Below are positions 1 to 64,000 of a stretch of DNA of 64,000 bases, in pieces; positions within the stretch are counted from its first letter, which is position 1, and each line of letters starts with the position of its first letter. The notes under the pieces were generated by a model, which was given only the letters and a program-made list of their open reading frames with translations, did no database searches and was not told where the DNA came from. The DNA lies in contig DASXDT010000006.1 in NCBI GenBank assembly GCA_036490475.1, positions 496,001 to 560,000 of the forward strand. Direction: 5' to 3'. This DNA is from Candidatus Tumulicola sp. Its GTDB lineage: Bacteria > Vulcanimicrobiota > Vulcanimicrobiia > Vulcanimicrobiales > Vulcanimicrobiaceae. Position numbers and translations under genes: made by a program.

Positions 1-32
1 GAGGCGGCTTTTTTTATGCAAAGGAGATCGTC

Positions 33-821
33 ATGACCGCCGTTACGGCATTCGAACCGTTCGCGCTCGACCGGTTTAAGCGTCGCGTCGCTGCGACCAT
101 CGAAGACCATCCCATCGTGCGAGAGAATCGCTATACTCGATGGTTCGCTACCGGCAACGCGTCGGACGACGAACTGCGGGCGTTCAGCGTTCAGTTCTCG
201 GTCTTCAGCCATCTCTTTCTCGAAGCACAACTGCGCAAATGCATCAACGCGTCGGATCGATCGGGATATCGCGCGGCCAAAGAAATTCTGCTGAACGAAC
301 TCGGCGTCGCATTCACGCCCGATGGATCGGTCGAAGGCGGAACGTTCCGATTTACCGCCGGTCACTTCGAATGGCTCGCACAGTTCGCGCAAACGTTCGG
401 TCTCGATTGGAACGATCTCGGTAAGCGCCGATTGGGTTCGCCGTCCACGCTGGCGTTCTGTGATGCGTTGCTCACGTGGTATGGCTCGGAAGACGAGTCG
501 ACCGCGACCGGGGCGTCATATGCGATCGAACACTGGGCTGCGGCGGGCTTCTGGAAAGAACTCATCGCCGGGCTGCGGGTCATCAAACAAAAGCGCATAC
601 CCGACCTGCCGCTCGGCTTCTGGACGTGGCACGACGCGCTCGAAGAGCGTCACGCCGAACACACCGACGACGAGTTGCGCGAAGCCCATTCCAAAACGGG
701 CTTTTCGCCCGAACGCTTTCTGGTCGCCGGTACCGCAATGCTCGATGCTGTGGAAGCGTTTTGGAACGGACTCGCAACCGCGCAACCTGGGTTGGCCATG
801 CCGGGTCTGCGCGAACGATGA
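33..821 (+). CDS. TenA/PqqC-fold (haem-oxygenase-like) iron-containing redox enzyme family protein
   Basis: A 262-residue all-helical protein resembling the haem-oxygenase-like superfamily (TenA, PqqC, CADD and HDO diiron enzymes). Candidate metal ligands are visible: Glu/His in the IEHW segment near residue 170 and the H-D-A-L-E-E-R-H-A-E-H run near residue 215. No signal peptide is present, so it is probably cytosolic. A good Shine-Dalgarno (AAGGAG, 20-26) precedes the ATG. Its stop overlaps the next start (ATGA), so it is coupled to the PdxI-like reductase; a cofactor or vitamin role is possible. The substrate cannot be told from sequence. A T-run at 9-15 may be the tail of a terminator lying outside the window. 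Confidence 0.75.
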   Translation: MTAVTAFEPFALDRFKRRVAATIEDHPIVRENRYTRWFATGNASDDELRAFSVQFSVFSHLFLEAQLRKCINASDRSGYRAAKEILLNELGVAFTPDGSVEGGTFRFTAGHFEWLAQFAQTFGLDWNDLGKRRLGSPSTLAFCDALLTWYGSEDESTATGASYAIEHWAAAGFWKELIAGLRVIKQKRIPDLPLGFWTWHDALEERHAEHTDDELREAHSKTGFSPERFLVAGTAMLDAVEAFWNGLATAQPGLAMPGLRER

Positions 822-1702
822 GCGATGTAACGTCTACCTCGGCTCTCGGTGGCCGGTTCACGTTCCCCGGGACCACGAGAAGCGTCAACCGCGTCGGCTA
901 TGGCGCGATGCGGTTAACCGGTCCCAATATCATGGGTCTTCCGCGCGATCCCGACGAGGCGATCGCCGTTTTGCGCGAAGCCGTCGAGCGTGGCGTCGAC
1001 CATATCGATACGTCCGATTATTACGGTCCGCACACCGTCAACCAACTCATCCGCAAAGCGTTGCACCCGTATCCCGCTAGCTTGACGATCGTCACCAAGC
1101 TTGGCGCGCGCCGTCCGCCCGACGGCTCGTGGCAGCCGTGGATTTCGCCGCAAGACTTGCGGGACGGCGTGCTCGACAACTTGCGCAACCTCGGGATCGA
1201 GGCGCTCGACATCGTCAATTACCGCTCGATGGGCGACGGCCACGGACCGACCGAAGGATCGAATGCCGAGCAAATCTCGACGCTGGCCGATCTGCAACGA
1301 GAGGGTTTGATTCGACATATCGGCGTGAGCAACGTCACCCACGCGCAGATCGCCGAAGCGCGTACAATCGTCGATATCGTTTGCGTGCAAAATCTCTTTA
1401 ACGTGGTCGTCCGTAACGACGATGCGTTGATCGACGGACTGGCCGCCGACGGCATCGCCTACGTTCCGTTCTTTCCGCTCGGTGGGTTTACTCCGCTGCA
1501 ATCGTCCGAACTGAACGCCATCGCGTCGCGTCTGGGTGCGACGCCGATGCAGGTCGCGTTAGCGTGGTTGCTCGCGCGTTCGCCGAACATTCTATTGATT
1601 CCAGGTACCTCGTCGCTCGTGCACCTGCGTGAAAACCTCGACGCGGCGAAGGTCGAGCTCGACGAGCGGACGCTACGCGAGCTAGAAGCGCTGCGCGGAT
1701 AG
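818..1702 (+). CDS. pdxI: aldo/keto reductase, pyridoxal reductase (PdxI/YdbC) type
   Basis: A 294-residue aldo/keto reductase barrel. Asp64 and Tyr69 (DTSDYYG) and Lys94 (VTKLG) are the catalytic AKR residues. The usual AKR histidine is replaced in the VNYRSMGDGHGP segment, as I remember it being in E. coli YdbC/PdxI. The match to that protein runs through SVNR-GYGAM, HIGVSNVT, YVPFFPLGGFTPLQSS and PGTSS-HLREN. PdxI reduces pyridoxal to pyridoxine with NADPH in B6 salvage. The start is the ATG of the ATGA overlap with the upstream gene; a longer in-frame extension would merely run through that gene. Confidence 0.85.
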   Translation: MSDVTSTSALGGRFTFPGTTRSVNRVGYGAMRLTGPNIMGLPRDPDEAIAVLREAVERGVDHIDTSDYYGPHTVNQLIRKALHPYPASLTIVTKLGARRPPDGSWQPWISPQDLRDGVLDNLRNLGIEALDIVNYRSMGDGHGPTEGSNAEQISTLADLQREGLIRHIGVSNVTHAQIAEARTIVDIVCVQNLFNVVVRNDDALIDGLAADGIAYVPFFPLGGFTPLQSSELNAIASRLGATPMQVALAWLLARSPNILLIPGTSSLVHLRENLDAAKVELDERTLRELEALRG

Positions 1703-1709
1703 ACGCGCG

Positions 1710-2252
1710 TCAGTCGTCGCTACCGGCTTTTCCACTCGGCTCACCGTTGACGGCCAGAAACGTTACGACATCCCAAGCGTTGCGAATGCCGATGAAAATC
1801 AGGAGCACCGCCGCTCCCCCCAGCACGAATAACGACTGCGCCGGCTTCCACAAGAGCCCCAGTCCCGCGCTGAGCACGGCGATGTACGCGAGGAGCGGCA
1901 AGATGACGAACCACGTCCAATCCTCGAGGTCGGCCCGGTACTCGGAGAGACGGCTGGTTCGGGTCATCACGTAGATCGAAAAGATCGTTCCGTAAGCGCC
2001 GAACGCTGCGATCAATCCGCCGACCCAGGTGAGCGAGCGCCACGGAGCGCTCACGATTGCTGCAACGAACAGTGCGGCACAAAAATGCAAGACCGTCGGG
2101 GTGCTGAAGGTCGCGATCCCGTCTGGGCTGCGCTTTCGTTGCTCGTTGTTGACGAGCGTGATCACCACGAACATCAAACCCGTCAGCGCCGCCGCCGAAG
2201 AGCCGATCATCACGTAAAAGCTCGACCATGGTCCGAGCATCGCACCTGCCAT
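1710..2252 (-). CDS. small integral membrane protein, unknown function
   Basis: A 180-residue protein with four or five hydrophobic helices (SSFYVMIGSSAAALTGLMFV near the start, then segments near residues 50, 75, 120 and 145). The first helix with AALTGLMFV is typical of a small uncharacterised bacterial membrane family. The start is chosen from the ATGA overlap with the upstream gene, giving translational coupling. It is the last gene of a three-gene operon whose promoter lies near 3600. No catalytic motif is visible. Confidence 0.65.
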   Translation of the reverse strand: MAGAMLGPWSSFYVMIGSSAAALTGLMFVVITLVNNEQRKRSPDGIATFSTPTVLHFCAALFVAAIVSAPWRSLTWVGGLIAAFGAYGTIFSIYVMTRTSRLSEYRADLEDWTWFVILPLLAYIAVLSAGLGLLWKPAQSLFVLGGAAVLLIFIGIRNAWDVVTFLAVNGEPSGKAGSDD

Positions 2253-2863
2253 CAGGACGCTAGCGTTGGATGCACCCCTGGAAGAAAGCCTGCTCGAATG
2301 ATGGCAACGATCGACGGTGGGGTCAAAACATCGACCTGCGACGACTTCGGACGACGAATCCGGTCTCCGTAGGCACCCGCGCCCCACGCGATCAGCGCAT
2401 CGTCCCACACTACGCGCGCGATGCCATCGCCGGAGACGATGTAGGCGCCGTTCGGAAGTGACTCGACCGGAGCGCGAACGGTGCGCTTCGTACGACCGTC
2501 GAGCCGCTCGGCGTGCAACGTTGCGTCCATCGCGTCGGCGCCGGCTCGTTTTCCGAAACACGTTTCCCACAACGCGGCAAAGCGCTTGTAGTCGGCGTTG
2601 CGGCACTCGGCACATGGTCTGTGTCCCGCGGCGAACGCGGCCGCTTCGTCGAGAAAGAACAGTTCGGTGTAGCGGCGCGGCGTCATGACGACTCGTCGAA
2701 TGCCACGCCACTCCAGACGGCACGCGATCCATCTGCGCAATTGCCACTGTCGTTTGAGCGTGCGGTGCTCGTCGTGCAGCTGGCCTCTATTTCCCATGAT
2801 CGAACCGCGCCCGGGCAACGCGACGATTTCGCCGAACGGCGTCACCCGGTTTTGCAGCGGCAA
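2252..2863 (-). CDS. conserved hypothetical protein with C-x2-C motif
   Basis: A 203-residue soluble protein starting with TTG (MPLQNRVTPFGEI). It has a GHRPCAECR motif near residue 85 that recalls the zinc-type C-x2-C of the Ada N-terminal domain, and a basic, Trp/Arg-rich stretch before it. I recognise the N-terminal sequence style from a widespread uncharacterised family but can assign no function. It lies 4 bp after the secreted protein upstream and overlaps the membrane protein downstream by ATGA, so all three are probably co-transcribed. No Shine-Dalgarno stands out before the TTG, which fits translational coupling. Confidence 0.65.
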   Translation of the reverse strand: MPLQNRVTPFGEIVALPGRGSIMGNRGQLHDEHRTLKRQWQLRRWIACRLEWRGIRRVVMTPRRYTELFFLDEAAAFAAGHRPCAECRNADYKRFAALWETCFGKRAGADAMDATLHAERLDGRTKRTVRAPVESLPNGAYIVSGDGIARVVWDDALIAWGAGAYGDRIRRPKSSQVDVLTPPSIVAIIRAGFLPGVHPTLAS

Positions 2864-2867
2864 GGTT

Positions 2868-3542
2868 TTATTGCGCGGGCGATGCGCCGATCAAACGAAG
2901 CTCGACGTAATCCTTGTTATAGATCGTCTTCTGCGGGAGATGCGCGCGCTCGTCTTCCACGATGGCCGGCAGACCGACTTCGGCATCGTAATAGATGTGC
3001 TGTTCGAGATCGCTGCCGCGATATGCGCCGCCGACCTGATCGGACTTCCCGTTCACATCGATGGAGAAAAGGGTATTGCTACCGGCTGCGGCGCCGGTTC
3101 CGTGCATCGCAAACTGGTAATCGTAGAGATACAGGTCACCATGGCTTACTCGATACGATTGCGTCCAACTTCCGTCACCCGAACGACCCAACCGGCTGAA
3201 ATACTGGCGACCGAGCATCGGGAACAAAACCAGCTGCATCGGCGACAAGTCATAGGGGCGATCCAAGCAGGTGACGTTGCCGTTGGGATACACTTCGCAC
3301 GAATTGGTTGCGCGGGAGCGGACGGAGTTCCACCACGTATCGGTGGCGCTTACCATAACGCCGCCGTCGGTCATCGCCGCGCCGATATCGACGCTCATCG
3401 TTCCCGTACCGGGGCCGGTTTCGGCAGCCGCGGTATTATATCCGAATCGGTAATCCGCGTGAACGATCGTGAAATTTGCAGGCGGCGATCCGGCCGATGC
3501 GCCCTCGATCGACGCTAAAAGAGCTAATGCCTGAACGAACAT
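2868..3542 (-). CDS. secreted protein of unknown function, paralogue of the protein at 53241-53996
   Basis: A 224-residue protein with a short hydrophobic N-terminus (probable signal peptide, cut near ASAGS). It shares with the 53.2-kb gene the motifs YRFGYNT, a G-T-G-T turn, WWN-V, C-E-[VI]-Y, RPY-LSP-Q, LLGR-YFS and a final VEL-LI. Two cysteines (CEVY, NVTC) are conserved in both and may form a disulfide. GAGGT sits 7 bp before the ATG. It is the first gene of a three-gene operon with a recognisable promoter and palindrome. Function unknown; the fold looks all-beta. Confidence 0.7.
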   Translation of the reverse strand: MFVQALALLASIEGASAGSPPANFTIVHADYRFGYNTAAAETGPGTGTMSVDIGAAMTDGGVMVSATDTWWNSVRSRATNSCEVYPNGNVTCLDRPYDLSPMQLVLFPMLGRQYFSRLGRSGDGSWTQSYRVSHGDLYLYDYQFAMHGTGAAAGSNTLFSIDVNGKSDQVGGAYRGSDLEQHIYYDAEVGLPAIVEDERAHLPQKTIYNKDYVELRLIGASPAQ

Positions 3543-3576
3543 AGCTGCGACCTCGCTTTCTTGCTCCGTACCCTAC

Positions 3577-3606
3577 ATTATAGCTGTCCTAGACCGTTCG
3601 GTCTAG
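3577..3606 (-). promoter_or_regulatory. promoter with overlapping TetR/NemR-type palindromic operator
   Basis: On the minus strand a perfect TATAAT (3577-3582) lies 17 bp from a TAGACC -35 hexamer (3600-3605; 4 of 6 against TTGACA). A perfect inverted repeat CTAGACCG-TT-CGGTCTAG (3589-3606) covers the -35 box and half of the spacer. The TAGACC...GGTCTA core is the kind bound by TetR-family repressors such as NemR. Transcription would start near 3570 and read 3542 to 1710. No tetR gene is adjacent; the only one in the window is at 51838-52428. Confidence 0.65.
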
Positions 3607-5618
3607 CGCGCGGCGGCTGCCTGTGTCGCGGCATCGAAGGCGGCTTGGAGCGTGGTAAGCGCCGAGTCGCCATCCGGTGACAACGTCTCGTCGAGCGACG
3701 GCAACACTCCGCCTGCGTAACCCGAAACCGAATACAGCAGCGTACGCGACCACTTCGTGGAGTCGGGTTGGAAGAATGCGTTTTCGGCGGACCGCAACTG
3801 TGCGTAGGTCGTCGCCGCAGCCGCGACATCGTTCGCTGCGACCGCCGAGTCGGCGCGCGCGTCAAGCGCGTTTGCAGCGACGCTGAAGGCATCGGCCTTC
3901 GGAACCAACGACTGTGCCACGACGGCCCGGCGCGCTTCGTCGCCCTTGCCCTTTTCGAACGCGGCGATTCGCTCGCGCAACGTTTGCGCGACGCCGGATA
4001 GCCGCAAGTCGGGATAGTCGGCGTCGGCAAGGCGCAACACCGCCATCGAGGTGAACCGGGCGGCCGCAGCCGCACGATGCATTCCCGGGTCGAAGATCGC
4101 AAGCGACGCCGGATCGTCGTAGGCCGAGTGGTATGTTCCGAACGGCCCGGCGTACGCGCCGGCCAGCGCCGGAATGTTTTCGTGATAGACGAACGGCTCG
4201 TGGTCGCTGCCCCCGCCGATCGCATCGACTTCTCGCTGCGGATCTTGCGCCAGCCAATATTTGTCGAGCGGCGTGATCGCATCCGGTGCTGCGACGGCCG
4301 TCGTCGTATCGCGCAGCATGCCGGCTAAATCGGGCGTCGCCGCTGCTCCGAACTCGGGCCCGTACGCGACTTCGTCGGTGTTAACGTACGCAACGCAATG
4401 CGCGCGCAGGGGCGCTTCGTTTTGACGCACCCATATATCGCTTCCGAAAAGATTGAGTTCTTCGCCGTCCCACGAGCCGATGACGACGGTTCGTCGCGGA
4501 CGCCAACCCGTGGCGTGCAGCTTTCCGAACGCGCGCGCCAGTTGCAACAGATCCACGGTGCCGCTAATCGGATCGATGGATCCGTACGTCCACGCATCGC
4601 GATGGCTGCCGACCACGACGGTTTGATCGGTCGTTCCGGGCAGCGTGCCGATCACGTCCCAGATCGGTCCGAAGAATCGTTTGCTACGCAACACGAAGTG
4701 CGCGCGAACGGAGCCGCCCAGGTGCTGCGAAAATGCGAATCCGGGATGCCAATCGGGCGGCGCCACGGGACCATCGAGCGGCTCGAGCAGTTCGCGTGCC
4801 ACGTCGCCCGTAATCGGCGCTTCCGGGATAGGCGGAAGTTTGATCGCGGAAAACGGCTTGTGCGGCGCACCCGGAACGGGAATGCCGATCGCCGTCGGAT
4901 CGCCCGGATCGTTCGTGAACGTCATCGTGTTGCGCGTCGCGCCGCCCAACGGCCTCCACGCGCCTTTCGGATACGTATCGCCCATAAAGTACCCGCCGGT
5001 GAGCGGGTCGTTGAAGACCAGCACCGCAGACGCTCCATGCTTGGCGGCTTCGAACGCTTTTGCGGTTAACGCACCGCCGCCGCTGCGCGCGACGACGATC
5101 GCGCCGCGTAAATCGACGCCGGCTTTGGCCAATGCCTCGAAATCGGCGGCCAGGGCATGGTTGGCGTACACGACGGTTCCGGTCGCATCGCCGTCGTTGC
5201 TATATCCCGAATACGGTATGCCGATGGCGGCATGATCGGACGAATACGGATCCGATGCGATCGATGGTTCGTACAACGAAACATTGCGCGCGCGGGCCGT
5301 TCCGGCGAAGAGCGTCAAACGCTGCTGCACAGGCCAGGCAATCGGCACGACATAGGTGACGATCTGCGCGTTCCATCCGGCTTTGATTAGTTGATCGCGC
5401 ACGTAGTTGGCGGTGCGCTCGTCGCCGGGCGTTCCCATCCGGTGAACGAAGGACGCCAGCCCCAATTCGTCGGCGCGGGCGGCGGCTTCGTTGGGCGATG
5501 CCGCGACCGTTGCTTCGTATTGAGATTCCGCGGTCAACTGGTTCGGAGCGAATCCGCGGGCCGTTATGCCCGTCGTTAACAGTGCCGCAATCGCAGCAAG
5601 AGCAAGACGTCGTACCAT
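3603..5618 (-). CDS. M28 family metallopeptidase (glutamate carboxypeptidase II / transferrin-receptor type)
   Basis: A 671-residue exported zinc peptidase. It has a signal peptide (MVRRLALAAIAALL), a PA domain in the first third (DLRGAIVVARSGGG), then the peptidase core: GSHRDAW (zinc His), SGTVDLLQLAR after an Asp, WDGEELNLFGS (catalytic Glu plus zinc Glu), VNTDE (Asp) and GTYHSAYDD (second zinc His). A helical C-terminal dimerisation-like domain follows. Start taken at the Met opening the signal peptide; an upstream in-frame Met adds an arginine-rich stretch that is unlikely to be translated. Probably a periplasmic or secreted di/oligopeptide carboxypeptidase. Its stop codon lies inside the operator of the next operon. 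Confidence 0.88.
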   Translation of the reverse strand: MVRRLALAAIAALLTTGITARGFAPNQLTAESQYEATVAASPNEAAARADELGLASFVHRMGTPGDERTANYVRDQLIKAGWNAQIVTYVVPIAWPVQQRLTLFAGTARARNVSLYEPSIASDPYSSDHAAIGIPYSGYSNDGDATGTVVYANHALAADFEALAKAGVDLRGAIVVARSGGGALTAKAFEAAKHGASAVLVFNDPLTGGYFMGDTYPKGAWRPLGGATRNTMTFTNDPGDPTAIGIPVPGAPHKPFSAIKLPPIPEAPITGDVARELLEPLDGPVAPPDWHPGFAFSQHLGGSVRAHFVLRSKRFFGPIWDVIGTLPGTTDQTVVVGSHRDAWTYGSIDPISGTVDLLQLARAFGKLHATGWRPRRTVVIGSWDGEELNLFGSDIWVRQNEAPLRAHCVAYVNTDEVAYGPEFGAAATPDLAGMLRDTTTAVAAPDAITPLDKYWLAQDPQREVDAIGGGSDHEPFVYHENIPALAGAYAGPFGTYHSAYDDPASLAIFDPGMHRAAAAARFTSMAVLRLADADYPDLRLSGVAQTLRERIAAFEKGKGDEARRAVVAQSLVPKADAFSVAANALDARADSAVAANDVAAAATTYAQLRSAENAFFQPDSTKWSRTLLYSVSGYAGGVLPSLDETLSPDGDSALTTLQAAFDAATQAAAAR

Positions 5619-5680
5619 CGTCCGTTCTACTGTGGCGCGGCGGCTAATCCTATGCCGCCACGCCACTGACGAACGCCGTC

Positions 5681-6673
5681 TTAGGGCCCGACGGCAACCC
5701 CGTACGGTGACGATAAATACGAACCGGTGACGACCTGAACCGGCGTTTGTGCGCCGGCGCGCGCGTTCAACACGAAAATCGATGGCGGACCATCGAGCGA
5801 CGTGCCACTCGTTGCGTAGAGAACGTTGGCGTGAACCGCGACGCCATTCGGTAGTTTGAGCGGCGGCGAGTTCGAAGAGATCGTGCGATCCGGAGCGCTC
5901 GTCCCGTTAGCGGTGGGCGAATACGCAAGGATATTGCTGTCGCCGGTGTTGGCGGCATAGAGTTCGCCGGATGCTTGCAACGCCAAACCGCTCGGAGCGT
6001 TTTGCTGTCCGGTACCGACGATCGCGCGCACTAGCGTCGGATTGGTGCGCGGTGTGGTAAACTCGCTTATTTCGTTGGTATCCGAAACGTACAAATTGCC
6101 CTTCGAGTCGATCGCCAATCCATTGATATCCGCATGACCGTCAGGCAATGCAATCCGTTGGATCGTCTTGGCGGTGCCTTTCGCACCCGGCGCGTACACC
6201 GCAATGTATGCGTTGGTGAAACCGCCCGCGTATTCGTATCCGGCGCCGTCGATTGCGACGGCACTCGGGACGAACGGCAACAATAACGTACGCGTCGCGG
6301 GCTGGTACCCGCTGGCGTCTTTCGGATAGACTTCGATCGATTCGTTCTCTTCATCGGCAACGAAAAGATTGCCGGTGCTGCCGATTGCGATCGCGCCCGG
6401 ATTATACGAAAGAACCAGCGACGATCCGGCCGGCGTCACCAACGTTCCGTCGGAGTTGCGCGCGAAGCGGAATATCGATTTACCGTAGAAATCGCTCGCA
6501 TAGAGCGCCGCCGCGCTCGCACCTTGGGGGTGTTGTTTGGATGCCGGTTGTGACATCGGTCCAGCGTTCGTCCCGCCGGGCATCGTAGAAACGGAGTTAC
6601 CGCCGCTGCATGCGGACAGCAGTAACGCGCAGGCCGCCGCAGCGGCCGCGTATGGATAGCCTGTAAAGCGCAT
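5681..6673 (-). CDS. NHL/beta-propeller repeat lipoprotein
   Basis: A 330-residue lipoprotein with lipobox LLLSAC about 20 residues in. The body consists of repeated blades of the form 'G-N-L-[FY]-[VA]-[AS]-D-...-I-x-x-[YF]' (GNLFVADEENESIEVY, GNLYVSDTNEISEF, GELYAANTGDSNILAY), as in NHL-type six-bladed propellers. It is likely anchored on the outer face of a membrane; the ligand is unknown. Start chosen at the Met before the signal peptide. It is transcribed divergently from the AraC regulator starting 80 bp away, which is the obvious candidate to control it. Confidence 0.8.
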   Translation of the reverse strand: MRFTGYPYAAAAAACALLLSACSGGNSVSTMPGGTNAGPMSQPASKQHPQGASAAALYASDFYGKSIFRFARNSDGTLVTPAGSSLVLSYNPGAIAIGSTGNLFVADEENESIEVYPKDASGYQPATRTLLLPFVPSAVAIDGAGYEYAGGFTNAYIAVYAPGAKGTAKTIQRIALPDGHADINGLAIDSKGNLYVSDTNEISEFTTPRTNPTLVRAIVGTGQQNAPSGLALQASGELYAANTGDSNILAYSPTANGTSAPDRTISSNSPPLKLPNGVAVHANVLYATSGTSLDGPPSIFVLNARAGAQTPVQVVTGSYLSSPYGVAVGP

Positions 6674-6752
6674 TGTAGTCGCCCTCCCTAGCAGGGCCTT
6701 TCCCGGCTCGGACGATCTCCCTGGGAAGCAAGCGCGCAACCTGCGCGAGCTA

Positions 6753-7679
6753 ATGGGCATAACGGCGTCGAAGCGTCGGAGCGTGCACGTAGCGACGGCG
6801 CTCATCGATCCGGACGTTGCGACGGGCGACTCGGCCCTCGGCCGCTGGACCAGCGCCCACTGGTCGCCGCCGGCTGCGTCCCCGCTGCTGGGCGTTGTGG
6901 ATCGTATTTGGTATTTCGACGGAACGCTGGCGTTAGCACGCGAGCGCGTCTTTCCGGATGGGACGGCCGAGATCGTCGTGCAGCTCGACGAGCCGCACCG
7001 CGACGGCGACCTTTCGTTGCCGGTTCACTTCCCTGTGATCTGCGTAAGCGGCTTGCGAACCACGCCGAGCGTCGTCGTCGCTCCCGCGGGTCGCTGCCGT
7101 GTTGCGGGGATCCGGCTGCGAGCGCCAGCCGCGTCGTGCGCCCTCGGCCTACCGGTCGCCGAACTGCTGGATATCACCGTCGACCTGCACGCCGTTGCGG
7201 GACAAGCCGCTCGCGAGCTGGGCCAACGTTGCTTCGAAGCCGCCGAGACGGTGCACGGCAGCGCCGCTCGGCGCGCCGTTTCAGTCGTGCGTGCGGCGGC
7301 CGGCTGGACCATCGCCCGGCTTGGCAACACACGCAGCGACGAACTCGTCGCACGCGTGGCACGCGCCGTCGTGCGCGAGCGTGGCGACGTCCGGATCGAA
7401 ACGCTACGCGCAGAAAGCGGCCTCAGCCGGCCCGAGCTCGCCCGGAGATTCCGGCGCGAACTTGGCATCGCGCCAAAACGCTTCGCTCGAATCGTGCGCT
7501 TCAACCACGTCCTTCGCGCGCTTGCCCGGCGCGAGACATCGAGCGCGGCCGCCGCCGATCTCGGTTACTTCGATCAGGCGCATCTGTACCGCGATTTCGA
7601 GGAGTTTGCCAGGATGACACCGGGTGCGTTCCTGGCCGCCACGCTGTACGCCGGCTCCGTCAGTATCGCGGAGCCGTGA
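6753..7679 (+). CDS. AraC family transcriptional regulator
   Basis: A 308-residue regulator. Residues about 35-160 form the N-terminal sensor common in this subgroup (SPLLGVVDRIWYFDG, then FPDGTAEIVVQL). The C-terminal 100 residues carry two helix-turn-helix units, ending with ARRFRRELGIAPKRFARIVRFN and AADLGYFDQAHLYRDFEEFARMTPG, which is the AraC signature. The gene is divergent from the propeller lipoprotein at 5681-6673, and the 80-bp gap probably holds shared control sites. The inducer is unknown. Confidence 0.9.
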   Translation: MGITASKRRSVHVATALIDPDVATGDSALGRWTSAHWSPPAASPLLGVVDRIWYFDGTLALARERVFPDGTAEIVVQLDEPHRDGDLSLPVHFPVICVSGLRTTPSVVVAPAGRCRVAGIRLRAPAASCALGLPVAELLDITVDLHAVAGQAARELGQRCFEAAETVHGSAARRAVSVVRAAAGWTIARLGNTRSDELVARVARAVVRERGDVRIETLRAESGLSRPELARRFRRELGIAPKRFARIVRFNHVLRALARRETSSAAAADLGYFDQAHLYRDFEEFARMTPGAFLAATLYAGSVSIAEP

Positions 7680-7724
7680 TCATTTTTCCAAGACGTTCGG
7701 CCTGTAGTCGGGTACCATGGTCGC

Positions 7725-8138
7725 ATGAACGAAACAACCAACGGTAAGCAATCCATCTATCCGGCGCTGCGTTACGACGACGCACGCGCAGCGATCGACT
7801 GGCTCAAATCCGTGCTTGGCTGCACCGAGCACGTGGTGTACGCGGACGATGGGAATGTCATCCATCACGCCGAGCTCGAGCTTGCGGGCAATTTGTTTAT
7901 GCTCGGCAGCGTGAAGAACGACGGGTCCGGCAATCCCGCGCAAACCGTGTACGTCGCGCTCGATAGTCGCGAAGCGGTCGACGTCACCTACGCGCGCGTT
8001 ACCGCCGCAAAGGCCGCCATCGTGCGGGAACTAACAGACACGGATTACGGCTCGCACGAATTTGGCGTTCGCGATCCCGGAAATCATAGCTGGAGTTTCG
8101 GAACCTACAAACCGCAGGCGGGCTCGGCGCCCCACTGA
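7725..8138 (+). CDS. VOC family (glyoxalase/bleomycin-resistance-like) protein
   Basis: A 137-residue protein with the paired beta-alpha-beta3 pattern of the vicinal-oxygen-chelate fold: YPALRYDDARAAIDWLKSVLG at the start, AELELAGNLFMLGS in the middle and FGVRDPGNHSWSFGTY at the end. It resembles the PhnB-like subgroup with a single module, which usually dimerises. No substrate can be inferred. It begins 45 bp after the AraC regulator on the same strand and may be co-transcribed. Confidence 0.82.
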   Translation: MNETTNGKQSIYPALRYDDARAAIDWLKSVLGCTEHVVYADDGNVIHHAELELAGNLFMLGSVKNDGSGNPAQTVYVALDSREAVDVTYARVTAAKAAIVRELTDTDYGSHEFGVRDPGNHSWSFGTYKPQAGSAPH

Positions 8139-8232
8139 CGCGGACGAACTTCACGCGAATGTAGCGCTCCGAGCGGCTTCATCGATTAGCCCATCGAAGC
8201 CTATGGGTGCCTTCGGGTGAGGAGCGTACCGT

Positions 8233-9195
8233 ATGATGAAACTGGTTGCGGCGACCGCCGCATGTTCCATGCTCGCCGCTTGCACGTTCGGAAATTCTGC
8301 GCCGGGAGCGGCGTCCTTCCAATCGCCATCGGAGCGCCGAGCGGACGTTCCGGTCGTCGGCGGCTGTCAAATCTTCCCATCGAATAATTGGTGGAACACC
8401 GACATTTCCCAGTATCCGCTCGATCCGAATTCCGATGCCTATATCGGAGCGTTGCCCGGCAGCTTGCATCCGGATTTCGGACACGACCCGCATTACGGGA
8501 TACCGTTCGTCGTCGTGCCGAAAAATCAGCAGAAAGTTCCCGTACAATTCGGGTACTCATCACAAAGCGATCGAGGCCCGTACCCGATTCCGCCCGACGC
8601 TCCCATCGAAGGCGGGGCGCACGCCAAGGGCGACCGTCACGTGCTCGTATTGCAACAAGACGCCTGCAAGTTGTACGAAATGTGGCGAGCGTTTCCCGAA
8701 AATGGCGGCAAGAAATGGCGCGCCGGCTCGGGTGCACTCTTTCCGCTCGACACCAACAAACTGCGGCCCAACGGTTGGACGTCTGCCGACGCTGCCGGCC
8801 TGCCGATTCTGCCCGCGCTGGTCAAGTGCGACGAAGTCGCCGCCGGCGAAATCGATCACGCGCTACGGGTGACATTCTCGCAAACGCAAGCCGGGTATAT
8901 CCATCCGGCGACGCACTTTGCCAGCGATAGCAAAGATCCGACGTTGCCTCCGATGGGATTACGCATTCGAATGAAAGCCTCGTACGATCTTTCGGGTATG
9001 ACCGGCCAGGCGTTGATCGTTGCAACGGCGATGAAAAAGTACGGTATGTTCGTCGCCGATAACGGATCGAATTGGTATTTTCAAGGGCAGGGCGGGTCGC
9101 CGGCGTCGTGTTGGAACGACGACGACCTGGATCAGCTCAAGAACGTCCCGAGTACGGCGTTCGAAGTCGTCAAGACCGGAAAGATCTTGCGGTGA
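8233..9195 (+). CDS. secreted lipoprotein, conserved hypothetical
   Basis: A 320-residue lipoprotein with lipobox MLAAC at about residue 16. The mature part has a string of Trp/Tyr-rich motifs (SNNWWNTDISQYPLD, HPDFGHDP-YGIPFVVV, YIHPATHFAS, MKKYGMFVADNGSNWYF). This resembles a secreted family seen in soil bacteria that I cannot name; a carbohydrate-active beta fold is conceivable but not shown. GAGGAG lies upstream of the ATG; a second ATG at 8236 is equally possible. It converges with the beta-lactamase-like gene with a 16-bp gap. Confidence 0.7.
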   Translation: MMKLVAATAACSMLAACTFGNSAPGAASFQSPSERRADVPVVGGCQIFPSNNWWNTDISQYPLDPNSDAYIGALPGSLHPDFGHDPHYGIPFVVVPKNQQKVPVQFGYSSQSDRGPYPIPPDAPIEGGAHAKGDRHVLVLQQDACKLYEMWRAFPENGGKKWRAGSGALFPLDTNKLRPNGWTSADAAGLPILPALVKCDEVAAGEIDHALRVTFSQTQAGYIHPATHFASDSKDPTLPPMGLRIRMKASYDLSGMTGQALIVATAMKKYGMFVADNGSNWYFQGQGGSPASCWNDDDLDQLKNVPSTAFEVVKTGKILR

Positions 9196-9211
9196 CGACG
9201 CCGTAGCGCGT

Positions 9212-10429
9212 TTACGTCGGTTGGTTGGCTTTGATCGACTTGTAGATCTGGCCGAAAAGCTCCAGCATGTGGCTATTCTTTTCGACCGGGCGGCTGTTGG
9301 CGAAAATCGCGACCACGAGCCCGGAGTCCGGAAAGTACAGATGCGTTGCGCGAAATCCTAGCGTCTCGCCTTGATAAAACCAAAACGAACCGAGATTCTT
9401 ATCGTACTTTTGAGCAACGCCTAAACCGAATGCCGATGGGGTGCCCGCATCGACGGCGGCGACGGGCTTCGCCGTTTCCGTCGAGATGAGGCTCATCAGC
9501 TCGCGCTTTTGCCGCTCCGGCAGGAGTGCGTTTCCCTGATAGATCGCTCGAGCCCAAACGGTCAGGTCTTCGGGGGTCGAAACGATCGAACCGGCACCTT
9601 GCGCCCACGAAACGGTATAGGGTGTCACATTCTTACCGTGAAATTTCTCAAACCCAGGATCGTCGTTTTCGTAGTAGCCGGCTACGACGCGCCGAGCGAC
9701 GCTTTCCGGATAAAAATTATTCGCATAGTAGGTATTCTTGAGCCCGGCCGCCGCGATGATTCGCGCGATTTCGACCGAGAAGCTATGGCTCTTGCTACGC
9801 GCCGCGACCACTTCTTGAGCTAGGAGATAACCCGTGTTGGAATATGAGTACTTCGTGCCCGGCGTCCATTTGATGCGCGGATAGATCAACCGAATCAGTT
9901 GATCGGCCGACGTATAACGCATGGGAGCGTTGGCGAACATGCGATACCAAGCGCTGGTATCGTCGTAGGTTTCGATGCCGCCGGTCATGCTCAACAGCCG
10001 TCGCAATGTCAGCTTAGCATACGCCGGATATTGCGGCAGATACGTTCCGATCGGCGCGTCGATCGAAAGGCGGCCTTGCGCTTCGAGCTGCAAAACGGCG
10101 ACCGACGTGAACGCCTTCGTGTTGCTGCCGATCTGATAGAGATCCGAGGGTGTCGCTTTCGGTCCACCGCCGTATAGCGTCGTTCCAGCGACGACGTCGA
10201 TCGGATTGGTACCGGCCTTGAGACTCACCGCGAGCGACAGCGCCGACACATGTTCGATGGCGCCGTATTTCGTTAGATATCCGGTGAGATCGCGTTGTAA
10301 GGCCTGCGTTAACGCAGCACGGCTACCGGCCGCAGAGGAAGCCGAAAGCCCAGGCGCGGCGGTGCCTGCAAGCGCAACGAGACACACCGCAGCTACGGCG
10401 GAAAACGTACGGTTCCATCGAGAAATCAT
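9212..10429 (-). CDS. serine hydrolase, beta-lactamase/D-alanyl-D-alanine carboxypeptidase (class C-like) family
   Basis: A 405-residue exported hydrolase. A signal peptide opens at MISRWNRTFSAVAAVCLV, and AAGG-like small residues near 30 suggest cleavage. The active-site S-x-x-K is in QIGSNTKAFTSV and the Y-x-N is in YSYSNTGYLLAQ; the late FWFYQGETLGF region corresponds to the [HKY]-x-G block. This family covers class C beta-lactamases, esterases and D-aminopeptidases; no antibiotic role should be assumed. AAGGAG lies upstream but 12 bp from the ATG. It follows the second M28 peptidase closely. Confidence 0.85.
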   Translation of the reverse strand: MISRWNRTFSAVAAVCLVALAGTAAPGLSASSAAGSRAALTQALQRDLTGYLTKYGAIEHVSALSLAVSLKAGTNPIDVVAGTTLYGGGPKATPSDLYQIGSNTKAFTSVAVLQLEAQGRLSIDAPIGTYLPQYPAYAKLTLRRLLSMTGGIETYDDTSAWYRMFANAPMRYTSADQLIRLIYPRIKWTPGTKYSYSNTGYLLAQEVVAARSKSHSFSVEIARIIAAAGLKNTYYANNFYPESVARRVVAGYYENDDPGFEKFHGKNVTPYTVSWAQGAGSIVSTPEDLTVWARAIYQGNALLPERQKRELMSLISTETAKPVAAVDAGTPSAFGLGVAQKYDKNLGSFWFYQGETLGFRATHLYFPDSGLVVAIFANSRPVEKNSHMLELFGQIYKSIKANQPT

Positions 10430-10458
10430 CGCGATCGATTGCTCCTTAGTATACGAGG

Positions 10459-11820
10459 CTAGTGTGAGGGCCGAATCGGTGCCGGATAGACGGCCGGACT
10501 GCGCAGGCCGTTGCGGTCTACGCTGCGCACGGCCATGATGTAATCGTCTTTCGACAGTGGAACGGTCGTTTGTGCGACATCGCCGACGTCGCGGGCGTGC
10601 TCCCATAGCGGCGCATCGGTCGAGCGCCAAACGACTTCGTACGACGTCGCGTCCGGCACGCGCGTCCAGCGAAGGGTCGACGAGTAGCCGAGACGGTCGA
10701 GCAGCATCTCCACGCCGCCCGGTTGCGCGGGGCCGAGCGCGAGCGTCGCCAGCGAGGCGACGTTGGCTTGCGTCGCGCGCTGCAGGTACGACGGATCAAT
10801 ATATTGCGGCAAGTCGCCGTATTGCACGCCGTCGCTCACGCGCACATCCTGGTGCTGATGCGTGAAATTTTCGTGCGGTTCCACAAAGCGTATAGCCGCC
10901 GAATAGCCGGCATCCTGGAACGATTCCTGATCGCCGCCTCGTAAGAAGCGATCGGCCCGAAAGATCTGCCGCACCGAAAAATCCGGAACGTACGCCGGAA
11001 TCGTTTCGGCGACGAAACGCGACAACTCGCGCGACGGCGAATCGTTTTCGGAGCCGATCGCGTTAACTGCAGACCGTTCGCTTTTCACCGGAAGAGCTTC
11101 GCTAAAGACGCGAATGAGGCCGGGTTCCGAAAGCCCGTCGCCACCGGTCGAGTTCCCGATGATATCGTTGTTGAGCACGGCGAGAATCGGTGACTTGCTC
11201 GCCGCCATCTCGCGCGCGAAATGATTCGAACCCCACAATCCGAGTTCTTCGCCGTCGAAGCACGCGAAGACGATCGTACCACGGAATTGCGACGACGCCA
11301 TCACGCGAGCGGCTTCCAAAACGGCCGCGACGCTCGATCCGTTGTCGTCGGCCCCGGGTGCGATTCCGGCGCCATCGGTACAGCGTCCGTCACAATCGTC
11401 GTAGTGGCTGGCCATCACGTAGATGCGGCCGGGATCCGAACCGTGCAGCGTGGCGATGACGCTCGACTCGGTCACCGCACGCGGCGTACGCGGTGTCTTC
11501 GGTTGGAGATACGTGTCGAGCGCAACGCTCATACGCCCACCGCTGGAAGCGGCAATATCGCGAAACTGCTTCGCAATCCAGTCACGCGCAGCGAAGACGC
11601 CGTGCTCGCCGGTCGACGTCGTTTCTGAAAAATCGTTCCGCGTGCCGAACGCAACCAGCTTTTGGACCGAAGCGCCGAGGCGAGTGGCTTCCACCGAGTT
11701 GGCCATGGCTGCAATCGGCGGGTACGGAGCGATAGCCGGCATCGGCCAATCGCCCGAGGCCGCCAACACACCGATCGTCGCAACGAGAACGCACAGCTGT
11801 CGAACGCGTATCAGCACCAC
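10459..11820 (-). CDS. M28 family metallopeptidase (aminopeptidase-like) with C-terminal fibronectin-like domain
   Basis: A 453-residue secreted peptidase. N-terminal hydrophobic signal, then zinc motifs in order: ASHYDD (His), GADDNGSS (bridging Asp), DGEELGLWGS (catalytic Glu and Glu ligand), NNDIIGN (Asp) and the late ENFTHQHQ (His). The last 90 residues (STLRWTRVPDATSYEVVWR) look like a fibronectin type III module, often seen after M28 domains. The start is GTG with GGAGG 5 bp upstream. It lies in a run of minus-strand secreted hydrolases with the beta-lactamase-like gene and the penicillin acylase. Confidence 0.88.
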   Translation of the reverse strand: MVLIRVRQLCVLVATIGVLAASGDWPMPAIAPYPPIAAMANSVEATRLGASVQKLVAFGTRNDFSETTSTGEHGVFAARDWIAKQFRDIAASSGGRMSVALDTYLQPKTPRTPRAVTESSVIATLHGSDPGRIYVMASHYDDCDGRCTDGAGIAPGADDNGSSVAAVLEAARVMASSQFRGTIVFACFDGEELGLWGSNHFAREMAASKSPILAVLNNDIIGNSTGGDGLSEPGLIRVFSEALPVKSERSAVNAIGSENDSPSRELSRFVAETIPAYVPDFSVRQIFRADRFLRGGDQESFQDAGYSAAIRFVEPHENFTHQHQDVRVSDGVQYGDLPQYIDPSYLQRATQANVASLATLALGPAQPGGVEMLLDRLGYSSTLRWTRVPDATSYEVVWRSTDAPLWEHARDVGDVAQTTVPLSKDDYIMAVRSVDRNGLRSPAVYPAPIRPSH

Positions 11821-11862
11821 TCAAACCTCCGTGGATGAGGGCTTCGGGCTGCGAAGGGCCGT

Positions 11863-14148
11863 TTACTTGCCGCCAGTCGTGGAACTCGCCGGTTCGAGCA
11901 GCAACGTTTGGCGCGCGTGCCGACGCAATGCGAACGCACTAAACGGCAGCGGCGATAATCGTCCTGCGATCCAATCCGGCGTCGAATCGGTGTAGTACGG
12001 CGATCCCGGCTCGCCGGACTCGCCGCTCGGAATAACGATACCGCCGGCGTCCCAATCGCCAACGTCCCAAACGGCGCGAAACCCTTGTGCGAATCCCGGC
12101 TCTTGCAGGCGAATCGTGTCCTCGTTGCCGGAGCCGGGCAGCACGTCGCCGTTGAGAAAACCGAAGCGCATCGGCGACAGCGGATGCTCGATCGCAATCG
12201 CGCCCGCCGCGCCCCAATCTCGACGATCCATCGTCGCCGACACGAGCGACGCAGCAACGTCCTCTTCGAGTCCCGGCTCCCAATCGCCGCGCGCCGATCG
12301 CAGCTGCGCCAGGCGCGCCCTGGCCGGAACGCCCGCGCCCAGCAACCAGTATCGCACCGAGTGCTCCAGAGCGGCACCGCGCGAATCCGGATCGAAGCGC
12401 CCGTCCCATCGTGCGAGCACGTCGAACGCGGCAAGCTCGTCGCGCGTCACTCCTTGCATCGCTCGGGCCCGCAACACATCGGAGGCGATTTCCGCGTCGA
12501 TCGGCGAGTACGTGTCGAGTTGCATGGTCGCAAAGTACGCGGCGTCGTAGCGCGATCGCGCGCGTAGGAGTTGCGCGATTCGGTAGGCGCGATACGGGGG
12601 CTCGAACTGCGCCGACAGACGATACGGATAGTTCGCACCGTACGAACGATTGTTGGCACTCACAACGATTGCGTTGCGTGACGGTGCTGCAGACGGCAAC
12701 CGCGCGAACGACAACTCGGCGAACGATCGCTCTACGTCGGAGGCCGGATGCACGTATCTGCCCCACGCCGGGTCGTCGGGAACGATGCCGGCCATGTGAT
12801 AGACGACGTTACCCGAACGGTCGGCCACCACGAAATTTTGTGGCGATCCGCGATACCCGGCCAGCGCACGCACGGCATCGCCGGCATCGCGCGCCGCATT
12901 CAATCGCAAAATCGTCTCGATCGTCGAACGTCGTTGGGCGTACATCGGCCAGCGCACCAGCAGCGGCGCGGCGGCGGCTTGCCCGGGAACCGAAAACTCC
13001 GCAGGTGCGCGATAGTAGCGTACGGCGCGGTCGCCTGCGAATCGCACCGAAAAATGTTGATCCGTCCATCGCCCACCACGCGCTCGCGAATTGAATCGAA
13101 AGACGCCGGTCGTCGCGACTTGCGCGTTGGTCGACGCCCATGCGATGCGCTCGTTGTGTCCCAACACGACGCCGGGGACGCCGGGAATCGTCGCCCCGGC
13201 AACGTGCACGTGCGGCGACTGCAAGTCGACGACGTACCAGATTCCGGGGATCGACACGTCGAGATGCGGATCGTTCGCCAGCAGCGCGTGCCCATCGAAC
13301 GACCGGGCCGAACCCGCAGCCCACGCGTTGCTCCCGATCGACGGGCGTCGCACGGACGCGACGCTTCCCGGTCCGCAATCGTCCGGCAGATCCAACTGCA
13401 CGCGGCGCGGTATCGCGTCGCCCCGAACGGAAACGTCGTAGCGGCCATCCGATAACGGAACGAGCGCATCGAAACATCGCGATCCCTGGGAACGCCAAAT
13501 CGCATCGCGCGCGACGACATCGTTCCAAGAATCGGACAATTCGAGGGACGCGACGATCGAAACCGCCAGCGAATCCTTCGGCGTCCACGGTGCGGGACGA
13601 TAGAGCATCAGCCGAAACTCCACCGGCAGCGGCTGCCGGGCCGCCGCAGCGTTGATGCCGTCGCTAAATGCCGATAATGCGCTGCGCGTGGTTTCCGGCA
13701 ATGCACGCAACTGACGGCGAGCGATTCCATCGATGTCGACGGCCCGCTGTGCCACGTCGATCGGGAATGTCTTTGCGCCCAGGACCTCGGACAGCGTTCC
13801 GTACGCATATCGTCTCGTCAAATCGAGTTGGAAGAGACGGTCGGAACCCTGCGCGTAACCTTCACCGAAATACATGTCCCAATCGTCGCGCGCTCGCACG
13901 TGGGGTACGTCGCGATCGTCGCGCACGATCGTCACGACGCTCGATAGGCCGCGAACTGCTATGACGCCGCCGGTGCGGCTAACGCCGTGCAGTCCGTACG
14001 CAACGTCAACCGCATAGATCGCGAGCGAGATGACGCAGCAGATGATGAGCGCGATTGCATGGCGGCCGATCGTTCGAATCACCGCGATCGCTGCCGGCTG
14101 ATCGGCGCTCGACGCGATCCTTGGGTCGGGCCGCTCGAAAAAGCTCAT
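11863..14148 (-). CDS. penicillin acylase family (N-terminal nucleophile) hydrolase
   Basis: A 761-residue protein with an N-terminal membrane anchor (AIALIICCVISLAIYAV, residues about 31-47) and the penicillin-acylase fold. The alpha-chain motif is at D-R-D-V-P-H-V-R-A, then D-W-D-M-Y-F-G-E-G-Y-A-Q-G-S-D-R-L-F-Q; the beta-chain nucleophile is the Ser of GSNAWA near residue 270, followed by LLANDPHL and GHNERIAWASTN. The family is made as a single chain and autocleaves before that Ser. Substrates range from beta-lactams to acyl-homoserine lactones; none can be chosen here. Its start overlaps the upstream stop (TAATG). Confidence 0.9.
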   Translation of the reverse strand: MSFFERPDPRIASSADQPAAIAVIRTIGRHAIALIICCVISLAIYAVDVAYGLHGVSRTGGVIAVRGLSSVVTIVRDDRDVPHVRARDDWDMYFGEGYAQGSDRLFQLDLTRRYAYGTLSEVLGAKTFPIDVAQRAVDIDGIARRQLRALPETTRSALSAFSDGINAAAARQPLPVEFRLMLYRPAPWTPKDSLAVSIVASLELSDSWNDVVARDAIWRSQGSRCFDALVPLSDGRYDVSVRGDAIPRRVQLDLPDDCGPGSVASVRRPSIGSNAWAAGSARSFDGHALLANDPHLDVSIPGIWYVVDLQSPHVHVAGATIPGVPGVVLGHNERIAWASTNAQVATTGVFRFNSRARGGRWTDQHFSVRFAGDRAVRYYRAPAEFSVPGQAAAAPLLVRWPMYAQRRSTIETILRLNAARDAGDAVRALAGYRGSPQNFVVADRSGNVVYHMAGIVPDDPAWGRYVHPASDVERSFAELSFARLPSAAPSRNAIVVSANNRSYGANYPYRLSAQFEPPYRAYRIAQLLRARSRYDAAYFATMQLDTYSPIDAEIASDVLRARAMQGVTRDELAAFDVLARWDGRFDPDSRGAALEHSVRYWLLGAGVPARARLAQLRSARGDWEPGLEEDVAASLVSATMDRRDWGAAGAIAIEHPLSPMRFGFLNGDVLPGSGNEDTIRLQEPGFAQGFRAVWDVGDWDAGGIVIPSGESGEPGSPYYTDSTPDWIAGRLSPLPFSAFALRRHARQTLLLEPASSTTGGK

Positions 14149-14540
14149 TACGCGCGGCGCTCATCGAGAAATGCTTTTGCGAGCTTTGGGGTGGCGCGCA
14201 CGAGCCAGGCATCGGTCAAAACGTCGCGCAAGCGAATTGTATCGATCTTCGACAACCGGACGAGCACGGCAGCGAAACCGTCGAAGTGCGGGATGGTAAA
14301 GAATATCGCCCGATCGCTCTTGAGGAGAGCCTCCTTCATTTCTAAGCCGTCGGTGCGCACGCCGAGAATCGCTCCGTGCGGGGCGTCCGGCCCGAGCGCC
14401 GCGACGTCGGATGCGCGCAACGGGCGGTCCCACGCGAACGCCTTACCCCCCACTTTCCACGCGAGGTTACCGTAACTCGTGCCTTCGGTCGTCTCCGGAA
14501 GTGCGAGCGTGATTCGCCGGACGTCGTCCCAGGTGGCCAC
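14148..14540 (-). CDS. MmcQ/YjbR family protein
   Basis: A 130-residue MmcQ/YjbR-type protein (older annotations say DNA-binding, with weak support). Family features visible are an N-terminal W-D-D-V-R-R-I-T-LALPETTEGTSYGN, the K-x-FAW strand and the closing D-A-W-L-V-R-A-TPK-LAK. The fold is double-wing-like (CyaY-like). Its TAA stop overlaps the ATG of the penicillin acylase, so the two are translationally coupled. A direct role with the acylase is not evident. Confidence 0.85.
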   Translation of the reverse strand: MATWDDVRRITLALPETTEGTSYGNLAWKVGGKAFAWDRPLRASDVAALGPDAPHGAILGVRTDGLEMKEALLKSDRAIFFTIPHFDGFAAVLVRLSKIDTIRLRDVLTDAWLVRATPKLAKAFLDERRA

Positions 14541-14671
14541 GTAACGAATTCTACCGTATTTTTCGGCGGGTTCAAGTGGTCACGGGCGACGGCTCGAGTG
14601 CGTTCAGGGCATGAAAGGGTAGCGGCGCGGCGACCCCTGTTTGCATTTGGGCGGCCGGGCGAATCGACGAG

Positions 14672-15091
14672 CTACTCAGGCGACACGCGCGTCCACAGTT
14701 CGTTAAAGTCGACGCTGTCGAAAAACGCTACGACGTCGACGATCGAACCCTCGCGAAAGCGAAGAAACCACGAATAGGAATTACGATACGGGAGACCGTC
14801 CGTCGCAACCGTTTCGGCGTCGAACAACGCCACCACGGTATCGCCGTCGGCATATAAACGCCGGACGGCCGGCACCAGCGGGCGCGCGAAGCGTTTGTTT
14901 AACGGCACGATCACTTGGTTCATAACCGCCTCTTTGCTCGGGTACGTTCCGGCGACGGCGGAGTGGCCGGCGATTTCCCAGCGAACGTCCGGCGCCATCA
15001 AATCGAAGAGGTTTCCCCGGCCCTCGCGCCACCGTTCGAACGCCTGTCGAACGGCTTCGCGATTCCGTTCAACGCTCGAAGAATCGGTCAT
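14672..15091 (-). CDS. SnoaL-like / nuclear transport factor 2 fold protein
   Basis: A 139-residue NTF2-fold protein: an N-terminal helix (VERNREAVRQAFERWREG), then LFDLMAPDVRWEIAG, the helix with PSKEAVMNQVIVPL and paired strands ending with FLRFREGSIVDVVAFFDS. This is the SnoaL-like family that includes ketosteroid isomerase-type enzymes and many without known activity. Its ATG overlaps the stop of a predicted 26-residue upstream ORF (ATGA), which suggests coupling. Confidence 0.82.
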   Translation of the reverse strand: MTDSSSVERNREAVRQAFERWREGRGNLFDLMAPDVRWEIAGHSAVAGTYPSKEAVMNQVIVPLNKRFARPLVPAVRRLYADGDTVVALFDAETVATDGLPYRNSYSWFLRFREGSIVDVVAFFDSVDFNELWTRVSPE

Positions 15092-15168
15092 TGCGACGAC
15101 ACCGCAATCCCGCGCCCGGCGCTAGAAGCGTTCATCCGGTCGGTAATCGCAAATGGAAAGGCGCGCAT
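15088..15168 (-). CDS. putative 26-residue upstream (leader) ORF
   Basis: A short ORF reading MRAFPFAITDRMNASSAGRG plus six residues, directly preceded by GAGGAG at good spacing. It ends in TGA that overlaps the ATG of the NTF2-fold gene (ATGA). It sits 17 bp after the phosphatase-like gene on the same strand. It could be a translated leader that passes ribosomes to the NTF2-fold gene, or a small protein. Support is only the strong ribosome-binding site and the overlap. Confidence 0.4.
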   Translation of the reverse strand: MRAFPFAITDRMNASSAGRGIAVSSQ

Positions 15169-15185
15169 GGCTTTCTCCTCGTCGA

Positions 15186-15587
15186 TCACAAAATGGCCTG
15201 TTCGCCAAGTAGTCGCGTTACCAGCGGATTCGGGTCGAGAAACAGCGCGTTTTGATGGCGCACGGCGATGCCGTGAATTCGTCCGAGTGCGTTGGCCATC
15301 GCGGTCGAACGGCTAATGCCCGCTTCACAATGCACTAAAAGCAGCGTAGCGGCCACGCAGTCGTCCCGAACGAACGTCAACGCTCTGCGCGCCATGGCCG
15401 CATCGAACACGTCGAGTTCGCCACGTTCTACGTCCCAGAACTGCAGATCGCAGCGCGCTATCAGCGACGCTTGAGGCAACGCAACGGGCCGGCTTCCCGG
15501 GTCGGTAATGCTGATCGCGCCGAACGGCTCGCGCCATGCGAACGCCTCCGCGCCGGCACGCGATGTGGAATAGATCAATTCGAGCAT
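15186..15587 (-). CDS. dual-specificity/tyrosine phosphatase-like protein
   Basis: A 133-residue protein with the protein-tyrosine-phosphatase P-loop H-C-E-A-G-I-S-R-S (Cys87 nucleophile, Arg93 phosphate binding), i.e. the CX5R signature followed by Ser. An N-terminal ITDPG segment recalls a bacterial predicted-phosphatase family related to DSPs, shorter than eukaryotic enzymes. Start chosen at the ATG with GAGG 7 bp upstream. It probably forms an operon with the downstream leader ORF and NTF2-fold gene. Confidence 0.75.
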   Translation of the reverse strand: MLELIYSTSRAGAEAFAWREPFGAISITDPGSRPVALPQASLIARCDLQFWDVERGELDVFDAAMARRALTFVRDDCVAATLLLVHCEAGISRSTAMANALGRIHGIAVRHQNALFLDPNPLVTRLLGEQAIL

Positions 15588-15600
15588 TTCGTGCCTCGCA

Positions 15601-16815
15601 TCACTTATCCGAAGGTGTATACGCGGCTCCCTCGATTCCACTGTAGAAATTTGGGCTCGATACGCTCGTCCACTTGTTCGTGCCGTATCGTCCAAGATCG
15701 AGCCATCCGCCGGCGTCCGCGAGCGCGAAGTTCGATTCGGCTTTGTTGAAGCCGCCCGAAACCGGATCGCCGATGCCGAAGGCATTGAGCGGTGTCGGAC
15801 CGAGCGTGTTGAACGGCTTGCCACCGGGCGCTAGCGGCAGATGGTACTGCGAGATCGTTCTCGCTTGCTGATCGACGACGTTGAGAACCGAGCCGCCGCC
15901 CGTTACGTTGACGCCGCCAAAGAAACCGTAGGTTCCAGCCGGCTCGACGATCGTTAGCGCCGGGTTCTTCGCCGGGCTCGTGATTTCGCCGAGGCCCGGG
16001 CCGTACACGCTGCCGTTGTAGCCGACGAACGTGAACCAGATATTATCCGAGGCATCGAAGTCCATAAAACCCACGCCGCAGATCGGACTGCAGCTGTCGC
16101 CGAGCGTGATCAGATGCGGCGACGCGCTCGTCTTGCCTTTTGACCACCACTCAAATCCGGCGCCGAGATTCGATACGCAACTCGGGTTACACACTTCGAT
16201 CGAATAGATGTTAAGTGCCGCAAACACGTTGCCCTTAGAATCGATGCCGCTGTCCCAGCCGTATCCGCTGAACGTCGAGCAGCCTTTTACCGAAGACGGA
16301 CAATTGAACAAGAATTGCTTTTCGTACCGTCCGGCCGAACTGTATTGTTGCAACGCGCCGTTCGTGCTGCTCGGCGACGTCAGTTCGCACGCCACCCACT
16401 CGTTCTGCGATGCGTCCACGCGTACGCCGACCGGCGACAGGCAGTTGTTCTTCGAAAGGTCGACGGCGACGACGGTTTTACGTCCGCTCACCGTCTGGCC
16501 GACGAGGTAATTGAAGTCGGTATCGGTCGCCCATATGCCCACCGTACCCGCGGCGCGGCGGCCGAAGGTTGGGCGTGGTCGCGCGATGCGGTTGAGCCGA
16601 TCTCGTAACCGCGCTTGCGGGACGGGTCCTGGAAGTTGTCCCGACGCTTGCAACTGCAATAAGCGCGCCGGAGTCATCGGCTGGCGCAGCAGCGCGATTC
16701 GACTCGCGTCCGACGTCTGAGCGGGTGACGATGGTGCGGCCGAACCAGCGCATCCGGCAAGAATGGCGGTTGCGATGAACCCACCGAGCAATACGAGCGA
16801 ACGCGGCGTGCGCAT
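15601..16815 (-). CDS. secreted beta-propeller lipoprotein
   Basis: A 404-residue lipoprotein with lipobox AILAGC near residue 22. Repeated strands such as NEWVACELTSPSSTNGALQQY and DNIWFTFVGYNGSVYGPGLGEI suggest a propeller of the NHL/SMP-30-like type, with several disulfide-like Cys pairs (CNPSC, CSPIC). GAGGAG lies 6 bp before the chosen ATG, which is better than an ATG 24 bp upstream. It resembles the lipoproteins at 5681 and 61381 in layout. Function unknown. Confidence 0.75.
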   Translation of the reverse strand: MRTPRSLVLLGGFIATAILAGCAGSAAPSSPAQTSDASRIALLRQPMTPARLLQLQASGQLPGPVPQARLRDRLNRIARPRPTFGRRAAGTVGIWATDTDFNYLVGQTVSGRKTVVAVDLSKNNCLSPVGVRVDASQNEWVACELTSPSSTNGALQQYSSAGRYEKQFLFNCPSSVKGCSTFSGYGWDSGIDSKGNVFAALNIYSIEVCNPSCVSNLGAGFEWWSKGKTSASPHLITLGDSCSPICGVGFMDFDASDNIWFTFVGYNGSVYGPGLGEITSPAKNPALTIVEPAGTYGFFGGVNVTGGGSVLNVVDQQARTISQYHLPLAPGGKPFNTLGPTPLNAFGIGDPVSGGFNKAESNFALADAGGWLDLGRYGTNKWTSVSSPNFYSGIEGAAYTPSDK

Positions 16816-16908
16816 CGAGTTTCTCCTCAGCAATAGCATCGAGCGAATGTTCGATGCCTTACTGCCGCCTGCGGGCCGTTTCCTAGGGAACCGCTTGCGT
16901 TCGCCGCT

Positions 16909-18075
16909 TTACAGTTTGTAGTAGCCGGGGAACGCGACCGTGACGGCGCCACCCAGCGTGGGATGTTGTCCCGGAAGCGCGATCGGAGCAACTTCTTGCA
17001 CCAAGAAGCGGAACGGAGCGATCATGAACGCACCGTAGTACGTCATATCGCGAACCACAAACGGATTCGCGGTCGCATCGTAGCGCATACCGAGATAGGC
17101 GTGCGGCACGGGATAGATTTTGAGTCGCGCGTATCCGCCGCTGGATCGTTGATTCGTTCCGAACCCGTCCGCGTTGTGGTCGTCTCCCCACCATTGCTCC
17201 GCTTGCAGGTCGACCGGACCGAAACGTCCGTGCGCCAGTAAACCGTAGCGTTGGTATGCGTCGCTAAACGCGGAGCGGCCGGTCGGAAGAATCCCGCGAT
17301 TTCCTTCGAGAAACTCTCCGCCGGCGTCCACTTCGGAGTTGGCCTTGGAGAGAATGCCTTGATCGAGCCACAATCCGACCTCGGGTGCACCATTGAATGT
17401 CGTTTCGCCGGTATCCACCGGCTTGCCGCCGTACGCAGCACCCTTGAACTCGCTGAAATCTACCGTCAGATTCGCGACGAGATTACCGATCGTTTTCTGA
17501 TCCCATAAGCCCCAACGCGGAGACGCCAGCGGCAGGTCGTTGAGTCCGACGTGCGCGTTATAGTAACCGTATCCTTGGAGGTCGTCTAATCGCTCGCCCG
17601 GCGATTGCGCCAAGGGCAATTCGAACAATCCCAAGCGGTATTCGGACTTGGTGTGCGCGTTGTAGTCGGTCAAGAAGCCGAGATACAGTGCGGCCGGACC
17701 GCCTCCCGCTCCCAGGCTATAGTGCATGAACGCAGAGATGTTGCCGAGATCTGCGGCGCCCAGCACGATTCCGCCAGGCGTCCAACGGCGCGTTCCAGCC
17801 GCCGGATCTTGCGAATACCCCATCTGATAGCGGATCGCCAACAGAGTAGTCGGATGCTTTGGCAGCGGCAACTTATAACCGTGCATGCGGAAGTAATTTC
17901 CGAATGCGTTCAGCTCCGGCATCACGCTATGGCAGGCACCGCACTGTAAATGATAGCGTTGCGCGAAGATTGGAACCGCTTGCGCCGGCGCCGAAACGCA
18001 CAGCATGAGGAGCGCGAACGCGACGGCAGCTGCCAATCTATTCAACAACGATCGCACCCCGCATCGGCGCGCCAT
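16909..18075 (-). CDS. exported monohaem c-type cytochrome with a long beta-rich (outer-membrane-like) domain
   Basis: A 388-residue exported protein. Signal peptide (LAAAVAFALLMLCVSAPAQA), then one haem site CGACH (Cys45, Cys48, His49) followed by SVMPELNAFGNYFRMHGY, a pattern I associate with cytochromes fused to outer-membrane porin-like domains. The rest is rich in Gly, Tyr, Trp and alternating hydrophobic strands and ends in a hydrophobic/aromatic residue-rich strand (VAFPGYYKL), suggesting a beta barrel. It overlaps the cupredoxin gene by 38 bp; a GTG at 18057 is an alternative start. With the HiPIP and cupredoxin it forms an electron-transfer set. Confidence 0.75.
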   Translation of the reverse strand: MARRCGVRSLLNRLAAAVAFALLMLCVSAPAQAVPIFAQRYHLQCGACHSVMPELNAFGNYFRMHGYKLPLPKHPTTLLAIRYQMGYSQDPAAGTRRWTPGGIVLGAADLGNISAFMHYSLGAGGGPAALYLGFLTDYNAHTKSEYRLGLFELPLAQSPGERLDDLQGYGYYNAHVGLNDLPLASPRWGLWDQKTIGNLVANLTVDFSEFKGAAYGGKPVDTGETTFNGAPEVGLWLDQGILSKANSEVDAGGEFLEGNRGILPTGRSAFSDAYQRYGLLAHGRFGPVDLQAEQWWGDDHNADGFGTNQRSSGGYARLKIYPVPHAYLGMRYDATANPFVVRDMTYYGAFMIAPFRFLVQEVAPIALPGQHPTLGGAVTVAFPGYYKL

Positions 18076-18517
18076 AGTGGAAGTAGCAGCCGAAGAGATA
18101 GAGGCCTTTCTTATCGGCCTTGAGCGTTTGCGAGCTCCCTCCGGCCTGCATTGCACCGCTGCTCCAACCGCCCGACAGCGTCGTTCCTGATTGGGTGAGC
18201 GCGCCTTGGCCGAACGGCGATCCCGCCGGGAATTTCGATGCATTCGGGATGTAGGTGGCGGTATGTGCGAAACCGTCGCTGTTGGTGAACGTGATGGTAT
18301 CGCCGACGTGCGCGATCGTCACCGGCGGTTTCATGCCACCGCTTTCCCCATATGGTGTTTTCACCGGCTGGTTGAGCGTAAGGTTGACGTCGATCGTAAG
18401 ATTTTGCCCGGTCGGCGCCGTTCCGCCACCGCCCGATGATGCGGCGGTGATTCCATTGGGCGTACAAGCTGCCAGAGCCAACGACAGCAAGACGCTTGTA
18501 ATCGGTATACGTTTCAT
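18038..18517 (-). CDS. cupredoxin (blue copper) lipoprotein
   Basis: A 159-residue lipoprotein with lipobox LALAAC (Cys18). Type 1 copper ligands are all present: His85 in GFAHTATY, then Cys144, His147 and Met152 in LFGCYFHYGAPM. The strand VGDTITFTNSDG before the first His is typical of plastocyanin/azurin-like folds. It would carry single electrons at the membrane surface. Its ATG overlaps the HiPIP stop (ATGA) and its own 3' end overlaps the cytochrome start, so the three are translated as one unit. Confidence 0.88.
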   Translation of the reverse strand: MKRIPITSVLLSLALAACTPNGITAASSGGGGTAPTGQNLTIDVNLTLNQPVKTPYGESGGMKPPVTIAHVGDTITFTNSDGFAHTATYIPNASKFPAGSPFGQGALTQSGTTLSGGWSSGAMQAGGSSQTLKADKKGLYLFGCYFHYGAPMRGAIVVE

Positions 18518-18771
18518 GAGAACGCGATACAGTAGCCGTTAGGCGAGATGGTGCCGCTCACGATCTTGCACGATCCGTCGCCCCCGGAAGCACCGGGAAT
18601 GAAGGATTGGCATTTCGCACAACGTTTATCGCCGTTCGGCTTGTCTTGATACTGGACGGCGGACTGAGCCACTTTTTCGTCCGCTTTCGCGGCTTTCGAA
18701 AGCGCAATCCATGCAACGGACGCGCTGGCCGCGGTTAGAATAAATCGTTTACGAGTTGCTGCGCTTCGCAT
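18514..18771 (-). CDS. high-potential iron-sulfur protein (HiPIP)
   Basis: An 85-residue protein with the HiPIP cysteine layout: Cys51-x2-Cys54, Cys68, Cys81, with a Gly-rich loop before the third and G-Y-C-I-A-F at the end. These bind one [4Fe-4S] cluster cycling 2+/3+. The N-terminus RKRFILTAASASVAW resembles a twin-arginine signal (one Arg replaced by Lys), which HiPIPs use because they are folded with cluster before export. It heads the HiPIP-cupredoxin-cytochrome operon. Confidence 0.88.
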   Translation of the reverse strand: MRSAATRKRFILTAASASVAWIALSKAAKADEKVAQSAVQYQDKPNGDKRCAKCQSFIPGASGGDGSCKIVSGTISPNGYCIAFS

Positions 18772-18804
18772 GAGCGCACCGTAACCCCAATGTATGAAGA
18801 AATT

Positions 18805-19350
18805 CTAAAGGCTGCCTCCATCGAGCGCGGCCTGCATTTTGAGGATCGTATTCCAATTGCGCGCCGTGCCGCGGGTCTCGAGGGCCCGTTCGATGACGGC
18901 GTTGGTGAGTTTTGTGTCGGCTTGTCCGGCGGGATAGGTGATGTAGAGGTGTCGTGTGCCCGGCGCGACGAGTTCCGGCCCGCGAATCGAATTCCGCAGC
19001 CGCTCCAGACCCAGCGCGCTTGGCGATTGCCGCAGAACGACGACGGCCAGCCGCGACGGCTGTTCGATCGCTTCTCGTTCGAACGGATTCGCCTCGACGA
19101 TTTGCTGCAGTTCGCAGGCATCGCGGATGAAATATTCGGTTCGTACGCCGAGACGCTGCTCGGTTTCGCGCTGAAGCAGCGTTTCGAGCCGCGCGCCGGC
19201 ACGTTTCGACGCTTCGAAGACGACGTTTCCACTTTGCAGTAGAGTCTTGGTTCGTTCGAAACCGAGATCGGCGAGCATCGCTTTGAGCGCCGCCATCGAC
19301 AGCGCGTTTCCAGCTACGTTTACCGCTCGCAAGAACGCTGCATATCGCAT
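18805..19350 (-). CDS. DUF1697 family protein
   Basis: A 181-residue protein with the family's opening (YAAFLRAVNVAGN, then M-A-A-L-K-A-M-L-LGF-x-KTLLQSGNVVF) and the closing R-N-W-N-T-I-L-K-M. DUF1697 proteins are widespread, soluble and of unknown function. The ATG with GGGAG upstream is preferred over a TTG 15 bp before it. It lies 33 bp upstream of the HiPIP on the same strand and could belong to the same transcript. Confidence 0.88.
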   Translation of the reverse strand: MRYAAFLRAVNVAGNALSMAALKAMLADLGFERTKTLLQSGNVVFEASKRAGARLETLLQRETEQRLGVRTEYFIRDACELQQIVEANPFEREAIEQPSRLAVVVLRQSPSALGLERLRNSIRGPELVAPGTRHLYITYPAGQADTKLTNAVIERALETRGTARNWNTILKMQAALDGGSL

Positions 19351-19437
19351 CGCTACAGCTCCCAAAAGAGAGCAGCGAGACCGCTCGAGCTCGTACTCGT
19401 GCGGTCCCGCTGCGGGAATGATGGCCGTATTGGTGTG

Positions 19438-21654
<2,217 letters not shown>

Positions 21655-21756
21655 CTACTTTCTATCTGCGTGTAAAAATTGTGAACGATGCGGCCCATTG
21701 CCCATCGATTTCGGTGCTCCTGGTGCCCGTCCGGCAACCGGTAGCGTCTCAAAAGT

Positions 21757-21775
21757 GAAAGTGAAAGTCACTCTC
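21757..21775 (-). promoter_or_regulatory. Fur/PerR-like operator upstream of katG
   Basis: A 19-bp dyad GAAAGTGA-AAG-TCACTCTC: 8-bp arms with one mismatch around a 3-bp spacer. Set against the classical Fur box (GATAATGATAATCATTATC) it agrees at 13 of 19 positions by eye. It lies in the only intergenic space upstream of katG, 109-127 bp from the start codon. Fur-family control of katG is common. That is rather far for direct promoter blockage unless the transcript has a long leader. Confidence 0.45.
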
Positions 21776-21839
21776 ATATACGAGGAGAATACCGCTCCGC
21801 GAAGCGGCCGTCAAGGGCAAAGACCCCAGGCCGGAGCTC

Positions 21840-23000
21840 TTAGGTTCCGCCTTCAGCCGGAACGCTTCGAGGCCCCGGCTGCTGCCCCACTGAGGCAAAC
21901 CGCAGGGCGGCGAGAAAACACGGGCGCCAAGCTTTCCAGAGCGACCGCGCCGCCGGATTTCCGGCATCGAAATCGGCGTTCAACTCGAACGTTCCAGGAG
22001 CGATATCGCCCGGCACGAGCAGCCACGAAAACGCTCCCGAATCGGTCGTCATGGAGCGCATCGCGCGCAACAGCAACGCGCACAAGGGGTTCGCGCGCTC
22101 GATGAAGCCTGCTTCTCCCCGCGCGCTCGTCGACGGATCGCCGGCGTTATAAACGGCGCGCACGCCAAAACGCTTGACGCCGCGCCAGCTGCGCTTCGCA
22201 CTCGGCAGTCGAATGCCGGCCGTATCCAGAGCGTTTCCCTGCAACCCGGCCACCAAGCATTGCGCTCCAGCATCGCTTCGTTGCCACGACGGCGCCCAGA
22301 AGTGGCGCATGAAGTCGTCGTACTGAGTTGCCGTTCCGTCCCAGATCGAATACTGTCGATTTGCTTCGAGATCCGGTGAAGGGATCGACGCCAACGGGTT
22401 CCACTGAATTTCTACGTCTTCTTCTCGCAGCACGGCGCGCAGCTCCGCCGATGGCTGCCATCGTGAAAACAGATGAATCGTTCGAAATCCGGTTTTGGAA
22501 AAAATACTTAGCGTCATCGCCAGGTCGCGCGCGAATCGAATCGTGCACTTCGCACAGGTTGGCTCCCGACAGGAATTCGCATCGATCAGCTTTTCGGTGA
22601 CGCCCCAGAAAAATTCGCGCATTGTATCGCCGGTCGCAATCAGTGAAAGATGCCGCTCTAGGCGAGCGTTCTGCTCGTTGGTTTCGACGCGCGAACGCAC
22701 CGTGTTGACGCAGCCGGTTGGGAATTCCCAGGCTCCGTTCCAACCGCGCTTGAGACTGTCTTCGGCTTCGGCTTGCGTCTCGGATGCAAAATCGACGACG
22801 ATTGCGAGACGCTTCTGCGTGAACGGTTGAAGCAGCCATTCGCCGTCGGTAATCAGCGCTGCGAGTGAGCCGGCGAAGGCGGTAAAGTCGAGGCATTCGT
22901 CGGGATATCCGGCCGCGATTCGCGCTCCGTCCTCAGCTGGCTCGTGTGAAATAAAATCGTGCGCTCTCATCGCCTCCAGCGTATCGTCGAGGCGTGCCAA
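21840..23000 (-). CDS. hypothetical protein with a C-x4-C-x2-C cluster
   Basis: A 386-residue soluble protein I do not recognise. A cysteine cluster lies in NSCREPTCAKCTIRFARD near residue 150 and could bind metal or a cluster; another Cys is in AAGYPDECLDF. There is no signal peptide or membrane segment. The start is TTG; an ATG at 22970 would remove ten residues. It follows the 3-hydroxybutyrate dehydrogenase by 15 bp on the same strand, so it may share its transcript, and it ends 191 bp before katG. Confidence 0.6.
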   Translation of the reverse strand: MARLDDTLEAMRAHDFISHEPAEDGARIAAGYPDECLDFTAFAGSLAALITDGEWLLQPFTQKRLAIVVDFASETQAEAEDSLKRGWNGAWEFPTGCVNTVRSRVETNEQNARLERHLSLIATGDTMREFFWGVTEKLIDANSCREPTCAKCTIRFARDLAMTLSIFSKTGFRTIHLFSRWQPSAELRAVLREEDVEIQWNPLASIPSPDLEANRQYSIWDGTATQYDDFMRHFWAPSWQRSDAGAQCLVAGLQGNALDTAGIRLPSAKRSWRGVKRFGVRAVYNAGDPSTSARGEAGFIERANPLCALLLRAMRSMTTDSGAFSWLLVPGDIAPGTFELNADFDAGNPAARSLWKAWRPCFLAALRFASVGQQPGPRSVPAEGGT

Positions 23001-23015
23001 GCGTCCGGCGAACGC

Positions 23016-23798
23016 CTACTCCATCATCCAGCCGTGGCTCACCAGCAGCGACTGGCCGGTCAGAGCGAGCGTCGGGAACGAAGCCAAAAAGAGCGCGACA
23101 TCGGCGACCTCTTCGACGGTCGTGAACGCACCGTCGACCGTGTCTTGCAGCATCAGGCGTTTGACGACCTCGTCTTCAGAGATACCGAGCGTCTGCGCTT
23201 GTTCGGGGATTTGCTTTTCGACTAATTGCGTACGAACGAAACCCGGGCAGATGACGTTAGCCCGAACGCCGTGTGGCGCGCCTTCTTTCGCGATGGTACG
23301 TGCGAGGCCGATCAAGGCGTGTTTTGCAGCCGTGTAGGGCGCCTTCATGATCGACGCCGTCTTGGAATGCGCGGAGCCCATGTACAGCACGCTGCCGCCG
23401 CGTCCGGAAGCGTACATATGCGGGAGACATGCCTTCGTCGTTAGGAACGCACCATCGAGATGGACTGCCATAATCTTGCGCCAGTCGGAATAGGCGTATT
23501 CGTGTAGCGGCCCGACGATTTGAATACCGGCGTTACTCACCAGGATGTCGAGCCCGCCAAACAGGCCGATTGTGGCTGCGACGCCCGCATCGACCTGACG
23601 TTCGTCGGTGACATCCATCCGAATCGCGGCGGCCCGGCCGCCGGCAGAACGAATCACCTGTGCCGTCGCCTCGGCGGGTGCTTCATGAAGGTCAGCAACG
23701 ACGACGTTCGCGCCCTCTCGCGCGAAGACACGCGCGATCTCTCTCCCAATGCCGTTGCCCGCGCCCGTGACGATCGCCGTCTTATTCGAAAGCTTCAT
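23016..23798 (-). CDS. bdhA: 3-hydroxybutyrate dehydrogenase (short-chain dehydrogenase)
   Basis: A 260-residue classical SDR, the usual length of BdhA. It has the NAD-binding TGAGNGIG, D-V-T-D-E after a basic residue, NAGIQ, and the catalytic Ser (MGSAHS), Tyr and Lys (YTAAKHAL). The C-terminal F-T-T-V-E-E-V-A-D-V-A-LFLA and the SHGW-M ending are typical of 3-hydroxybutyrate dehydrogenases, which oxidise (R)-3-hydroxybutyrate to acetoacetate in PHB turnover. The start at MKLSNKTAIVTG is chosen; the upstream in-frame sequence is antisense to the divergent epimerase gene. Confidence 0.85.
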   Translation of the reverse strand: MKLSNKTAIVTGAGNGIGREIARVFAREGANVVVADLHEAPAEATAQVIRSAGGRAAAIRMDVTDERQVDAGVAATIGLFGGLDILVSNAGIQIVGPLHEYAYSDWRKIMAVHLDGAFLTTKACLPHMYASGRGGSVLYMGSAHSKTASIMKAPYTAAKHALIGLARTIAKEGAPHGVRANVICPGFVRTQLVEKQIPEQAQTLGISEDEVVKRLMLQDTVDGAFTTVEEVADVALFLASFPTLALTGQSLLVSHGWMME

Positions 23799-23853
23799 AA
23801 CGTCTGCTCTTCGGCGGAACGTGCCGCGGAGCCGTTGAACGCAGCGCCGTACC

Positions 23854-24852
23854 ATGCGTTTACTCGTTCTCGGCGGTACCGGTTTTCTCAGCGGCGCGAT
23901 TGCAACGCAAGCGTTGCACGACGGAGACGATGTCACGTGCCTGGTACGCGGCACGACGAGCGTTCCACCGGCCGGCGCGACGTTCGTTCGAGCCGATCGC
24001 GACGATCCCGCGGCATACGATGATGTCGCCCGCGCCGATTGGGATGCGGTCGTCGAAATCTCGAGCGATCCGCGACGGATGCGAGCCGCCGCAACCGCAC
24101 TGGCGCCCCGCACGCGACACATCGCATACATTTCCTCGGCTAGCGTGTACGTCGACGATGCGACGCCGGATCAAGACGAGTCGGCCGCGATTCACGAGCC
24201 AACCGAAGATGGCGCTGCTAGCGATCCCGAATTGTATGGCGCGCATAAGGTTGCATGCGAACGCATCGCCCTAGCGGAGTTCGGAAACGGTACGACGACA
24301 ATCTTTCGCGCCGGCCTGATCGGCGGTCCGGGCGATCGCTCGGACCGCACCGGCTATTGGCCGTTGCGCTTCGCTCGACCGGCCGACGAACGCGGACGCG
24401 TTCTCATTCCCGACGCTCCCGATCTCGCGACGCAGGTGATCGACGCGCGCGATCTCGCGACGTTCGTGCTCCATTGCGTACGTGCCCGTATCGCTGGAAC
24501 GTTCAACGCCCTCGGCGATTCGATCGACCTCGCGCGGCATCTCGCGGTAGCACAACGCGTCGCAGGCTTCCGTGGCACAACGGTTGCAGCCGATCCGGAG
24601 TGGCTTACGGCGCACGATGTCGAGCCCTGGATGGGCCCGCGTTCCTTGCCGCTGTGGTTGCCGCAACCGGAATACACCGGCTTCGGAAAACGAGACGGCT
24701 CCGCGGCACGCCGCGCCGACCTTCGCATCCGCCCGCTGGAAGAAACGCTCGCCGATGTGCTCGCCTGGGAACGCACGCGCGACATCACGGTTCGTCGCGC
24801 GGGATTGACCGGCGACGACGAGCGCCAACTATTGCAAGAACTCGAAGGCTAA
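23854..24852 (+). CDS. NAD-dependent epimerase/dehydratase family (extended SDR) protein
   Basis: A 332-residue extended SDR. N-terminal Rossmann motif GGTGFLSG, then YISSASVYVD and the catalytic-type Tyr in ELYGAHKVACE (Y-x3-K). The shape resembles the reductase-like subgroup acting on isoprenoid or sugar substrates; the exact substrate is unknown. The start is 55 bp from that of the divergent 3-hydroxybutyrate dehydrogenase. Its 3' end abuts the DUF488 gene whose conserved N-terminus overlaps or follows immediately. Confidence 0.82.
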   Translation: MRLLVLGGTGFLSGAIATQALHDGDDVTCLVRGTTSVPPAGATFVRADRDDPAAYDDVARADWDAVVEISSDPRRMRAAATALAPRTRHIAYISSASVYVDDATPDQDESAAIHEPTEDGAASDPELYGAHKVACERIALAEFGNGTTTIFRAGLIGGPGDRSDRTGYWPLRFARPADERGRVLIPDAPDLATQVIDARDLATFVLHCVRARIAGTFNALGDSIDLARHLAVAQRVAGFRGTTVAADPEWLTAHDVEPWMGPRSLPLWLPQPEYTGFGKRDGSAARRADLRIRPLEETLADVLAWERTRDITVRRAGLTGDDERQLLQELEG

Positions 24853-24868
24853 GGCAGCGCTCCCGCTT

Positions 24869-25390
24869 ATCACCGTCGGCCACGGCACGGCAACAGCCGA
24901 GACGCTGGCAAATCTGTTGCGCGGCTCCGGAATAGCGGCGCTGGTCGACGTGCGCACGGTTCCGAAAAGCTTGCGCCATCCGCAGTTTCGCATGGACGCG
25001 ATGGAAGAATGGGTTCCGCGTGATGCCGGCGCTTCGTATCGTTGGGAACCCGCCCTCGGCGGCTTTCGTAAGCCGCAGCCCGGCAGCAGCAACATCGCCT
25101 TGCGGCATCCGGCGTTCCGCGGCTACGCGGATTACATGCAGACCCAAGCGTTCCAAAAGGCGCTCGATACGTTGCTCCGTGGAGCCACCGAAGAACGATC
25201 GGCCATTCTCTGTTCGGAATCGTTGTGGTGGCGATGCCACCGGCGCCTGATCGCGGACGCCGCCTCGTTGCTCCACGGCGTCGAAGTGCTGCATTTGATG
25301 CACGACGCAAAACTGCGCCCGCATGTACCTACCGACGGCGTGCGCGTGACGAGCGACGGGCAGTTGCGGTACGATGCGACGTTGGTTTGA
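24869..25390 (+). CDS. DUF488 family protein with non-standard start
   Basis: About 170 residues of a DUF488 protein. Conserved family features are ITVGHGT at the N-terminus, LVDVRTVP, the W-[VE] region with ALGG, and C-x-E-x-x-WWRCHR (cysteine plus basic residues). Reading the frame back, it is open from 24809, yet there is no ATG, GTG or TTG before the TTG at 24917, which lies after ITVGHGT. The entry therefore uses the ATC at 24869 as a placeholder; alternatives are the TTG at 24917 or a shift from the epimerase frame. Function unknown. Confidence 0.7.
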   Translation: MTVGHGTATAETLANLLRGSGIAALVDVRTVPKSLRHPQFRMDAMEEWVPRDAGASYRWEPALGGFRKPQPGSSNIALRHPAFRGYADYMQTQAFQKALDTLLRGATEERSAILCSESLWWRCHRRLIADAASLLHGVEVLHLMHDAKLRPHVPTDGVRVTSDGQLRYDATLV

Positions 25391-25438
25391 CGTGCTGCGC
25401 CGGAATGCCGCGCACGCAGGCCGAAGGATTACCTAACG

Positions 25439-25660
25439 GTGTTTATTTGTATCTGCAACGGACTGACCGAACGACGCATCGTCGAAGCGGTCGAGCAGGG
25501 CGCGCGCTCGCACGAAGAAGTGTACGCTCGCTGCGATTGCGTCGCGCAGTGCTTCGCGTGCGCCGGCGAGATCGATCAGATCGTGCTTCGGGTTACGACT
25601 CGGACGTCGGAAGATCGCCCATCGCCGACTGCAGGTAATTCTCCCGCCCGATCGACTTGA
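25439..25660 (+). CDS. bfd: bacterioferritin-associated ferredoxin (Bfd-like)
   Basis: A 73-residue [2Fe-2S] protein starting at GTG (MFICICNGLTERRIVEAVEQG). The Bfd fold is shown by C-I-C near the N-terminus and C-F-A-C later, spaced as in Bfd, with helices between. Bfd binds bacterioferritin and delivers electrons to release stored iron. It is convergent with bfr and the two coding regions overlap tail to tail by 68 bp, so the last 20 or so residues of this protein (Ser/Thr/Pro-rich) are an extra tail beyond the usual Bfd length. Confidence 0.82.
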   Translation: MFICICNGLTERRIVEAVEQGARSHEEVYARCDCVAQCFACAGEIDQIVLRVTTRTSEDRPSPTAGNSPARST

Positions 25661-26081
25661 CCAACGCGATTTGCGTTTCTAAGAAATCGACGTGCTCCTC
25701 AGAATCGGCGAGAATTTTTAGCGCAATGTCGCGGCTGACGAAGTCACCCTGCGCTTCGAAGATCGGAATGCTGTCGGCGGTATCGTCGCGCGCGATCATC
25801 TCGAGTTTGAGATCGCATTCCAACGCCTCGACGCCATCTTCTCCGATATGCAGCTTGCCGAGGTTCTGCAGGTTCGGTAAGCCCTCGAGAAACAGCACGC
25901 GCTCGATGATCCAATCGGCGTGCCGCATCTCACCCATCGATTCGTGATACATGCGCTCGGCCAACCGGTAGTAGCCCCAGTTCTTGTGCATCCGCGCGTG
26001 TAGAAAGTACTGGTTGATTGCCGTCAGCTCGTTGGTGAGCATTTTATTCAGCCGCTCGATAACGTCGCGATTGCCCTTCAT
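25593..26081 (-). CDS. bfr: bacterioferritin
   Basis: A 162-residue haem-type bacterioferritin close to E. coli Bfr in length. Ferroxidase ligands Glu18, Glu51, His54, Glu94 and His130 are present, and Met52 is the haem ligand. The position equivalent to E. coli Glu127 is Ser here (A-D-S-E-E-H), with Glu at 128 and 129. The family forms 24-mer iron-storage shells. It converges with the gene for its partner Bfd and overlaps it by 68 bp. Confidence 0.96.
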   Translation of the reverse strand: MKGNRDVIERLNKMLTNELTAINQYFLHARMHKNWGYYRLAERMYHESMGEMRHADWIIERVLFLEGLPNLQNLGKLHIGEDGVEALECDLKLEMIARDDTADSIPIFEAQGDFVSRDIALKILADSEEHVDFLETQIALVKSIGRENYLQSAMGDLPTSES

Positions 26082-26128
26082 ACTACGCGATATGCGACAC
26101 GTAGCTTCCGGCTACCTAGGTCGAGCGC

Positions 26129-27535
26129 TTACGGCGCGCATAACGAAAGCAGCGATCGAACTGCAGCCGAGTCTTCAGGCATTTCGGTTCGCCTAACATA
26201 CTCCGCAAGATAGGCGCGGTCCGAGAATCCGACGACGATTTCCCTAGAATCGCCGTGCAGCACGAGCTTGTAACGCATTCCGTCTTGCTTGCCCTGGCAA
26301 ATTTTCACGTGCGTCGAGGACGTTACGCCTTTGCTGCCGGCTTGCGCGATCAGGCCCTGCTGAAAGAACGTATCGAAGGTGTCGAGATCGAGCCCTTGGG
26401 CGCCGGCCGGAATGTCAATGTGTCCGGTGACAAGTACACCGGCACCGTACGGAGCATCCCACATGGCATCCGACCGAAACGCCCCCACGACCAGTGATGT
26501 TTTATGCGACGTCCAGCCGGCTGGCGGGACGATCGTTCGCGGAATCGGCGTTGCAGACGGCGCGGGCGATGCGGACGGCGAGACGAGAGGGGCACTCTCC
26601 GGTGCGGATCCGTTCGGTGCGGTTGACGGGGCTGCAATCGGATCGACATCTTTGGTGGGAACGCGCGTTACCGAAAAGCCCATCGCAGCCAGCAACGCCG
26701 GAACTCCGTCTGCGCCGAGCATGTGTAAGGCTCCCACCGAAACGAAGGACGTGCCGGGCTGCTGCAATCGCTTGGCGAGCAGTGCCGCCCACGCTTTGTT
26801 GCGGTTGGTCAATAAGCGTGCGTACAGCGGATCTTCGGTGCCCGTATCGAGCCGGATCGTCGCCGCGAACTTCTCCTGATCGCCGGTCATCCAGACATCG
26901 ACCAGGGATCCAACTGCGGATCGCCCCTTTGCGGCTTTGCAATCGTCGCGAGTCCTTCCTCGAGTAACGCTACTTGTTCCGCCTGCGAAAGGTCGGCAAA
27001 TATATGCAACTGCGAATCCGCAGTTTCCAATCCCAAGATCGGCTTACCGGCTGTCGCGAACTGTTGGCGAATCTGCAGATCGACGCCGTTGCCGGAAGTG
27101 TATCCTGAGTGGACTGCGGGCAATATCGATAGCGTCAAAAATACGTACCAGGGCTGCATTTGCTCGAACGCGAGCTCGCTCTCCATATTGTATCGCTTTG
27201 CGATGCGATCGAGTTGCTCGACGTCGGCTTTCGATATCTTTGTTGAAAGCGGATGCGTCCGGTCGAATGCCAGTAGGGGATAACGATTTCGCCATACCGG
27301 CGACGTTTGCGGGATCGGCAATCTCGAGATACAGGTCTTGGCTTTGCGCGATCGCCGCCTCCAACTCCGGCGACTTCCACTGTGTGGTATCTCGCAGAAG
27401 ATGGACGGACCCGAACAGATACACTGTGCCGGCAGATCCCCGTACGACCCACAATGCGGGAGCGGCCGACGCCGGCCGAATCCCACAAAGAAACAATGCC
27501 GCCACTAACAGCATCATCAATCTGTCGAATTTCAT
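26129..27535 (-). pseudogene. TraB/GumN family secreted protein, reading frame broken twice
   Basis: The pieces assemble into one TraB/GumN protein. Frame A (from 27535) gives a signal peptide, YLFGSVHLL and LYLEIAD. Near 27240 the homology moves to another frame (ISKADVEQLDRIAKRYNME through QLHIFADLSQAEQ). Near 26920 it returns to the first frame (VDVWMTGDQEKF, VSVGALHMLGADGV). A Pro/Ser/Ala linker and a roughly 120-residue domain of unknown type follow. Two compensating single-base shifts are thus needed: either a decaying gene or two assembly errors. If intact it would be an exported protein of the erythromycin-esterase/Tiki-like fold. Confidence 0.7.
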
Positions 27536-27625
27536 ACGCCACGCTTCCTATCGAAAGGCGATTTGGCGGGTCGGTTGCGTGCGTGGCCCGCGATTCCTGC
27601 GGATCGCGGGCCGGTGGCGGCGCGG

Positions 27626-28714
27626 CTACAATGTGGGCAACGATTGCTGCAATGCCGCCGACGGATCGGCGGCTGCCTTTTCGCGCTCCGGTACCACCTG
27701 CGGGAAGGTATTCGGTGCCGCGGCGAGCGCGCGCCGATACGCCTCCAACAGCGAATCTCCGGCCGAGGTGGGCACGTCCGGTGCGACGCCGACGCCTTCC
27801 CAATTCGTTTTCGTGTAGGGATTATGCGCGTAGCCGAGCGGAACGAAAATGCTGAAGTGATCGCTCAGCCGGAGAAAGCCGCCCGGATTCGCGCCGCCGC
27901 CGGTGGTGGTTCCGATCAGCGTCGCACGATGCAACGTTTTCATGTCGTACGCGAACTGTTCCGCGCACGAGAACGTGCGGTCATCGGTTAATACATAGAG
28001 CGGCTTTCCGAGATACTTGTGGCCGGTAACCTTTGCGGTGGAAAATTGGTGGAGCGTTTGTGTCGTGCCTCCCTGCACGATAACGATACTCGTCAGTTCG
28101 ACCGGCTTGCCGTAGAAATATCCCATCAGGTAATCCAGCGAATCGGGATCGCCACCGCCGTTATGGCGCACGTCGATCACCAGCGCATCGGTCTCGTGCA
28201 GCATCGCCATCGCGGCGTCGATGACCGCTTTCGAGCCGGGCATCGGTCCGAAGTTTCCAAGATGCAGGTAGCCGATATTTCCTTTCAAGCGCAACGCACC
28301 GGCAACGCCGTAGTTTCTCGACGCGAACATCTGCATAGCGCGCTGAATGTCGGCTTTGCTCGGCTGGCTGGTATTTGGCGCCAAAATATCGGACGAGTAG
28401 TCGAGCCGAATGTGTTTGTCGTGTGCGACGGCATACAAACCGGCGGTAACGGCATCCGCGAACGCTTGCGGATCGCCGATCTGCAAATACGATGTTCGAT
28501 TCGCTACCAGCACCGCGCGCAATGGCGCGATACGGTCGTGGAACGCGTAATGCCCGAGTGCAGTGGCAGCGGCATCGAGTATGGCGGCTCGATCGGCAGC
28601 CGTGAACGCGGTGGCCGCGGGTGAGGCGCCGGGAGCCGTGGTCACGGCCGGCAGCGGGGTCGCACCGGTCAGTGCGACGGTTAGGACGAGGGCGCTAACG
28701 AGTCGGACGAGCAT
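27626..28714 (-). CDS. S41 family (IRBP/tail-specific-protease-like) secreted peptidase
   Basis: A 362-residue exported protein. Signal peptide (MLVRLVSALVLTVALTGA), an N-terminal helical Peptidase_S41_N-like region, then the protease core: DALVIDVRHNGGG, the nucleophile Ser in DRTFSCAEQFAYDM, and GTTTGGGANPGG. The arrangement is that of the retinoid-binding-protein-like S41 subgroup lacking a PDZ domain. The ATG at 28714 has GGAGG 7 bp upstream; a GTG lies one codon before. It is divergent from the Lrp regulator. Confidence 0.88.
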   Translation of the reverse strand: MLVRLVSALVLTVALTGATPLPAVTTAPGASPAATAFTAADRAAILDAAATALGHYAFHDRIAPLRAVLVANRTSYLQIGDPQAFADAVTAGLYAVAHDKHIRLDYSSDILAPNTSQPSKADIQRAMQMFASRNYGVAGALRLKGNIGYLHLGNFGPMPGSKAVIDAAMAMLHETDALVIDVRHNGGGDPDSLDYLMGYFYGKPVELTSIVIVQGGTTQTLHQFSTAKVTGHKYLGKPLYVLTDDRTFSCAEQFAYDMKTLHRATLIGTTTGGGANPGGFLRLSDHFSIFVPLGYAHNPYTKTNWEGVGVAPDVPTSAGDSLLEAYRRALAAAPNTFPQVVPEREKAAADPSAALQQSLPTL

Positions 28715-28796
28715 CACGGGTCCTCCGGGCTGATTTTTTAGGGTTCACCCACCATACCGCGGGAGACACCGCGAGATTCACTGAAAATCGTGGCGT

Positions 28797-29288
28797 ATGG
28801 CGGATTTTACCGATAAAAATTCTGCAATAGACTCGATTGACCGAGATATCATCGAAAGGCTCGAAGGCGACGGGCGAATTTCCTTCATGGAGCTAGCCCG
28901 AGCGGTCTCGCTTAGCCCGAACGCGACGGCCGACCGAGTACGGCGCCTGCGAGCGTTGGGCGTCGTCACCGGTTTCAGAACCGAGTTATCGGCCGACGCC
29001 TTGGGATTCGGACTCTCGGCCTTCATCGACGTCAAGCTGCGTTCCGAACGAGCCGCTGAGGACTTCGAGCGCGCGCTGGCCGACGTTCCCGGCGTGGTCG
29101 AGTGCATTCTGACGACGGGCAGCTTCGATTTCACGTTGCGGGTCGCGTGTCGCGATCGCGACGATTTGGTGCGCATCGCCGAGCATCTTCGCACGCAAGC
29201 GGGCGCCGCGGAAACATACACGCGCATCCTGTTGCGCGAGCGTCGTTTCGGTTTGATGCACTCCGTGCGAGCCAAGAAACGTCGCTAA
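28797..29288 (+). CDS. Lrp/AsnC family transcriptional regulator
   Basis: A 163-residue regulator with the N-terminal helix-turn-helix (IDRDIIERLEGDGRISFMEL, then SLSPNATADRVRRLRALGVVTGF) and the C-terminal RAM/ACT-like domain (LSAFIDVKL, VPGVVECILTTGSFDF). Such proteins form octamers and respond to amino acids. It is divergent from the S41 peptidase, and its stop overlaps the stop of the FAD oxidoreductase by 4 bp. Its targets are not evident. Confidence 0.92.
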   Translation: MADFTDKNSAIDSIDRDIIERLEGDGRISFMELARAVSLSPNATADRVRRLRALGVVTGFRTELSADALGFGLSAFIDVKLRSERAAEDFERALADVPGVVECILTTGSFDFTLRVACRDRDDLVRIAEHLRTQAGAAETYTRILLRERRFGLMHSVRAKKRR

Positions 29289-31090
29289 ACGTCCCAGCGC
29301 TGCACGGCATCGCTCGACGGAAGTCCGAGCTCGGCGCAAATCCACACCGCGGCTTTGGCGCGCGTCATAGCCGCCGCGGGCCATGGAAGTTGCTTTCCTG
29401 CGTGCGCGTCGACGCCGTTACGCTCATCGCTTGTGATCGTCGCCGACGGCCGGAAGTGCAGATCGTTCGCATCGGCTAGAAAACCACGAACGCCTAAAAG
29501 ATGCGCGGCCGCATACGTCTTCGGATCGGTCGAGTAACTAAGATCGTCCCACCAAAAAATTGGAATGCCTTGCTCGAGCAGCCGTAACTGCACGGCGGCC
29601 AGCCGCGACGCATTGCTTTGCGACTGGGCCGGAAGTACGGCTTGACCAACGCAATATGCGGCCAGCACGCCGGCCGCTTCGCCGATCGCCCATTCGCCCG
29701 GATGCACGCGATACGCACCGGACGTGAGATGCGTTCCACCGATGTTCTTGCAGGCTGCGATGACGTTCGTCGCATCGGTGGGAATGAGGCTCCCGAGCGG
29801 AATCTGGAACGGTTTGACGCCGGAGACGCCGACCCACGGAGTACCGGCTGGGCCGTACACTTGATGAATGTCGATCGAGTACATGCAGATACCGCACGAA
29901 TCTGCGAAGTTCATCGGCGCGCGCGCGGCCGGCGACGATGGATCTGCCGCAACGTGTTGCTCGAGCAGCCGGACGATCGGCTTGGCGATGCGCCGCGATT
30001 CGCGGATATACGCTTGCGGCGCGGTGCCATCGGCGCGTCCAAAGATATCCGAACGCGCCATGAGGTTCGGATATCCCGTGCCGCTACCGTCGTCGCGCGG
30101 CGCTTCGGTCTGCAGCCAATACAGATACGCGATCGAGACGGCACGCGCGGCTTCTACGATGCCGGCATCTCTCGCGGCATCGCCGGTCGGAATGACCGCA
30201 GCCTGATAGTCGTTGCATCCGACATTAATGACGGAACGGTCGTGAGCGTAGTTCGGATCGGTAAAATTCGCGCTGTCGATATATTGGCGGTAGTCGAAGA
30301 GCGTCTCCCAACCCGGGTTGGCGGACTTGGCCGATGAGAACACTCCTCCGATCATCCCGTTTCGACCGTCGTAGACGCCGAACGCTTGATCGGCCACGAG
30401 CTGGCTGTAATTGGCCGGCTGAGGAATGACGTGCTGCTCCCCGTCGGGCCGCAGTTCGACCGCAATGGAAACCGTGATCGGCTGGATATGTCCCGGCGAC
30501 GCGGAGGATTCGGCGTGCGGTTCTCCCGTGTCGCTCTTTGCCTCCGCACCGATCGTCCAATCGATGCCGCATTTCGGCAACAGGTCGCCGAGGTCGGTGG
30601 CGTCGATCACGATCGCCGCTACAATCGTATCGCCGTTCGACAGCGCTAGCGATTCGATATGTCCGCCATTGACGCCGACACCAACGACTGCCGTTTCGAA
30701 TATGGGCGTAACGAAGGCTTTCGCGTCGCCGAGCATTTGGCGCAAGATTGTCTCGACCACGTTGCAATCCGCCGAAAACGGATGACCCGGGCTTGCGAAG
30801 CCGGGATTAAAGTCCGGCGCATGGCCGCGCGATCCGACCTTCGTGTAGGTGCGATACCACTGGCGCACGTCTTCTTTGAGAACTTGATACGACTTCGTGC
30901 TGCCGTACGTATTGGGCGATAGCACCGGCGCGCTTTCGTCCCACCGCGTTAGACCTTGGGCCGTCGCCTGTCCACCAGCGTTGTTACCGGCCTCGATGAG
31001 CGCGACGCGTTTGCCGTACCGCGCGGCCGCCAGGGCGGCAGCCACGCCTCCGAAGCTTGCGCCGACAATAGCGATGTCGTACTCTGCCAA
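29285..31090 (-). CDS. FAD-dependent oxidoreductase (FAD_oxidored family)
   Basis: A 601-residue flavoprotein. The dinucleotide-binding motif IVGASFGGVAAALAAARYGKRVALIEAG is at residues 8-35, followed by GGQATAQGLTRWD. A second FAD contact region includes VVIDATDLGD. The C-terminal half has GSLIPTDATNVIAACKNIGGTH and VHPGEWAIGEAAGVLAAY, typical of the FAD_oxidored (PF12831) family found next to carbohydrate-active enzymes. Cytosolic by appearance. The start codon is TTG with a strong GGAGGG 7 bp upstream. Confidence 0.85.
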   Translation of the reverse strand: MAEYDIAIVGASFGGVAAALAAARYGKRVALIEAGNNAGGQATAQGLTRWDESAPVLSPNTYGSTKSYQVLKEDVRQWYRTYTKVGSRGHAPDFNPGFASPGHPFSADCNVVETILRQMLGDAKAFVTPIFETAVVGVGVNGGHIESLALSNGDTIVAAIVIDATDLGDLLPKCGIDWTIGAEAKSDTGEPHAESSASPGHIQPITVSIAVELRPDGEQHVIPQPANYSQLVADQAFGVYDGRNGMIGGVFSSAKSANPGWETLFDYRQYIDSANFTDPNYAHDRSVINVGCNDYQAAVIPTGDAARDAGIVEAARAVSIAYLYWLQTEAPRDDGSGTGYPNLMARSDIFGRADGTAPQAYIRESRRIAKPIVRLLEQHVAADPSSPAARAPMNFADSCGICMYSIDIHQVYGPAGTPWVGVSGVKPFQIPLGSLIPTDATNVIAACKNIGGTHLTSGAYRVHPGEWAIGEAAGVLAAYCVGQAVLPAQSQSNASRLAAVQLRLLEQGIPIFWWDDLSYSTDPKTYAAAHLLGVRGFLADANDLHFRPSATITSDERNGVDAHAGKQLPWPAAAMTRAKAAVWICAELGLPSSDAVQRWDV

Positions 31091-31212
31091 CGTCGTTCCC
31101 TCCAGCCTGAGTTGGGGTTACGGTAGCGCGTCGCAGGGCGTTTGACAAGGTCTCGCTCGAGCAGCGTCGGCGCTGTTTCGAAACATCCGTGCCGCAAACG
31201 CGTAGTTTCGGC

Positions 31213-32088
31213 ATGAACCGCCTGGAAATTGAGGCACTTAGCAAGCGTTATCGCAGCGGTGCGCAGGCGCTCAACGGCGTCTCGTTAGCAGTCGGACCCG
31301 GCGTTCTCGGGCTGCTCGGTCCAAACGGCGCCGGGAAGTCGACGCTGATGCGCATCGCTGCCACCGTGCTCAAACCGACCTCCGGAATGGTGTCGTGGAA
31401 CGGCATCGACGTGCTCGGCAATCCCGACGCGCTGCGCTCGCAACTCGGCTATCTGCCGCAAGATTGCGGTGTCTACCCGAACTTGAGCGCACGCGAATTC
31501 TTGCGGTACGTCGCCACGCTCAAGGGTATGCCGGCGAATGTCGCCGAGCGCAGCATCACCGAACTTCTGGAGGAGCTGAACTTGGGGTCGGCGGGAAATC
31601 GTCCGTTGGGCGCATTTTCCGGAGGCATGAAGCAACGCGTCGGCATCGCCCAGGCCTTGTTGAACGATCCGCAGATCGCGATCGTCGACGAACCCACCGT
31701 CGGACTCGATCCCGAAGAGCGTTCTCGGTTCCGCGATTTGATCGGCGGTATCGCGGGAGAGCGCATCGTTATTTTATCGACGCACATCGTGTCGGACGTC
31801 GAAACGATTGCCGAGCGCGTGGTAATGATCGCCGGCGGCACGATCGTAGCCGACGACGGGCCCGCGGCGCTCGCCGCGCGCCTGAATGGAGAAGTGTGGG
31901 AGGCCCTGGTCGCACCGGATCGCCTTTCGGCCCTGCGCGAACGATTTTCCGTGACGTCGGCAATTCGCCGGCGCGACGGCGTGCTCGTTCGAGTGCACGC
32001 GCAGGAGGCCCCGGTTGGATTCTCGAGCGTAAGTCCGACGTTGGAAGAGGCTTACCTCGTCACGGTTCGAGCGAGTCGAGCCGCATGA
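31213..32088 (+). CDS. ABC transporter ATP-binding protein (ABC-2 type)
   Basis: A 291-residue ATPase. Walker A GPNGAGKST at about 36-44, Q-loop LPQDCG, signature FSGGMKQRVGIAQALL, Walker B IAIVDEPTVGLDP and H-loop STHIVSD are all present. ATG at 31213 is chosen over a GTG 24 bp upstream. Its stop overlaps the start of the permease gene (ATGA), so the two subunits are coupled. The type is an ABC-2 exporter; the substrate cannot be read from sequence. Confidence 0.93.
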   Translation: MNRLEIEALSKRYRSGAQALNGVSLAVGPGVLGLLGPNGAGKSTLMRIAATVLKPTSGMVSWNGIDVLGNPDALRSQLGYLPQDCGVYPNLSAREFLRYVATLKGMPANVAERSITELLEELNLGSAGNRPLGAFSGGMKQRVGIAQALLNDPQIAIVDEPTVGLDPEERSRFRDLIGGIAGERIVILSTHIVSDVETIAERVVMIAGGTIVADDGPAALAARLNGEVWEALVAPDRLSALRERFSVTSAIRRRDGVLVRVHAQEAPVGFSSVSPTLEEAYLVTVRASRAA

Positions 32089-33605
32089 GCGCCGTGTTGT
32101 CGATCGCCGGAGCCGATGCTGCCGAACGGATGCGACGATTCGCGTTCGTGGTGACGATCGCGGCGGCGTTGTACGCCGGATACCTGTACGTTCCGGATAT
32201 TCACGCCGGATATGCAACGGTCGCGATGAACGGCCATCGCGGAGTGTACAGTTCTGCGTATCTCGCAGCGGCCATCTCGATCCTCACCAGCGCGTTCCTC
32301 GGGCTCATCGGATTCTATCTGGTGCGCGGTGCGCTAGAACGCGATCGGACGCTCGACGTCGACGGGATCGTCTGTGCGTCGCCGGTTCGGCGCGCGACGT
32401 TCGTTTTCGGTAAATTCGCAAGCAATCTCGCCACCTTATGTGCGATCGCCGGCGTTTCGTTTCTTGCCGCCATGTGTATGCAAGAACTGCGTGCCGAAGA
32501 CCGGCACTTCGACATCGTCGCATACGTGCTACCGTACGCGCTTATTTCGATACCGGCCATGGCGATGGTTTCGGCGATCGCGATCGCCTTCGATGCGATC
32601 AAGCCCCTGCGCGGCGCGCTCGGCGCCATTCTGTACGTATTCATCTGGTCGGCATGTCTCAGCCTCCCAATGACGACGACGCAAGGCGCTCGAATGTCTC
32701 CGTTCGATCCGCTAGGCATGACGGTCGTTACGGCTAATCTGCGAACCGCTGCCGTAGCCGCGTTTCCGGCCGAGAAGCGAAAGAACGACGCAACGATCGG
32801 CGTGGAAGCGTTGCCGAAGGGCAAGCTGACGACGACGTACCCGTTTGCCGGTATTCGTTGGACGGCGCCGGTGCTCGCACAGCGCGCTACGTGGCTGGCG
32901 ATCGCGCTGTTGCTGGTTCTTGGTAGCAGCGTCCTGTTCGATCGCTATCGCCGCGAAGCCACCGGATCGCGACGTATGGGTGCGAGCCTCGATATCGCGC
33001 GCGTCGTTCCGAACATCGCACCGTTCCGGCTGCTGCGAGCGGAGTTCGCGCTGCTCGTTAACGGTTCGAGCATCTGGTGGTTGTCCGGCGCACTCGGCCT
33101 GGCGATTGCATTGTGCTTCGCACCGATCGCCGTCGTTACGCGCTTCATTTTGCCGGTGGCCCTGATTTGGCCGCTGGAGCGCTTCTCGGCGCTCGGAGCG
33201 CGCGAACGCCGTTGGAACGTTGCCGACATTCTTTCGGCGACGCGCAGCTTTGGCGGGCGAACGTTGTTGGCACAGTGGGCGGCCACGACGCTGCTTGGAA
33301 GTTTGATCTGCGCCGGATACATCGTTCGCCTCGCTGCTGTGGGTCATCCGATCGAAGCTCTCGCCTGCATCGCGGTCGTTGCCGCTACCGCCGGCGCGGC
33401 GCTCGCGTTCGGGACCCTGACCGGGGCTTCGCGACTCTTCGAGGCAGTCTATCTGATCGTTTGGTATCTCGGGCCGATTAACGCGTTGCCGGCGGTCGAT
33501 TTTTCGGGCTCGATCGCGACCGCCCCGGTCGCCCTAACGTCCATATGCGTTGCGCTGACCGCGATTTTCTTGACCGCCACCGCCGTCGCCCGGCGAGTGC
33601 GCTAA
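32085..33605 (+). CDS. ABC-2 type transporter permease
   Basis: A 506-residue integral membrane protein with about 12 hydrophobic segments in two sets: one after the N-terminal RRFAFVVTIAAALYAGYLYV, another from SSIWWLSGALGLAIALCFAP to the end. A hydrophilic stretch with AEKRKNDATIGVEAL lies between and is likely outside. DVDGIVCASPVRRATFVFGKF is typical of ABC-2 permeases acting with a stand-alone ATPase. The start is taken from the ATGA overlap with the ATPase gene. Confidence 0.82.
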   Translation: MSAVLSIAGADAAERMRRFAFVVTIAAALYAGYLYVPDIHAGYATVAMNGHRGVYSSAYLAAAISILTSAFLGLIGFYLVRGALERDRTLDVDGIVCASPVRRATFVFGKFASNLATLCAIAGVSFLAAMCMQELRAEDRHFDIVAYVLPYALISIPAMAMVSAIAIAFDAIKPLRGALGAILYVFIWSACLSLPMTTTQGARMSPFDPLGMTVVTANLRTAAVAAFPAEKRKNDATIGVEALPKGKLTTTYPFAGIRWTAPVLAQRATWLAIALLLVLGSSVLFDRYRREATGSRRMGASLDIARVVPNIAPFRLLRAEFALLVNGSSIWWLSGALGLAIALCFAPIAVVTRFILPVALIWPLERFSALGARERRWNVADILSATRSFGGRTLLAQWAATTLLGSLICAGYIVRLAAVGHPIEALACIAVVAATAGAALAFGTLTGASRLFEAVYLIVWYLGPINALPAVDFSGSIATAPVALTSICVALTAIFLTATAVARRVR

Positions 33606-33712
33606 CTGCCTCCACGAAAACGCGCGAGGGCTTCGACGATCGACGAGTATGGTACCGGCCCATAAAAACAAAATCGAGGGGCGTAACCACCCGCGCACAG
33701 AAGCCGCTCTCA

Positions 33713-34972
33713 ATGTCTGCGGCTCACCACGACCCAATACTCGACCCCAGTCGTCTGCGGGCGGTATTCGCGTCGAGCCTGCTTGACTCCGAACGGGAGT
33801 CCACGTTCGACGACCTAACTCGACTCGCCGCAGAGATCATCGGCGTGCCATTCGCCTTTGCAACGATCGTGGATACTACTCGTTCGTTTTGGAAAAGCTC
33901 GTTCGGTATTCCGAAAGACGGCCCGAACGAAAACCGAGTTGAAGAGTCGTTCTGCCAATATGTGGTTCGGTCTGACGACGAGATCGTCGTCTCCGATGCA
34001 GCGCTCGACGAGCGCACGCGCACCAATCCGTCGGTGCGATCGATGGGCGTTCGAGCCTGGGCCGGAGTACCGCTTCGAGGCCTTACCGGCGAAGTGCTAG
34101 GCTCGTTCTGTGCTGTCGACACCACACCGAAGGTTTGGAGCCAAAAAGATCTGCACGTTCTGCGCACGTTAGCGGCGTCCGCGTCCCGCGAGATCGCGTT
34201 ACGAACCGTCGTGCGCGAGGAGCATGAAGCTCGCTTACGCGCCGAAGTTCTCGCGCACACCTTGCAAGCCAGCCTCTTGCCCCCGTTACTTACGACCGTG
34301 GAAGGTCTCGACGTCGGAGCATATTTTCATCCGGCCGGTCATGGTCTCGAGCTAGGCGGCGATTTTTACGATCTCTTCCAATCGGGCCATGGAATCTGGA
34401 CGTTCGTCATCGGCGACGTTTGCGGCAAAGGCGTCGAAGCGGCTCGAATCGCCATGTTCGCTCGCTACACGATCGGCGCGGGCGCGATGCGAACCACCGC
34501 TCCGGCGCAAATGTTGCAATGGCTACACGAAACGCTGCGAGCACGCGCGCCGTCATCGGAACGGTTCTTAACGGCGATCGTCGGAAACTTGCGGACGACA
34601 AAAGACGGCTGCGATATTACGCTCGCAAACGGCGGTCACTCCCCCGCCATCATGCGGCGGTCAAGCGGGGACGTCGTTGCGCTCGACGTCCCGGGAGCGA
34701 TCATCGGTTCTACTGCGCCGTTTTTCTCGACGTCGATCGATATCCATCTCGGAATCGGTGAGACGATCGTTTTGTACACCGACGGCGTAACCGAAGCGCG
34801 TAGGGATCGCCAAATGTTCGGCGAGGACGCCGTCCGCGCTATCGTTGCAGGCGCCGGCACGACGACATCGTCATCGAATCTCGCGCGTCGAATCGTCGAG
34901 ACCGCTTTGGAGTACGACGGTGGAAGCGCCAAAGACGATATGGCCGTCCTCGTTCTCAAGCCAGTAGAATAA
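33713..34972 (+). CDS. GAF domain / SpoIIE-type (PP2C) serine phosphatase
   Basis: A 419-residue soluble protein. Residues about 25-165 form a GAF domain (FDDLTRLAAEIIGVPFAFATIVDTTRSFWKS, then SFCQYVVRSDDEIVVSDA and VLGSFCAVD). A short coiled linker leads to a SpoIIE phosphatase domain with LPPLL, LGGDFYDLF (metal Asp), FVIGDVCGKGVEAA, LANGGHSPAIM and LYTDGVTEAR. Such enzymes dephosphorylate anti-anti-sigma factors in partner-switching stress systems. No Shine-Dalgarno is visible at the chosen ATG. A larger phosphatase of the same type lies 0.7 kb downstream. Confidence 0.88.
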   Translation: MSAAHHDPILDPSRLRAVFASSLLDSERESTFDDLTRLAAEIIGVPFAFATIVDTTRSFWKSSFGIPKDGPNENRVEESFCQYVVRSDDEIVVSDAALDERTRTNPSVRSMGVRAWAGVPLRGLTGEVLGSFCAVDTTPKVWSQKDLHVLRTLAASASREIALRTVVREEHEARLRAEVLAHTLQASLLPPLLTTVEGLDVGAYFHPAGHGLELGGDFYDLFQSGHGIWTFVIGDVCGKGVEAARIAMFARYTIGAGAMRTTAPAQMLQWLHETLRARAPSSERFLTAIVGNLRTTKDGCDITLANGGHSPAIMRRSSGDVVALDVPGAIIGSTAPFFSTSIDIHLGIGETIVLYTDGVTEARRDRQMFGEDAVRAIVAGAGTTTSSSNLARRIVETALEYDGGSAKDDMAVLVLKPVE

Positions 34973-34993
34973 AAGAACCCCGAAACGACGCCG

Positions 34994-35569
34994 CTACGGG
35001 CCGTCCGCTTCGATGTTGAGCGAAATATCGACGGTATTCCCCACGAACATCGGGCCGTAGTCCATGCCCCACTTCGTTCGGTCGATCTCCGCAGTCGCCG
35101 AATACGCGATGATCGACTTTCCGCGCGGAGATTTGCCGGAAGCGAGGACTTGCGCGTCGAGGACCACCGGGTGCGTCTGCCCGCTCATCGTCAGATCGCC
35201 GTTAATGGTAAACTGCTTGGGGTTCGTTCCCTCGACCTTGGTGCTCTCGAAGCGAATCTCGGGATTAGCGGCAGTGTTGAAAAAATGCGCCGAGCGCAGG
35301 TCGCTGTCACGGTCGTCGTTGTGCGTGTCCAACTTCGAGACATCGAGAACCGCCGACACCGCGACGGGAATTTGGTTGTCGCCGGATAGCTTTACCGACG
35401 CGCTACGGATCGGAATCGTGCCGAGCACCGGAACGATTCCAAAATGCTTTGCCGTAAATTGCGCGGTGGAATGAACCGGATCGACCGTCCACGTTTGGAA
35501 CGTCGCCGCCGAAACGGATTCGGCAGCCAACGCCAGGATGCATGACAGCACGAGCGTAGCAAATTTCAT
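34994..35569 (-). CDS. YceI family periplasmic lipid-binding-like protein
   Basis: A 191-residue exported YceI protein: signal peptide (MKFATLVLSCILALAAESVSA), then the lipocalin-like barrel motifs WTVDPVHSTAQFTAKHFGI, DVSKLDTHNDDRDSDLRSAHFFN and GDLTMSGQTHPVVLDAQV. The family binds polyisoprenoid-type lipids in the periplasm. It lies on the opposite strand between the two SpoIIE phosphatases. A cytosolic-looking YceI paralogue is at 52567. Confidence 0.93.
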   Translation of the reverse strand: MKFATLVLSCILALAAESVSAATFQTWTVDPVHSTAQFTAKHFGIVPVLGTIPIRSASVKLSGDNQIPVAVSAVLDVSKLDTHNDDRDSDLRSAHFFNTAANPEIRFESTKVEGTNPKQFTINGDLTMSGQTHPVVLDAQVLASGKSPRGKSIIAYSATAEIDRTKWGMDYGPMFVGNTVDISLNIEADGP

Positions 35570-35658
35570 CCGGCCTGTTTCGCTCGAACGGGGTCAAGGC
35601 CTCGCTCGGCCGGCGGGCTGCAACCAACCGGGGTCAGCGTAGGCTCTCGACTGGTATT

Positions 35659-37752
35659 GTGGATAGCGATCTAAGCGACGCTGCCAAGACGGCGATTTTA
35701 TTGGGAGAAAGCGACCACTCGGTCGCGGAACTCGAGACGATTGCCACGTGGTGGCTGGCGATGAGCGGAGCCGCTACGCTTGACGAAATCGAATCCGCGG
35801 CGCTGAGCGCACTGGTTGCTTTGACCCATGCAAAGATCGCGTATGTCGCGCGTTGCCAGGATGACGTCTGGACGATTACCGCGGACGTTGGGTTAACCGG
35901 CGACGTTCGCAGGCTCGCGGTACCAGAATCGGATGCGCCGTACGCAGCCGAACTTCGTTGCGGCCGGACGATCTGTTACCAGGACGAATCGGAAATGGGG
36001 CATCAACTTGCGTCGGTGCTCGCCGCGGTTGGAATTGGCTCGCTGTATGCGGCTCCAATTATGCTCGATGGGAATTGCGTTGGCGCGCTCGCAATTGCAG
36101 ACCTTGCCGCGTCGACGTTCGATGCGCGAAGCCGGGCTCTCGTACGCTTGTTTACGGATCACGTCGCAACCCTCGTCGCCAATCGTAATCTTATACATTC
36201 GCTCGAGACGCTCGCCGAAGGCATTCCGGTAATCGTGCTTCGGACCGAGCCGAGCGGTTGGATCAACTGGTACAACAGGCGTTGGTACGAGTTCACGGGA
36301 CAGACTCGTGAAGAAGCCTCGGGTTGGGGCTGGCAGACCGCGCATCATCCAGAAGATTTTCTGCGCGTTATGGAAGAGTGGCCAAAAGCTCTGGCTACCG
36401 GAGAACCGATCGAAATCGAATTTCGTCTTCGGCGTTACGACGGAGTTTACCATTGGCATCTTGCCCGTGTCGTACCGGTGCGAAATGATCGCGGAGAAAT
36501 TCTTAGCTGGTACGGGAGCGTCGTGGATATCGAGGCGCAGAAAGAGGCGCTCGCGCGGACCAAACACATCGCAGATACGCTTCAAGACGCTTTTCTGCCG
36601 CCGCGTCTGCCGCAGCGCGCCCGGTTGCAAGTCGATGCCGTGTACGTTAGCGCCGACGAAGGTAGCCGCGTCGGCGGAGACTGGTACGACGCTTTCGAGC
36701 TGCCAGACGGCGGGCTTGGCTTTTCGATCGGCGACGTCGGAGGACACGGTCTCGACGCCTCCGTTACGATGTGCAAGTTGCGGCAGTCGATCCGAACGCT
36801 CGCCCGCATGGACGACGACCCCGCGCATGTGTTGGCCGAGGTCAATCGCATATTGCGACTGGATGATCCCGAAACGTTCGTCACTGCGGTCACCGGATTC
36901 GTGACGCCCGACGGTTCCGCGGTGCACTACGCAAGTGCCGGACATCCTCTGCCGATCGTGGCAAGCACACGGGGAGTAACCCACGGGTCGCCGAGTTGTG
37001 GAGGCCTCCCGCTGGGCGTCGTCGAGGAACTCGATCTCGAAACGCACGTCGTTCCGATTGAGACCGATGAAGTGATCGGATTTTATACCGACGGCCTCAC
37101 CGAATACGCCCGAAACGCGCTCGAAGGCGAAGCGCAACTAAGTGAAGCGCTTTCCACCCTCGCCACTATTGCGCGCGAACGGCCGGCCCAATATGTCGTA
37201 GACACGGTGTTGCGCGGCCGGCGCCCGCCGGATGACGTGGCGCTCTTGATCTTTCAGTTCTCCAAGAGCGACCGCCGTCTGCCGATCTACTTCCCTTCAA
37301 CCAATAAGGAGTGGCGGTTTCATGCGAGCGACGCCAAAGCTGCCCACGTCGCCCGTATCGAAGTGGGCGAGTTTCTTCGCACGACGTGCGGGGGCACAGA
37401 AGAGACGTTTCAAAGCGAGCTGATTATCGGCGAGCTTCTAGCGAATACCGTCGACCACGCCCCCGGCTTGGTGCATCTGATTCTGGAATGGACCGGCGAT
37501 AACTACACGCTAACCGTGCGCGATAGTGGGCCGGGTTTCGAATCGGTCGCATCCGGACTTCCTTCCGACATCATGTCCGAAGGGAGTCGCGGTCTGTTCA
37601 TCATCGGAGCTTTGGCGTCCGACGTACGGAAAGAGCCGTTGCCTGGTGGCGGCGTCGAAATGCGTGTGACCCTCCCGCTACGCCCGATCGGCAGAAGAAA
37701 CCAGAAGGCAGAAGAAAACCAGATCGAGCTAGAAGGGCCGATTCATGATTGA
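35659..37752 (+). CDS. GAF-PAS-SpoIIE phosphatase with C-terminal anti-sigma-factor-like kinase domain
   Basis: A 697-residue multidomain regulator starting at GTG. In order: GAF (about 30-185), PAS (about 190-300; INWYNRRWYEFTGQTREEA and the PAC piece ILSWYGSVVDIE), SpoIIE phosphatase (about 320-540; VGGDWYDAFELPDGG, FSIGDVGGHGLDASV, YASAGHPLPI, FYTDGLTEYA) and an RsbW-like HATPase_c domain (about 560-680; ELLANTVDHAP as N box, DSGPGFES, GSRGLFIIGALA). It combines both opposing activities of a partner-switch module. Its stop overlaps the start of a 67-residue protein. Confidence 0.9.
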   Translation: MDSDLSDAAKTAILLGESDHSVAELETIATWWLAMSGAATLDEIESAALSALVALTHAKIAYVARCQDDVWTITADVGLTGDVRRLAVPESDAPYAAELRCGRTICYQDESEMGHQLASVLAAVGIGSLYAAPIMLDGNCVGALAIADLAASTFDARSRALVRLFTDHVATLVANRNLIHSLETLAEGIPVIVLRTEPSGWINWYNRRWYEFTGQTREEASGWGWQTAHHPEDFLRVMEEWPKALATGEPIEIEFRLRRYDGVYHWHLARVVPVRNDRGEILSWYGSVVDIEAQKEALARTKHIADTLQDAFLPPRLPQRARLQVDAVYVSADEGSRVGGDWYDAFELPDGGLGFSIGDVGGHGLDASVTMCKLRQSIRTLARMDDDPAHVLAEVNRILRLDDPETFVTAVTGFVTPDGSAVHYASAGHPLPIVASTRGVTHGSPSCGGLPLGVVEELDLETHVVPIETDEVIGFYTDGLTEYARNALEGEAQLSEALSTLATIARERPAQYVVDTVLRGRRPPDDVALLIFQFSKSDRRLPIYFPSTNKEWRFHASDAKAAHVARIEVGEFLRTTCGGTEETFQSELIIGELLANTVDHAPGLVHLILEWTGDNYTLTVRDSGPGFESVASGLPSDIMSEGSRGLFIIGALASDVRKEPLPGGGVEMRVTLPLRPIGRRNQKAEENQIELEGPIHD

Positions 37753-37948
37753 ACCAGATCGCCCGTCCCCGCATCACCAGCCCGCGACGGAAAAACAGTT
37801 GTTAGGCGAATTCTCGAAGAGAGACCAGGCGGTTCTAAAAGAACGACTCAGCCAAGATGCCTACCGGCATTTTGAAGATGCTCTGCACGGCAAGCACGTA
37901 CCGAATCAGGACGAAATCGCCGAATGGAAACGGGTTAGCGGAAACTAG
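37745..37948 (+). CDS. small hydrophilic protein coupled to the phosphatase
   Basis: A 67-residue charged, predicted helical protein (KQLLGEFSKRDQAVLKERLSQD). It has no signal peptide or cysteine. Its ATG lies inside the last codons of the phosphatase gene (8-bp overlap), so it is translationally coupled and may regulate or dock on that protein. I recognise no family. The secreted protein gene begins 7 bp after it. Confidence 0.6.
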   Translation: MIEPDRPSPHHQPATEKQLLGEFSKRDQAVLKERLSQDAYRHFEDALHGKHVPNQDEIAEWKRVSGN

Positions 37949-37955
37949 TCGACGG

Positions 37956-38756
37956 ATGCGTCGTTCGATCGGGTTGCAAATGATGCTACTGGCGTCGCTG
38001 TCGTTGACAACCCTCGGAGCGCACGACGGCGAATCCACGAAGCCGTTCCCTTCCGCAATAGCCGATGCGCTCGTGCGCGATCCCGACGTCGCCCCGTGCG
38101 CTCAGACCGCGCACGCGCGATCGAATGCGGCGTACGCGAGTGCAAACTTCGATTTCTCCCGCGTTAAACTGACCGGCGGCGCACAAATGATCGTCGTTAC
38201 CGGCGGAGGCAGTTGTGTTTGCGGGAACGCCAACTGCAAGATCGTCGTGTTCGAACGGAACGGCGACGCATATAGATCCGTCCTTTCCGACTACGGGATC
38301 GATTGGAAGGTGCGGCCCGACGGAACCGCCGTCGTCACGTCGCACGATAGCGCCGCGGTCGTTTATCGTACGTCGTATCGCTGGAGCGGAAAAGCATATA
38401 CGGTCACGGCGACGGATATGGTCTACTTGCCCAGCAACGTATCGAAGCCGGCCACTCGGGCCATCACATTCGCTCCGGGAGCGCCCTCGACGGTGATCCG
38501 CGGAAATAAGCTGACGCTCGGTTTCGCAGATGAGTGGACGTTCTCTGCTCGTGCCGGCCAGACGCTCACGCTCACACTCGACGAGCACGATCGCCACTTC
38601 GGATCGTTTTCGGTGCGAAGCGATGCAGAAACGCTGGGCACCGCGAACGCGGGAACGCTGCGCGTCGCATTACCGCAATCGCGCCGGTACGAAATTACCG
38701 TGGAAGGCGGCGACGAATCGTTTTCGAAGTATGCCTTGAACGTAACGATTCGCTAA
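37956..38756 (+). CDS. secreted protein of unknown function with cysteine-rich loop
   Basis: A 266-residue exported protein; signal sequence MRRSIGLQMMLLASLSLTTLGA. A cysteine-rich loop GGGSCVCGNANCKIVVFE follows VKLTGGAQMIVVTG, then a beta-rich C-terminal part (RGNKLTLGFADEWTFSARAG, ending in RYEITVEGGDESFSKY). Function not recognised. It starts 7 bp after the small protein and so probably shares the phosphatase transcript. Its stop overlaps the stop of the convergent gene by 4 bp. Confidence 0.65.
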   Translation: MRRSIGLQMMLLASLSLTTLGAHDGESTKPFPSAIADALVRDPDVAPCAQTAHARSNAAYASANFDFSRVKLTGGAQMIVVTGGGSCVCGNANCKIVVFERNGDAYRSVLSDYGIDWKVRPDGTAVVTSHDSAAVVYRTSYRWSGKAYTVTATDMVYLPSNVSKPATRAITFAPGAPSTVIRGNKLTLGFADEWTFSARAGQTLTLTLDEHDRHFGSFSVRSDAETLGTANAGTLRVALPQSRRYEITVEGGDESFSKYALNVTIR

Positions 38757-39763
38757 CAGTTCCATTTCCCGAGGAATTTGCGTAAATCGCCGATCGAACC
38801 CGCATAGTAGTAGTGCGGTTCGTCGTAGCGCAGGTTATCGACGACATACCACGGACCGCGCTGATGAACGACGACCGTAACGTGACGTATCGCGTTGGGC
38901 TGCTTGCTGACGGACCGCAACGAAACGGGCACGAGGATGCTGGTTCCTTCCTTACGAGGCACGCCGACAGCATATGAGAACGCCGGCGACGATGCATTTG
39001 CGAACGGGTCGAACGCAACGTCGTTGGCGCATCCCGCGCACGGCGAGACGCTGAACCCGCCGCCGGTAGCATACGAACTGGAGAGCTCTTCAAACAAAGA
39101 GTCGTCGAGGAGCGCTCTTGTTGCCAGCATGTGTTCTTCGACGCGTCCGTGACTCGCGACGTAAAGGTCGTAGAAGGCTTTGACGACACCGAGTGGGCTG
39201 CCGGCACTACGTCTCAGTGTATCATCGAGCGGTAACGCGCCGGTCATCATCAAAAAATTTCGAAGATCCACGATCGGACCGAAATTGTAGTACCGTGGCT
39301 GGAGATACAGCAGATCGGAGATCGCATAGCGCGCTCCGGAACGAGTCAAAACAAACGTGACATGTGAGGCCGCTTTCGGCAGGCCGGACTGTAGCGTCAC
39401 CGCGACAAGGGCTCGATCGCCGGTTATGCGCTCGCGGTCGATCCAATACGACGACGCGGCTGTCCGAGCGTACGAGAACGGATCGAACGTTTCGTACGGA
39501 CACCGGCTGATGTCGACGTATCCCGGGCACGTATTAGCAGAGAACATTCCCGCGTCTGCACGACTGAGCGCGCCGTAGAGCTGGGGTTCGAATAGTGCTT
39601 TCACCGTCGAGAGCCGCTCACCGGCACGAGCGTTACTAGCAATGTACCCGTCGTAGAAGGCGCGTACCGTCTGGGATGGCGCCGTTTCGCCGGCACGTGC
39701 CACCCAGGCCGACACCCCGACTAGTATCAACACCGCGAGCGAAAGAAATGACGCGTATTTCAT
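38753..39763 (-). CDS. secreted protein with two tandem NTF2/DUF3828-like repeats
   Basis: A 336-residue exported protein (signal MKYASFLSLAVLILVGVSAWVARA). The mature part is an internal duplication: repeat 1 begins TVRAFYDGYIASNARAGERL and repeat 2 begins VVKAFYDLYVASHGRVEEHM. Each continues with LFEPQLY/LLDDSLF, a C-[PA]-[GP]...FDPF segment, a hydrophobic V-V-VTL strand and a final YY-[FY]...DLR[NK]FL. This layout recalls DUF3828-like proteins of the NTF2 fold. Function unknown. Upstream in-frame sequence is antisense to the exonuclease gene and was left out. Confidence 0.72.
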   Translation of the reverse strand: MKYASFLSLAVLILVGVSAWVARAGETAPSQTVRAFYDGYIASNARAGERLSTVKALFEPQLYGALSRADAGMFSANTCPGYVDISRCPYETFDPFSYARTAASSYWIDRERITGDRALVAVTLQSGLPKAASHVTFVLTRSGARYAISDLLYLQPRYYNFGPIVDLRNFLMMTGALPLDDTLRRSAGSPLGVVKAFYDLYVASHGRVEEHMLATRALLDDSLFEELSSSYATGGGFSVSPCAGCANDVAFDPFANASSPAFSYAVGVPRKEGTSILVPVSLRSVSKQPNAIRHVTVVVHQRGPWYVVDNLRYDEPHYYYAGSIGDLRKFLGKWNC

Positions 39764-39856
39764 CGACTTCACCCTAGAACGCCATTCGCTGAAAAGCCGC
39801 CAAGCGTCCTCTGCGTCCGAGCGGGGTGTTCTCGACTCGTGACGTAACCAGACGGC

Positions 39857-40687
39857 GTGATCGTCCATCTCATCGACGGAACCTACGAACTGTTCCGCCA
39901 TTTCTACGGGCTTCGTCGAGTCAACGACGGCAAAGTACGCCGGTTCGGAGCGGCTGCCGGAGTGCTCAATACCGTGCTGCAAATGATCGATGAAGGCGCC
40001 ACGCACGTCGGCGTCGCGACAGATCACGTTATCGAGTCCTTTCGCAACAAACTTTGGAACGGCTACAAAACGGGCGAAGGAATCGATCCTGCGCTCCGCA
40101 CGCAGTTCGAGCCGCTCGAAGAAGCCCTGCGAGCGATGGGCGTGCCGGTTTGGGCGATGGTCGAACTCGAGGCGGACGATGCCTTGGCCTCGGCGGCCGC
40201 GATTGCTTCGCCGGACTCGCGCGTCGAGAAAATCTGCATTTGGACTCCGGATAAAGATCTCGCGCAATGCGTCCGCGGAGATCGCATCGTGCAGGTCGAC
40301 CGAAGAACCAAGGTGGTTCGAGATGCCGATGGCGTCCGAGCTAAGTTCGGCGTCGATCCCGAGCTGATACCGGACTATCTTGCGCTCGTCGGAGATTCGG
40401 CCGATGGGTATCCCGGCATCGCAGGCATCGGGCCGAAAGGCGCGGCCGCTCTCCTCAATCGCTACGGCGCGATCGAGCAATTTCCACCGCAAGAGTTGGG
40501 CGATCGTCAGGCTCTGGCGCTGTCATTCAAAGAGCTAGCCATCCTTCGAACCGATGCGGAACTCTTTGCGAACGTCGACGAACTAGAGTGGCACGGCCCT
40601 ACCGCTGAGTTTTCGGCCACGTGCGAACGGCTCGACGCCCCCGGCGTCCTCGCGCGTGCTACCAGAGCGGCGCAAGCCTTTTCATAA
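39857..40687 (+). CDS. FEN-type 5'-3' exonuclease (DNA polymerase I N-terminal-like)
   Basis: A 276-residue flap-endonuclease-like protein starting at GTG (MIVHLIDGTYELFRHFYG). Acidic metal residues occur in HLIDG, ELEADDALA, PDKDLAQCV and GDSADGYPG; the helix-hairpin-helix is IAGIGPKGAAALLNRYGAIE. It corresponds to the 5' nuclease domain of DNA polymerase I without the polymerase. It would act in RNA-primer or flap removal. A 21-bp tandem duplication begins in the last codons and takes in the stop codon. Confidence 0.88.
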   Translation: MIVHLIDGTYELFRHFYGLRRVNDGKVRRFGAAAGVLNTVLQMIDEGATHVGVATDHVIESFRNKLWNGYKTGEGIDPALRTQFEPLEEALRAMGVPVWAMVELEADDALASAAAIASPDSRVEKICIWTPDKDLAQCVRGDRIVQVDRRTKVVRDADGVRAKFGVDPELIPDYLALVGDSADGYPGIAGIGPKGAAALLNRYGAIEQFPPQELGDRQALALSFKELAILRTDAELFANVDELEWHGPTAEFSATCERLDAPGVLARATRAAQAFS

Positions 40688-40707
40688 GCGGCGCAAGCCT
40701 TTTCATA
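40666..40707. repeat. 21-bp perfect tandem duplication across a stop codon
   Basis: The unit AGCGGCGCAAGCCTTTTCATA occurs twice back to back (40666-40686 and 40687-40707). The first copy encodes the exonuclease C-terminus up to the stop (TAA at 40685-40687); the second is entirely after it. The lack of any mismatch points to a recent event or replication slippage. Confidence 0.9.
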
Positions 40708-40738
40708 GATTCTTTACCTTCCCAAGCGATGCTGGACT

Positions 40739-41716
40739 ATGCGCCGTTTGATCTCGATCGCGGTTCTGCCGCTAATCGTATCCGCTTGCCAAGGGACTGA
40801 GTCGGTCCCAGCCCGAGCCCCATTTTCCGTTGCCTTCTCTAAACCCGATATATCCGAGGGCCCGCGCGCAGCGCCCACGACATTGATCTTTGCCTCGAAC
40901 GGTGAGGTCGGCAACGTCGACGTGTACGATGCCAAGACGCTCAAGTTGATCTCGCAGTGCCCTTGCACTGGCGTGGGACTCGCAGTCGACCCACAGTCGG
41001 GCGACCTTGCCGTTGGGACGGAGTTGGGGACGGTTACCGTTTGGCACGTGACGAGCAAGCGCATCGCGCAATTTGCCACACTACAACTCTCGCAAGGTCC
41101 ATATGCGATCAGTCTCGCGTTCAACCAGAAGGGTGACTTGTACGCAGCCAACGCCAGCGACAACGTCATCGATTTCTTCGATGCCACAGAAATAGAAAGC
41201 GGCGGCGGAACTCCTACTCGCACGTTATTTACCTCGCACTTGAGCGAAGCGGAGTATATAGCCGCCGATGCGCACAGCTTGCTGGCCGACGGTTACGACA
41301 GCAACGGCCAGCCACTGCTCGTTTCGGTAAACACGCGAACCGGCGCAGATACGGTCCTGCAGACGATCCTATCCGGCACGGTGCCCGAGGGCATCGCATT
41401 CGATCGCCGTGCGAATCTCATCCTGAATACCGTCGGCACGAACAACACGCTCGCAGTGTATGCAAAGCCGTGGACCGGCGCTCCCACATCGACGCTCGTA
41501 TACGGCTCAGGCGCGGAAAACAGCTACTACACCGGTATTTCTTTGAATAAATCGCAAAATGCACTTTGGGCTGGGAATTTTACGTTTGCAAACCCGTCAC
41601 ACGCGTCCGGAAGCATACAAGCCAACAGCTACCCCCTGAAAACTGTCGGGCGTTCTTCATCTGAGATCGCGTCCGAGTACTACGATAGCGTGGCGGTAGA
41701 CCCTCAAACCAAATAA
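40739..41716 (+). CDS. beta-propeller lipoprotein
   Basis: A 325-residue lipoprotein with lipobox LIVSAC at about residue 17. Repeated blades (TLIFASNGEVGNVDVYDAKT, LAVGTELGTVTVWH, GDLYAANASDNVIDFFDAT) indicate an NHL/YncE-like propeller. It differs from the other window copies in having an S-Q-C-P-C-T-G turn early on. No strong ribosome-binding site is evident. It is 50 bp from the exonuclease gene. Role unknown. Confidence 0.78.
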   Translation: MRRLISIAVLPLIVSACQGTESVPARAPFSVAFSKPDISEGPRAAPTTLIFASNGEVGNVDVYDAKTLKLISQCPCTGVGLAVDPQSGDLAVGTELGTVTVWHVTSKRIAQFATLQLSQGPYAISLAFNQKGDLYAANASDNVIDFFDATEIESGGGTPTRTLFTSHLSEAEYIAADAHSLLADGYDSNGQPLLVSVNTRTGADTVLQTILSGTVPEGIAFDRRANLILNTVGTNNTLAVYAKPWTGAPTSTLVYGSGAENSYYTGISLNKSQNALWAGNFTFANPSHASGSIQANSYPLKTVGRSSSEIASEYYDSVAVDPQTK

Positions 41717-41800
41717 CGCGCCTCCGAGAGAAGTCGCTGGAGCAGATTGTGCGCTGGAGCGCAACCTTTCCGATTTGCTGCGGGTTTTGAGGCTGTTATC

Positions 41801-41835
41801 GAGGACGAGTCTGTGAGACACTCCTTCTCGTCCTC
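41801..41835 (+). promoter_or_regulatory. long hairpin in the leader of the RNA helicase gene
   Basis: A perfect 9-bp stem GAGGACGAG (41801-41809) / CTCGTCCTC (41827-41835) encloses a 17-nt loop which itself can pair GTG with CAC. No U-run follows, so it does not look like a terminator for the lipoprotein upstream. It lies about 60 bp before the helicase reading frame. DEAD-box helicase mRNAs often carry structured leaders that the helicase itself affects; that link is inference. Confidence 0.45.
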
Positions 41836-41896
41836 AAGCGCGATCTTTCGAGTGGTCGATAAATTGCGCCACACCGAAAGATAGGCAATCATCTCA

Positions 41897-43123
41897 ATCT
41901 TTTCCGAATTCCCCCTGAATGCTGCGCTATTTCGCGGCATCGAAGACTTCAAATATACCGAGGCCACGCCCATACAGCAGGCGGCTATTCCCGTTGCTCT
42001 GGCCGGCCGCGACGTCTTCGCGAGCGCTCCAACCGGCAGCGGCAAGACCGCCGCTTTCGGCATTCCGATGATCCAAAAACTCCTCGAGCGTCGCCCCGCC
42101 GGTCAGGCTGCGGCGCTGATCTTAACGCCCACGCGTGAGCTCGCACAACAGATTACGCAGCATCTTGGGCGGCTCGCGAAACACACCAAACTGCAAATTA
42201 CGCCGATTTACGGAGGCGTGGGCATGCGCCCGCAGATCAAAGCCATGCGCCGCGGTACCGACATCATCGTCGCGACGCCCGGGCGCCTGATGGATTTGAT
42301 GCAGCAGGGCGAAGTTCGTCTCGACTCCATCGAGACGTTCGTGCTCGACGAAGCCGATCGTATGCTCGACATGGGCTTCCTACCGCCCGTAAAGCGCATC
42401 GCCGCAAAGCTCCCGGCCCAGCGGCAGACACTTTGCTTCTCGGCGACGCTCGACGGTGCGGTGGCTAAACTGGCGCGCGAGTTTCTCAACGATCCCGTGC
42501 GCATCGATTTGGCGCCGGCCTCTCCCGTCGCAACCGTGACCCAGTGGGTGTACGAAGTGGAGACGGAAAAGAAAACCGACCTCCTCGTGGATCTCCTCAA
42601 AGACGGCCGCATCTTCAACGCGATCGTTTTTACACGGACGAAATCGCGGGCCGAGCGCGTGGCCGGCGCGTTGACGCGACATAACATCGACACGGAGCGC
42701 ATTCACGGCGATCGTTCGCAGGCGCAGCGCACGCGGGCTTTGGAAGCGTTTAAAAAAGGACGCTATCGGATCCTCGTCGCCACCGATGTCGCCTCGCGGG
42801 GCATCGATATCGCCGATCTCGGCCACGTTATTAACTACGATGTGCCCAACGAGCCGGCCGATTACATACATCGCATCGGACGCACGGCGCGCGCTCAAAA
42901 AACCGGCGATGCGATTACGTTCGTTTCACGTGACGAGGCGCGCACGTTTGCGCGTATCGAAGGAGCGATCGGCGCGCCTTTAAAGCGCAGCGAGCACGGC
43001 TTCATGGAACCGGCATCCGCTCGAGCGTCAGCGGTGGCGCCGCAAGTGCACCGCCGTTCGTTTACGGCGCGTAGCCCGCATCGCAAGGTTAGCCGGCGCG
43101 TATCCAAAGCCGCGGCAAGGTAG
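41897..43123 (+). CDS. DEAD-box ATP-dependent RNA helicase (RhlE-like), no standard start codon
   Basis: About 408 residues with all helicase motifs: Q motif FSEFP...EATPIQ, Walker A APTGSGKT, PTRELAQQI, TPGRLMDL, VLDEADRML, SAT, VFTRTKSRAERV, TDVASRGIDI and HRIGRTARA, and a basic C-terminal tail. It unwinds RNA duplexes in ribosome or mRNA metabolism. The frame opens at 41885 after a TAG and has no ATG, GTG or TTG until the ATG at 42068, which lies after Walker A and would destroy the ATPase. The ATC at 41897 fits the family start and is used provisionally. Confidence 0.9.
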   Translation: MFSEFPLNAALFRGIEDFKYTEATPIQQAAIPVALAGRDVFASAPTGSGKTAAFGIPMIQKLLERRPAGQAAALILTPTRELAQQITQHLGRLAKHTKLQITPIYGGVGMRPQIKAMRRGTDIIVATPGRLMDLMQQGEVRLDSIETFVLDEADRMLDMGFLPPVKRIAAKLPAQRQTLCFSATLDGAVAKLAREFLNDPVRIDLAPASPVATVTQWVYEVETEKKTDLLVDLLKDGRIFNAIVFTRTKSRAERVAGALTRHNIDTERIHGDRSQAQRTRALEAFKKGRYRILVATDVASRGIDIADLGHVINYDVPNEPADYIHRIGRTARAQKTGDAITFVSRDEARTFARIEGAIGAPLKRSEHGFMEPASARASAVAPQVHRRSFTARSPHRKVSRRVSKAAAR

Positions 43124-43131
43124 AGTCCCCT

Positions 43132-43166
43132 CAGGACTGCGCGGTATAACTTGCCACACAGTCCTG
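43132..43166 (+). terminator. hairpin after the helicase gene
   Basis: CAGGACTG (43132-43139) pairs perfectly with CAGTCCTG (43159-43166), followed by TTTG. The 19-nt loop can fold further (GCGCGG with GCC). It begins 8 bp after the helicase stop. The weak U-tract makes termination uncertain. Confidence 0.45.
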
Positions 43167-43206
43167 TTTGTCCCGCGCGCCGGACACTAAAACGGCAGCT
43201 ATACTT

Positions 43207-43234
43207 GCAAACATGAAGGTTTGCTTTCGTTTTT
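43207..43234 (+). terminator. probable rho-independent terminator
   Basis: A 6-bp stem GCAAAC / GTTTGC with loop ATGAAG is followed at once by TTTCGTTTTT. It lies in the gap between the helicase and the GNAT gene and would end helicase transcription. The stem is AT-balanced and rather short. Confidence 0.5.
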
Positions 43235-43334
43235 GAGCCCGCATCTATGGTCAACGCTTTCGACCGGACGATAGGTCCTCTGCGCGCAAGGGTGCCAATT
43301 TTGGCGCGCGAGATATAGCTTAAAGGATTGTTCC

Positions 43335-43769
43335 ATGCGCATTGAGCTTCGTGCTGCCACGGAAGAAGATCGAGCCTTCGTCGAGGAATTGTATTTCAGT
43401 ACGCAGCGCTGGATTATCGAAAAGTTGTTCGGCTGGCGAGGCGACGCCGTGGAGAAGGCCAAGTTCGCCTCATTTTACGACCAGCGGAACACACAAATTA
43501 TTCTTGATGAAGATCGAGCTATGGGCTGGTGGACAGTGGTTCGCGATGATGATTTTGTAGAGCTAGGGCAGATTTGTCTAACACCGGAACATCAACGGCG
43601 CGGGATCGGAACGCTTCTGATAAGCCAGCTGATCGAGGAGGCGAAAGAGCAGCGGAAAACCGCTTCGGTGAGCACCGCTAAAATAAATCCAGCGCTTTCT
43701 CTTTATAAGCGATTGGGCTTCGTCCCGGTTAGCGAAACGGATTTCAAAATCTACCTCGAACGTCGCTAA
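43335..43769 (+). CDS. GNAT family N-acetyltransferase
   Basis: A 144-residue acetyltransferase: MRIELRAATEEDRAFVEELY at the start, then VELGQICLTPEHQRRGIGTLL, which contains the acetyl-CoA pyrophosphate loop (Q-R-R-G-I-G), and NPALSLYKRLGFVPVSETD at the end. The acceptor is unknown. AAAGGA precedes the ATG at suitable spacing. It stands alone behind a likely terminator. Confidence 0.9.
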   Translation: MRIELRAATEEDRAFVEELYFSTQRWIIEKLFGWRGDAVEKAKFASFYDQRNTQIILDEDRAMGWWTVVRDDDFVELGQICLTPEHQRRGIGTLLISQLIEEAKEQRKTASVSTAKINPALSLYKRLGFVPVSETDFKIYLERR

Positions 43770-43818
43770 CGTCACAAATCGGCCCGGTCGACGTATCTGG
43801 AGCCTAGGAGGTCATTTC

Positions 43819-44967
43819 ATGCGTTACCTTACCGCGCTACTCGCTTTCGTTCTTCTTGCGGCGTCTGCGCCATCGGCCAATCTCAGCGGCACGTGGCAAG
43901 GGACGATGACCGTCCCCGGCATCGGAAAGCTTCCTCGGGTGATGCGTATCACCAAGACCGCAGGCGTGTACGACGTCAAGATTTACAGCGCCACGGAGAG
44001 CGAAGTACCGATCGCGACGCGCGACGTCAAGGTAAGCGGGTCGACGATCACCATGACGTTCGCCATGAATAGCGACCCGTGGCTTGACTACCACCGCACC
44101 TTCACGGCGGCGCTATCCAGCGACGGCAAATTGCTCCGTGGCACGTGGGGAGTACCCGGTGTGATCAACCTGCCGATGGTATACCATCGAACGCCGCCCG
44201 TAACGTTGCACATGTTGCAACCGAAGCGCGACCTCTACATTGAGGTCGCGGACGGCGTCAAAGACGAGGTCCTCGACTGGGGCGGCACGGGCCGGCCCAT
44301 GGTACTATTGGCCGGTCAAGGAGTTACGGCCCGCGGTTGGCGGGCGATTATCCCCGACCTCGTTCCGAAATATCATGTGTATTCGATCACGCGTCGCGGT
44401 TATGGCAATTCGAGTAAACCGCCGGCAACTGCCGAAAATTACAGCGCCGAACGGCTCGGAAAAGACGTTCTCGCCATCCTCGACGCGTTACACGTTAGGA
44501 AACCGATCATCGTCGCTCATTCGCTCGGCGGCGAAGAGCTCAGTTACATCGGAACGTACGCTCCGCAGAAAGCATCGGCGCTGATCTATCTCGATGCGGC
44601 GTATTCCGAGGCATATAATGGGGGCGTTCCCACACCGGCGCCGCCCACTCCGGCACCCGGTCTGCCGACGGAGCAGCCGATCGATACGACGATCGATAAC
44701 AACCCCGGAAATTTCACGGCGCCGATCGAACTGCCGATCCTTGCGATTTTTGCCAATCCGCATAACGATAAGCCCGGCCCCGGACAGTCAGCGGAGTTGA
44801 TAGCGGCGGTGAATGACTTTACGACAAAGCAGATCGAGGCGTTCAGAAAAGGTCAGCCTAACGCGAAAGTCGTCGTCATACCCAACGCTAACCACTTCGT
44901 GTACATGTCGAATAAAGCGGAAGTGCTTCGCGACATCGATAGCTTCGTCGAGACGCTGCCAAAGTAG
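43819..44967 (+). CDS. secreted alpha/beta hydrolase with N-terminal lipocalin-like domain
   Basis: A 382-residue exported hydrolase (signal MRYLTALLAFVLLAASAPSA). Residues about 22-110 form a small beta domain (LSGTWQGTMTVPGIGKLPRV). The hydrolase domain follows with LLAGQGVTARGW (oxyanion region), the nucleophile elbow AHSLGGEE, and a late Asp and His (NANHFVY). AGGAGG lies just before the ATG, the best ribosome-binding site in this region. Its substrate is unknown. Confidence 0.87.
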   Translation: MRYLTALLAFVLLAASAPSANLSGTWQGTMTVPGIGKLPRVMRITKTAGVYDVKIYSATESEVPIATRDVKVSGSTITMTFAMNSDPWLDYHRTFTAALSSDGKLLRGTWGVPGVINLPMVYHRTPPVTLHMLQPKRDLYIEVADGVKDEVLDWGGTGRPMVLLAGQGVTARGWRAIIPDLVPKYHVYSITRRGYGNSSKPPATAENYSAERLGKDVLAILDALHVRKPIIVAHSLGGEELSYIGTYAPQKASALIYLDAAYSEAYNGGVPTPAPPTPAPGLPTEQPIDTTIDNNPGNFTAPIELPILAIFANPHNDKPGPGQSAELIAAVNDFTTKQIEAFRKGQPNAKVVVIPNANHFVYMSNKAEVLRDIDSFVETLPK

Positions 44968-44975
44968 CAGACCGC

Positions 44976-46478
44976 CTATTTCGTACGAACCGCCATCATG
45001 CTCCACGCCGGCAACGTTACGGTAAAACTCCCCTTCCAAGCCGGAAGCGATGCAGTCGTGGGGCTTTTCCAAACGTTACTTTTCGACGCGTCGTAGAGCG
45101 TCTTATCGTAGACGATGGTGGTTCCACCGGAACCGCTGCTTACGCCGGAGATGGTAATCGGAACGCTAACCGACGAGTCCTTATCGAGGTTGAACAACAG
45201 CAAAGCGTAGCCCCCGTCGTAGGTCGAGGCGAACGCGCGTACGTTGGGAGCGGACTTGACCGAAACGCCGAGCATGTGCTCGCCGTCGCGAATAAAATTG
45301 GACGCGACTTCATACGCGCTGCCGGTCGGCAGCACCGTCCCGCGCGGGACGTCGGTCTTCGAACAAGCGTCGTAGACGGTGCCGTCAGAAAAGATCATAT
45401 ATCCGCCGAAGTCTTGCCACCCATACACGGATGACTTAAAGTCGCCGCCCGCACTCTTCGAGAGGCAGTTTCCGTAGCCGAGCCACCAAGTCGATCGCGC
45501 GACGCCATTTTGCAGCATTTGCCCTATGAGCTGTCCGGCGAATAAAGCTTGAGTGATCGACATCGTCTGCTTCCCAGGCGTGCCATACGTCGAACCGAGC
45601 TCCCCGACGTAGATCGGGGTCGATGCGCGACCCGCGGCCTTCAGCTCTTTTTTGAGCGATTGCAGATACTGATCGAGCTTAACTGGAGCTTGCTCGACCA
45701 AGAACTGGTCGTTCGACTTCGTTCCCTCCGGATAAAAATGCAATTCGACGCAATCGTACTTTGCTTTTGCTAACACGGTCGAATCCCAGCCACGCGTATC
45801 GGGATCGACGTCGACGCAAACGTTGATCGGCGTCGACGACGCTTTCTTCATCTGCGGATAGAAATCGTCGGCCACGTTCTGCGCGTATTGTGACGGATCG
45901 TGCGGGTGACTGTGCAGGTCGGTTTCCCACGAACCGAACTGCTCGTTGCCGACCGTCCACCACTTGATGGCGAGTTTTTTGTCGTTGTTAGCGTATTTCA
46001 CCCAGCCTGCGGCTTCGCTTGGATCCGCACCGGCGGTGCACGCCGGATTCGAACCATAGTTAACGGTGATTGCAACGTCGAGCTTCGCCGGACCGACGAT
46101 GTCGTTCAGAAGGCTGTCGAACGTCGTATTTGGATTGATGTACCCATTCTTATCGCACGGATGTTTCCCGAGCGAGTTCGTTTGCCAGTGATACTGGTCG
46201 GACTCCGATCCGCCCGGCCAGCGCGTCGCGGTCATGCCGGCTGTGCGAAACGCGGTTGCCATGTTGGGTTGCGTGAGATCGTACCAGGTTCCCATGTTGG
46301 CCCCGAGTACGAGCGTCGAAACGACGGGTCCGCGCTGAGACGGATCGACGGTGATTGAGGCGCCCGTCGCGGCGCGCGCGGCGCCCTCGAATACGGGCAA
46401 GGCTGCCGGTGGAGCGGCTGCATTACAGGCGCTGACTGCAAACACCAACAGCGCGCAGACAATTCGTACTGGCGACAT
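44976..46478 (-). CDS. glycoside hydrolase, clan GH-A (GH51/GH39/GH79-like), lipoprotein or secreted
   Basis: A 500-residue exported enzyme; N-terminal signal ends VFAVSAC, a possible lipobox. The (beta/alpha)8 domain has MGTWYDLT, RWPGGSESDQYHW, the acid/base Glu in WWTVGNEQFGSW and the nucleophile Glu in IYVGELGSTYG, as in clan A retaining glycosidases such as alpha-L-arabinofuranosidases. A C-terminal beta-sandwich (FASTYDGGYALLLFNLDKD...AWSMMAVR) completes it. The sugar specificity is undetermined. Confidence 0.8.
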   Translation of the reverse strand: MSPVRIVCALLVFAVSACNAAAPPAALPVFEGAARAATGASITVDPSQRGPVVSTLVLGANMGTWYDLTQPNMATAFRTAGMTATRWPGGSESDQYHWQTNSLGKHPCDKNGYINPNTTFDSLLNDIVGPAKLDVAITVNYGSNPACTAGADPSEAAGWVKYANNDKKLAIKWWTVGNEQFGSWETDLHSHPHDPSQYAQNVADDFYPQMKKASSTPINVCVDVDPDTRGWDSTVLAKAKYDCVELHFYPEGTKSNDQFLVEQAPVKLDQYLQSLKKELKAAGRASTPIYVGELGSTYGTPGKQTMSITQALFAGQLIGQMLQNGVARSTWWLGYGNCLSKSAGGDFKSSVYGWQDFGGYMIFSDGTVYDACSKTDVPRGTVLPTGSAYEVASNFIRDGEHMLGVSVKSAPNVRAFASTYDGGYALLLFNLDKDSSVSVPITISGVSSGSGGTTIVYDKTLYDASKSNVWKSPTTASLPAWKGSFTVTLPAWSMMAVRTK

Positions 46479-46727
46479 GCTTTCTTATACTACCGGTCTG
46501 ACGTAGTGTCAACGCGACCCGGCGCCGTGAGCCGCTGCTCTCCCACCCTTCACGAGCCGCGCTCTTGCTGTGGGATTGCTGTGCTCGGGCGGCCCTTCGA
46601 GTACTTAGGCGGTGGGTGCGTTTTTCGGATAGAGGTTCCGCAGACCACCGCGATATAGTTTTACCTGGCCGAAGCTGCGAGGGCTCTGGCGCTTAATTTC
46701 GCGATGTTGAAGAAAGGCCCAACGAAT

Positions 46728-48242
46728 ATGCCTGGCAAGAAGCCGAACATCCTCATCTTATGGGGCGATGACATCGGTATCTGGAATATCAGTAAATTTA
46801 GCAATGGAATGATGGGGTATCGCACGCCGAACATCGATCGCGTTGCGAACGAAGGCGGACTGTTCACGGATTACTACGCGCAGCAGAGCTGCACGGCCGG
46901 CCGCGCCTGCTTCATTACCGGACAAAACCCGATCCGCACCGGTCTCACCAAAGTGGGCATGCCGGGCGCGACCATCGGCCTACAGGCCGAAGATCCGACC
47001 ATCGCGGAATTGCTCAAGCCGCAAGGATACGCTACCGGACAATTCGGTAAGAACCATTTGGGCGATCGCAACGAGTTTTTGCCGACGGTCCACGGCTTCG
47101 ACGAGTTCTTCGGCAACCTGTATCATCTCAACGCCGAAGAAGAACCGGAGCTGCCGGATTATCCTAAGGATCCGAAATTTAAAGCGATGTTCGGACCGCG
47201 TGGTGTGTTGCATTGCAAAGCCACCGACACGGACGATGCGACGGTCGATCCGCGCTGGGGACGCGTTGGTAAGCAAACGGTCCAAGACACCGGTCCGCTG
47301 ACGAAGAAGCGCATGGAAACGGTCGACGAAGAAATCACGACCCGCGCGCTCGAGTGGATGGAAACGCAGGCTAAGGCCGATAAGCCTTTTTTCTTGTGGT
47401 ACAACTCGACGGCGATGCATTTCCGCACGCACGTCGCCGATAAGAACCTTGGCAAGAGCGGTCAAGATCCGTACAGCGATCGCATGGTGGTGCACGACGA
47501 GCAGATTGGCATGATGCTCGATAAGCTCGATGAGCTCGGCATCGCTGACAATACCATCGTTATGTACTCCACCGACAACGGCCCCGAAAACGATACCTGG
47601 CCGGATGGCGCCAATACGCCGTTCCGCGGACAAAAGGATTCGAACTGGGAGGGTGGTTGGCGCGTGCCGTCCTTCATTCGCTGGCCTGGAACGATTAAAC
47701 CCGGGTCGACCTTCAACGGCATCGTCTCGCACATCGATATGTTCCCGACATTGCTGGCGGCCGCCGGCAATCCGGACGTGACCAAACAGTTGCTCGACGG
47801 AGCTACGGTGGATGGCAAGAAGTTCAACGTCCATCTCGACGGATACGATATGACGTCGTATTTCTCCGGAAAAACGCCCACCAGCCCCAGAAACGAGATC
47901 ATTTACTTCAGCGACGACGGCGAAGTGATCGCGGTACGCGTCGGCGATTGGAAGTTTAATCTGTCGGTGCAGCGTGCCAATCAACTGCAGCAGTGGGCGG
48001 AGCCGTTCATCAAGCTGCGCTTACCGCACATCGTGAGTTTGCGGCGCGACCCCTTCGAACGTGCAGACTTCAACTCGAACACGTACTACGATTGGATGGT
48101 CGATCACGTGCCGCAGCTGTACATGATGCAGGCAGTCGTAGCCGGAGCGATCGAGGACTTCATCAAGTTCCCGCCGCGCCAGAAACCGGCTTCGTTCAAT
48201 CTCGACGACGTGTTGAATCAGGTCAAGAGCCCGCACGGTTAA
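46728..48242 (+). CDS. arylsulfatase family sulfatase
   Basis: A 504-residue sulfatase. Metal aspartates are in ILWGDDIG near the N-terminus; the formylglycine motif is C55-T-A-G-R, the Cys-type site needing a sulfatase-modifying enzyme. Later motifs include GKNHLGD, YSTDNGPENDTWPDG and FRGQKDSNWEGGWRVPSFIRWPG. There is no signal peptide, so it may be cytosolic. The ATG at 46728 with GAAAGG upstream is preferred to one 24 bp earlier. The methyltransferase gene follows after 19 bp. Confidence 0.92.
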   Translation: MPGKKPNILILWGDDIGIWNISKFSNGMMGYRTPNIDRVANEGGLFTDYYAQQSCTAGRACFITGQNPIRTGLTKVGMPGATIGLQAEDPTIAELLKPQGYATGQFGKNHLGDRNEFLPTVHGFDEFFGNLYHLNAEEEPELPDYPKDPKFKAMFGPRGVLHCKATDTDDATVDPRWGRVGKQTVQDTGPLTKKRMETVDEEITTRALEWMETQAKADKPFFLWYNSTAMHFRTHVADKNLGKSGQDPYSDRMVVHDEQIGMMLDKLDELGIADNTIVMYSTDNGPENDTWPDGANTPFRGQKDSNWEGGWRVPSFIRWPGTIKPGSTFNGIVSHIDMFPTLLAAAGNPDVTKQLLDGATVDGKKFNVHLDGYDMTSYFSGKTPTSPRNEIIYFSDDGEVIAVRVGDWKFNLSVQRANQLQQWAEPFIKLRLPHIVSLRRDPFERADFNSNTYYDWMVDHVPQLYMMQAVVAGAIEDFIKFPPRQKPASFNLDDVLNQVKSPHG

Positions 48243-48261
48243 CACGGTTAAAGCGTAACCG

Positions 48262-49485
48262 ATGCACGAATCGGCGGCGGAGAGGGTCAGCGAATTTTAC
48301 GAACGCTATCCCTATCCGCCGCCCAAGGACGACCTTAAAGCGTACCGTCAATCCTGGGACTCGCACCGTCGTCGTGCAGAGTCCCACCTTTTTTGGCCGA
48401 GCGAAACGTATCGAGAAGACCGCAGTATACTCGTCGCGGGCTGCGGCACGACGCAGGCCGCACACTATGCCGTGCGCTGGCCGCACGCAACGGTCGTCGG
48501 CGTCGACGTTAGCGCCCAGAGCCTCGCCTTCTCGGAAAACCTGAAGCGCACGCACGGGCTCGACAACCTCGAATTGCAGCAACTCCCAATCGATCGCGTC
48601 GCCGAGCTGGACCGCGAGTTCGACCATATCGTCTGCACCGGCGTCTTGCATCATCTGGCCGATCCCGATGCCGGCTTGCGCGCGTTACGCGGGGTGCTCG
48701 CTCCCAACGGGGCCATCAACCTCATGCTCTACGCGCCGTACGGGCGCGCAGGCGTGTACCTGCTGCAAGACTATTGCCGGCGCATCGGTGTCGGTTCGAG
48801 CCAACGCGACGTCGACGAGCTGGCCGCCAGCCTCAAAGCATTACCACCGGATCATCCAATTGCGTCGCTGCTGCGTTCCTCGCCCGATTTTGCCGACAAA
48901 GCCGGTCTGGCCGACGCGCTGCTGCACCCGCAGGACCGCGCCTACGATGTTCCCGAGCTAATGGATTTGCTGGATCGGGCCGGCCTTGCATTTGGCCGCT
49001 GGTTGCGCCAGGCGCCATACCTCCCATGGTGTGGTGCGCTGGCCTCGACGCCGCACCAGCCTAAGCTCGCAGCACTGCCACCGCAAGAGCAATACGCGGC
49101 GATCGAACTCTTTCGCGGAACGATGGCCAGACACACCGCCGTGGCCTATTGCAAGAGCGAAGCGACGCGCAACGACGCCGTCGATTTCGACGGCGACGCC
49201 TGGCTCGGCTATACGCCCATCCGACTGCCGGATACGATCGAACTACGCGAGCGCCTACCCGATGGAGCGGCGGCCGTTCTAATCAATCGCAATCACACAT
49301 TTACGGATTTGTATCTGCCAGTCGACGCGGCCGAGGAGCGTCTGTTAGGCGGCATCGACGGAACGCGAACGATCGCCGAAATATGTGGTGACGCAATCGA
49401 TCGCGACGCTGCCCGGACGAGCTTTCAGAAATTCTGGCGGTGGGACCAAGTCGTGTTCGATACCTCCTCGCGCTATTTTCCTTAA
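48262..49485 (+). CDS. class I SAM-dependent methyltransferase with C-terminal PqqD-like domain
   Basis: A 407-residue protein. SAM-binding motif I is ILVAGCGTTQAAHYA, followed by VVGVDVS, and the DREFDHIVCTGVLHHL motif. The N-terminus VSEFYERYPYPPP is typical of a family annotated as methyltransferases of unknown target. The last 80 residues (LPVDAAEERLLGGIDGTRTIAEIC) resemble the PqqD-type peptide-binding domain. It lies 19 bp after the sulfatase and is probably co-transcribed with it. Confidence 0.82.
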   Translation: MHESAAERVSEFYERYPYPPPKDDLKAYRQSWDSHRRRAESHLFWPSETYREDRSILVAGCGTTQAAHYAVRWPHATVVGVDVSAQSLAFSENLKRTHGLDNLELQQLPIDRVAELDREFDHIVCTGVLHHLADPDAGLRALRGVLAPNGAINLMLYAPYGRAGVYLLQDYCRRIGVGSSQRDVDELAASLKALPPDHPIASLLRSSPDFADKAGLADALLHPQDRAYDVPELMDLLDRAGLAFGRWLRQAPYLPWCGALASTPHQPKLAALPPQEQYAAIELFRGTMARHTAVAYCKSEATRNDAVDFDGDAWLGYTPIRLPDTIELRERLPDGAAAVLINRNHTFTDLYLPVDAAEERLLGGIDGTRTIAEICGDAIDRDAARTSFQKFWRWDQVVFDTSSRYFP

Positions 49486-49561
49486 AGACGCTTCTCTTGG
49501 TCTGCAGGAGAGGGAAGCGTAGGCTCGCATTCTATGTACCCCCCTTTTGAAGCGGGGATCG

Positions 49562-49585
49562 GGCTAGTTTTCTTATGAACTAGCC
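49562..49585 (+). promoter_or_regulatory. 8-bp perfect hairpin just upstream of a lipoprotein start
   Basis: GGCTAGTT (49562-49569) and AACTAGCC (49578-49585) pair perfectly around an 8-nt loop. The arm ends 4 bp before the AGGGAG ribosome-binding site of the lipoprotein gene. It could be an operator or an mRNA element; it is unlikely to be a terminator as no U-run follows. Confidence 0.4.
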
Positions 49586-49603
49586 ATTGAAGGGAGCCAC
49601 ACC

Positions 49604-50122
49604 ATGCGTTTAAGCCTACTCTGTGCCAGCGCAGCGCTCGCCTGCGGCTTAGCACTCTCCGCGTGTTCCAGCGGTACCAATTCATCGTCGCCCGTACCGT
49701 CATCGGGCGGGCAAGCCCCAGCGATAACTCGGATCAACGGCCACGATTTGGTGACTCGCCCGTTGCCCGGGGTCAAGATGCTAGCCGGCCCATCGTGTCC
49801 CAGCGAGTACGTCTTTTGCATCGTAGTGACGCCGGGCAATCTCGGACCCTACGTCTCGACCTCAGCCGGCACCGGCGTGGAACTGTACAATGCCGCGTAC
49901 ATCGAGAGCAAGAAGGGCAAGATCGACAAGAAATTCAGCACCTATTTTTACCCGGATCCCGGCAATCCGACCTCGCAGTACATCGACTTTAAAGGCAAGG
50001 GCCCGAAGAAGCCCGGCAACGTCAAATATTCCGACTTCTACTGCATTGGGTTCTCGCCAAGCGACTGCACTGGCAGTAACTATACTTTCATAATTGGGAT
50101 TTCGTTGGATCCGGCGACGTAG
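49604..50122 (+). CDS. small lipoprotein, hypothetical
   Basis: A 172-residue lipoprotein with lipobox ALSAC (Cys near 21) and a Ser-rich linker after it. The mature part has two Cys pairs (PSCPSEYVFC, YCIGFSPSDC) and a basic middle (SKKGKIDKK). AGGGAG lies 9 bp before the ATG. No family recognised. A strong terminator follows the stop. Confidence 0.65.
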   Translation: MRLSLLCASAALACGLALSACSSGTNSSSPVPSSGGQAPAITRINGHDLVTRPLPGVKMLAGPSCPSEYVFCIVVTPGNLGPYVSTSAGTGVELYNAAYIESKKGKIDKKFSTYFYPDPGNPTSQYIDFKGKGPKKPGNVKYSDFYCIGFSPSDCTGSNYTFIIGISLDPAT

Positions 50123-50146
50123 CGCTCCAGTCCAATATCCCAGCAT

Positions 50147-50182
50147 AAAGAGAGGGGGTCGGGCACGTGCCCGGCCCTCTTC
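50147..50182 (+). terminator. strong GC-rich terminator hairpin
   Basis: AAGAGAGGGGGTCGGGC pairs with GCCCGGCCCTCTT around ACGT, with a few bulged bases. It lies 25 bp after the lipoprotein stop. It can serve transcription from the left and, by symmetry, the convergent DUF985 gene; the U-tract is short. Confidence 0.6.
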
Positions 50183-50240
50183 GATGCGAGCGGTGCCGCG
50201 GAGTTCGAGGGCGGCTCGCAACGTCTACGATTCGAGTTGC

Positions 50241-50717
50241 TTACGAACGAGTAAAGCGTTCGATTAAGCACTCGTGTTGAGGAAAGGCCCCGATCAACGC
50301 CTGTCGCTCGCCCATCTCGAAATCCGCAAAGTCAAATCCTGGCGCGACGTCGGCACCCACGAGTGCGTAGCTTTGGGGATCCCGTGGCTTGGCTGCAAAC
50401 CAGACACCGGCGGCGATTGCAGCCTGCCAACAATCGTCCATTCCGATAACGACCTCGCGGTGACGCCCGTCACTTTCGATGATCTCTATCGAGATCGGTG
50501 AGCCGCGGTAATGGTGCCAGATCTCGTCGGATTTCAAACGATGGAATGCCGAGAACATATCATCCGATAGCAGATAGTAAATGGAGGTAACGGCATCTCG
50601 GGCGACCCCGGATGTCGCGATTCCAATACCGCTCCGATACGTTTCGCAGTAGTATCCGCCCTCAGGATGCGGTTTGAGTTTCAGCGCTCTAACGAGGCGC
50701 TCTGCTTCTGCGTGCAT
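50241..50717 (-). CDS. DUF985 cupin-like protein
   Basis: A 158-residue cupin of the DUF985 family: LKPHPEGGYYCETYRS, SIYYLLSDDMFSAFHRLKSDEIWHHYRG and the late GADVAPGFDFADFEMG are its typical motifs. The fold resembles sugar-epimerase-type cupins with a His/Glu pocket (H-R, E-I-W-H); activity unknown. A frameshifted fragment of a close paralogue lies at the end of the window, on the same strand. Confidence 0.9.
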   Translation of the reverse strand: MHAEAERLVRALKLKPHPEGGYYCETYRSGIGIATSGVARDAVTSIYYLLSDDMFSAFHRLKSDEIWHHYRGSPISIEIIESDGRHREVVIGMDDCWQAAIAAGVWFAAKPRDPQSYALVGADVAPGFDFADFEMGERQALIGAFPQHECLIERFTRS

Positions 50718-50789
50718 CTCTTATGAAACGTCTTCTACACCTGAAAAGCCTTGTTTACGCGAGCAAGCCTGCGGCTTCAGTGGGAACGA

Positions 50790-51489
50790 ATGCTCTCAAT
50801 GACGTGGCGGCCTTGGCTATTGTCGCTCTGCGCGTTGGGATTGCTACTCGTCGTAGCGAACGCGGTTACGGACGTAACGCTCGGCGGTTCGCTCGGGCTT
50901 TCCGGCACCTCGACGCCGATTGCGTCTACCGATCGTCTCGTCGTCCAGCCGGGGCAGGCAGCCGCCGAAAGACCTTTTCGTGGATCGCATCTTCTTTCGA
51001 AGCCGACGCGAAGACGAAGAAGCGCTTCGCACGTTCGCGCACGAGATACCCTACGTCACGGATCGAGATATTCTCTTGCGTCGCGCAGCCCAAACCCTCG
51101 ATCGTCACACGGATGCAACGTCGGTGGATATCGTACTTCACTTCGACGATAACGATCCGGCGATCGTGCGTCTGCGAGCACATCCACAAGTGCTCGACCT
51201 TCATGGCGTGAAGACGACACTGCGCGGCGATATCGGCTTCCCAATGACCGCGCGCGGTCGCTTACTCGGCGTTATCGTGCTCGGTGCGCGCAGCTCCGGC
51301 GAAAGATACGCGCCCGACGAAATCGGCGCAATATCGCAACTCGCGACGAGTCTGGGAGCGGCACTCGATATATTCACGACTCGAGATGGAAAGGACGGCG
51401 CCGTCGAGCGCCTCGTCGCGTCGGTCGATGCTTTACGCGAGGAGCTCATCCGCCGTTTCCCCACGGCGGCTAATGAGAATTCGGGCTAG
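50790..51489 (+). pseudogene. remnant of a membrane-bound PDZ/GAF sensor, frame broken and core deleted
   Basis: From 50790 one frame encodes an N-terminal membrane anchor (WRPWLLSLCALGLLLVVANAV) and what looks like the start of a PDZ-type segment (DRLVVQPGQAAAE). Near 50970 the homology passes to another frame: PKDLFVDRIFFRSRREDEEALR, YVTDRDILLRRAAQTLDR and a GAF domain to the end (GFPMTARGRLLGVIVLGAR). In sensors with this post-membrane motif, several membrane helices usually lie between. This suggests an internal deletion with frame loss. If the GAF part is still made it would begin at a TTG near 50920. Confidence 0.5.
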
Positions 51490-51822
51490 TTAGGATCTTG
51501 GGCCGAGTCGAAACTTCGACTCTTTGCAAATCTCATTGATTTGTTCTGAGCTCAAACGGCGGAACGTCTTGTTACAATATAGAAATTCTTCCCCACCTTC
51601 GACAGCGTCGTAGCGGGCCTTCGCGCCGGGGTTGAGAGGCGGACGTTGCCGTAGGACGTGATTCTTGAAATTCACTCCGTAGGCTTGGTCCTTTGCGAAC
51701 AACACGACTTCACTTCGCGCGTTGACGTATCCGCCATAGATCGGCTCGAAGGAGTCTGCGCTATCCGACCCCTTTACGCCATCTATGGCTATCGCTGCGA
51801 TAGGTGATGCGTTATCTATCAT
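51490..51822 (-). CDS. hypothetical protein
   Basis: A 110-residue soluble protein (NASPIAAIAIDGVKGSDSAD, then YGVNFKNHVLRQRPPLNPGAKARYD and FLYCNKTFRRLSSEQINEI). No family recognised. The codon pattern looks like real coding sequence. It lies between the decayed GAF sensor and the TetR gene, starting 15 bp after the TetR stop on the same strand, so it may be co-transcribed with tetR. Confidence 0.5.
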   Translation of the reverse strand: MIDNASPIAAIAIDGVKGSDSADSFEPIYGGYVNARSEVVLFAKDQAYGVNFKNHVLRQRPPLNPGAKARYDAVEGGEEFLYCNKTFRRLSSEQINEICKESKFRLGPRS

Positions 51823-51837
51823 AACAAGCTTAAGACC

Positions 51838-52428
51838 TCACGCGACCCCAAAAGGTTGCACATTTGAGCGTCCAGGTTCCAGCATTCGTTCCGCGACACC
51901 GTCCACGAGGATGTCGACCATGTTCTCGACGATCGGTTCGAACGGCTCGTTCGGCGATTGGTACCGCCAGTCCATGGCCGCGCCGACCAAGGCGGAGGCG
52001 ATCACCATCGACGCGCAGTGTGGGAATCTCGCTAACAAAAAGTCTCTCAATTGCGCTTCGAGGCTTCGCTGCATCTGCGGTTCGAACTCGCGGTCGATCT
52101 TGCACCGCCGGTGCGTGCCGACGAACGCGAATACATTTTTGCCGACACCGAGCAGGAGCACGCGGGCATCGGGAGCGCTCAACGGATCTCTTTGAACCAG
52201 ATGTTTGGCGACGTCGTCACGGATCATCGAATCGAGAAGGTCGAACTTATCGGTAAAGTGCGCGTAGAACGTCGCCCGGTTCACCGTCGCCTCGGCAGCG
52301 ATATCTTGCACGCTGATCGATTCGAAGTTCTTGTCGGCCAACAGGGACGCAAGCGCCTCGCGCAAGAGCTTTCGCGTTCGTGTCACGCGGGGGTCGATGC
52401 GGGGCCGTTCCAGGGTAGCGGTCGTCAT
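51838..52428 (-). CDS. TetR/AcrR family transcriptional regulator
   Basis: A 196-residue repressor with a TetR DNA-binding domain at about 15-60 (RTRKLLREALASLLADKNFESISVQDIAAEATVNRATFYAHF in pieces) and a helical C-terminal domain ending in a family-typical IVENMVDILVDG. It is divergent from the YceI gene at 52567, sharing a 138-bp intergenic region, so YceI is its likely target along with itself. It could also be the protein for the palindrome at 3589-3606, but that is speculation. Confidence 0.9.
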   Translation of the reverse strand: MTTATLERPRIDPRVTRTRKLLREALASLLADKNFESISVQDIAAEATVNRATFYAHFTDKFDLLDSMIRDDVAKHLVQRDPLSAPDARVLLLGVGKNVFAFVGTHRRCKIDREFEPQMQRSLEAQLRDFLLARFPHCASMVIASALVGAAMDWRYQSPNEPFEPIVENMVDILVDGVAERMLEPGRSNVQPFGVA

Positions 52429-52566
52429 TTTGGGTGTTCTCGTCGGTTAAGCAACATTTCGGTCATTTTGTCGGTTGACTCAGCATTAACAACGACTGTA
52501 CCATAGCCAACACAAGACTAATATACGACAGGCGTTGCGAAATGGCAACCGCCGAAAGGAGCTCCC
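52429..52566. promoter_or_regulatory. divergent tetR/yceI control region
   Basis: This AT-richer 138-bp gap carries two related copies, TTTCGGT (near 52460) and TTGTCGGTTGA (near 52471), and a GTTG...CAAC inverted pair around ACTCAGCATTAA. No perfect operator stands out. AAAGGAG (52555-52561) is the ribosome-binding site of the YceI gene. Confidence 0.35.
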
Positions 52567-53124
52567 GTGAATCCTCAGCTGCAAGAAGAGACGACGTACA
52601 TCGTCGATCCCGCCCACAGTACGGTCGAGTTTATCGTCCGCCACCTCATGATCGCCAAGGTGCGAGGCCGATTTACGACGTTTACCGGTCAAGTCGAGCT
52701 GCCGGCTGTAGGCGATCTTCCTAGCTCCATTTCGGCCACCATTGAGGCGGCGTCGATCGACACGCGCGAAGAACAGCGCGACGGGCATTTGCGCTCGGCG
52801 GACTTCTTCGACGCCGAAAAGTTCCCACAGCTTACCTTCAAGAGCACCCGCATTCACGGCGAGCCCGACGATTTCACAATCGACGGGGATCTCACGATTC
52901 ACGGCGTCACGCACCCCGTGAAATTGAACGGCACGTTCGAAGGCCGCGCTACCGATCCGTGGGGCAATCAACGAATCGGGTACGCCGCGCACGGCAAAAT
53001 CAGTAGAAAAGATTTCGGCCTCACCTGGAACGCCGCGCTGGAAACGGGCGGCGTCGCCGTCAGCGATGAGGTGCGCCTAGAGTTAAACGTCGAGGTGCTT
53101 GAACCGCAGAAAGCCGCCTCCTAA
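52567..53124 (+). CDS. YceI family protein (cytosolic type)
   Basis: A 185-residue YceI barrel without signal peptide, starting at GTG behind a strong AAAGGAG. Motifs are YIVDPAHSTVEFIVRHLMI, IDTREEQRDGHLRSADFFDAEKFP, GDLTIHGVTHPVKL and WGNQRIGYAAHGKISRKDFGL. The family binds polyisoprenoid or similar lipids. It is divergent from, and probably controlled by, the TetR regulator. The periplasmic paralogue is at 34994. Confidence 0.94.
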   Translation: MNPQLQEETTYIVDPAHSTVEFIVRHLMIAKVRGRFTTFTGQVELPAVGDLPSSISATIEAASIDTREEQRDGHLRSADFFDAEKFPQLTFKSTRIHGEPDDFTIDGDLTIHGVTHPVKLNGTFEGRATDPWGNQRIGYAAHGKISRKDFGLTWNAALETGGVAVSDEVRLELNVEVLEPQKAAS

Positions 53125-53240
53125 CATCTCGTCCGGCATGCCGGGCGGCACGAGTAGCGGCCCGGCAATCGGGGATGTTGCGCTGTATGGATTGCACGCA
53201 GCCAGCGGCTTTGTTAGGATTCGGTAGGAACGGAGGACCT

Positions 53241-53996
53241 ATGAAGTATTCACTTCTCGGCGTCTTTATTGCCGGCACGCTTCTTATGGCGTCGCCTGCG
53301 CTATCGCTAACGACACCCGGAGCCGCTGGAACCGCGGGAACGGCATTACCCGCGGTGCGCCACCTCGTCTATCGATTCGGTTACAACACCAAGGCAACCA
53401 AAGAAGGCACCGGAACCGGCACCACGACGATCGATATCGTCGGGCTCGCCGCCGATGGCGGTATGAACGTTACGGCTACCGACTATTGGTGGAACACGGT
53501 GAATCCGCGGCAGACGTCGACCTGCGAAATCTACACCGACGGCGGTGTGACCTGCGCGCAACGCCCCTACGTGCTATCACCGATCCAAGTAACGATTCTA
53601 TCGCTACTCGGCCGGCACTATTTTAGCGCGTTGTCGGGCGGCACGAATGTGAGTTGGACAAAAAACTTTGCGGTCAAAGCCTCCTTTGCTCCGATCGCGT
53701 CGACTGGTTTTGCAGGCCAACTGTACACCTGGAACTGCACGAACGCGTTACAAGCCAAGGGAACGACTCCGAACAACGGTAAGCCGGTCGTCGTTATCCA
53801 CGGGACCGGCTCGATGAAACAGCAAGGCGGCCGATATATAACCGCCAACCAAAAATCGACGATCCTCTTTGACCCGGGTCTGAAGATTCCGGTATACCTT
53901 GCTGAGGAATTCACGTTCGTGCCGCAGCGCACCACGAATCGTTACACGGTCGAACTAAAACTGATCAACTACTCGACGACCCCCAGCAGCTCATAG
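53241..53996 (+). CDS. secreted protein of unknown function, paralogue of the protein at 2868-3542
   Basis: A 251-residue exported protein (signal MKYSLLGVFIAGTLLMASPALS), with GGAGG just before the ATG. It matches the 3-kb gene through VYRFGYNT, GTGTGTT, DYWWNTV, CEIYTDGGVTC, RPYVLSPIQ, LLGRHYFSAL and VELKLI. An extra stretch of about 25 residues near residue 165 (YTWNCTNALQAKGTT) is specific to this copy. Unlike its paralogue it stands alone and has no TAGACC palindrome upstream. Function unknown. Confidence 0.72.
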   Translation: MKYSLLGVFIAGTLLMASPALSLTTPGAAGTAGTALPAVRHLVYRFGYNTKATKEGTGTGTTTIDIVGLAADGGMNVTATDYWWNTVNPRQTSTCEIYTDGGVTCAQRPYVLSPIQVTILSLLGRHYFSALSGGTNVSWTKNFAVKASFAPIASTGFAGQLYTWNCTNALQAKGTTPNNGKPVVVIHGTGSMKQQGGRYITANQKSTILFDPGLKIPVYLAEEFTFVPQRTTNRYTVELKLINYSTTPSSS

Positions 53997-54070
53997 ATTA
54001 CGACCCGGCGGCGTTCTCTACGGGTGACCAGCAGGATCGGCGGAGCCGAAGTGCGCGAGCGTACTTTCCG

Positions 54071-57000
54071 TTAGTCTCCGCCGAGGACTGCCGAAGCCGT
54101 TCCAGTCCCCGACCAAACGGCGTGCACCGGCGCTAGGGTAAACTGGTGTTCGCTGTGGTTCGGCCACGTCAAACGATACTTTTCGATCTTCTGAGTTTTG
54201 CCGTAGCCGCCGCTTGCTAGAAGATCGGCCCCGATCGTCGTCGAGGTTGCTGCGACGTGCACCGACGAACCGGCAAAGGGTCTGAACGAAGCGATCGCGC
54301 TAAAGTTCGAAGCCATCTCATGCATCGCGCTGTGCAGGTACATCTTCGGAGCGCCTTGGAGCGTGGTCGTGGTCGAGAGCACTTTTACCATACCGGCTCC
54401 GCCAAGTTGACCGACGGCAATTGCTTCGGCGCCGCCATATTGACCCGCGAGCCAACCCGTCGCGACCGAAATCGGTCCGCGATAGCCTTCGCCAAACGGC
54501 ATGAACGAAGCATCGAGATGCGGCGTGCCGGGATTGTTCGGCCACGCCGGCGCCGCACCGATCGGCGTCATCAACGAGTACGAGAACACGTTGACTCGGC
54601 CGCCGCTGTTGGCAGCGGTAACGATGCTGTTGCGTCCGGTAAGGAAGTCGACGAAGCCGGCAGCCAGGTTCACACCTGACGTATCGTCGCCGTATGGTTC
54701 GAACGTTGCGAACGTCGCCGGCGCCGTGCCGCCGGCGGGTAGTTCACTGCTAAAAATGCGAACCCGATCTTTGCTCCCGGCACCGGAGCCGACGATGATG
54801 TTGTCCGGCGATCGACCATCGATTTGGGTGGATGCAACGCTCACGCCACCGGTCTGCGAAGCGTCGAACGCTTGGAAGCGCGCAAGCTCGGTCGTGAACG
54901 GCTTTTCTCCGCTGCCGGGCGCTCCGGAATACGCCACGATTTCGGGTGCGTGCCCCTTACCGGCACCGACGATGAGATCGTACACCCCGTCGCCGTCGAC
55001 ATCACCCATGCTCACGCTCGGCGTGCCGAAGAAATCCGGGAACGGCGTTACGCTTGCGATCAGGCGATCGCCGTTACCATCGAAAACGTTGACGATCGCG
55101 GGATGTCCCGGCGAGCCCGGAACTGCCACCGCGTAGTCGGAGACGGCGGGAATGACGTTGACGAGCATCATCAGGCCGTTGTCTTCATGGTTGAGCCGGT
55201 GACAATGCAGCACGTACAGTCCTAAGTAGTCGATAAAGTGCGTGCGCATCGACAGGGTGCCCGGCTGAATCACCGATTCTTCGGGCCCCAGCAGTGGAGC
55301 CGGGACGTTCGCGTTATCTTCGCCGTGCATTTGCGGTCCGAGCTTGAGGCCGGTCGTGGGATCGTGGTATGCCGTTACTTGAAAATCGTTCACGTGCACG
55401 TGAATCGGATGCGCATCGTTATTGTGGTTGATGAAGTCCCATTCTTCCACCGAACCGAGCCGCGCCTGAATCAACGGCACGTTCGGAAACGCATTTCCAA
55501 AAAACGCATAAACGAACGCCTTGGGATCTTGCTTGCTGGCGTGGTTGTTGAGAAAGCCGCCGTTGATGAGGATCGTGCGCTTAACATCGGGCGTGATTTT
55601 TGACAAGTCGTGGAACGGAGTCGGTGCGTTCAACTCCTGTCCAGGAACGAATGCGGTCGTAACGCCTTGCCCGGCCTCCGGGACGACGTTGAGAAGTGTC
55701 TGCGACGGAAACATGAAAAAGCCGTCGGCATAACTGACGGACTCCGGCAGTATACTCAACGAACCCAAATGTCCCGGCGGATTTTTCGTACCGTCGTTGG
55801 TGTACAGGATACCGGGCGCTGCGAGCGCGCGCGCGCCGGAACCGAGACCAGGCAACTCCATACGCAGGCCCCCATTGGCCGGCATGGTGACGGCGATGGC
55901 ATAACGAGAAGCGGGCGGAATCAGTAACTCCGTGCCGTCCATCTCGTGCGGATACTCGACTCGACCGTACGCGATGCCGTCTTGTCCGACGATCGCAATC
56001 TTTGGGTGATTGCCGGTGGCGGTTTCGGTGAGCCGCACGTTCATGTACGCGATGTCGCTAACGTTCGCGAGTACCCAAATTTCGGTCTGTCCCGGCTTGA
56101 CGTTTAACACCGGCTCGAACTGGCCGTTCACCGTGAACTGCGTATCGCGTTCGTAATCCGGCAGTTTGAGGTTCGCTTTCACGACCGGGCCGTCTTTATC
56201 GAACGGCGTGAAGCGCTGCAAGTTCGACGGGATAAATTGGAAGCGACCGCGCTTGTTTTCGATCGACAGCGGTCCGGTGTACCATACCGTGGCCCACTGC
56301 GTACCCTTTTTCGATTGTAAGAAGTTCACGGGCGCGAGCAGCGGACGATACGTGCCTTTGGCAAGCTGGTCGCCAGTGGGTTTGATCAGCGTGCTGACCC
56401 ACTGCGGCCAATTGGGGTTAGTCATCTGCGACATGCCGCCTTGACGATCGAAGACGGTGTTATATTGCAAAAGCATCGTACGGATCGGGATATTCTTTTG
56501 CGTGACCAGCGGTATATCGCTGTCGGCGCGTCCCACGAGCAGCATTCCAGCCAAGCCGAAGTACGTTTGCATCGCCGTAAGCGTGTGAAGATGACTGTGG
56601 TACCAGTACGTGCCCGGCGTCATGTTCTTGGGAATGTCGTACACGTACGTGTTCGACATGCCGGCATCGATGTGCAGCAGCACGTTGTCTGCGTTTCCGC
56701 GCGGGCTAACGTGCGCGCCATGAACGTGCAGGTTGAACGGCGCCGACGAAAGCATCGTTGGATACTTCGGCACGGTCTGCCCAACGGGCGTGTATTTCGG
56801 ATCGTAAAAATCCGGAATGCTAAGATTGCGCTGTTCGTTATTGATGTGGATGATCAACCGCTCGCCGGGCTCGACGTGGAGCGTTGGAGCGGGATACATG
56901 TGGCCACCCGACATTTGGCCATCGGACGACGATCCGCGCTGCACGGAATAGTCAAAGAGCAGCATGTTCTTGACCGGCTGGGCAACCGTGTCGAGAGTCG

Positions 57001-57163
57001 CCGTCGTCTGACGCGGCGTCAGGGTCACTTCGAGGATGCCGTCTTTGCTCGATAAGATTACTGGTTCCGCGAATGCGTGTCCGCCCTTTGCGGAATCGGC
57101 GGCAGATCCGGTCGCGAACGCTAACGCAACGAGCAAAACGGAAAAAGCAAAAACCCGCGTCAT
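54071..57163 (-). CDS. multicopper oxidase fused to an FG-GAP beta-propeller
   Basis: A 1030-residue exported protein; signal MTRVFAFSVLLVALAFATGSA, with AGGGGG 9 bp before the ATG. The first 680 residues or so are a three-domain multicopper oxidase (CotA/bilirubin-oxidase-like): HVHGAH near 146, WYHSHLHT, HPIHVHVNDF and HCHRLNHEDNGLM supply type 1 to 3 copper ligands, with a Met axial ligand. The last 300 residues hold FG-GAP/VCBS-like repeats (GDVDGDGVYDLIVGAGKG, PDNIIVGSGAGS, AEAIAVGQLGG) forming a propeller. The combination is unusual. It begins 149 bp after the RibF-like gene on the same strand. Confidence 0.92.
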   Translation of the reverse strand: MTRVFAFSVLLVALAFATGSAADSAKGGHAFAEPVILSSKDGILEVTLTPRQTTATLDTVAQPVKNMLLFDYSVQRGSSSDGQMSGGHMYPAPTLHVEPGERLIIHINNEQRNLSIPDFYDPKYTPVGQTVPKYPTMLSSAPFNLHVHGAHVSPRGNADNVLLHIDAGMSNTYVYDIPKNMTPGTYWYHSHLHTLTAMQTYFGLAGMLLVGRADSDIPLVTQKNIPIRTMLLQYNTVFDRQGGMSQMTNPNWPQWVSTLIKPTGDQLAKGTYRPLLAPVNFLQSKKGTQWATVWYTGPLSIENKRGRFQFIPSNLQRFTPFDKDGPVVKANLKLPDYERDTQFTVNGQFEPVLNVKPGQTEIWVLANVSDIAYMNVRLTETATGNHPKIAIVGQDGIAYGRVEYPHEMDGTELLIPPASRYAIAVTMPANGGLRMELPGLGSGARALAAPGILYTNDGTKNPPGHLGSLSILPESVSYADGFFMFPSQTLLNVVPEAGQGVTTAFVPGQELNAPTPFHDLSKITPDVKRTILINGGFLNNHASKQDPKAFVYAFFGNAFPNVPLIQARLGSVEEWDFINHNNDAHPIHVHVNDFQVTAYHDPTTGLKLGPQMHGEDNANVPAPLLGPEESVIQPGTLSMRTHFIDYLGLYVLHCHRLNHEDNGLMMLVNVIPAVSDYAVAVPGSPGHPAIVNVFDGNGDRLIASVTPFPDFFGTPSVSMGDVDGDGVYDLIVGAGKGHAPEIVAYSGAPGSGEKPFTTELARFQAFDASQTGGVSVASTQIDGRSPDNIIVGSGAGSKDRVRIFSSELPAGGTAPATFATFEPYGDDTSGVNLAAGFVDFLTGRNSIVTAANSGGRVNVFSYSLMTPIGAAPAWPNNPGTPHLDASFMPFGEGYRGPISVATGWLAGQYGGAEAIAVGQLGGAGMVKVLSTTTTLQGAPKMYLHSAMHEMASNFSAIASFRPFAGSSVHVAATSTTIGADLLASGGYGKTQKIEKYRLTWPNHSEHQFTLAPVHAVWSGTGTASAVLGGD

Positions 57164-57312
57164 TGCAATAAGCCCCCTAAGGTGCAGCGCGATATGAGCG
57201 GCGAGTTGCATGGAACGTCCGCGCGGTCCTGGCGGATGAACCCTCGGGATTATGGAACGTCGTACGCTAGCGGTTGCCTGCTCTCGTTTTCTACGCCGCG
57301 AGACCTACTGCC

Positions 57313-58167
57313 CTAGAGTCCACCAACAGATTGCGGCGCTTGGACATCGTAGTTTCCGAGATCGCTTCTGAGATCACTCAGCAATCCAGTCGTGTATCGA
57401 TCCGTATCCGCCGGTCCTCTTGCAAATAAAAGCCATCGTATCTCTCGACTTGGCCATTCGAAGTAACGCCGGAGCGGTGAAATTCGATGGATTTCTATGG
57501 GAACCGGCTGGCGCGTAACTCGTAAACTGAACGAAGGTTCCGCAATCGGCAGCGCTAGATATCGGCCAGGCGGCCAATGTAGCTGTAATCGTCCAGCTCT
57601 CGGACGTCCCCAAATGGGCGGATGACCCGTGGCCCTGATCGCATCTCTCAGTTTTCCCTGCGACGCTAGATTGAGTGCACCACGGCCGGCGAGAAGACCC
57701 GATTGACCGCCCAGTCTCCGCAGCGAAATGCGACGGGTTTTAGCGAGCGCGGCGATTGCATCGTAGGACCCCTGGCGTCCTCGACCGAGCGACTGGTTCG
57801 GGCCTAGCCAGAGCTCGCGGAGGTTGACTCGTGTATTCAATAGATCGACAAAGTCTTCACATGACGCGTCGATATCAAAATTTGTCATGCGTACAACTAA
57901 GACGCGAACATTCCCGAACTCCCGAATCAACGCGAGACGCGCCTCCAATGCCGAGTATGCTAAGCAACCATCGTATCGGGGATTAACGAAGGTTGCTGGA
58001 GCTGGAAACAAGATTATTGCAAGCGCAGCCAGCCCCGTGTCCGTTCCAGCTCGCGACATTTGATGAAAAAGATCGAAATGAGCATCCGACAGCGGATCGA
58101 AGGCACCGACGACTGCGACTACGGAAGACCCTATTGGGATAGTCGAATGTCGTTCTGAAATCCTCAC
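57313..58167 (-). CDS. divergent RibF-like (FAD synthetase-like) nucleotidyltransferase in lanthipeptide locus
   Basis: A 284-residue protein. The N-terminal part is a HIGH-type nucleotidyltransferase fold: VVGAFDPLSDAHFDLF in place of the usual G-x-F-D-G-x-H-x-G-H, and LGPNQSLGRGRQGSYDAIAAL aligned with the RibF flavin site. The ISSTxIR motif of true FAD synthetases is missing (region GQSGLLAGRGALNLA). The C-terminal GRPRAGRLQLHWPPGRYLAL resembles a shortened riboflavin-kinase barrel lacking PTxN. Its ATG overlaps the LanKC stop (ATGA). A changed role in peptide maturation or cofactor supply is possible; the activity is unproven. Confidence 0.65.
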   Translation of the reverse strand: MRISERHSTIPIGSSVVAVVGAFDPLSDAHFDLFHQMSRAGTDTGLAALAIILFPAPATFVNPRYDGCLAYSALEARLALIREFGNVRVLVVRMTNFDIDASCEDFVDLLNTRVNLRELWLGPNQSLGRGRQGSYDAIAALAKTRRISLRRLGGQSGLLAGRGALNLASQGKLRDAIRATGHPPIWGRPRAGRLQLHWPPGRYLALPIAEPSFSLRVTRQPVPIEIHRISPLRRYFEWPSREIRWLLFARGPADTDRYTTGLLSDLRSDLGNYDVQAPQSVGGL

Positions 58168-60773
58168 GTGCCGTAGTAGTCGCTAGCGCACGTCGTTAGC
58201 CACGTTCCCGATAACAACGGCACGGGCTTGTTTTGTGAATAGAGGGCGAGAGCCGTAGCTGGGCCCAGAAAGCCTACCCATAAATCGGGGGTGAGGCGCC
58301 TAGGATCTTCGGAAGCCCAAATACTCAAGCCGCCGGTTCGTTGAAGTTGCAAGCGGAGCACGTTTGCCGCGGTTCGGCTTCTGCCCGATGCTCTTTGATA
58401 CAAGCGCGGATATTTTTCTACCAGACGCCATAGTTCAAGTTCGCCGGCTATCCCGTGACAGTACACAGGGCTTCCAATCGATCTCGTACTCGAGCACAGA
58501 TCCACACACCAATCGATTGCGCGCTTCAGTTGTTCGTCGTCGCCGAGTGCGGACAGCATACACCAGAGATATCCGGCGACTCCATGGCACCATGACGGCA
58601 CCATGACGGCAGCATCGCTTTTACCAACTCGATGTCGAAGCGCCGATCCTCCTCGCACGCGACCGAAGCGATACAGGCGGTCGAACGTTTCGATCGCAAG
58701 GTCGGTCGCATCGGACTCGCCGGTCGCCTTCCCCCAGATCGACAACGCCAGGGCGATCCCAGCCGATCCGTGCGCCGCACCAGTGAGCGGCGGCTCGTTT
58801 GCGTCGCAACTCGGCCAAACGTAGAGCTTATCTTGTAATGAAGCGTTTTCGATCAAGCTCTTCGCGCAAGGCGCGGCACGATCGAGTAGGTTGCGATCGT
58901 CGAGAATTTGCGCGAGCAAACAACCGGCCCAAAGGACGCCCGCGCTTCCAGAGAACAAATCGAAGTCCCCTTCGACGGTCAGGCTCTTCGACAAATATTT
59001 GTGCGCCGCGGCTATAAAGGCCGGCTTCCGAAATCGCTTACCGGCTACGGCAAGCGCGACTGCAACTCCAGCATTTCCCGTGAAGAACCCGTTCGCGTTT
59101 GGTTCGGGTTCCCGGCTTTCGAGATGCTGTGCTCCACGAATGATATCCTCGTCAAAAATGCGAGTGCGGCACGCCTCGTCGATCGTCATGAGACCCAGAA
59201 GAATCCCGGCGCTTCCTATGTTTATCCCATGTAGGGGAGCCGCATCTTGGTCAGTTTCACTTTTCCAAACGCACCCGTTACCCATGTCTCGCCGGTAGCG
59301 CCGTGTGGCTACACCTGCTTCGACGGCGCTGCGTAGACACCAGCGCGTACGTCGGTCGCGACCCCGCGTCCGTTGAACGCTCGACGGCGTGAGATCCCGT
59401 AACCGAATGGCTGCTTCGGCCGCGCTCGGGCGACGTGAAGCGTCGAGTTGCAACAGTTCTCTTACAACTCGGACTGCCTGTGGATACCCGAGTTGTTGCA
59501 GGAGTCCCACGATGCGTCCGCCACCGATTGCTAATCCGGCCGGATCAATTTTTAGAAAAACGTGCGCGGCGCAAACTCCCAATGCGTAGACATCCATTGC
59601 CGGCGTTCTACGATCGGCGGCTTCGGGTGCGAGATAACCGACCGTTCCTCTCGACTCGCCAACTTTCGAATCGATCGGTACGGACAGCTCAAAATCGACG
59701 AGGCGAACGTTCGACTCTCTAGCGATCACGTTAGCCAACTTGACATCGCCGTGAATGAATCCGACCGAGTGGAGTTGAGCAATCCGCAAAGCCAACCACG
59801 ACAGCGCACGCACTTGTGTTTCAAAGTCTAATTCCAGGTAATGCCGGCCCTCTACGTACTCCGTTACGAGGATTGCGAAATCACGATCGCAAGAATAGTC
59901 GACCGGGAGCGGCGCCAACTCGTCGAACGGCTGCAGCTTTTGCAAAACTGCGAATTCTTGTCCCAGTCCTACCGTCTGGAAATTTTCCGACTTACCGACG
60001 CCAACGCCTCGGCGTCGTACCTTCAGTAAGACCTCTTTACCATCTGATAGCCGAAGACCCAACAATACGTTGCCCAGAGCTGAGCGGTGAAGCAGCATCA
60101 GCGGCAGATACGAATCGCTTCCAATCGACAAGGAGGCCGACATATCCGGAACGGCGGGAACTAAACCGGTGATTGGCGGCGTCGCCCAGTTCGGTTGCCG
60201 CCCGTCCACACTGCGAACGTCTTCATTGATTCTGCCGAGCTCGTCGTGTATCGAAGGAACATTTTTGCCGAAGCGGTCGACGACCGTTTCACCCGTAAAA
60301 CTCCCGTATCGAACAAAAACGGACCCTCCCGGACGAACCGCGAGATCCGAGGGAACGGCTGGGCCGGTGCTGCTTGGCCAGAGATCGTCTAATGCCATCG
60401 CCAGGCGCGCCGCGTCGTCATCGCTGCCCGGATAAACGGTAATGATCTTTCCGGTCTGCGTCGCGCCAAACTGGCCCGAATTTACGCAAAAGATTGAATT
60501 ACGATCTGCTAAAATCTTGAACGTTGCGCGCTGCTCGATCAACCAAGGAACGATCGACGAGTTCAGACCATTGGCGTCGGCTGTCGAAGCGCTGATATGG
60601 ATCTTCCAACCCTGGCTTGGGAGCGCTCTGCCTTGGCATTCGACTTGATACCAACAAAGATTGCCAGACCGACGCGAATGGACGCGCCACGAGCAGTCGA
60701 GACTGTCGAGTAGCGATTGTAATGCGTCCGTATATTCCAGAGCAGGCTCGACTATGCCATGCAGGGGCTGCAC
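58164..60773 (-). CDS. class III/IV lanthipeptide synthetase (LanKC/LanL, lyase-kinase-cyclase)
   Basis: An 869-residue three-domain enzyme. Residues 1-200: phospho-Ser/Thr lyase (GWKIHISAS at 55-63). Residues 215-465: Ser/Thr kinase with Lys251, HGDVKLANV at 341-349 and DFE at 360-362. Residues 510-869: LanC-like cyclase with FTGNAGVA, GAAHGSAG (His668), SWCHGVAG (Cys729) and YCHGIAG (Cys772, His773). The intact Cys/Cys-His zinc set points to class IV (LanL). It phosphorylates and eliminates Ser/Thr in the precursor, then forms thioether rings. Start GTG, 26 bp after the precursor stop. Confidence 0.92.
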   Translation of the reverse strand: MQPLHGIVEPALEYTDALQSLLDSLDCSWRVHSRRSGNLCWYQVECQGRALPSQGWKIHISASTADANGLNSSIVPWLIEQRATFKILADRNSIFCVNSGQFGATQTGKIITVYPGSDDDAARLAMALDDLWPSSTGPAVPSDLAVRPGGSVFVRYGSFTGETVVDRFGKNVPSIHDELGRINEDVRSVDGRQPNWATPPITGLVPAVPDMSASLSIGSDSYLPLMLLHRSALGNVLLGLRLSDGKEVLLKVRRRGVGVGKSENFQTVGLGQEFAVLQKLQPFDELAPLPVDYSCDRDFAILVTEYVEGRHYLELDFETQVRALSWLALRIAQLHSVGFIHGDVKLANVIARESNVRLVDFELSVPIDSKVGESRGTVGYLAPEAADRRTPAMDVYALGVCAAHVFLKIDPAGLAIGGGRIVGLLQQLGYPQAVRVVRELLQLDASRRPSAAEAAIRLRDLTPSSVQRTRGRDRRTRWCLRSAVEAGVATRRYRRDMGNGCVWKSETDQDAAPLHGINIGSAGILLGLMTIDEACRTRIFDEDIIRGAQHLESREPEPNANGFFTGNAGVAVALAVAGKRFRKPAFIAAAHKYLSKSLTVEGDFDLFSGSAGVLWAGCLLAQILDDRNLLDRAAPCAKSLIENASLQDKLYVWPSCDANEPPLTGAAHGSAGIALALSIWGKATGESDATDLAIETFDRLYRFGRVRGGSALRHRVGKSDAAVMVPSWCHGVAGYLWCMLSALGDDEQLKRAIDWCVDLCSSTRSIGSPVYCHGIAGELELWRLVEKYPRLYQRASGRSRTAANVLRLQLQRTGGLSIWASEDPRRLTPDLWVGFLGPATALALYSQNKPVPLLSGTWLTTCASDYYGT

Positions 60774-60799
60774 GGATGCGACGCTTTAGTTGATTTCCC

Positions 60800-61093
60800 T
60801 TAGGAGATGTGTATAGTCGTGATCACGCATCTCGTAAACCAACAAGTCGTGGTACAGGTTATGTAACAGTCTTCATGAGTTTCAAGAGCCATGTCACTAA
60901 GTAGCTCGTTCTGGACATCTTCGCTGATACCGAAAGCTCCAAGAACTGCTCGCGGGTTCGCTTTCAGCTCGTCAGAAAACTTCGAGTGCGATTTAATTTC
61001 CTTTTGGATTCGATCCACAGCTTTTCGAACATCGGCCAAGCTCGGGTAGAGAACGCCGTCCACGAGTTTCGTTTCTTTGTGATCGTGATGCAT
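60800..61093 (-). CDS. lanthipeptide precursor with NHLP-like leader and C-x-x-T repeat core
   Basis: A 97-residue precursor; ATG with AAGGAG at 6-7 bp upstream, chosen over a longer frame lacking such a site. Residues 1-70 form a charged helical leader with SKFSDELKANPRAVLGAFGI (38-57), the nitrile-hydratase-type (NHLP) signature. The core begins near residue 71: ETHEDC then four tetrads CYIT-CTTT-CWFT-R-CVIT (Cys76, 80, 84, 89) and TIHIS. It supplies four Cys and nine Ser/Thr. No Gly-Gly cleavage site is present before the core. The synthetase gene follows after 26 bp. Confidence 0.88.
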   Translation of the reverse strand: MHHDHKETKLVDGVLYPSLADVRKAVDRIQKEIKSHSKFSDELKANPRAVLGAFGISEDVQNELLSDMALETHEDCYITCTTTCWFTRCVITTIHIS

Positions 61094-61138
61094 CACTAAC
61101 TCCTTAAGCAGTAGCGTCGGGGTTTTCGCGACACGCGG

Positions 61139-61158
61139 CGCGGTTGGGCCCAACCGCG
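61139..61158 (-). promoter_or_regulatory. perfect 20-bp palindrome upstream of the lanthipeptide precursor
   Basis: CGCGGTTGGG/CCCAACCGCG reads identically on both strands without a spacer. It lies 46-65 bp before the precursor start codon, where an operator would overlap the promoter or early transcript. Next to it (61162-61176) is a smaller repeat TTCTG-TTCTT-CAGAA. No regulator gene is adjacent. Confidence 0.55.
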
Positions 61159-61380
61159 GAATTCTGTTCTTCAGAAATTGGTTCCTGCGCTTATGGATTC
61201 CAGAGTCCGCGGATTGAGGATCCTCGCTTGCGACCGTCGCAGCGTGCCACTCGTGACCAAAGGCTAGAAAGTCGCGCTCCGAGCCCGAGCACGGCCGCGC
61301 TTCGGGACTGCTCGTCGAGGAGGGTGAGAATTTACGCGGGAGCGCGTTCGCGTTTAGCGCGAGCCGTCGTAGCGTCCGCG

Positions 61381-62454
61381 CTATTGCGGCGAGCGTTTGT
61401 TGTAGGCAACGCCTTCAACGAAGAGATTCGCCGAAAGGCCGTCGTTAAAGCTATAGAGGTAGGTGACGCCGCCGGTCGGGCTGTAGCTGTATATGTCGAT
61501 TTGGCCGTTGTCGAAGTCGGCGACTGCAAGTTTATTATTGTGCAGACTATTGAGATGGCCGTAGATGGCGGGAGCGATTAGCGGCGTCGAACTCAGCAGC
61601 TTGCAGGCCGGCTTGCAGCCTGAATAGACGTCCACTACGCCGGTGCCCGAACTACCGCCGCCCCTGACGTCGATCGTGACGAGGTTGCCCGACGCGTCGA
61701 TATCGATCCCGCCGGGACCCGAGTTGGTGAATCCGGTCGTCTGAACGCCGCCTCCGCTGCAGCCGGCGAAGTATGTCAAGGTAGCCTGAATCGATGGATT
61801 AATGCCATCGGCCCAGCAGTTGCCTTGGTTATCCAGCGCGACGGCGGCGACTCCATCCATGGCCGGGTTCGTAAGATTCTTCTTGCAGCCGGCAGAAACG
61901 GTGCAAACCGAGATGCTGCCGGGCGTGCTGCCATTATCGAACGTGTTCGCTACCGCAATCTTCCCAGTCAACGCGTTGGCACTGCTTGCGTCGACCGGCT
62001 GCCCGTATGGGTCGCTGATCATCGCCGCCTCGGCTCCACACATGTTCGGACCCTGCCCGATGATAATCGCCCCGGCTGCGCCATCGGGGTCGATCAGGTT
62101 GCCCGCGCCGTCAACGGCAACGTTGTTGACGGAGCCGATCGAGAAGGGGACGGTGCAGATGGCGGGATCGTTGGATCGCTGTCCCTTCTTGTAGCCGAGG
62201 ATGTTCGAGCCGGCGACTTGGCTAACGTAGATGCCGCGCTTGGCCGTGGCTGGCGCGGGCTTGCCGAAAAAGGGCATCGGTCCTCTGGTCCGCATTCCGT
62301 GTGGAATCAGGCTGACGCGTGCTGACGACTGCGGGTTTTGAATGCCCGTTGCCGGGCCTACGGGAGCTACCTGCGACACGCCGCTACAAGCGGCAAGGAT
62401 CGCGCCAACAGCCGTAATGCCGAGTACGCGTTTGGCCGAAGCGGAAAGACGCAT
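61381..62454 (-). CDS. beta-propeller lipoprotein
   Basis: A 357-residue lipoprotein with lipobox AILAAC at about residue 23. Blades such as VNNVAVDGAGNLIDPDGAAG, VAAVALDNQGNCWADG and GGIDIDASGNLVTIDVRG mark an NHL-type propeller with paired cysteines (CTVSAGCKK, SGCKPACK). AGGGGG lies before the ATG. It is about 290 bp upstream of the precursor on the same strand but shows no tie to it. The 124-bp gap to the next lipoprotein gene holds a tract of nine A/T bases at 62526-62534. Confidence 0.78.
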   Translation of the reverse strand: MRLSASAKRVLGITAVGAILAACSGVSQVAPVGPATGIQNPQSSARVSLIPHGMRTRGPMPFFGKPAPATAKRGIYVSQVAGSNILGYKKGQRSNDPAICTVPFSIGSVNNVAVDGAGNLIDPDGAAGAIIIGQGPNMCGAEAAMISDPYGQPVDASSANALTGKIAVANTFDNGSTPGSISVCTVSAGCKKNLTNPAMDGVAAVALDNQGNCWADGINPSIQATLTYFAGCSGGGVQTTGFTNSGPGGIDIDASGNLVTIDVRGGGSSGTGVVDVYSGCKPACKLLSSTPLIAPAIYGHLNSLHNNKLAVADFDNGQIDIYSYSPTGGVTYLYSFNDGLSANLFVEGVAYNKRSPQ

Positions 62455-62577
62455 GCGTGTGCCCCCTTTGGGTAGTAGTGAGGACTATTCCGTGATTGGC
62501 CCTCGCGGTATGTCGTCGAGCCAAATTTTTTTTTGCGCTTCGGCTCGGACCGCGGTCTGCAACTCTTGCGCGTAGCG

Positions 62578-63525
62578 CTATGGCCCGGTAACAACTCCCC
62601 AGCATTGCTTGGAGCAAGCGCTCGCGACAGTGCCGTCGTCTTTGAGCGTCAGCTTTTCCGAACTGTAATGAAACGCATACAGCGCCGTCGGTCCGCCGCT
62701 CGTAATCGGGTGAGCCGCTGCAACGAATAGGTGGTTTTGCGGGCGGTCCAACGCGATGTTACGCATAATGTACGAGACCTTATACGTCGCCGCCGCGTTA
62801 CTGCTGCCTGCAGCGAAAATCTCGATCTGCGCGCGAGAAACGCCAGGCAAGTTGTCCGCAACCACGATGTTGCCGGCTTCGTCGACCGCGATACCCTCGA
62901 TCACCGAAGCGTTTTGGCTGCCGAACTTGAGATTCAAGTTCTGCGGCGTCGACGAGCCACGCGGTATTTCAAATACCGCCGAACCGCTGGTGCCGACGGC
63001 AGCCACGTAGATGTTTCCTCCTCCGCCGATCGCTATTGCGTACGGAGAACTCGGCAACGAAATAGTTTCCTTCGCTTTGTTTTTTCCGCGCGGGAAAACA
63101 ACAATCGCTTTCTTCGTGATATCGGCGACGTAGATTTGACCGTCGTCGGATAAAACGTCGATCGGATACTTAAGGCCGTCCGAATACGTAAAGCTCGGCG
63201 AGGTCGCGCCGCTTTCGTATTCCACGACGTCATCTTCGTTCGCAACCAGAAGTTTGTGTCCGTCTAGGGATACACCGGCCGGCGCAACCAGACCAGACGT
63301 GATCGTGCCGGCCGGAGCGTACGGAGCCGCGGCCTCAAAAACATTGACGACGTTCGCCTTCTTATCCGAGACGTACAAGAGCTGGGGTGGCAGGTCAGTT
63401 CGCGCGTTTGCGGGAGCTGTCGCCCACAGTTCGTGCGCGAGTGGCGACCCTGCGCCTGAACATGCACTCAGTATCATCGCTGCGGTCGAAAACAGCGCTA
63501 CAGAAAATCCGCGTCGCTCGCTCAT
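62578..63525 (-). CDS. beta-propeller lipoprotein
   Basis: A 315-residue lipoprotein with lipobox MILSAC at about residue 22. Blades: LLYVSDKKANVVNVFEAAAP, GQIYVADITKKAIVVFPRGK, GNIYVAAVGTSGSAVFEI and GNIVVADNLPGVSRAQIEIF. The last residues contain C-S-K-Q-C-W. AAAGGA lies 7 bp before the ATG. It is closest in layout to the lipoprotein at 5681. Ligand and function unknown. Confidence 0.8.
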   Translation of the reverse strand: MSERRGFSVALFSTAAMILSACSGAGSPLAHELWATAPANARTDLPPQLLYVSDKKANVVNVFEAAAPYAPAGTITSGLVAPAGVSLDGHKLLVANEDDVVEYESGATSPSFTYSDGLKYPIDVLSDDGQIYVADITKKAIVVFPRGKNKAKETISLPSSPYAIAIGGGGNIYVAAVGTSGSAVFEIPRGSSTPQNLNLKFGSQNASVIEGIAVDEAGNIVVADNLPGVSRAQIEIFAAGSSNAAATYKVSYIMRNIALDRPQNHLFVAAAHPITSGGPTALYAFHYSSEKLTLKDDGTVASACSKQCWGVVTGP

Positions 63526-63821
63526 GGCGATTCCTTTCGCCGGAGAAGCATGCTAAACTTTCTACAGGCTGTTCGAACGCGACGCATCGGGACCGATCTG
63601 AACGCCGCTTAGAGTAACACCTTGGCCGCGACGAAGAAGATTTGAGGTTCAATCGTTCCGATGAACTCCTTGGGAGCCACTCGCATTTCGTTGCGATTCA
63701 CCGACCCGTGGAAACCGCGTCACGAGGACTAGGCCATGTGGCGTGTACTATCACGTCGCATCTACGCCCACGTCGTCGAATCGCTTCAGGTTTTGTGGTA
63801 GCGCCAACGCTCCCAACGACG
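63526..63821. other. intergenic region without recognisable gene
   Basis: Nearly 300 bases between the last lipoprotein start and the DUF985 fragment. Frames in this stretch are short and lack a ribosome-binding site or family match. It should include the promoter of the lipoprotein at 62578-63525. I see no repeat or RNA gene in it. Confidence 0.5.
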
Positions 63822-64000
63822 AGCCGGCGGTGATGGCCATCACTTTCGATGATCTCTATCGAGATTGGCGAGCCGCGATAATAATACCAGATCTCATCGG
63901 ATTCAAACGATGGAATGCTGAGAACGTGTCATCGGAAGCAGATAGTAAATCGACGTAACGGCATTTCGCCTGGCTTCGGATGTCGCCACTGCAATATCGC
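63822..64000 (-). pseudogene. fragment of a second DUF985 gene, frameshifted, cut by window end
   Basis: This stretch matches 50449-50630 inside the intact DUF985 gene at roughly four bases in five by eye (for example CACTTTCGATGATCTCTATC is identical). Two single-base deletions relative to that gene (in the CGGATTTCAAACG and CATCCGATAGCAGATAG stretches) break the frame, and the match ends near 63822 so the C-terminal third is missing. It is a decayed paralogue, or one with base-call errors; the rest lies outside the window. Confidence 0.7.

What the first reader, a model, noticed from the sequence alone, without database searches (positions are those of the whole stretch)
57313..61158. Compact lanthipeptide locus: precursor, LanKC/LanL and a RibF-like enzyme
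Seen: precursor (97 aa), three-domain lyase-kinase-cyclase and a nucleotidyltransferase-like gene in one minus-strand unit, with 26-bp spacing and an ATGA overlap. Known: class III/IV enzymes install lanthionine or labionin rings. Inferred: the zinc ligands Cys729, Cys772 and His773 make it class IV-like. There is no transporter or peptidase within several kb, so export and leader removal must be supplied elsewhere. I know of no described locus with this gene set.
Basis: partly seen in the sequence, partly recalled or inferred. Interest (0 to 1): 0.85.

Follow-up and report, generated by a model that had tools for sequence, protein, structure and literature searches.

The report
Lanthipeptide operon with disarmed FAD synthetase
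Three adjacent genes appear to make a ring-bearing (lanthipeptide) peptide, and the third encodes a cofactor-making protein that has lost its catalytic residues and travels with the peptide-modifying enzyme in at least one other, unrelated bacterium, which suggests that an old metabolic fold was recruited into peptide maturation.

Summary
In detail: a 97-aa precursor (61093-60800), an 869-aa lyase-kinase-cyclase (60773-58164) and a 284-aa RibF-like gene (58167-57313) form one minus-strand operon (the overlap is GTGA, not ATGA). The synthetase is a class IV-type LanL. All 15 lyase, kinase, cyclase and zinc residues checked are intact, and it lies in a monophyletic zinc-ligand clade of 41 sequences. 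It belongs to a distinct nine-member subfamily (support 1.0) found in Nitrospira, another proteobacteria-like MAG lineage and actinobacteria. A related precursor lies just upstream of the synthetase in 9 of 9 loci. 'RibF-like enzyme' is doubtful, however. Both LanL-linked copies lack residues shown to be needed for FMN adenylylation in the C. ammoniagenes enzyme (first His of HxGH, SSTxxR), and the riboflavin-kinase PTAN motif is absent from the window copy. All genomes examined keep a separate intact RibF. My best reading is a RibF-derived non-catalytic (or repurposed) accessory protein for a class IV lanthipeptide synthetase. No product, modification or function of the third protein is shown. 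New variant of a known kind.

The parts
60800..61093 (-). Precursor peptide, 97 aa, ATG start; leader related to the NHLP-type leaders of relatives, core ...ETHEDCYITCTTTCWFTRCVITTIHIS with four Cys and a conserved C-x4-C pair (Cys84, Cys89)
   Evidence: homologous small ORF upstream of 9 of 9 subfamily LanLs
58164..60773 (-). Class IV-type lanthipeptide synthetase LanL, 869 aa: phospho-Ser/Thr lyase (RamC_N about 35-200), Ser/Thr kinase (about 230-460), LanC-like zinc cyclase (about 520-845)
57313..58167 (-). RibF-derived protein, 284 aa, GTG start overlapping the LanL stop (GTGA): degenerate FMN-adenylyltransferase domain (15-149) plus degenerate riboflavin-kinase-like tail
   Evidence: orthologue behind LanL in L152

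Best explanation
This is a small class IV-type lanthipeptide biosynthetic operon, probably acquired horizontally. LanL would bind the leader of the precursor, its kinase would phosphorylate Thr/Ser in the core, its lyase would eliminate phosphate to give dehydro-residues, and its zinc cyclase would add Cys thiols to form (methyl)lanthionine rings (inferred from intact residues, not shown). The third protein descends from bifunctional FAD synthetase (RibF) but has very probably lost FMN adenylylation and riboflavin phosphorylation. I propose that it works beside LanL as a non-catalytic or repurposed accessory protein, for example holding the precursor or a phosphorylated or dehydrated intermediate. 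Its physical association with LanL and its ligand are inference. Export and leader removal would be supplied from elsewhere in the genome.
For: Domain profiles. All 15 checked lyase, kinase, cyclase and zinc residues intact. All 41 zinc-ligand sequences form one clade apart from class III; subfamily of nine with support 1.0 and a long stem. Top structural match of the LanL model is class IV CuvL 8cav (model mean pLDDT 68). Precursors beside 9 of 9 subfamily LanLs. RibF-like gene directly at the LanL stop in G499 (L152), window-L152 match 2.7e-19 for the N-terminal part and 2.5e-9 for the tail, clade support 100, whereas the host's own RibF scores -1.2 bits against it. Loss of H28, H57 and SST in both copies, kept in all 11 ordinary RibFs compared; H28, H31 and N125 are each required in CaFADS (PMC3509593). 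Separate intact RibF in the own genome and in all ten LanL genomes checked; a second, weak copy occurs only in G499 (LanL-linked) and Tengunoibacter (about 6 kb from LanL). GC3 of the operon is 0.49-0.59 against 0.684 +/- 0.053 for 47 ORFs.
Against: Only two genomes show the exact three-gene order. The G499 RibF-like gene has a frameshift, so it is either decaying or misassembled. Seven of nine subfamily loci have no RibF-like gene, so it is not required for the subfamily in general. The window copy still has His at position 31 and Asn at 125, so a weak or altered catalysis is not excluded. The window precursor itself reaches no NHLP model. The RibF-like fold model is poor beyond residue 180.
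Confidence: 0.6

Rival explanations
1. The third protein is an active tailoring nucleotidyltransferase: it adenylylates phospho-Ser/Thr made by the LanL kinase, giving a nucleotide-capped peptide or a better leaving group. RibF chemistry, AMP transfer to a phosphate monoester, would fit.
For: It keeps the GxFD strand, His31, Gly123 and Asn125 of the ATP site; it sits at the LanL stop in two genomes; the kinase supplies phospho-residues.
Against: The first HxGH His, the FxPHP His and the whole SSTxxR motif are gone in the window copy, the first two also in G499, which has lost H31 and N125 besides. Any substitution at H28 abolished FMN adenylylation in CaFADS.
Confidence: 0.12
2. The third protein is a flavin-binding helper: the former FMN site holds FMN as a redox cofactor (for example for oxidative decarboxylation of the C-terminus) or delivers FMN.
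For: His mutants of CaFADS lose catalysis but keep FMN affinity; P56, P58 and an aromatic residue at 106 are retained.
Against: Pocket aromatics F54, F62 and F128 are replaced by L, V/N and L; no flavin-dependent chemistry is predicted from the core; no flavoenzyme lies nearby.
Confidence: 0.13
3. The RibF-like gene is a passenger or a decaying duplicate with no role in peptide maturation.
For: Absent from seven of nine subfamily loci; frameshifted in G499; other third genes occupy the place in relatives (PhyH in Nitrospira, acyltransferase in Microbispora).
Against: Same place, same strand and stop-start overlap in two lineages whose LanLs are 38% identical; both domains still recognisable; the host RibF is not its source; extra RibF copies in the genomes surveyed occur only near LanL.
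Confidence: 0.15

Closest known systems
Class IV lanthipeptide synthetases LanL (VenL, SgbL; solved: CuvL of curvocidin, 8car/8cav)
   Same: Lyase-kinase-zinc cyclase order, all checked residues, monophyly with other zinc-ligand enzymes
   Different: About 20-25% identity to CuvL; scores below the NCBIfam LanL cut-off; own subfamily; precursors with NHLP-type or divergent leaders rather than the known class IV leaders; RibF-like partner
Class III LanKC (ThurKC, PneKC, SalKC)
   Same: Same three-domain order and lyase/kinase residues
   Different: Class III lacks the zinc ligands; here Cys729, Cys772 and His773 are present
Bifunctional riboflavin kinase/FAD synthetase RibF (CaFADS 2x0k)
   Same: Fold of the N-terminal domain and best PDB match by sequence and structure; retains GxFD, P56, P58, G123
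   Different: HxGH, FxPHP His, SSTxxR and PTAN lost; not the host housekeeping copy
NHLP (nitrile hydratase leader) RiPP precursors
   Same: Seven of 16 aligned relatives of the precursor match NHLP models; same ...DPxAVLxxxGL... pattern
   Different: Reported for class II lanthipeptide families (PMC7268733), not class IV; the window precursor itself is below threshold

Membership tests
Class IV lanthipeptide synthetase (LanL) | RamC-type lyase, protein kinase and LanC-like domains in one chain | tested here: met
Class IV lanthipeptide synthetase (LanL) | Cyclase zinc ligands Cys, Cys-His present (absent in class III) | tested here: met
   C729, C772, H773
Class IV lanthipeptide synthetase (LanL) | Groups with zinc-ligand enzymes rather than class III | tested here: met
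   41 of 41 zinc-ligand sequences in one clade, (midpoint rooting)
Class IV lanthipeptide synthetase (LanL) | Score above the curated NCBIfam LanL cut-off (650 bits) | tested here: not met
   347.7 bits; divergent subfamily, so filed as class IV-type rather than as a NF038150 equivalog
Class IV lanthipeptide synthetase (LanL) | Dehydrates and cyclises a precursor | not testable with these tools
   needs co-expression and mass spectrometry
Lanthipeptide gene cluster | Cognate precursor with Ser/Thr and Cys in the core next to the synthetase | tested here: met
   9 of 9 loci
RibF / FAD synthetase | HxGH and SSTxxR catalytic motifs | tested here: not met
RibF / FAD synthetase | Riboflavin kinase domain with PTAN motif | tested here: not met
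RibF / FAD synthetase | Homology to the FAD_syn domain | tested here: met
NHLP-leader RiPP precursors | Match to TIGR03793 or a related model | tested here: inconclusive
   7 of 16 aligned relatives match, the window precursor does not

The most novel reading that the evidence does not exclude
A housekeeping FAD-synthetase fold, stripped of its catalytic motifs, has been recruited as a dedicated partner of a class IV lanthipeptide synthetase: a pseudoenzyme that binds the precursor or a phosphorylated or dehydrated intermediate. This may have happened more than once (window/G499 lineage, and separately Tengunoibacter).
Probability: 0.45. Interest if true: 0.7.

Novelty: new variant of a known kind. 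Interest (0 to 1): 0.57.

Why it matters
[quoted passage not shown] This subfamily spans several phyla and pairs the same synthetase with different third genes (PhyH dioxygenase, RibF-derived protein). It therefore offers a direct, simple co-expression test of whether accessory proteins tailor or assist class IV products. If the RibF-derived protein is needed, it would be a new use of the FAD-synthetase fold.

Tried and rejected
(1) Recent local duplication of the housekeeping RibF: rejected, since the own RibF (C6:43328-43777) is the worst match to the RibF-like protein among 22 sequences. (2) Class III assignment: rejected on zinc ligands and tree. (3) genome-contig scan with the RibF-like protein alone found nothing. 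(4) Plasmid RibF-like hits in Cupriavidus: no LanL within 8 kb and catalytic motifs intact, so only remote relatives. (5) Viral contigs: one distant LanKC only. (6) Tengunoibacter RibF-like as same clade: not supported by the tree; kept as a lead. (7) LanL search in 395 genomes drawn from G499's phylum gave only G499. (9) RibF-like fold prediction with three sequences was poor in the C-terminal half.

Full report
Observation. On the minus strand of the window lie a 97-aa precursor ORF (61093-60800), an 869-aa ORF (60773-58164) 26 bp downstream and a 284-aa ORF (58167-57313) whose GTG start overlaps the previous stop as GTGA. The 869-aa protein matches RamC_N, Pkinase and LANC_like; the 284-aa protein matches FAD_syn at residues 15-149.

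The synthetase. NCBIfam prefers class IV LanL (347.7 bits) over class III LanKC (299.3), both below their cut-offs. The closest solved relative by sequence and by model comparison is CuvL, PDB 8car/8cav. Fifteen mapped residues (lyase K57, H59, K86, K109, Y114; kinase K251, E273, D343, N348, D360; cyclase D605, H668, C729, C772, H773) are all present, and across 88 homologues the zinc-ligand set marks one clade of 41 sequences. Which residues are catalytic is taken from general knowledge of these families; their presence is what was tested.

A subfamily. A genome-contig scan returned five homologues at E 1e-123 to 1e-168 (Candidatus Nitrospira defluvii, two Microbispora, Actinacidiphila, a 'Proteobacteria' MAG), well apart from the next group at 1e-58. 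Genome searches added G202, G499 and G747. These score 1180-1430 bits against the subfamily profile, except G499 at 797 bits (1239 with a profile that includes it), while the next best hits reach 400 or less. The nine form a clade with support 1.0. Among 149 genomes of the window's own phylum, no other has a subfamily member; the nearest there are ordinary class III enzymes and one zinc-bearing LanL-like protein at about 27% identity.

Precursors. Every subfamily LanL has a small ORF directly upstream on the same strand. The window and G499 precursors are homologous (phmmer 4.5e-8). The window core is ETHEDCYITCTTTCWFTRCVITTIHIS and the G499 core ELQLESGCYSCSGCCCTGCSYSG; Nitrospira has GAIHLCPWHTCAATRHG and Microbispora KRPCTYRRCPD. 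A C-x3/4-C pair is shared by all. Relatives outside the subfamily carry NHLP-type leaders: 7 of 16 aligned precursors match NHLP models, though the window one does not. NHLP leaders were listed for class II lanthipeptide families in a 2020 survey (PMC7268733).

The third gene. In G499 (L152) a RibF-like gene begins at the LanL stop codon (TTGA overlap) and is homologous to the window protein over both parts (2.7e-19 and 2.5e-9). It is split by one frameshift between the two parts, which may be an assembly error or decay. The two proteins form a clade with support 100, and each is closer to the other than to the housekeeping RibF of its own genome. Mapped to C. ammoniagenes FAD synthetase, both lack H28, H57 and an intact SST of SSTxxR; the window copy keeps H31 and N125, the G499 copy does not; all 11 ordinary RibFs compared keep H28, H31, H57 and the SS[T/S]xxR motif. 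In that enzyme any replacement of H28, H31 or N125 abolished FMN adenylylation, while His replacement had only minor effects on FMN affinity (PMC3509593). The riboflavin-kinase PTAN motif is also lost in the window copy. Each of ten LanL-bearing genomes has one strong RibF; only G499 and Tengunoibacter have an extra weaker one, LanL-linked in G499 and about 6 kb from a more distant LanL in Tengunoibacter. The own genome likewise has one intact RibF (127 bits) and the window copy (45 bits). In Nitrospira a PhyH dioxygenase, with a stop-start overlap in N. defluvii, occupies the same place, followed by a TauD-type dioxygenase. The third position is therefore variable, as is usual for tailoring or accessory genes.

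Origin and context. GC3 of the three genes is 0.51, 0.59 and 0.49 against a mean of 0.684 (sd 0.053) for 47 long ORFs of the window. Together with the scattered phyletic pattern this suggests horizontal acquisition. A tyrosine-recombinase fragment lies about 5 kb upstream, just outside the window. Neighbouring ORFs on both sides (multicopper oxidase-like, NHL-repeat-like lipoproteins, housekeeping genes) show no evident transporter or leader peptidase; this was read from translations, not profile-searched.

Mechanism. Most likely LanL phosphorylates, eliminates and cyclises core Thr/Ser and Cys residues (inferred), and the RibF-derived protein assists without FAD-synthetase chemistry (inferred from lost motifs plus conserved linkage). 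An adenylylating tailoring enzyme, a flavin-binding helper and a passenger gene remain possible, with the probabilities given.

Limits. That G499 belongs to another phylum than the window follows from its absence among the 149 genomes of the window's phylum and its retrieval from the class of G151.

Noticed in passing
L055, L057, L058, L157 (LanL position equivalent to K251): The four actinobacterial subfamily LanLs have Arg in place of the kinase VAIK-type Lys, with very short cores (such as KRPCTYRRCPD) in three of them; their kinase chemistry may differ.
   Followed up: partly
L054 12642-14449, L151 9497-11296, L056 8245-9228: PhyH-type dioxygenases (and a TauD-type one in Nitrospira) accompany the subfamily LanL, suggesting hydroxylated class IV products in Nitrospira.
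   Followed up: partly
L054 14627-16342, L151 11431-13089, L056 12525-13946 (minus strands): A conserved protein of about 470-570 aa, without Pfam match in L054 and L056, lies beside the PhyH/LanL genes in all three loci.
   Followed up: no
L064 18426-19517 (Tengunoibacter tsumagoiensis): A second degenerate RibF-like protein (no HxGH, no SSTxxR) about 6 kb from a LanL with at least six NHLP-leader precursor copies, next to a B12-binding radical SAM protein; not in the window/G499 RibF-like clade.
   Followed up: partly
L061 12687-13499, L064 13631-14479: A subtilase-family (S8) protease sits beside ktedonobacterial LanLs with NHLP-leader precursors, a candidate leader peptidase.
   Followed up: no
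L119 774-1610 (Aestuariivirga MAG): An ORF upstream of a LanL carries several tandem leader-core units (repeated ...GDCGHDTCRLTxPCGWTVCGKTTN...), apparently a multi-core or fused precursor.
   Followed up: no
L176 4121-4816 (about window coordinate 66120, outside the window): Tyrosine-recombinase C-terminal fragment about 5 kb upstream of the precursor, with lower GC3 (0.59) than most of its neighbours.
   Followed up: partly
window 54071-57211: A protein with multicopper-oxidase-like motifs fused to a C-terminal region resembling FG-GAP repeats lies directly downstream of the operon, with native GC3 (0.71).
   Followed up: no
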